Below, piece by piece: positions 1 through 16,597 of a stretch of 16,597 nucleotides of DNA. How positions within the stretch are numbered: the stretch's first letter is position 1; every line of letters starts with the position of its first letter. The stretch spans positions 1 through 16,597 of the forward strand of contig DAOVTF010000004.1 of assembly GCA_030633225.1 (NCBI GenBank). The letters are read 5' to 3'. Origin of the DNA: Flavobacteriaceae bacterium (GTDB lineage: Bacteria > Bacteroidota > Bacteroidia > Flavobacteriales > Flavobacteriaceae). Both the position numbers and the translations under genes were made by a program. The notes under the pieces are model-generated. The model searched no databases. It had not been told where the DNA came from and worked only from the letters and a program-made list of their open reading frames with translations.

Positions 1-389
1 AAATAATTTTCTTCTTCCAATTGATCCTTGTCTTGTTTAGGAAGTAAATCGTAAAACAAACTTGTTACACTAAATGCAGCAGAATCATATAATAAGGTAG
101 AAGATATATCGTGATCAAATGCCCTATACCAAATTTGCCATTCAATGCCATATCTTATGTATACTAATGCTAAAACTGGATTATTTAATACTATGGAGCC
201 AATTATTATAGATTCTCCAGGAATAATTTTAAATACTTCTGGTTCTTCTTTTGACAGAATTATATTTATGCCATCAATATTAGGAATATTACCAAATCTC
301 GCAAGAATTCGAATTAGATTATTTACATTTTCTTTTTTTGATAAATTATTGTTACTTAATTGACTGGTAAAAAGAAGTTTACTAGGCAT
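1..389 (-). CDS. Unrecognised protein, N-terminal part (cut by window edge)
   Basis: An open frame runs from an ATG at 389 down to position 1 without a stop, giving 129 codons of a longer protein. The product begins MPSKLLFTSQLSNNNLSKKE. It has no signal peptide or clear membrane span; a hydrophobic beta-rich stretch around residues 55-75 (PGESIIIGSIVLNNPVLALV) suggests a soluble folded domain. I do not recognise the family. The gene starts 22 bp after the stop of the alpha-oxoamine synthase on the same strand, so the two are probably co-transcribed, and a role linked to that lipid pathway is possible but is only inference from position. No Shine-Dalgarno sequence is visible, as is usual in Bacteroidota. 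The plus-strand open frame over the same stretch (145-363) looks like a shadow. Confidence 0.7.
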   Translation of the reverse strand, partial: MPSKLLFTSQLSNNNLSKKENVNNLIRILARFGNIPNIDGINIILSKEEPEVFKIIPGESIIIGSIVLNNPVLALVYIRYGIEWQIWYRAFDHDISSTLLYDSAAFSVTSLFYDLLPKQDKDQLEEENY

Positions 390-411
390 ATGAATTTATT
401 TGGAATTCTAA

Positions 412-1659
412 TTATAAGACCAACGATGAGGCAATTCGTTTATAGATACCTTTTTCTAATTTTTCTCTAATTGAAGAAAAGGCAATAATTGTTTCTTTGA
501 CATCTTCTAAATTATGTGCAGCTGTTGGAATTAATCTTAATAAAATCATTCCTTTTGGAATTACAGGATAAACAACTATAGAGCAAAATATTCTATGGTT
601 TTCACGAAGGTCATTAACCATTGCCATAGCCTCTGGAATATTTCCTTCAAGAAAAACAGGGGTTACACAGGTATTTGTCTTACCTATATTAAAACCTTTT
701 TCTTTTAAACCATCTTGCAATGCATTAACATTTTGCCATAATTTACTACGAAGTTCTGGCATTGTTCTGATCATATCCAAACGTTTTAACGCTCCTTTAA
801 CCATTGCCATCGGTAATGATTTGGCAAACATTTGTGATCGCATGTTATATTGTAGAAATTTTATAACATCTTTATCTCCGGCAAAAAATGCTCCAATTCC
901 CGCCATTGATTTTGCGAATGTTGCAAAATAAACATCAATATCATCTTGTATTCCCTGTTCTTCACCAGCACCAGCACCAGTTTTTCCTAAAGTACCAAAA
1001 CCATGAGCATCATCAACAAGTAATCTAAAGTTATACTCTTTTTTAAACGAAATAATCTCTTTTAATTTTCCTTGTTCTCCACGCATTCCAAAAACCCCTT
1101 CACTTATAACAAAAATTCCTCCATCATTTTCATCAGCAATTTTTTTGGCTCTTTTTAAGTTTAGCTCAAAACTCTCTATATCATTATGTCGAAAAGTAAA
1201 TCGTTTACCATGATGTAATCTAACCCCATCTATAATACAAGCATGAGAATCCATATCATAAATAATGACATCATTTTTTGTAACCAAAGCATCAATAGCA
1301 GATACCATTCCTTGATATCCAAAATTAACTAAATAAGCAGTTTCTTTATTTACAAAAGCCGCACATTCTCTCTCTAATTGTTCATGATATTTTGTATGAC
1401 CACTCATCATTCTTGCTCCCATTGGATAAGCCATACCGTATTCTTCCGCAGCTTCTGCATCAGCTTTTCTAACATCTGGATGATTGGCTAATCCTAAATA
1501 ATCATTAATGCTCCAGGTAATAACCTCTTTACCATTAAATTTCATTCGATTTGAAATTGGACCTTCCAATTTTGGAAACACATAATAACCTTCAGCTTGT
1601 TTAGCCCATTTACCTAAGGGGCCTTTATCTTTAATTATTCTTTCAAATAAATCTCTCAT
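412..1659 (-). CDS. PLP-dependent alpha-oxoamine synthase (serine palmitoyltransferase / cysteate acyltransferase type)
   Basis: This 415-residue protein is a fold-type I, PLP-dependent acyl-CoA:amino acid C-acyltransferase. Such enzymes condense an amino acid with an acyl thioester and release CO2. Visible family marks are the substrate loop NDYLGLANHP (52-61), the PLP-stacking histidine in DSHACIIDG (H139), the cofactor-binding VDDAHGFG (D216, H219) and the Schiff-base lysine in TFAKSMAG (K250). Length fits the family. From memory, the N-terminus (GPLGKWAKQAEGYYVFPKLE) and AYPMGARMMSGHT resemble a Bacteroidota clade annotated as serine palmitoyltransferase or as cysteate acyltransferase (capnine synthase), which start sphingolipid and sulfonolipid synthesis. 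Which amino acid it uses cannot be read from sequence alone. BioF and Kbl (glycine C-acetyltransferase) are the alternatives; no biotin or threonine-degradation genes lie nearby. A good Bacteroidota-type promoter precedes it at 1711-1742. Confidence 0.85.
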   Translation of the reverse strand: MRDLFERIIKDKGPLGKWAKQAEGYYVFPKLEGPISNRMKFNGKEVITWSINDYLGLANHPDVRKADAEAAEEYGMAYPMGARMMSGHTKYHEQLERECAAFVNKETAYLVNFGYQGMVSAIDALVTKNDVIIYDMDSHACIIDGVRLHHGKRFTFRHNDIESFELNLKRAKKIADENDGGIFVISEGVFGMRGEQGKLKEIISFKKEYNFRLLVDDAHGFGTLGKTGAGAGEEQGIQDDIDVYFATFAKSMAGIGAFFAGDKDVIKFLQYNMRSQMFAKSLPMAMVKGALKRLDMIRTMPELRSKLWQNVNALQDGLKEKGFNIGKTNTCVTPVFLEGNIPEAMAMVNDLRENHRIFCSIVVYPVIPKGMILLRLIPTAAHNLEDVKETIIAFSSIREKLEKGIYKRIASSLVL

Positions 1660-1710
1660 CTAACATTTTTTTTAGTAAAATAAGTTCAACTATTTTAATG
1701 ATAACATTTG

Positions 1711-1742
1711 CAAAAATAAGAATTTTAATAACTTCATTCAAA
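1711..1742 (-). promoter_or_regulatory. Bacteroidota-type promoter of the alpha-oxoamine synthase gene
   Basis: On the minus strand, TTTG (1742-1739) is followed after 20 bases by TATTTTTG (1718-1711). This fits the Bacteroidota housekeeping consensus TTTG, 19-21 bases, TAnnTTTG. The start of transcription would fall a few bases further on, giving a leader of about 45 nt to the ATG at 1659. It is the best two-part match of this class that I found in the window. Confidence 0.6.
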
Positions 1743-1775
1743 TACATTTCTAATAGATTTTTACTATCAAAATAT

Positions 1776-3911
1776 TTATTCAGTAATTCCTTCTAAATCA
1801 AATAAAAAGGAATAATCTATAGCAATCTCTTTTAAAGCATCAAATCTACCAGAAGCACCGCCATGCCCTGTATCCATATTGGTATGTAGCAATAATATAT
1901 TATTATCTGTTTTTAATTCTCGTAGTTTTGCAACCCATTTTGCAGGTTCAAAATATTGCACTTGCGAATCATTTAACCCCGTGGTAACCAGAATATTTGG
2001 ATAAGAATGAGTTTTTACCTGATCGTATGGCGAATAAGATAGCATATAATCATATGAATCTTTATTTTTTGGATTTCCCCACTCATCAAACTCTCCTGTT
2101 GTTAAAGGAATGCTTTCATCTAACATGGTAGTAACCACATCAACAAAGGGTACTGCAGCAATAACACCATGATACAACTCTGGATTCATATTAACAATTG
2201 CTCCCATTAATAATCCTCCTGCAGATCCACCTTCGGCATACAAATGTTTGGCGGAAGTATAATTATTATCAATTAAATATTTTGATGCATCTATAAAGTC
2301 ATTAAAAGTATTTATTTTATTAAACATTTTCCCATCTTCATACCATTTTCTTCCTAAATATTCACTTCCTCTAACATGTGCAACTGCAAATATAAATCCA
2401 CGATCTAACAAACTTAATCGAATTGAACTAAAACGATCACTTATCGTGTGACCATATGATCCATACGCATATAATAATAAAGGTGTATTTTTATTAATAT
2501 CAGTTTCTTTATGATACACCATTGATACCGCTACTTTCTTACCATCTCTTGTTGTTGCCCAAACTCTTTCGCTTTTATAATTGTTTTTATCAAATTTACC
2601 TCCTAACACTTCTTGTTCTTTTTTAACATCTTTAGATTTCTCTATCATGTTAAAATCAATAACAGAACTTGGAGTTGTTAAAGAACTATAACTATATCGA
2701 AGAATATTTGTATCAAAATCAGGATTTGCAGACACTGAAATAGAATAGGTTTCTTCATCAATTGGAAGGTAATAATCAGCTTTCCCATTCCATGATTTTA
2801 CTCTAATCTTATTCAACCCATTACTTCTTTCTTCTAATACTAAGTAATCTTTAAAAATTGAGGCCTCTTCTAATAAAGAATCATCTCGGTGTGGTATTAC
2901 ATCAACCCAATTATCTTTCTCTGTTTTTGCAACCGGGGTTTTCATTAATTTAAAATTTGTTGCTCCATCTTTATTAGTTAAAATGTAAAAACTATCTTCA
3001 AAATGTGAAACACTATATTCTAAATCTCTTTCTCTAGACTGAATTATTTTAAAATCGTTATTTGGAGAATCTGCATTTACAAATCGATATTCATTTGATA
3101 AGGTATTATAACATCCTATAATGATATACTTTTTCGATTTAGTTTTATAAACAAACGTTCCAAAAGTATCATCTTTTTCTTCATAAATTAATACATCTTC
3201 TGATGCATCAGTTCCTAAAACATGCCTGTAAATTTTATCACTACGTAAAGTTACCGGATCTTTTTTTGTGTAAAAAATTGTTTTATTATCGTTTGCCCAA
3301 GCAGATCCTCCCGTTGTATTTTTAATTACCTCAGGATAAATCTTACCTGTTTCTAAGTTTTTAAACTGTAAATCATATTGCCTTCTACTTATTGTATCAA
3401 CCGCAAAGGAAGCCAATTTGTTATTCTCACTCACATTTAAACCAACCAAGGCAAAATACTCATGCCCTTCCGCCATTTTATTAACATCAATAATTATTTC
3501 TTCTTCACCCTCAAGGTTTTCTTTTTTTCTTGTATGAATCGGATATTGTAAGCCTGTTTCATACCGGGTTATATAAAAATATCCATTTTTCTTATAAGGC
3601 ACTGATTCATCATCTTCTTTGATTCGACCTTTCATCTCTTCAAAAAGATCCTCTTGAAATTTTTTAGTATGATTTGTTAATTTATCATAATATTCATTTT
3701 CAGCATTTAAATAATCAATTACTTTTGGATTTTCTCTTTCATTCAACCAATAATAATTATCTACTCTAACATCATTATGAATTTTTAATTCTTTAGGGAT
3801 TTTCTCAGCTCGAGGAGATGTTTCATTTTCTTTCTTTACCATTTCTTCATTTTTACAAGAAGTGGTAAAAGTAAGTGATAAAACAATTGCAACTAAAAAT
3901 AATTTATTCAT
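1776..3911 (-). CDS. ptrB: Oligopeptidase B-like S9 family peptidase, predicted lipoprotein
   Basis: The 711-residue product is an S9A serine peptidase that cuts peptides after basic residues. The N-terminal part (about 35-440) should be the beta-propeller that limits access to the active site; the C-terminal alpha/beta-hydrolase domain carries the catalytic triad Ser563 (GGSAGG), Asp648 (GLNDSQVQY) and His683 (GHGGASGR). The stretch PFVDVVTTMLDESIPLTTGE, followed by an EWGNP motif, closely matches E. coli PtrB as I remember it. Unlike the E. coli enzyme, this one has a lipoprotein signal: a hydrophobic segment from residue 4 ending in TTSC, with Cys19 as the lipidation site. KNEE follows the cysteine, an acidic patch that resembles the surface-export signal of Bacteroidota lipoproteins. 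It therefore probably works on peptides in the periplasm or at the cell surface. The gene stands alone, divergent from ybaB. Confidence 0.93.
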   Translation of the reverse strand: MNKLFLVAIVLSLTFTTSCKNEEMVKKENETSPRAEKIPKELKIHNDVRVDNYYWLNERENPKVIDYLNAENEYYDKLTNHTKKFQEDLFEEMKGRIKEDDESVPYKKNGYFYITRYETGLQYPIHTRKKENLEGEEEIIIDVNKMAEGHEYFALVGLNVSENNKLASFAVDTISRRQYDLQFKNLETGKIYPEVIKNTTGGSAWANDNKTIFYTKKDPVTLRSDKIYRHVLGTDASEDVLIYEEKDDTFGTFVYKTKSKKYIIIGCYNTLSNEYRFVNADSPNNDFKIIQSRERDLEYSVSHFEDSFYILTNKDGATNFKLMKTPVAKTEKDNWVDVIPHRDDSLLEEASIFKDYLVLEERSNGLNKIRVKSWNGKADYYLPIDEETYSISVSANPDFDTNILRYSYSSLTTPSSVIDFNMIEKSKDVKKEQEVLGGKFDKNNYKSERVWATTRDGKKVAVSMVYHKETDINKNTPLLLYAYGSYGHTISDRFSSIRLSLLDRGFIFAVAHVRGSEYLGRKWYEDGKMFNKINTFNDFIDASKYLIDNNYTSAKHLYAEGGSAGGLLMGAIVNMNPELYHGVIAAVPFVDVVTTMLDESIPLTTGEFDEWGNPKNKDSYDYMLSYSPYDQVKTHSYPNILVTTGLNDSQVQYFEPAKWVAKLRELKTDNNILLLHTNMDTGHGGASGRFDALKEIAIDYSFLFDLEGITE

Positions 3912-3942
3912 TTTTTAATGATTTATAAACTAACTTATTTAT

Positions 3943-3950
3943 TAACTTTG
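3943..3950 (+). promoter_or_regulatory. Candidate -7 element for ybaB
   Basis: TAACTTTG matches the Bacteroidota -7 consensus TAnnTTTG. It lies 55 bp before the ybaB ATG in the gap between divergent genes. No clear TTG is seen at the -33 distance, so support rests on one motif and position. Confidence 0.4.
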
Positions 3951-4005
3951 TGTAATAATCTTTTAAAGATAATATATTTTATAATAATAAATAAATTAGA
4001 AAATT

Positions 4006-4329
4006 ATGCTTGGTGATTTACAAGGAATGATGGCTAAATTAAAAGAAGCTCAAGCCAAAGTAGAGGAAACAAAAGAAAGATTAAATACTGTTATGGTAGA
4101 TGGTGATTCGGGAAACGGATCAGTTGTTGTGACAGTAACTGCCAATAGAGAAGTAAAAAATATCGCAATAGATGATGATCTTTTAGAAGATAAAGAAGCT
4201 TTGGAAGATTATTTGATTATTGCACTTAATAAAGCTCTTGTAAAAGCAAATAACATAAACGAAGCTGAGATGGCAGCCGCAGCAAAAGGAGGCTTACCCG
4301 ATATTCCAGGAATGGATATGTTTAAGTAA
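4006..4329 (+). CDS. ybaB: YbaB/EbfC family nucleoid-associated protein
   Basis: A 107-residue protein of the YbaB/EbfC family, small dimeric proteins that bind DNA and are linked to nucleoid structure. The order is typical: an N-terminal helix rich in K, A and E ([20 protein letters not shown]), a central beta section ([18 protein letters not shown]), a second helix ([20 protein letters not shown]) and a glycine/proline-rich tail ending PGMDMFK. Length agrees with the family (about 100-115). In many bacteria this gene sits between dnaX and recR; here it is instead the first gene of a short plus-strand group with a guanine deaminase, 69 bp upstream of it, so the usual neighbourhood is broken. 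A TAnnTTTG element lies 55 bp before the ATG. Confidence 0.93.
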
Positions 4330-4398
4330 GAAACTCCTTTAAAATATTCTTTTTAATGGTTAAACACTTAACTTATAACTTAAATTTTCACTATATTT

Positions 4399-4947
4399 AT
4401 GTGTAACAATTTTAATAAAAAATTCATAGATGAGGCTGCAAAGGCTTTACAAAATAATGATGATCAAGAATTTGAATTGAGTCATGAATATTTTATGAAT
4501 GAAGCAGTAAACAGCGCTATTCGAGGCATGAACAATAATGAAGGAGGACCATTTGGCTGTGTAATTGTAAAAGATGGTAAAATAGTTGGTAAGGGAAATA
4601 ATAAGGTAACTTCTACTAATGACCCAACGGCTCATGCAGAAGTAGAGGCAATAAGAGATGCATGTAAAAATCTTAATTCATTTCAATTAGATGGCTGCAT
4701 TATTTACACTTCTTGTGAACCTTGCCCAATGTGTTTAGGAGCTATTTATTGGGCTCGACCAGAAAAAGTGTTTTTTGGCAGCAATAAAACCGATGCAGCT
4801 AAAATAGGTTTTGATGATGATTTTATTTATAAAGAATTACCATTAAAATATGATAAAAGAAGTATTGCTTTTGAACAAATTGATAGAAAAAATGCGATAA
4901 AAGCATTTCACTTATGGGAAGAAAAAGAAGATAAAACCAAGTATTAA
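4399..4947 (+). CDS. guaD: Nucleoside/guanine deaminase, GuaD type
   Basis: A 182-residue member of the zinc-dependent cytidine deaminase superfamily. The zinc site is visible as HAE (H79, catalytic E81) and PCPMC (C109, C112). The context NDPTAHAEVEAIRDAC, YTSCEPCPMCLGAIYWAR and TDAAKIGFDDDFIYKE follows Bacillus subtilis GuaD rather than TadA, so conversion of guanine to xanthine is the likely reaction, in purine salvage or breakdown. B. subtilis GuaD is 156 residues; this protein carries about 25 extra N-terminal residues (NKKFIDEAAKALQNN, probably helical). The ATG at 4399 is the only ATG upstream of the conserved HEYF segment; a TTG at 4477 would give a more normal length, so the start is uncertain. 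It lies 16 bp before the next gene, with which it is probably co-transcribed. Confidence 0.85.
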   Translation: MCNNFNKKFIDEAAKALQNNDDQEFELSHEYFMNEAVNSAIRGMNNNEGGPFGCVIVKDGKIVGKGNNKVTSTNDPTAHAEVEAIRDACKNLNSFQLDGCIIYTSCEPCPMCLGAIYWARPEKVFFGSNKTDAAKIGFDDDFIYKELPLKYDKRSIAFEQIDRKNAIKAFHLWEEKEDKTKY

Positions 4948-4963
4948 TTTTAAATTATACAAG

Positions 4964-5368
4964 ATGAAAAAAACAGGTATATGGTTGGATCAGAAGGAAG
5001 CTAATGTTATTACACTTATTGGAGATATTGTCAATAATAAAACTATTTATTCTGATATTGAAACAAGAGAAAGATTTGAAGGTGAATCTAAAACGTATGG
5101 CAGGTTTGGAGATCAATATTTAAACAATGAAAAAAGTAAAAAAAATAAGATCAACGATCTAACAACTAAATATTTAAACTCTATTATAAAAGAAGTTGAA
5201 CAAACAGATGAGATTCTTATTTTTGGACCAGCACAGACCAAAATAAAATTAGAAAACCTAATTCACAATAATGCAAAAATATCTGCAAAATTAATAGAAG
5301 TTCAAAAAGCTGAGAATATGACTGAAAATCAAAAAGTGGCTTATGTAAAGAAGTTTTTTAATAACTAA
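4964..5368 (+). CDS. Small protein resembling eRF1 / host-attachment (baeRF) family
   Basis: This 134-residue protein begins MKKTGIWLDQKEANVITL, a beta-hairpin start I associate with a Bacteroidota family of small proteins related to bacterial-archaeal eRF1-like (baeRF, 'host attachment') domains. The second half supports this: EQTDEILIFGPAQTKIKLEN resembles the IxxFGP step of eRF1 domain-3-like folds, followed by a conserved-looking tail (AENMTENQKVAYVKKFF). There is no signal peptide, membrane span or visible catalytic set, and no GGQ motif, so peptide release activity is not expected. A ribosome-linked role is suggested for the wider superfamily, but the function of this one is unknown. 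It starts 16 bp after the deaminase stop and its own stop is one base away from that of a converging small ORF. Family assignment is from pattern memory and moderate. Confidence 0.65.
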   Translation: MKKTGIWLDQKEANVITLIGDIVNNKTIYSDIETRERFEGESKTYGRFGDQYLNNEKSKKNKINDLTTKYLNSIIKEVEQTDEILIFGPAQTKIKLENLIHNNAKISAKLIEVQKAENMTENQKVAYVKKFFNN

Positions 5369-5369
5369 A

Positions 5370-5522
5370 TTAAACTCCTCTACTTAAAAGTTTAATTCGA
5401 TCATAATATTTTTCGTATTCAATTTCTGCTAATTTCCTATCTCTTTTTTTTAAGTTAATTAGCTTTCCGTTTTTCTTGATAATGTCGGAATTATGATTTT
5501 TTTCAGTTTTAGGGGTTTTCAT
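5370..5522 (-). CDS. Small basic protein, 50 residues, unknown
   Basis: An ATG at 5522 opens a 50-codon frame ending in TAA at 5372-5370. The product has 11 Lys and 4 Arg, with a run LINLKKRDRKLAEIEYEKYY that would form a charged helix. It has no signal peptide and matches no family I know. It fills an otherwise empty stretch and converges on the 4964-5368 gene with one base between the two stops; that tidy packing is the main argument that it is real. No TAnnTTTG element is evident upstream, so it may be read from the DinB-like gene 102 bp upstream. In AT-rich DNA a chance ORF of this size is quite possible. Confidence 0.4.
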   Translation of the reverse strand: MKTPKTEKNHNSDIIKKNGKLINLKKRDRKLAEIEYEKYYDRIKLLSRGV

Positions 5523-5624
5523 GTTATAGCAATTTTAATTTTTACTTCTTTGCTTAAAAGCCTAATAAATAGGTTAGAAATCAAAATATAATTGCTATTC
5601 ATAACGTAATTAATGTTACATTTA

Positions 5625-6143
5625 TTATAAGTATCTACTTTTAATAATATGTAAATGATGTAATAAATGCCCCGAAGTAACATATCCTAATGCTCTAACT
5701 GACATAATGCTACTGTTTGCATTTCCTTGAAGCATAAGGGTCTTTTCATCAAAACTGTTATATAAAAAAATGGTTGATTTCCGTAAGGCAGAAAACTCTT
5801 CTAATAAATCTGTAAATTTTCGCCGATTTGCATTAGACGTATCAGCAAAATCATTTTCATCAAAGCCACTTAATTCAGTTTTATCATTTCTGGCAAAACG
5901 TAAAGCTCTATAATTAAAAATTCTTTCGGTATCAATAATATGCTGAACAAGTTCTTTAATAGTCCATTTATCATCAGCATATTTAAAGCTCTGTTTATCT
6001 TTATCAATATCTTTTAATAAATTAAATGCTACTTGTAATGAGTCTTCCAAATTTTCAACAAGACTTCTATCATTCTCAAGGATTCGATCAATATAAGTTT
6101 GATAAAATGATGCGTATTCGTTACTCTCTATTTTTTTTGACAT
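5625..6143 (-). CDS. DinB family protein (putative metal-dependent hydrolase/transferase fold)
   Basis: A 172-residue four-helix DinB-like protein. The family's metal-binding histidines are in place: H68 in WTIKELVQHIIDTERIFNYR, and H159/H163 in GHLLHHLHII (HxxxH near the C-terminus). The WTIKE...H...ER pattern with FADTSNANRR is what I know from Bacteroidota DinB members. The fold is shared with bacillithiol and mycothiol transferases, but substrate cannot be predicted; the name comes from a Bacillus DNA-damage gene and does not imply a repair role. It starts 48 bp after the ackA stop on the same strand, so it may be the last gene of the pta-ackA transcript. Confidence 0.85.
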   Translation of the reverse strand: MSKKIESNEYASFYQTYIDRILENDRSLVENLEDSLQVAFNLLKDIDKDKQSFKYADDKWTIKELVQHIIDTERIFNYRALRFARNDKTELSGFDENDFADTSNANRRKFTDLLEEFSALRKSTIFLYNSFDEKTLMLQGNANSSIMSVRALGYVTSGHLLHHLHIIKSRYL

Positions 6144-6191
6144 AAGGATAATTTTATCACTAAAATAATTCTATTATGGCAAATAAACTAA

Positions 6192-7376
6192 TTAAACTAA
6201 TAGATCGTAGGTTTGTTTTGCAATTTCAATTTCTTCATTGGTAGGAACAACCAAAATTTTAACTTTCGAAGTATTGGTATTCAATTCTCGTATTTCTTTT
6301 GATCTTATTTTATTTTTCTCTTTATCAAATTCAATTCCAAGAAAATCCATTTTGTTACATATTAAATCCCTTATATAATCAGAATTTTCTCCTATTCCTG
6401 CAGTAAAAATAATTGCATCTAGTCCATTCATGACAGATGCATAAGAGCCAATATATTTTTTAATCCGATAAGCATTCATATGTAATGCTAATTGACATGC
6501 TTTGTTGCCATTTATAGCCTCACTCTCAATTTCACGCAAATCACTAAATCCAGTTAATCCCAGCATACCACTTTCCTTTTGTAAAATACCATTTACTTCT
6601 TCAACAGTATACCCTAATGATTTAATCAGGTAAAAAATTACAGATTGATCAATATCACCACTTCTGGTTCCCATAATCAAACCATTCATTGGTCCAAATC
6701 CTAATGTATGGTCAACACTTTTTCCGTTTTCAATTGCTGTCATACTACAACCATTTCCTAAATGAATTGTAATAATTTTTGAATTATCTATTTTCAAATA
6801 CGCATTAGCCTTTTCCGAAACATACTTGTGGCTGGTACCATGAAAGCCATAAACACGAATTTGATTCTCGTCTAAAAACTTATTTGGAATAGCATATTTA
6901 TTTGCAACTTCTGGAATTGTTTGATGAAAAGCTGTATCAAAAACTGCAATTTGTTTTGCCTTATGAAATATTTTCTCAGAAACCTCTATACCAACAAAAT
7001 TTGGTGGATTATGTAAGGGTGCCAATTCAAATAATTCTTTGATCATATTCTTCACATCATTATCAATTAAGGTTGTTTTAGAAAAAGTACTTCCACCATG
7101 CACTACCCTATGTCCAACTGCGTCAATCTCATCAGTATTTTTTAAAACTCCTGTTTTTTTGTCTAATAGTGAAGCTGAAATTTTTTCTAATCCAATTTGA
7201 TGATTCGAAATATCAAGAATCTCTTCTAATTTATATTCATCAGATTTAAAATGAACTTTAGAATTCTTTAAGCCAATCCTTTCAATCATTCCTGAACAAA
7301 TGACCCTTTTGACAGGCATCTGAATTAATTGAAATTTTATGGATGAACTCCCTGAATTAATAACTAAAATCTTCAT
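6192..7376 (-). CDS. ackA: Acetate kinase
   Basis: Interconverts acetyl phosphate + ADP and acetate + ATP in the cytoplasm, the ATP-yielding step of acetate overflow. At 394 residues the length is normal. Seen in order are the phosphate-binding start VINSGSSSIKFQL (N7), GHRVVHGG (R90), FDTAFHQTIP (D147), GFHGTSHKYVS (H179), HLGNGCSMTAI, MGTRSGDID (R238) and the ATP-site segment FTAGIGENS, with VPTNEEIEIA near the C-terminus. These are the known acetate kinase catalytic positions, numbered within one to three residues of the Methanosarcina enzyme. It follows pta by 77 bp on the same strand, the classical pair. No separate TAnnTTTG element is visible in the gap, so it is probably read from the pta promoter. 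Confidence 0.97.
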   Translation of the reverse strand: MKILVINSGSSSIKFQLIQMPVKRVICSGMIERIGLKNSKVHFKSDEYKLEEILDISNHQIGLEKISASLLDKKTGVLKNTDEIDAVGHRVVHGGSTFSKTTLIDNDVKNMIKELFELAPLHNPPNFVGIEVSEKIFHKAKQIAVFDTAFHQTIPEVANKYAIPNKFLDENQIRVYGFHGTSHKYVSEKANAYLKIDNSKIITIHLGNGCSMTAIENGKSVDHTLGFGPMNGLIMGTRSGDIDQSVIFYLIKSLGYTVEEVNGILQKESGMLGLTGFSDLREIESEAINGNKACQLALHMNAYRIKKYIGSYASVMNGLDAIIFTAGIGENSDYIRDLICNKMDFLGIEFDKEKNKIRSKEIRELNTNTSKVKILVVPTNEEIEIAKQTYDLLV

Positions 7377-7453
7377 ATACTATTATTATAATATTGCAAT
7401 GTTACTTTAAATTTTTATTCCTAACTCTTTCAAGAAAACCTAACCTTTTTTCT

Positions 7454-9547
7454 TTATAATCCTTGAGCTTGTATTGCTGTAATAATAACAGTATTAAAAA
7501 CATCATCAACAGTGCAACCTCTACTTAAATCGTTTACCGGTTTATTTAACCCTTGCAACATTGGCCCAATTGCAATTGCACCAGTTTCTCGCTGAACAGC
7601 TTTATATGTATTATTCCCGGTATTCAAATCAGGAAAAATCAACACACTTGCCTGACCTGCTACTTCAGAATTAGGTAATTTACTTTTCCCAATTTTCATA
7701 TCAACAGCAGCATCATATTGTATAGGTCCTTCTATTTTTAATTCAGGATGAGATTTTTTTACTATTTCAGTTGCATTTTTAACTCGATCAACATCTTCAC
7801 CTTTGCCAGAAGTACCTGATGAGTAAGATAACATTGCCACTTTTGGTTCAATACCAAACGCATTGCTTGATTGTGCTGATGATATTGCTATTTCCGCTAA
7901 TTGTTCCGATGTTGGGTTTGGATTTATGGCACAATCTCCAAATACAGAAACTCGATCTTCTAAACACATAAAGAATACCGAAGAAACTACAGATACACCT
8001 GGTTTTGTTTTTATAAATTGTAAAGCGGGTCGTATTGTATGCTGAGTAGTATGTGCGGCACCAGAAACCATCCCATCAGCATGACCTTTGTAAACCATCA
8101 TTGTTCCGAAATAAGAAACATCAGCCATCATATCTTTTGCCGCATCCAAATTAATATTTTTATGCTTACGTAAATCTAAAAGTGTATTTACGTATTCTTC
8201 ATTGTATTCCGAATCCTCCGGATTTATAATATTTACTTTATCAAATCTAAATGGAATACCAAGCTTTGTAACTGTTTCTTTAATTTCCTTTTTATCTCCC
8301 AACAAGGTAATATCAACAATATTTAATCCTATAAGTCTAGCAGTTGCACGTAGTATTCTTTCATCATTTCCTTCAGGTAAAACAATATGTTTTTTATTCT
8401 TCTTTGCACGGTTAAACAAATTATATAAAAACATCCTAGGAGTCATTCCTTTTGACTCAACAGTAATCAATTTTTTACCAAAATCACCTACATTAATATA
8501 TTTTTCAAAAGTACTTAGTGAAGTGTAAATTCTTTGTTTATTTTTAGCGTAAATGTGTGAACGAATATCTCCAATTTCATTGGCTACTTCATATGTTCCT
8601 TTTTTAACTGATATTATTGGTACAACTTGAGATAATCCTTTAATCAATTTTAAAATTGCTTTTTCTGGCTTTAACCCTCCTGTTAATACTATACCAGAAA
8701 TTTTTGGATAGTTAGTTGAATTATTAGCTTGTAAAGCACTTAATATAACATCAGCTCTGTCTCCTGGTGTAATTACCAGACTATTTTCTTTTAAATATTT
8801 TATAAAATGTCGTAATTGCATAGCCCCAACTACAAAACTTCCAATTTGGTGGTTTAAATATTTTTTACCAAAAAGAACTTTAGCGTCTAACTCATCTACA
8901 ATTTCTTTCATGGTTGGATTATTAAGCCAATCAATCAATGGAATCGCATATACAAAAACATCGGATGGTATTTTTCTTTTTAAACTCTCAATGACTTGTT
9001 CTAATTGGTTAATATTAGATTTATTGGCTACTACTGCCAAAACATTTACTTCCTTTTCAGTAAACGAATCGTAAGCCAAACTCATATTTACTCCAATTTC
9101 ATCAACATTTTTATCTTTTCCGTTACAAACAATTATTGTTGGTATTCCTAAATTTTTAGCTATTAAAACATTAATATCTAACTCTATAAAAATGCCTTCT
9201 CCAGAAAAATCTGTTCCTTCCACCAATATAAAGTCAAATCGATCTTCAATGTTTTTATATTTCTCAATAATAGTATCAATAATTTCATCTTCTTGACCTT
9301 TAGTTTTTTTCTGAATTACTTCATGACCAGTTAAAGCATAACACTCTTCGTAATCCATTTTTAAATCAAAATGAGACAAAACAGTTTCGATATGATTATC
9401 TTTTTTTCCATCAGGATCATAGTCAATAATTGGTCTGAAATACCCAACTTTATTAGTCTTACCTAACAGCATTCGCATCAATCCTAAAGTAATAATTGAC
9501 TTGCCGCTTTCGGGCTCACTAGTTGCAATATAAACCGCCTTACTCAT
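7454..9547 (-). CDS. pta: Phosphate acetyltransferase, long form with BioD-like and DRTGG domains
   Basis: Converts acetyl-CoA + phosphate to acetyl phosphate + CoA. The 697-residue protein is the long, three-domain type known from E. coli Pta. An N-terminal P-loop domain resembling dethiobiotin synthetase carries SEPESGKS (K16, S17). A DRTGG-type domain spans about 215-330 (SLVITPGDRADVI, ISGIVLTGG). The catalytic PTA_PTB domain starts near 370 (MTPRMFLYNLFNRAKKNKKH, VLPEGNDERILRATARL) and contains MLSYSSGTSGKGED and GPIQYDAAVD. In E. coli the N-terminal region gives allosteric control, so this enzyme is likely regulated by metabolites too. It leads the pta-ackA operon and is divergent from hutI. 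Confidence 0.97.
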   Translation of the reverse strand: MSKAVYIATSEPESGKSIITLGLMRMLLGKTNKVGYFRPIIDYDPDGKKDNHIETVLSHFDLKMDYEECYALTGHEVIQKKTKGQEDEIIDTIIEKYKNIEDRFDFILVEGTDFSGEGIFIELDINVLIAKNLGIPTIIVCNGKDKNVDEIGVNMSLAYDSFTEKEVNVLAVVANKSNINQLEQVIESLKRKIPSDVFVYAIPLIDWLNNPTMKEIVDELDAKVLFGKKYLNHQIGSFVVGAMQLRHFIKYLKENSLVITPGDRADVILSALQANNSTNYPKISGIVLTGGLKPEKAILKLIKGLSQVVPIISVKKGTYEVANEIGDIRSHIYAKNKQRIYTSLSTFEKYINVGDFGKKLITVESKGMTPRMFLYNLFNRAKKNKKHIVLPEGNDERILRATARLIGLNIVDITLLGDKKEIKETVTKLGIPFRFDKVNIINPEDSEYNEEYVNTLLDLRKHKNINLDAAKDMMADVSYFGTMMVYKGHADGMVSGAAHTTQHTIRPALQFIKTKPGVSVVSSVFFMCLEDRVSVFGDCAINPNPTSEQLAEIAISSAQSSNAFGIEPKVAMLSYSSGTSGKGEDVDRVKNATEIVKKSHPELKIEGPIQYDAAVDMKIGKSKLPNSEVAGQASVLIFPDLNTGNNTYKAVQRETGAIAIGPMLQGLNKPVNDLSRGCTVDDVFNTVIITAIQAQGL

Positions 9548-9563
9548 AATAAATTATTTTCTG

Positions 9564-9599
9564 CAAAGATACTTTATATTACTTTTTCACATCATCAAA
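9564..9599 (-). promoter_or_regulatory. Candidate promoter of pta-ackA
   Basis: The minus strand has TATCTTTG (9571-9564), a full match to TAnnTTTG, with TTTG at 9599-9596. The spacer is 24 bases, longer than the usual 19-21, so the -33 part is doubtful. The element ends 16 bp before the pta ATG, which implies a very short leader of about 10 nt. Confidence 0.4.
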
Positions 9600-9677
9600 T
9601 AATGATAATTTTTAAGAAATAAAGGTTTCATTTTTTAAAAAAAACTTAACTTTAAATTTTTGAATAATTAAGCAATT

Positions 9678-10916
9678 ATGATTACAATTATTACTAATAT
9701 AAAAGAGCTTTTACAAGTAAGAAATAATAGTGTTAAGAAAGTTTCGGGAAAGGAAATGAAAATACTTCCCACAATTAAAAATGCTTTTTTAATATTAAAA
9801 GATGATAAGATATATGATTATGGAGAAATGAGAAATTTACCTTCACTTAAAGCGGATAAAACTTTTGATGCTACTGGTAAAATTGTTTTACCTACATGGT
9901 GCGATTCTCATACTCATATAGTTTATGCAGGTAATAGAGATGGTGAATTTGTTGATAGAATAAATGGTTTAACTTATGAAGAGATTGCTAATAATGGAGG
10001 TGGGATTTTAAATTCGGCAGAAAAACTTCAAAATAGCTCTAAAGATGATTTATTTGATCAAGCGTCCAAACGATTAGAAGAAATTATGAAGTTAGGCACT
10101 GGAGCTGTTGAGATCAAATCTGGTTACGGATTAACGCTTGAGGCAGAAATTAAAATGCTTCATGTAATTAAAAAATTGTCAGAGTTTTACCCGATTGAAA
10201 TAAAAGCAACCTTTTTAGGTGCACATGCTTTTCCAAAAAAGTTTAAAGAAAATAAAGATGATTACGTTGATTTAATTTGCAATAAAATGATTCCTTTAGT
10301 GGCAAAAGAAAAATTGGCTGAGTTTATTGATGTATTTTGTGAAACTGGATATTTTTCGGTTGAACAAACAGAAAGAATACTAAAAGCAGGAAATGACTAT
10401 AATTTAACTCCAAAAATTCATGTAAATCAATTTACGAGTATAGGTGGTGTACAAGTTGGTATAAAGTATAATGCCTTAAGCATTGATCATTTAGAAATAA
10501 TGACCACTCAAGATATTGAAGATTTAAAAAATAGTAACACTATGCCGGTAGCCCTACCTTCATGCTCTTATTTTTTAAGTATTCCTTATACTCCAGCTAG
10601 AAAAATAATTGACAATGATTTACCCCTAGCGTTAGCAAGTGATTTTAACCCTGGTTCTACGCCAAGTGGGAATATGAATTTTGTTGTTTCAACCGCTTGT
10701 ATTAAAATGAAAATGACACCCGAAGAGGCTATTAATGCAGCAACTATTAATGGTGCTTACGCGATGAATTTGAGTAAAACTCACGGAAGTATTACTAAAG
10801 GAAAAAAAGCAAACTTAATCATTACAAAGCCTATACCTTCCTATAATTATTTGCCTTATGCTTTTGGAAGTAATTTGATTGATAAGGTAATGATTGAAGG
10901 TGAATTTATTTTATAA
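9678..10916 (+). CDS. hutI: Imidazolonepropionase
   Basis: Hydrolyses 4-imidazolone-5-propionate to N-formimidoyl-L-glutamate, the third step of histidine breakdown. The 412-residue length is normal. The amidohydrolase metal ligands are visible: DSHTH (H78, H80), HVNQF (H248) and ASDFNPGS (D322); other signature pieces are KSGYGL (147-152), ATFLGAHA (H183) and IDHLE (H271). No hutH, hutU or formiminoglutamase gene is in the window, so it is separated from the rest of the pathway, at least on this side. The ATG at 9678 is preceded by near-matches to the -7 motif (TAACTTTA at 9647-9654) but no perfect one. It may be followed by lipA in a loose pair, 88 bp apart, though lipA seems to have its own promoter. 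Confidence 0.96.
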   Translation: MITIITNIKELLQVRNNSVKKVSGKEMKILPTIKNAFLILKDDKIYDYGEMRNLPSLKADKTFDATGKIVLPTWCDSHTHIVYAGNRDGEFVDRINGLTYEEIANNGGGILNSAEKLQNSSKDDLFDQASKRLEEIMKLGTGAVEIKSGYGLTLEAEIKMLHVIKKLSEFYPIEIKATFLGAHAFPKKFKENKDDYVDLICNKMIPLVAKEKLAEFIDVFCETGYFSVEQTERILKAGNDYNLTPKIHVNQFTSIGGVQVGIKYNALSIDHLEIMTTQDIEDLKNSNTMPVALPSCSYFLSIPYTPARKIIDNDLPLALASDFNPGSTPSGNMNFVVSTACIKMKMTPEEAINAATINGAYAMNLSKTHGSITKGKKANLIITKPIPSYNYLPYAFGSNLIDKVMIEGEFIL

Positions 10917-10974
10917 GATTCAATCATTAACTATTTCAGGTAATAATTTTCAAAAACTATGCAATTATTCTTCG

Positions 10975-10982
10975 TAAATTTG
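10975..10982 (+). promoter_or_regulatory. Candidate -7 element for lipA
   Basis: TAAATTTG matches TAnnTTTG and lies 22 bp before the lipA ATG. No TTG is found at the expected -33 distance, so the call is tentative. Confidence 0.4.
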
Positions 10983-11004
10983 TGAACTTAATTTCAATAC
11001 GAAT

Positions 11005-11874
11005 ATGTCAGAAAAATCTGTTATCATACCAAGAACCAAAAAGCCTGATTGGTTAAGAGTAAAGCTTCCTATTGGGAAAAAATATACAGAACTTAGAGGT
11101 ATTGTTGATAAATATAAACTCAACACTATTTGCACAAGTGGAAGTTGTCCAAATATGGGAGAATGCTGGGGAGAAGGTACTGCTACGTTTATGATTCTTG
11201 GAAATATTTGCACTCGTTCTTGCGGATTTTGTGGTGTAAAAACAGGAAAACCTGAAAATGTAGAATGGGATGAACCTGAAAAAATTGCTAGGTCTATTTA
11301 CTTAATGAAAATAAAGCATGCCGTAATTACATCAGTAGATAGAGATGATTTAAAAGATGGAGGGTCTATAATTTGGGCTGAAACTGTTCAGGCCATTAGA
11401 AGAGCAAATCCAGATACAACTCTCGAGACTTTAATACCCGATTTTAGGGGAATCAAAACAAATATTAACAGGTTGATTGAAGTAAAACCTGAAATAATAT
11501 CTCACAACCTAGAAACTGTAAGAAGACTGACTCGTGAAGTAAGAATTCAAGCCAAATATGACAGAAGTTTAGAAGTTTTAAAATATATTAAAGATAGTGG
11601 ACAAGAAAGAACCAAGTCTGGAATTATGCTCGGCTTAGGAGAGACTGAAGATGAAGTTATTCAAACATTACAAGATATAAGAAATGCAAAAGTTGATATT
11701 GTTACTATTGGTCAATATTTACAGCCAAGCAAAAAGCATTTACCCGTAAGTGATTTTATTACACCGAATCAATTTAAAAAATATGAAAGAATTGGAAAAG
11801 AATTGGGCTTCAAACATGTTGAAAGTGGTGCTCTTGTTAGATCTTCTTATCGTGCACATAAGCACCTTTTATAA
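11005..11874 (+). CDS. lipA: Lipoyl synthase
   Basis: A radical SAM enzyme that inserts two sulfurs into octanoyl groups carried on lipoyl domains of 2-oxoacid dehydrogenases and the glycine cleavage H protein. The 289-residue protein has both iron-sulfur sites: the auxiliary cluster motif CTSGSCPNMGEC (C43, C48, C54), whose fourth ligand is a serine of the C-terminal RSSY (279-282), and the SAM cluster CTRSCGFC (C69, C73, C76). VITSVDRDDLKDGG and IMLGLGETEDEV are standard family segments. No lipB is adjacent. The 3' side is a 426-bp gap with a sigma-54-like promoter and two hairpin elements, so the gene has no immediate downstream partner. Confidence 0.97.
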   Translation: MSEKSVIIPRTKKPDWLRVKLPIGKKYTELRGIVDKYKLNTICTSGSCPNMGECWGEGTATFMILGNICTRSCGFCGVKTGKPENVEWDEPEKIARSIYLMKIKHAVITSVDRDDLKDGGSIIWAETVQAIRRANPDTTLETLIPDFRGIKTNINRLIEVKPEIISHNLETVRRLTREVRIQAKYDRSLEVLKYIKDSGQERTKSGIMLGLGETEDEVIQTLQDIRNAKVDIVTIGQYLQPSKKHLPVSDFITPNQFKKYERIGKELGFKHVESGALVRSSYRAHKHLL

Positions 11875-11925
11875 AAAACAATAATCCTTATTCAATTAAC
11901 AGTAATTTAACAATAAAACTATTTT
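11875..11925. other. Short AT-rich gap between lipA and the sigma-54 site
   Basis: I see no ORF, hairpin or clear activator site here. If the sigma-54 promoter is real, its enhancer-binding protein should bind within about 100-150 bp upstream, which would put the site here or in the 3' end of lipA. No inverted repeat stands out. Confidence 0.4.
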
Positions 11926-11942
11926 TTGGCACGTATTTTGCA
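11926..11942 (+). promoter_or_regulatory. Sigma-54 (RpoN) type -24/-12 promoter
   Basis: TTGGCACG (11926-11933), four bases, then TTGCA (11938-11942) matches the RpoN consensus YTGGCACG-N4-TTGCW at every defined base. The GG (11928-11929) and GC (11940-11941) pairs are separated by exactly 10 bases, as required. The start of transcription would be near 11953, which is where the repeated element begins. Assuming about 30% GC and independent bases, a match this good is expected by chance in only about one in a thousand windows of this size. No protein-coding gene follows on this strand. Confidence 0.7.
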
Positions 11943-11952
11943 ATATTACTTA

Positions 11953-12040
11953 ACGAAGCAAAGTTCCCCAAATTTTGTTTTCATTATGATTAATTTTGAG
12001 TTAGTAAGCTAAAGCACCTCTTTTAAAGAGGTGCTTTTTA
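11953..12040 (+). ncRNA. Putative sigma-54-dependent small RNA, copy 1
   Basis: The proposed transcript is about 90 nt, from the start predicted by the -24/-12 site to the T-tract of an intrinsic terminator. A second copy at 12186-12274 aligns with it over about 91 bases with one single-base indel and roughly eight to ten differences. Shared blocks include TTCCC, AATTTTG, GATTAATTTTGAGT and AGTAAGCTAAAGCA, followed by the terminator stem. The conserved part before the hairpin appears mostly unstructured, which is where a base-pairing seed would lie. The only ORF inside (eight codons from 11986) loses its ATG in copy 2, so coding is not supported. It could alternatively be only the lipA terminator, but that would not explain conservation of some 55 bases upstream of the stem. 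No named RNA family is claimed. Confidence 0.5.
12011..12040 (+). terminator. Intrinsic terminator of copy 1
   Basis: AAAGCACCTCTTT (12011-12023) pairs perfectly with AAAGAGGTGCTTT (12025-12037), with a strong GCACCTC/GAGGTGC core and an effective AT loop. Five T follow, and then more AT-rich sequence. On the opposite strand the tail is only three T, so the plus strand is the favoured direction. Confidence 0.85.
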
Positions 12041-12045
12041 ATTTT

Positions 12046-12185
12046 AATCCAAAAAAATTATAATATTAAGAATTAATGAAAAGAATACTCATGATTTAAT
12101 AACATTATGAATGTTTTAACATGATATTATCATTTTATTTAACAATTAACTTGTAATATTGTATTATATATCTTATATTAGTGTC
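12046..12185. other. AT-rich spacer between the two repeat copies, with two short palindromes
   Basis: No ORF of note. Two perfect short inverted repeats sit close together: AACATT/AATGTT (12101-12115, 3-base centre) and ATGATA/TATCAT (12121-12133, 1-base centre). They could be operators for copy 2, but in sequence this AT-rich such palindromes also arise by chance. TAATATTG at 12154-12161 is one base off the TAnnTTTG -7 consensus and is the only promoter-like element before copy 2; the sigma-54 consensus is absent at the corresponding place. Confidence 0.35.
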
Positions 12186-12274
12186 ACGAATCAAAATTCC
12201 CACTAATTTTGTATTCATTAAGATTAATTTTGAGTAAGTAAGCTAAAGCATCTCTTTTAAAGAGGTGCTTTTTA
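12186..12274 (+). ncRNA. Putative small RNA, copy 2 of the tandem pair
   Basis: This is a direct repeat of copy 1, starting 233 bp further on, with about 90% identity by hand alignment; the longest identical run is the 27 bases covering most of the hairpin and tail. The sigma-54 -24/-12 bases upstream of copy 1 are replaced by unrelated AT-rich sequence here, so if copy 2 is transcribed it must use another promoter, perhaps the near-match at 12154-12161, or be a fading duplicate. The one change in the stem (C to T at 12251) keeps pairing in plus-strand RNA as a U-G wobble. Its right end lies only about 25 bp from the pnp stop on the other strand. Confidence 0.4.
12245..12273 (+). terminator. 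Intrinsic terminator of copy 2 (possibly also ends pnp transcription)
   Basis: AAAGCATCTCTTT (12245-12257) pairs with AAAGAGGTGCTTT (12259-12271), with one U-G wobble on the plus strand, followed by five T. On the minus strand, downstream of the pnp stop at 12301, the same stem has an A-C mismatch and a tail of only three T, so it would be a weaker terminator for the pnp operon. Confidence 0.7.
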
Positions 12275-12300
12275 ATTTAGAGTTAAGGTATTTTATTCGT

Positions 12301-13113
12301 TTACCACTTTGAAATAAATTCTTGAACCAATTTACCAATTTTTTTTTCTGAAGCTTTTGCTGCTACTTGAACCGCTTCATGAGAAACTTCTTCAACATGC
12401 CCTTCAATTCCCAGATCGGTAATTACCGATAATCCAAAACACTGCATTTCCATATGTTTTGCCACAATAACTTCAGGAACAGTACTCATTCCCACTGCAT
12501 CAGCTCCCATCAAGCTAACCATTCTATATTCAGCCGGAGTTTCAAAGGTTGGCCCTTGTAAAGCTAAATATATTCCTTTTTGAATTCTTATATTGTTTTC
12601 TTTTGCAATACCTTCCATAGTAGAAACCATTTTCAAATTGTAAGGTTCGTGCATATCAACAAATCTTGGACCAAATCTATCATCATTCAATCCTCTTAAA
12701 GGATGTTCAGGCATCATATTAATATGATCGGTTATAATCATTATATCTCCAACTTCGAAATTAGGATTTACACCTCCAGATGCATTCGATACAATTAAAT
12801 TATCAATTCCAAGGTATTTCATAACGCGAATAGGAAAAGTTAATTCATCCATTTCCCAACCTTCATAAAAATGAAATCTTCCTTGCATTGCAACAACATT
12901 TTTATCGCCTAATTTACCATAGATCAATGTGCCAGAATGCCCAGGTACTGTTGAAACAGGGAAATTTGGAATATCTCTATAAGCAATGCTTTTCTCAATA
13001 TCTATCCAATCCACTAAACTTCCCAAGCCGGTACCAAGTACAATTCCAAAATCTGGATTTGAAATGCCTTTTTCTTTTAAAAATTTAACTGTTTCATGTA
13101 TTTTGTTGTACAT
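12301..13113 (-). CDS. punA: Purine-nucleoside phosphorylase (trimeric, PNP-I family)
   Basis: Splits purine nucleosides with phosphate into base and ribose 1-phosphate, in purine salvage. The 270-residue protein has the trimeric-PNP order: phosphate-site GTGLGSL (27-33), PGHSGTL, GRFHFYEGW (R79, H81), SNASGGVNP, GPTFETPAEYR (E191, base recognition), MSTVPE (M209) and SHEAV (H245, matching human H257). At the position of human N243, the residue that with E201 selects 6-oxopurines, it has Asp (D233 in VITDLG). It is the last gene of the operon; its ATG lies inside lpxK with a 20-bp overlap, so translation is likely coupled. S-methyl-5'-thioadenosine phosphorylase is a related alternative, but GPTFETPAEYR speaks for PNP. 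Confidence 0.93.
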   Translation of the reverse strand: MYNKIHETVKFLKEKGISNPDFGIVLGTGLGSLVDWIDIEKSIAYRDIPNFPVSTVPGHSGTLIYGKLGDKNVVAMQGRFHFYEGWEMDELTFPIRVMKYLGIDNLIVSNASGGVNPNFEVGDIMIITDHINMMPEHPLRGLNDDRFGPRFVDMHEPYNLKMVSTMEGIAKENNIRIQKGIYLALQGPTFETPAEYRMVSLMGADAVGMSTVPEVIVAKHMEMQCFGLSVITDLGIEGHVEEVSHEAVQVAAKASEKKIGKLVQEFISKW

Positions 13114-14128
13114 AGTTTAATATTAATTTGTTAAAATCTTCTTCATTATCCAAAAACTTTGTTTTGATTGGTAGATAGTATATGTTTTTATGATTTACTG
13201 CAAAATTACGAACATAATCTTTTTCGGTAGTAAGAATAATTTTTTTATTTGATTTTATTAAATCAAAATTATTGAATATTTTATTCTTATCAGATTCTGA
13301 AAAATCATGATGATCCGGATATTTTAAATGATCATATTTAATATTAATATTATCTAAAAACTGTACTAAAGGTTTAGAATTTGCTATCCCAGTTACCAAT
13401 AATACCTCATATTGTTCCAATTCTAAAATATCAATCTTATCCTTATCATTTAATACTGCTTTATGATATTCTATAGTACTAAAAAAAATTGTCTGATCTA
13501 ATTCGGGTTGTAATTTTTGAGCAATTTTAAATTGATCTTTATCATTTAAATCTTCAGGGCATTTCGTTACAACAATAATTTGTGCTCTTTTTGCTCCATC
13601 AATTTTTTCTCTTAAATTACCTGATGGTAACATAGAATCATCAACATATAAATTTTGATGGTCTGTTAGCAACAGAGTGAATCCAGGATCAACTTTTCTA
13701 TGTTGAAATGCATCATCTAACAGTATTACATCTGCCGGATCTTCTAATTTTTGTAATTGATTAATACCATTTACTCTATCAGCATCAACTGCAACAATAA
13801 TATTATTGAATTTTTTATAAAATTGTAACGGTTCATCTCCCAATTGATTAGATGTAGAATTCTTGTTAGCTAATTGAAACCCTTTTGATTTTCTTTTGTA
13901 CCCCCGGCTTAATATTGCAATTTTATAATCTTTTTGCAATAACCTAACTAAGTATTCAATTTGTGGAGATTTACCGGTACCTCCTACATTTAAATTACCT
14001 ACAACAATTATTGGAATAGTAAATGAAGTTGAATTTAAAACTCCTTTTTCATAAGCCTTGTTCCTCGCACCTACAATTTCTCCATATAGCAACGATAATG
14101 GATATAATATTTTACGTATTTTACTCAA
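13094..14128 (-). CDS. lpxK: Tetraacyldisaccharide 4'-kinase (lipid A synthesis)
   Basis: Phosphorylates the 4' position of the lipid A disaccharide precursor at the inner face of the inner membrane. The 344-residue product has the membrane-associated N-terminal helix (YPLSLLYGEIVGARNKAYEK), the P-loop VVGNLNVGGTGKSP (42-55), SRGYKRKSKGF and the catalytic segment DDAFQHR (D138, D139, H143). The start codon is TTG (14128-14126); there is no in-frame ATG near it, and the sequence that follows aligns with the usual beginning of Bacteroidota LpxK, so the TTG is well supported. It begins 44 bp after ribB and overlaps pnp by 20 bp. A promoter-like element lies in the 44-bp gap. Confidence 0.95.
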   Translation of the reverse strand: MSKIRKILYPLSLLYGEIVGARNKAYEKGVLNSTSFTIPIIVVGNLNVGGTGKSPQIEYLVRLLQKDYKIAILSRGYKRKSKGFQLANKNSTSNQLGDEPLQFYKKFNNIIVAVDADRVNGINQLQKLEDPADVILLDDAFQHRKVDPGFTLLLTDHQNLYVDDSMLPSGNLREKIDGAKRAQIIVVTKCPEDLNDKDQFKIAQKLQPELDQTIFFSTIEYHKAVLNDKDKIDILELEQYEVLLVTGIANSKPLVQFLDNINIKYDHLKYPDHHDFSESDKNKIFNNFDLIKSNKKIILTTEKDYVRNFAVNHKNIYYLPIKTKFLDNEEDFNKLILNYVQQNT

Positions 14129-14159
14129 TCTTAGTACTCTTGATTATTTAATTCAAAGA

Positions 14160-14192
14160 CAAATGTAGCGTTTTAAAAAGATACATGATCAA
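14160..14192 (-). promoter_or_regulatory. Candidate internal promoter before lpxK-pnp
   Basis: On the minus strand, TTG (14192-14190, in the ribB 3' end) is followed after 22 bases by TACATTTG (14167-14160), a full match to TAnnTTTG. The spacer is one base longer than usual. The leader to the TTG start codon would be about 25 nt. Confidence 0.45.
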
Positions 14193-15318
14193 CAATTTCT
14201 AAACCATACCCAACCATTCCTACACGTTTGCCTGAATATTTACCATTAGAAATTAAACGAATTTTATTAATTTTTAGATTGTGTAATATTTGTGCTCCAA
14301 TTCCAAAATCTTTCTCGTCCATCTTTACAATAGGGTCTAAACCCTCTAGACTTTCATCTTTATTTTTCAATTGTTTTAATCTATTAATTAAATCATACGA
14401 TTGGTATTCTTGATTAATAAATACTATAGCTCCTTTACCTTCTTTATTAATCAAGTCAAACATTTTACTTAATTGATCATCCGGATTATTGGTTAGTGTA
14501 CCAATAATATCATTATTTATTAAGGTAGAATTAACTCTAACTAAAACCTCTTCTCCAATTACCCAATTACCTTTTGTTAAAGCCAAATGAACCTGATTAT
14601 TATTAGTTTGCTTAAATGCTCTTAAACAAAATTTACCGAACCTGGTTTCCAGTGAAAAATCTTCAATTTTTTCAATTAATGAATCATGCTGTAATCTGTA
14701 AGCTACTAAATTTTCAATTGAAATAATCTTAAGATCATATTTTTTAGCAACATCCATTAATTGAGGTAATCTCGCCATTGACCCATCTTCATTAAGAATT
14801 TCAACCAATAAACCGGCAGGTTGTAAGCCGGCTAATCTAGCTAAATCTATTGATGCCTCTGTATGGCCAGTTCTTCGTAATACTCCACCTTCTTTGGCTT
14901 TTAACGGAAAAATATGACCTGGTCTTCCTAAATCACCGGGTACTGTTTTATCTAAGGTCAAAGCTTTTACTGTTTTAGCGCGATCATGAGCAGAGATTCC
15001 TGTGGTACATCCATCTCCAATTAAATCAATAGAAACAGTAAACTGCGTATTATGCAATACGGTATTCTTACCAACCATTAAATTCAAATCTAATTCATTG
15101 CATCTGTTTTCCGTCAATGGGGCACAAATTAACCCTCTACCATTAGTTGCCATAAAATTTATCATTTCAGGAGTAACCATTTCAGCAGCAGCGATAAAAT
15201 CACCTTCATTTTCTCTATCCTCATCATCAACAACAATAATCAATTTACCATTCTTAATATCCTCAATAGCATCTTCTATTGTATTTAATTTAATCATTGT
15301 TTTATCAAAAGTTTCCAT
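14173..15318 (-). CDS. ribB: 3,4-dihydroxy-2-butanone-4-phosphate synthase with degenerate GTP cyclohydrolase II domain
   Basis: Residues 8-205 form a complete RibB domain, which makes the four-carbon precursor of riboflavin from ribulose 5-phosphate. The metal-site motif DDEDRENEGD (31-40; E36, E38), TTGISAHDRAKT (105-116) and RRTGHTEASIDLARLAG (148-164; H152) are intact. Residues 218-381 align with GTP cyclohydrolase II (RibA) without gaps in the zinc region, but the three zinc cysteines of ExC...CDC are replaced by L266, N277 and P279, and the catalytic QEGRGIG loop reads QEYQSYD (303-309). The second domain should therefore be inactive in GTP hydrolysis, like the RibX part of RibBX proteins. 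A separate RibA is expected elsewhere. The ATG at 15318 is used here; a second ATG at codon 8 (15297) better fits the usual N-terminus. It starts 7 bp after the permease gene. Confidence 0.92.
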   Translation of the reverse strand: METFDKTMIKLNTIEDAIEDIKNGKLIIVVDDEDRENEGDFIAAAEMVTPEMINFMATNGRGLICAPLTENRCNELDLNLMVGKNTVLHNTQFTVSIDLIGDGCTTGISAHDRAKTVKALTLDKTVPGDLGRPGHIFPLKAKEGGVLRRTGHTEASIDLARLAGLQPAGLLVEILNEDGSMARLPQLMDVAKKYDLKIISIENLVAYRLQHDSLIEKIEDFSLETRFGKFCLRAFKQTNNNQVHLALTKGNWVIGEEVLVRVNSTLINNDIIGTLTNNPDDQLSKMFDLINKEGKGAIVFINQEYQSYDLINRLKQLKNKDESLEGLDPIVKMDEKDFGIGAQILHNLKINKIRLISNGKYSGKRVGMVGYGLEIVDHVSF

Positions 15319-15325
15319 TTATATT

Positions 15326-16597
15326 TTAGTGTTTATCTATATCTAATTTAAAGAGTTTATTTATAAAATTTGTAATTGGTTGCAAAATAGCATCAATATT
15401 AAATATACCCTTATCTTTTGTTGCCCTTATCATAAGAAATATACCAAAAGGTAATAAAACAAACGTTGCTAACCAACCTCCAAATGCAGGAGAAACTGTA
15501 TTTGATTCTGCCATATTTTTACCCAGGGTTGAAATAAAAAAGTATATTACAAAAATGGTTATTGCCATAATCATGGGCAATCCAAAACCTCCTTTTCTAA
15601 TGATTGACCCTAAAGGAGTTCCTACAAAGAACAGTACCAAACATGCTAACGAAAATGCAATTCGTTTGTGAAATTCAGTATCATAACTATTTATTATTTT
15701 TTGTTTATTTAGCAATGTTTCTTTAAAACTTCTAATGTTATCAAGATTTCCTTCAATTGCAATATGAGCATTATTTACTACTAGACTTTTGTTCTTATCA
15801 TCAAAATTTTCTAAAATATCACTATTTAATTTTGAGTTTGGAATACTGTCTTTTATTAGAGTATTTGCCTTTAGCATTTTATACATTCTCAATGATCTAT
15901 TATCAATAAAACTATGATATGGTGATTGTAAAGAATCTACATAAAATTGTAATTGATTCAAACTTAACATTTCTTTACCTGTCTTATATTTTAAATCATC
16001 GGGATCAAAATCCCCAATTTTAGAAATATCAATATTTATTTTATATGATTCAAAATGTGCCTTTAAAGCTGGAACTCTTTTACGCTGTTCTAAAGTGCTT
16101 CTTTTACCTTTAATTTCTTCGTTATAGTAACCATTTTTTAATATTAATGTTAAGTACCTACTCCCTTCTTCAGAAACTATTTCACCTTTTTCTGCCGTAA
16201 TTACTTTATTATTAATATTATTTGATTTTAATTCATAAATAAGAACATCTTTTAACAGGTTTTCATCCTCACCGTATTTCTCTTTAAATTTTATACTATA
16301 GCCAGGTATTTCGCTATTAAATGTTCCCGCCACTAAAGCCAATCCTGGTTCTTTCATTTTCATATTATAAACTAAGTTCTTTGATTTTAATGATGCATAA
16401 GGAAAAATATAATTCAAGAACAAAAAATTCAATCCACTTAACAAAAACATCAATAACACAAGTGGTCTAATAAACCTCTGTAAAGAAATTCCAGCGGACT
16501 TTACTGCAGCGAATTCGTAGTTTTCAGACAAAGTACCAAGTGCCATGATGGATGATAATAAAATTGCTATTGGTAAGGCAGTAGGAACCATCATTAA
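15326..16597 (-). CDS. LptF/LptG family permease, 5' end outside the window
   Basis: A YjgP/YjgQ-type permease subunit of the Lpt machine, which extracts lipopolysaccharide from the inner membrane for transport to the outer membrane. The frame stays open to the last base (the codon before the first methionine at 16594 is TTA), and the sequence starts in what is normally the second membrane segment, so the real start lies beyond 16597. Five of the usual six spans are visible: two at the N-terminal side (PTALPIAILLSSIMALG; FIRPLVLLMFLLSGLNFLFL) and three near the C-terminus (RIAFSLACLVLFFVGTPLG; PMIMAITIFVIYFFISTL; WLATFVLLPFGIFLMI). Between them is the periplasmic beta-jellyroll-like region, with a long helical, Asn/Lys-rich insert. 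LptF and LptG cannot be told apart here. It leads into ribB with a 7-bp gap; lpxK in the same operon supports a lipopolysaccharide role. Confidence 0.93.
   Translation of the reverse strand, partial: LMMVPTALPIAILLSSIMALGTLSENYEFAAVKSAGISLQRFIRPLVLLMFLLSGLNFLFLNYIFPYASLKSKNLVYNMKMKEPGLALVAGTFNSEIPGYSIKFKEKYGEDENLLKDVLIYELKSNNINNKVITAEKGEIVSEEGSRYLTLILKNGYYNEEIKGKRSTLEQRKRVPALKAHFESYKINIDISKIGDFDPDDLKYKTGKEMLSLNQLQFYVDSLQSPYHSFIDNRSLRMYKMLKANTLIKDSIPNSKLNSDILENFDDKNKSLVVNNAHIAIEGNLDNIRSFKETLLNKQKIINSYDTEFHKRIAFSLACLVLFFVGTPLGSIIRKGGFGLPMIMAITIFVIYFFISTLGKNMAESNTVSPAFGGWLATFVLLPFGIFLMIRATKDKGIFNIDAILQPITNFINKLFKLDIDKH

Follow-up and report, generated by a model that had tools for sequence, protein, structure and literature searches.

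The closest described counterparts of the locus reported here are MicA and RybB of Escherichia coli, sigma-E-dependent small RNAs (sRNAs) that repress outer-membrane protein mRNAs, and the Qrr RNAs of Vibrio, which are under sigma-54 and LuxO. The CiaR csRNAs lie behind a direct-repeat operator. To our knowledge, the regulatory RNAs of marine Bacteroidota have been little studied. In Streptococcus pneumoniae, the CiaR-controlled csRNAs comprise several similar sRNAs (PMC4507080). Mapped -24/-12 promoters of Flavobacterium psychrophilum serve groESL, dnaK, lon, clpB, htpG, Skp(OmpH), and a gliding operon, and Table 2A of the same study lists Rfp36, a putative regulatory RNA with a mapped sigma-54 promoter (PMC9723704); by that table entry, a sigma-54-driven RNA has precedent in flavobacteria.

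The DNA analyzed here, referred to as the window, is a whole stretch of 16,597 nucleotides, contig C289 of a Flavobacteriaceae genome (G000) whose assembly of 1.97 Mb is 67% complete. In the gap between a lipA-like gene and the punA-like gene that converges on it lie two direct repeats, each with a terminator hairpin at its end, that are predicted to encode two paralogous RNAs of a family centered on the genus Lutimonas. Like MicA and RybB, these would be short RNAs made under an alternative sigma factor with predicted pairing at the start of an ompA-type mRNA, and either kind of RNA would reduce outer-membrane protein synthesis. Unlike MicA and RybB, they belong to another phylum, involve sigma-54 rather than sigma-E, include paralogues with a second, housekeeping promoter, have no Rfam match at the gathering threshold, and would form a duplex of ∼25 nt over the AUG. 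We propose that the Lutimonas RNA works like MicA and RybB but is unrelated to them. The CiaR csRNAs likewise are several similar sRNAs behind a direct-repeat operator, but they are not sigma-54-controlled, as the present RNAs are predicted to be, and we know of no sequence relation between the two groups.

The locus and its two predicted RNAs

The features of the locus are as follows, in window coordinates.

11005..11874, + strand: flanking lipA-like gene, an ORF that is likewise the neighbor in other genomes (cluster c2)
11896..11912, + strand: TTAACA-N5-TTAACA, an 11-bp direct repeat in a conserved upstream block, putative regulator site at about -57/-46
11926..11942, + strand: sigma-54 (-24/-12) promoter TTGGCACGTATTTTGCA of copy 1, read directly from the sequence
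11953..12043, + strand: predicted transcript of sRNA copy 1 (match to covariance model R1 at 11955-12043, 95.6 bits; MFE z -4.4)
11955..11981, + strand: 5′ hairpin with C-rich loop, copy 1 (fold; helix 1 covariation)
11978..12008, + strand: proposed target-pairing segment UUUUCAUUAUGAUUAAUUUUGAGUUAGUAAG, copy 1 (alignment A1), including the core at 11989-12008 and complementary to OmpH-like and OmpA-family translation starts
12011..12042, + strand: intrinsic terminator, copy 1 (inverted repeat and T run; fold; helix 2)
12151..12181, + strand: housekeeping-type promoter, copy 2 (TTG at 12151-12153, TATATTAG at 12174-12181)
12187..12277, + strand: predicted transcript of sRNA copy 2 (model R1 match at 12188-12277, 85.9 bits; MFE z -3.3)
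12223..12242, + strand: core of copy 2, with one mismatch
12245..12276, + strand: intrinsic terminator, copy 2 (inverted repeat and T run; fold)
12301..13113, - strand: flanking, convergent punA-like gene, an ORF that is likewise the neighbor in other genomes (cluster c0)

Judged by sequence, the flanking genes would encode lipoyl synthase (11005..11874) and purine nucleoside phosphorylase (12301..13113). The repeat unit is 85 nt long and 91% identical between copies (11960-12044 against 12194-12278). An earlier note on this DNA had described a second copy in the same orientation 233 bp on; the copy and its orientation stand, and the spacing is corrected to 234. Its description of a ∼90-bp element ending in a terminator hairpin agrees with the inverted repeat, the T run, the fold, and a covarying second helix, and its reading of the pair as paralogous tandem sRNAs is matched by the scores of both copies against model R1. 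Both RNAs also fold better than shuffled sequences, by the z values listed above. The 20-nt core, ATTAATTTTGAGTTAGTAAG, has no mismatch in copy 1 and one in copy 2, and only 0.01 matches with up to three mismatches are expected by chance in dinucleotide shuffles of the window. As the same note had said, neither copy holds an ORF, here meaning none of at least 50 amino acids.

The note had recognized no named family, and a scan of the window with the 4227 families of Rfam 15 likewise gave no match at gathering. Four matches appeared up to an E-value of 5; the sole one overlapping the sRNA region was to GcvB (21.3 bits, against a gathering threshold of 42), and neither the Qrr model nor those of MicA and RybB were among the four. 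Literature was searched on the letters of the core, on sigma-54/RpoN sRNAs of Bacteroidetes or Flavobacterium, on Lutimonas, and on OmpA-related Bacteroidota sRNAs, and no description of the family was found among the matches listed; the family looks undescribed.

Spread, structure, and conservation of the family

The ∼90-nt element of which the window pair are two members is, on comparative grounds, almost certainly a family of sRNAs, its members being predicted transcripts. A blastn search of the region against 60 relatives gave E-values below 1e-13 for 20 of 22 genus genomes, counting the window's own, only ∼0.001 in G008 and G019, and at best 6e-7 over 40 bases outside the genus. The core itself, with up to two mismatches, is present in all 22 genus genomes, against zero or one match per genome for the reversed pattern. 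With at most one mismatch it occurs in two of 246 genomes sampled across the order, namely the window's genome and G075, where the isolated match is taken as chance. A scan of one genome per species over 84,980 species returned 39 core stretches, 38 of them in records of Flavobacteriaceae, Flavobacteriales, or Bacteroidia, including the named species Lutimonas halocynthiae and L. saemankumensis; the remaining one, in Oceanobacillus, is likewise taken as chance.

A covariance model, R1, built from 62 copies (alignment A1), was run over 199 genomes of the family Flavobacteriaceae and found two strong copies in G404, a genome of another genus, where sigma-54 sites on both copies and a lipA-punA location for one were recognized by eye. 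G404 was the only genome with strong matches among the 197 sampled from other genera, and 25 further genomes gave only weak matches (E-values of 3e-4 to 0.01), which were excluded from the family. Rfp36, compared by its description only, is likewise a putative regulatory RNA behind a sigma-54 promoter in the Flavobacteriaceae. Full-length copies are recorded in 20 of the 22 genus genomes (two of them named Lutimonas species), in G404, and on one further contig (L173). Of 77 distinct core matches, eight were dropped because they looked like chance matches or the ends of genes, and four because they are class 2 (below), leaving 65 of full-length type, counts that rest on partly incomplete assemblies.

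Class-2 RNAs occur in G003, G008, G019, and G002, share the core and nothing else with the full-length family, and are the only form in G008 and G019. Five loci are assigned to this class: L030 (G019:C40), L031 (G008:C156), L047 (G003:C226), L086 (G003:C157), and L160 (G002:C268). In these RNAs the core apparently lies near the 5′ end with an unrelated terminator right after it, and the 5′ hairpin is missing; L030, L031, and L047 have in common an upstream stretch resembling TTGGC..TTTATTAAGAAT..TTAAC.

Two helices covary across the full-length family, with 94.5% of cells paired and two-sided changes in 18 of 23 pairs and 206 cells, a level reached by none of 500 shuffles; slid controls were 46-62% paired, in a comparison favored by the fitting of alignment A2 to the model structure. 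Helix 1, the 5′ hairpin, has two-sided changes in seven of 11 pairs and 93.3% of cells paired over 64 distinct copies, and helix 2, the terminator, has them in 11 of 12 pairs. The 20-nt core between the helices is nearly invariant in alignment A1. In line with what the note had proposed to look for, the same element lies behind sigma-54 sites at other loci, and conservation extends beyond the terminator stem: the stem letters vary and covary, and the upstream bases and the -24/-12 site are kept among homologues.

This pattern bears on the possibility that the repeats are simply duplicated transcription terminators serving the lipA-like and punA-like genes, which converge here, as their position between those genes and the hairpins at their ends might suggest. 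The bases ahead of the terminator and those of the promoter are the most strongly conserved, and dispersed copies with promoters of their own lie at unrelated loci, which makes that explanation very improbable. The neighboring genes share no common function (lipA-like/punA-like, S49 peptidase/DHFR, gldBC/HPPK-dNK, and dnaG/clpX). In G006:C198, G016:C42, G021:C218, and G005:C29, copies are spread over adjacent gaps of a single gene cluster, often in opposite orientations; the cluster comprises gldBC, HPPK/dNK, S49 peptidase, DHFR, and dnaG/clpX.

Copies of the sRNA have a dedicated promoter and an intrinsic terminator and no conserved ORF. Copy 1 can be read as an eight-codon ATG...TAA frame, MINFELVS, and in 58 of 63 copies the core has an ATG, GTG, or TTG ahead of it, which would favor a micro-peptide gene. 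Across those 63 copies, however, the first six codons past the start show no synonymous change at all, and the rare changes alter a residue or create a stop; five copies have lost the start, among them the window's copy 2, where a stop also comes early. The frame is therefore not kept as a coding one, and the micro-peptide reading, scarcely credible on these counts, was rejected.

Two promoter types and candidate regulators

Copy 1 is preceded by TTGGCACG-N4 and then a TTTGCA region at 11926-11942, with the GG at 11928-11929 and the GC at 11940-11941, from which transcription is predicted to start at ∼11953, judging by the -12 element. The full RpoN consensus reported earlier can be read directly from the sequence, the predicted start at the left edge of the element agrees with it, and copy 1 is very probably under sigma-54 control. 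The earlier reading of the locus as RpoN-dependent is supported by computation, with the refinement that only copy 1 has the sigma-54 promoter; copy 2 has no -24/-12 site and has instead a TTG-N20-TAnnTT element; in all likelihood, to judge from this element and its counterparts, copy 2 is driven by a housekeeping promoter.

Both types recur throughout the family. A sigma-54 site is present on 46 of the 65 full-length-type copies, one of them (on contig L173) from outside the 22 genus genomes, and in each of the 46 the GG lies 59-64 nt ahead of the core; the site pattern is matched by 0.6% of mononucleotide shuffles. The form TTG-N19-21-TAnnTT, at a steady distance, was found in 16 of 17 readable non-sigma-54 copies, against one of the 46 sigma-54 copies and 2% of shuffles; the 17 exclude L160, which is class-2-like, and the N-masked L004:1300. 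Each of the 20 genomes that hold full-length copies has between one and five sigma-54 copies. In 14 of them there is exactly one non-sigma-54 copy, which lies toward punA wherever the locus can be seen. No non-sigma-54 copy was seen in G002, G003, G007, and G018, and two each were seen in G015 and G017, one of those in G017 being N-masked.

Upstream information in 39 non-redundant sigma-54 copies is clear only at the -24/-12 box and at two TTAACA blocks, which lie near -57 and -46 with a spacing of 11 bp; positions -155 to -65 hold little information, with no distal site conserved. The repeat TAACA-N5/6-TAACA is exact in 26 of 44 readable sigma-54 copies, has at most one mismatch per half in 17, and is missing in one. 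A strict pattern of repeat plus sigma-54 site occurs at 22 places in 14 of the 22 genus genomes, against none for the reversed pattern, and a coordinate check placed sRNA copies at 21 of the 22. The remaining place, L110 (G000:C89), adjoins a DHFR-like gene and has the TTAACA repeat, the sigma-54 site, and a terminator without an sRNA body, and may be a relic, a very short RNA, or an assembly fault. The strict promoter pattern TTGGYACN4TTTGC gave three matches in three genomes, against one reversed-pattern match; two are sRNA copies and the third is at G004:C1:9025.

Sigma-54 promoters and several paralogous copies are also the mark of Qrr-type quorum-sensing RNAs under a LuxO-like activator. 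The core of the present RNAs is different, as are the predicted targets and the phylum, the Rfam scan of the window gave no Qrr match, and the upstream region lacks a conserved distal activator site, so that membership in this type has a very small chance; the comparison with Qrr made in the earlier note is only an analogy.

As that note had proposed to check, the window's genome encodes rpoN, in a search that covered G000, and one or more clear enhancer-binding proteins of the AAA+ type. A PF00158 profile search of five genomes returned clear enhancer-binding proteins together with weaker AAA+ matches, one of them ClpX-like, and five proteins were scanned against Pfam. In that scan L120 matched a receiver and an AAA+ domain and nothing of a DNA-binding kind, its chain stopping just past the lid of the AAA+ domain; the matches of L127 are identical and its tail is longer; and L125, L130, and L128 carry a Fis-type domain. 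L122 and L123 resemble L120, the one of the three that was scanned, in length and ends.

Candidate targets, proposed role, and core-like elements elsewhere

The core, together with ∼11 bases upstream of it, shows complementarity over the AUG to gene starts for an OmpH/Skp-like lipoprotein (PF03938), where the complementarity was first seen by hit position in G004 and G011, and for an OmpA-family protein (PF00691). Duplex energies, which ignore intramolecular structure, were calculated for starts defined as the first ATG of ORFs of at least 110 codons (120 in one run), by which some leaders are misplaced. Among 510 starts sampled from 640 kb of G011, the OmpH-like start ranks first (-24.7 kcal/mol) and the OmpA-family start second (-22.0 kcal/mol). 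The values in G004 are -28.5 and -20.3, the OmpA start being first of 78 sampled starts and the OmpH-like start fetched separately; those in G013 are -18.6 and -22.0, second and first of 16 starts from loci fetched for these genes. OmpA orthologues were examined in these three genomes, synteny having placed those of G013 and G004 and failed for G017. In the OmpA duplexes of G011 and G013, which span the AUG, 26 of 27 positions are paired when wobbles are counted, and in the OmpH-like duplexes of all three genomes an invariant G still faces a mismatch. Zero or one of 300 dinucleotide-shuffled sRNAs paired as well with each of the six leaders; over all G011 starts, the best score was reached by three of 300 shuffled sRNAs and the second best by four, and none of the 300 matched the mean energy over the 510 starts.

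Pairing of the OmpH-like start with each genome's own sRNAs was assessed in 20 genus genomes and G404, with G003 (start unplaced) and G020 (no close orthologue) dropped; in G008 and G019 the "own" sRNA is a class-2 RNA only. It was equaled by at most 0.5% of sRNA shuffles in 13 of the 21 genomes and was weak (more than 1% of shuffles) in eight: G005, G006, G007, G008, G010, G018, G019, and G021. When the leader was shuffled instead, G000 (-15.3), G001, and G016, all among the 13, rose above 1%. Ranked against the other starts on hand, the OmpH-like start is first in seven of the 21 genomes and third of 18 in G000, this ranking having used an sRNA segment slightly different from that of the 510-start scan. 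In the same ranking the punA-like start came second in G004.

The punA-like start was put to the same comparison in the 19 genus genomes with the locus on hand, and zero or one of 200 shuffles did as well in four: G004 (-21.1), G013 (-19.4), G011 (-17.1), and G014 (-14.7). It is unremarkable in most of the others (-6.7 in G000), and in G004 the OmpA start, at -19.5 with the genome's own sRNAs, falls behind it. Part of the effect is therefore likeness to translation starts generally. The punA-like gene may be one more target in these genomes, or the segment may complement their translation starts in general; on both views, specific envelope targets have a weaker case than the ranks would imply. 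The punA-like loci L089, L091, L093, and L090 adjoin the sRNA locus; complementarity at the start is seen in G011, G004, G013, and G014 and not in the window.

Signal-peptide-like genes pair better than others, by -0.82 kcal/mol against +0.33 (sd 0.30) in shuffles, a difference reached by none of 200. Signal peptides are not clearly enriched among the top 25 starts (eight against 6.6 expected), and neither are long complementary sites (108/110/148 against 104/95/129, and 36/40/47 against 29/23/43, sRNA copies included).

By comparison across genomes, the family, its two promoter types, its structure, and its conservation are well supported. Beyond that, we infer transcription, an activator with its signal, pairing in the cell, and repression. 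In the mechanism that we propose, copy 1 would be transcribed by sigma-54 RNA polymerase under an activator, some factor would bind its proximal TTAACA repeat, and copy 2, transcribed with a housekeeping sigma factor, would be a basal source of the same RNA. The RNA would consist of a 5′ hairpin with a C-rich loop, a nearly invariant unpaired segment, and an intrinsic terminator; the segment would form a pairing of ∼25 nt with envelope mRNAs at their leader and AUG, the best partners being those of the OmpA-family protein and the OmpH/Skp-like lipoprotein, and the duplex over the AUG would block their translation. Envelope mRNAs as the main targets, a choice made from predicted pairing, is a tentative reading that stands somewhat short of an even chance; given pairing over the AUG, repression would be the highly probable effect. 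Taken whole, a pair of trans-acting sRNAs, one under sigma-54 and one a housekeeping basal copy, that represses translation of envelope mRNAs comes to only just under even.

An appreciable possibility, at distinctly less than even, is that the sRNA family and its promoters are real and that the core binds a protein (a chaperone, nuclease, or translation factor) or other targets, the OmpA/OmpH match being a likeness to the complement of ordinary flavobacterial starts. The class-2 RNAs of G003, G008, G019, and G002, which retain the core alone before a terminator, are in keeping with this, and imperfect pairing with mRNAs would not call for so constant a core; the weak OmpH-like pairing in eight of 21 genomes, the good punA-like pairing in four of 19, the shifted mean over all starts, and the lack of clear enrichment of complements point the same way. 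Against it, the two best of 510 starts both belong to envelope proteins and recur in G004 and G013, the 0.5% level is passed by the OmpH-like start in 13 of 21 genomes as compared with four of 19 for the punA-like start, and signal-peptide starts are favored beyond shuffles.

Repression of envelope mRNAs remains the preferred reading, and a wider form of it, which we hold to be unlikely, can be framed for Lutimonas: a multi-copy sRNA of a sigma-54 stress circuit would act as a broad translational brake on exported proteins, as an antisense image of leader-AUGAAA signal-peptide starts, with OmpA-family and OmpH/Skp-like proteins hit hardest and usually one housekeeping and one to five sigma-54 genes. 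If true, the brake would be an independently evolved sigma-54 counterpart of the sigma-E/MicA/RybB envelope response. A sigma-54-driven sRNA family with named candidate targets makes a specific circuit in marine Bacteroidota testable, offers a natural case of sibling sRNAs with one core and two promoter types, and raises the question of whether flavobacterial sigma-54 couples chaperone induction to RNA-mediated shut-down of outer-membrane proteins, as sigma-E does in enterobacteria.

A further candidate start belongs to a membrane protein gene beside an sRNA copy, with duplex energies of -24.2 in G006 and -23.9 in G016 and a weaker -12.7 in G404. This gene, of 360 amino acids, adjoins an sRNA copy at L041, L043, and L191 (G016, G006, and G404, respectively), and the L041 protein has GyrI-like and polyketide-cyclase-like domains.

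The weak R1 matches in other genera resembled TTTTGAGTTAGT ahead of terminators. A general 3′-end module was considered and dropped: exact 12-mers numbered 37 against 20 in controls over 15 genomes of the same family outside the genus, and GAGTTAG lay ahead of one of 72 and none of 48 terminators in 400 kb each of two genomes. At L184, L188, L224, and L237, from other genera of the family, a recurring element precedes the terminator CCGGTGGGAGC(A/G)CCGG; its TTTGAGTTAGT-like motif is doubled in three of them and single in L237, and it sits downstream of genes whose products end in LRKVFALQD, LKRVFSLQD, or LKKVFSLQD. This element is possibly another undescribed RNA.
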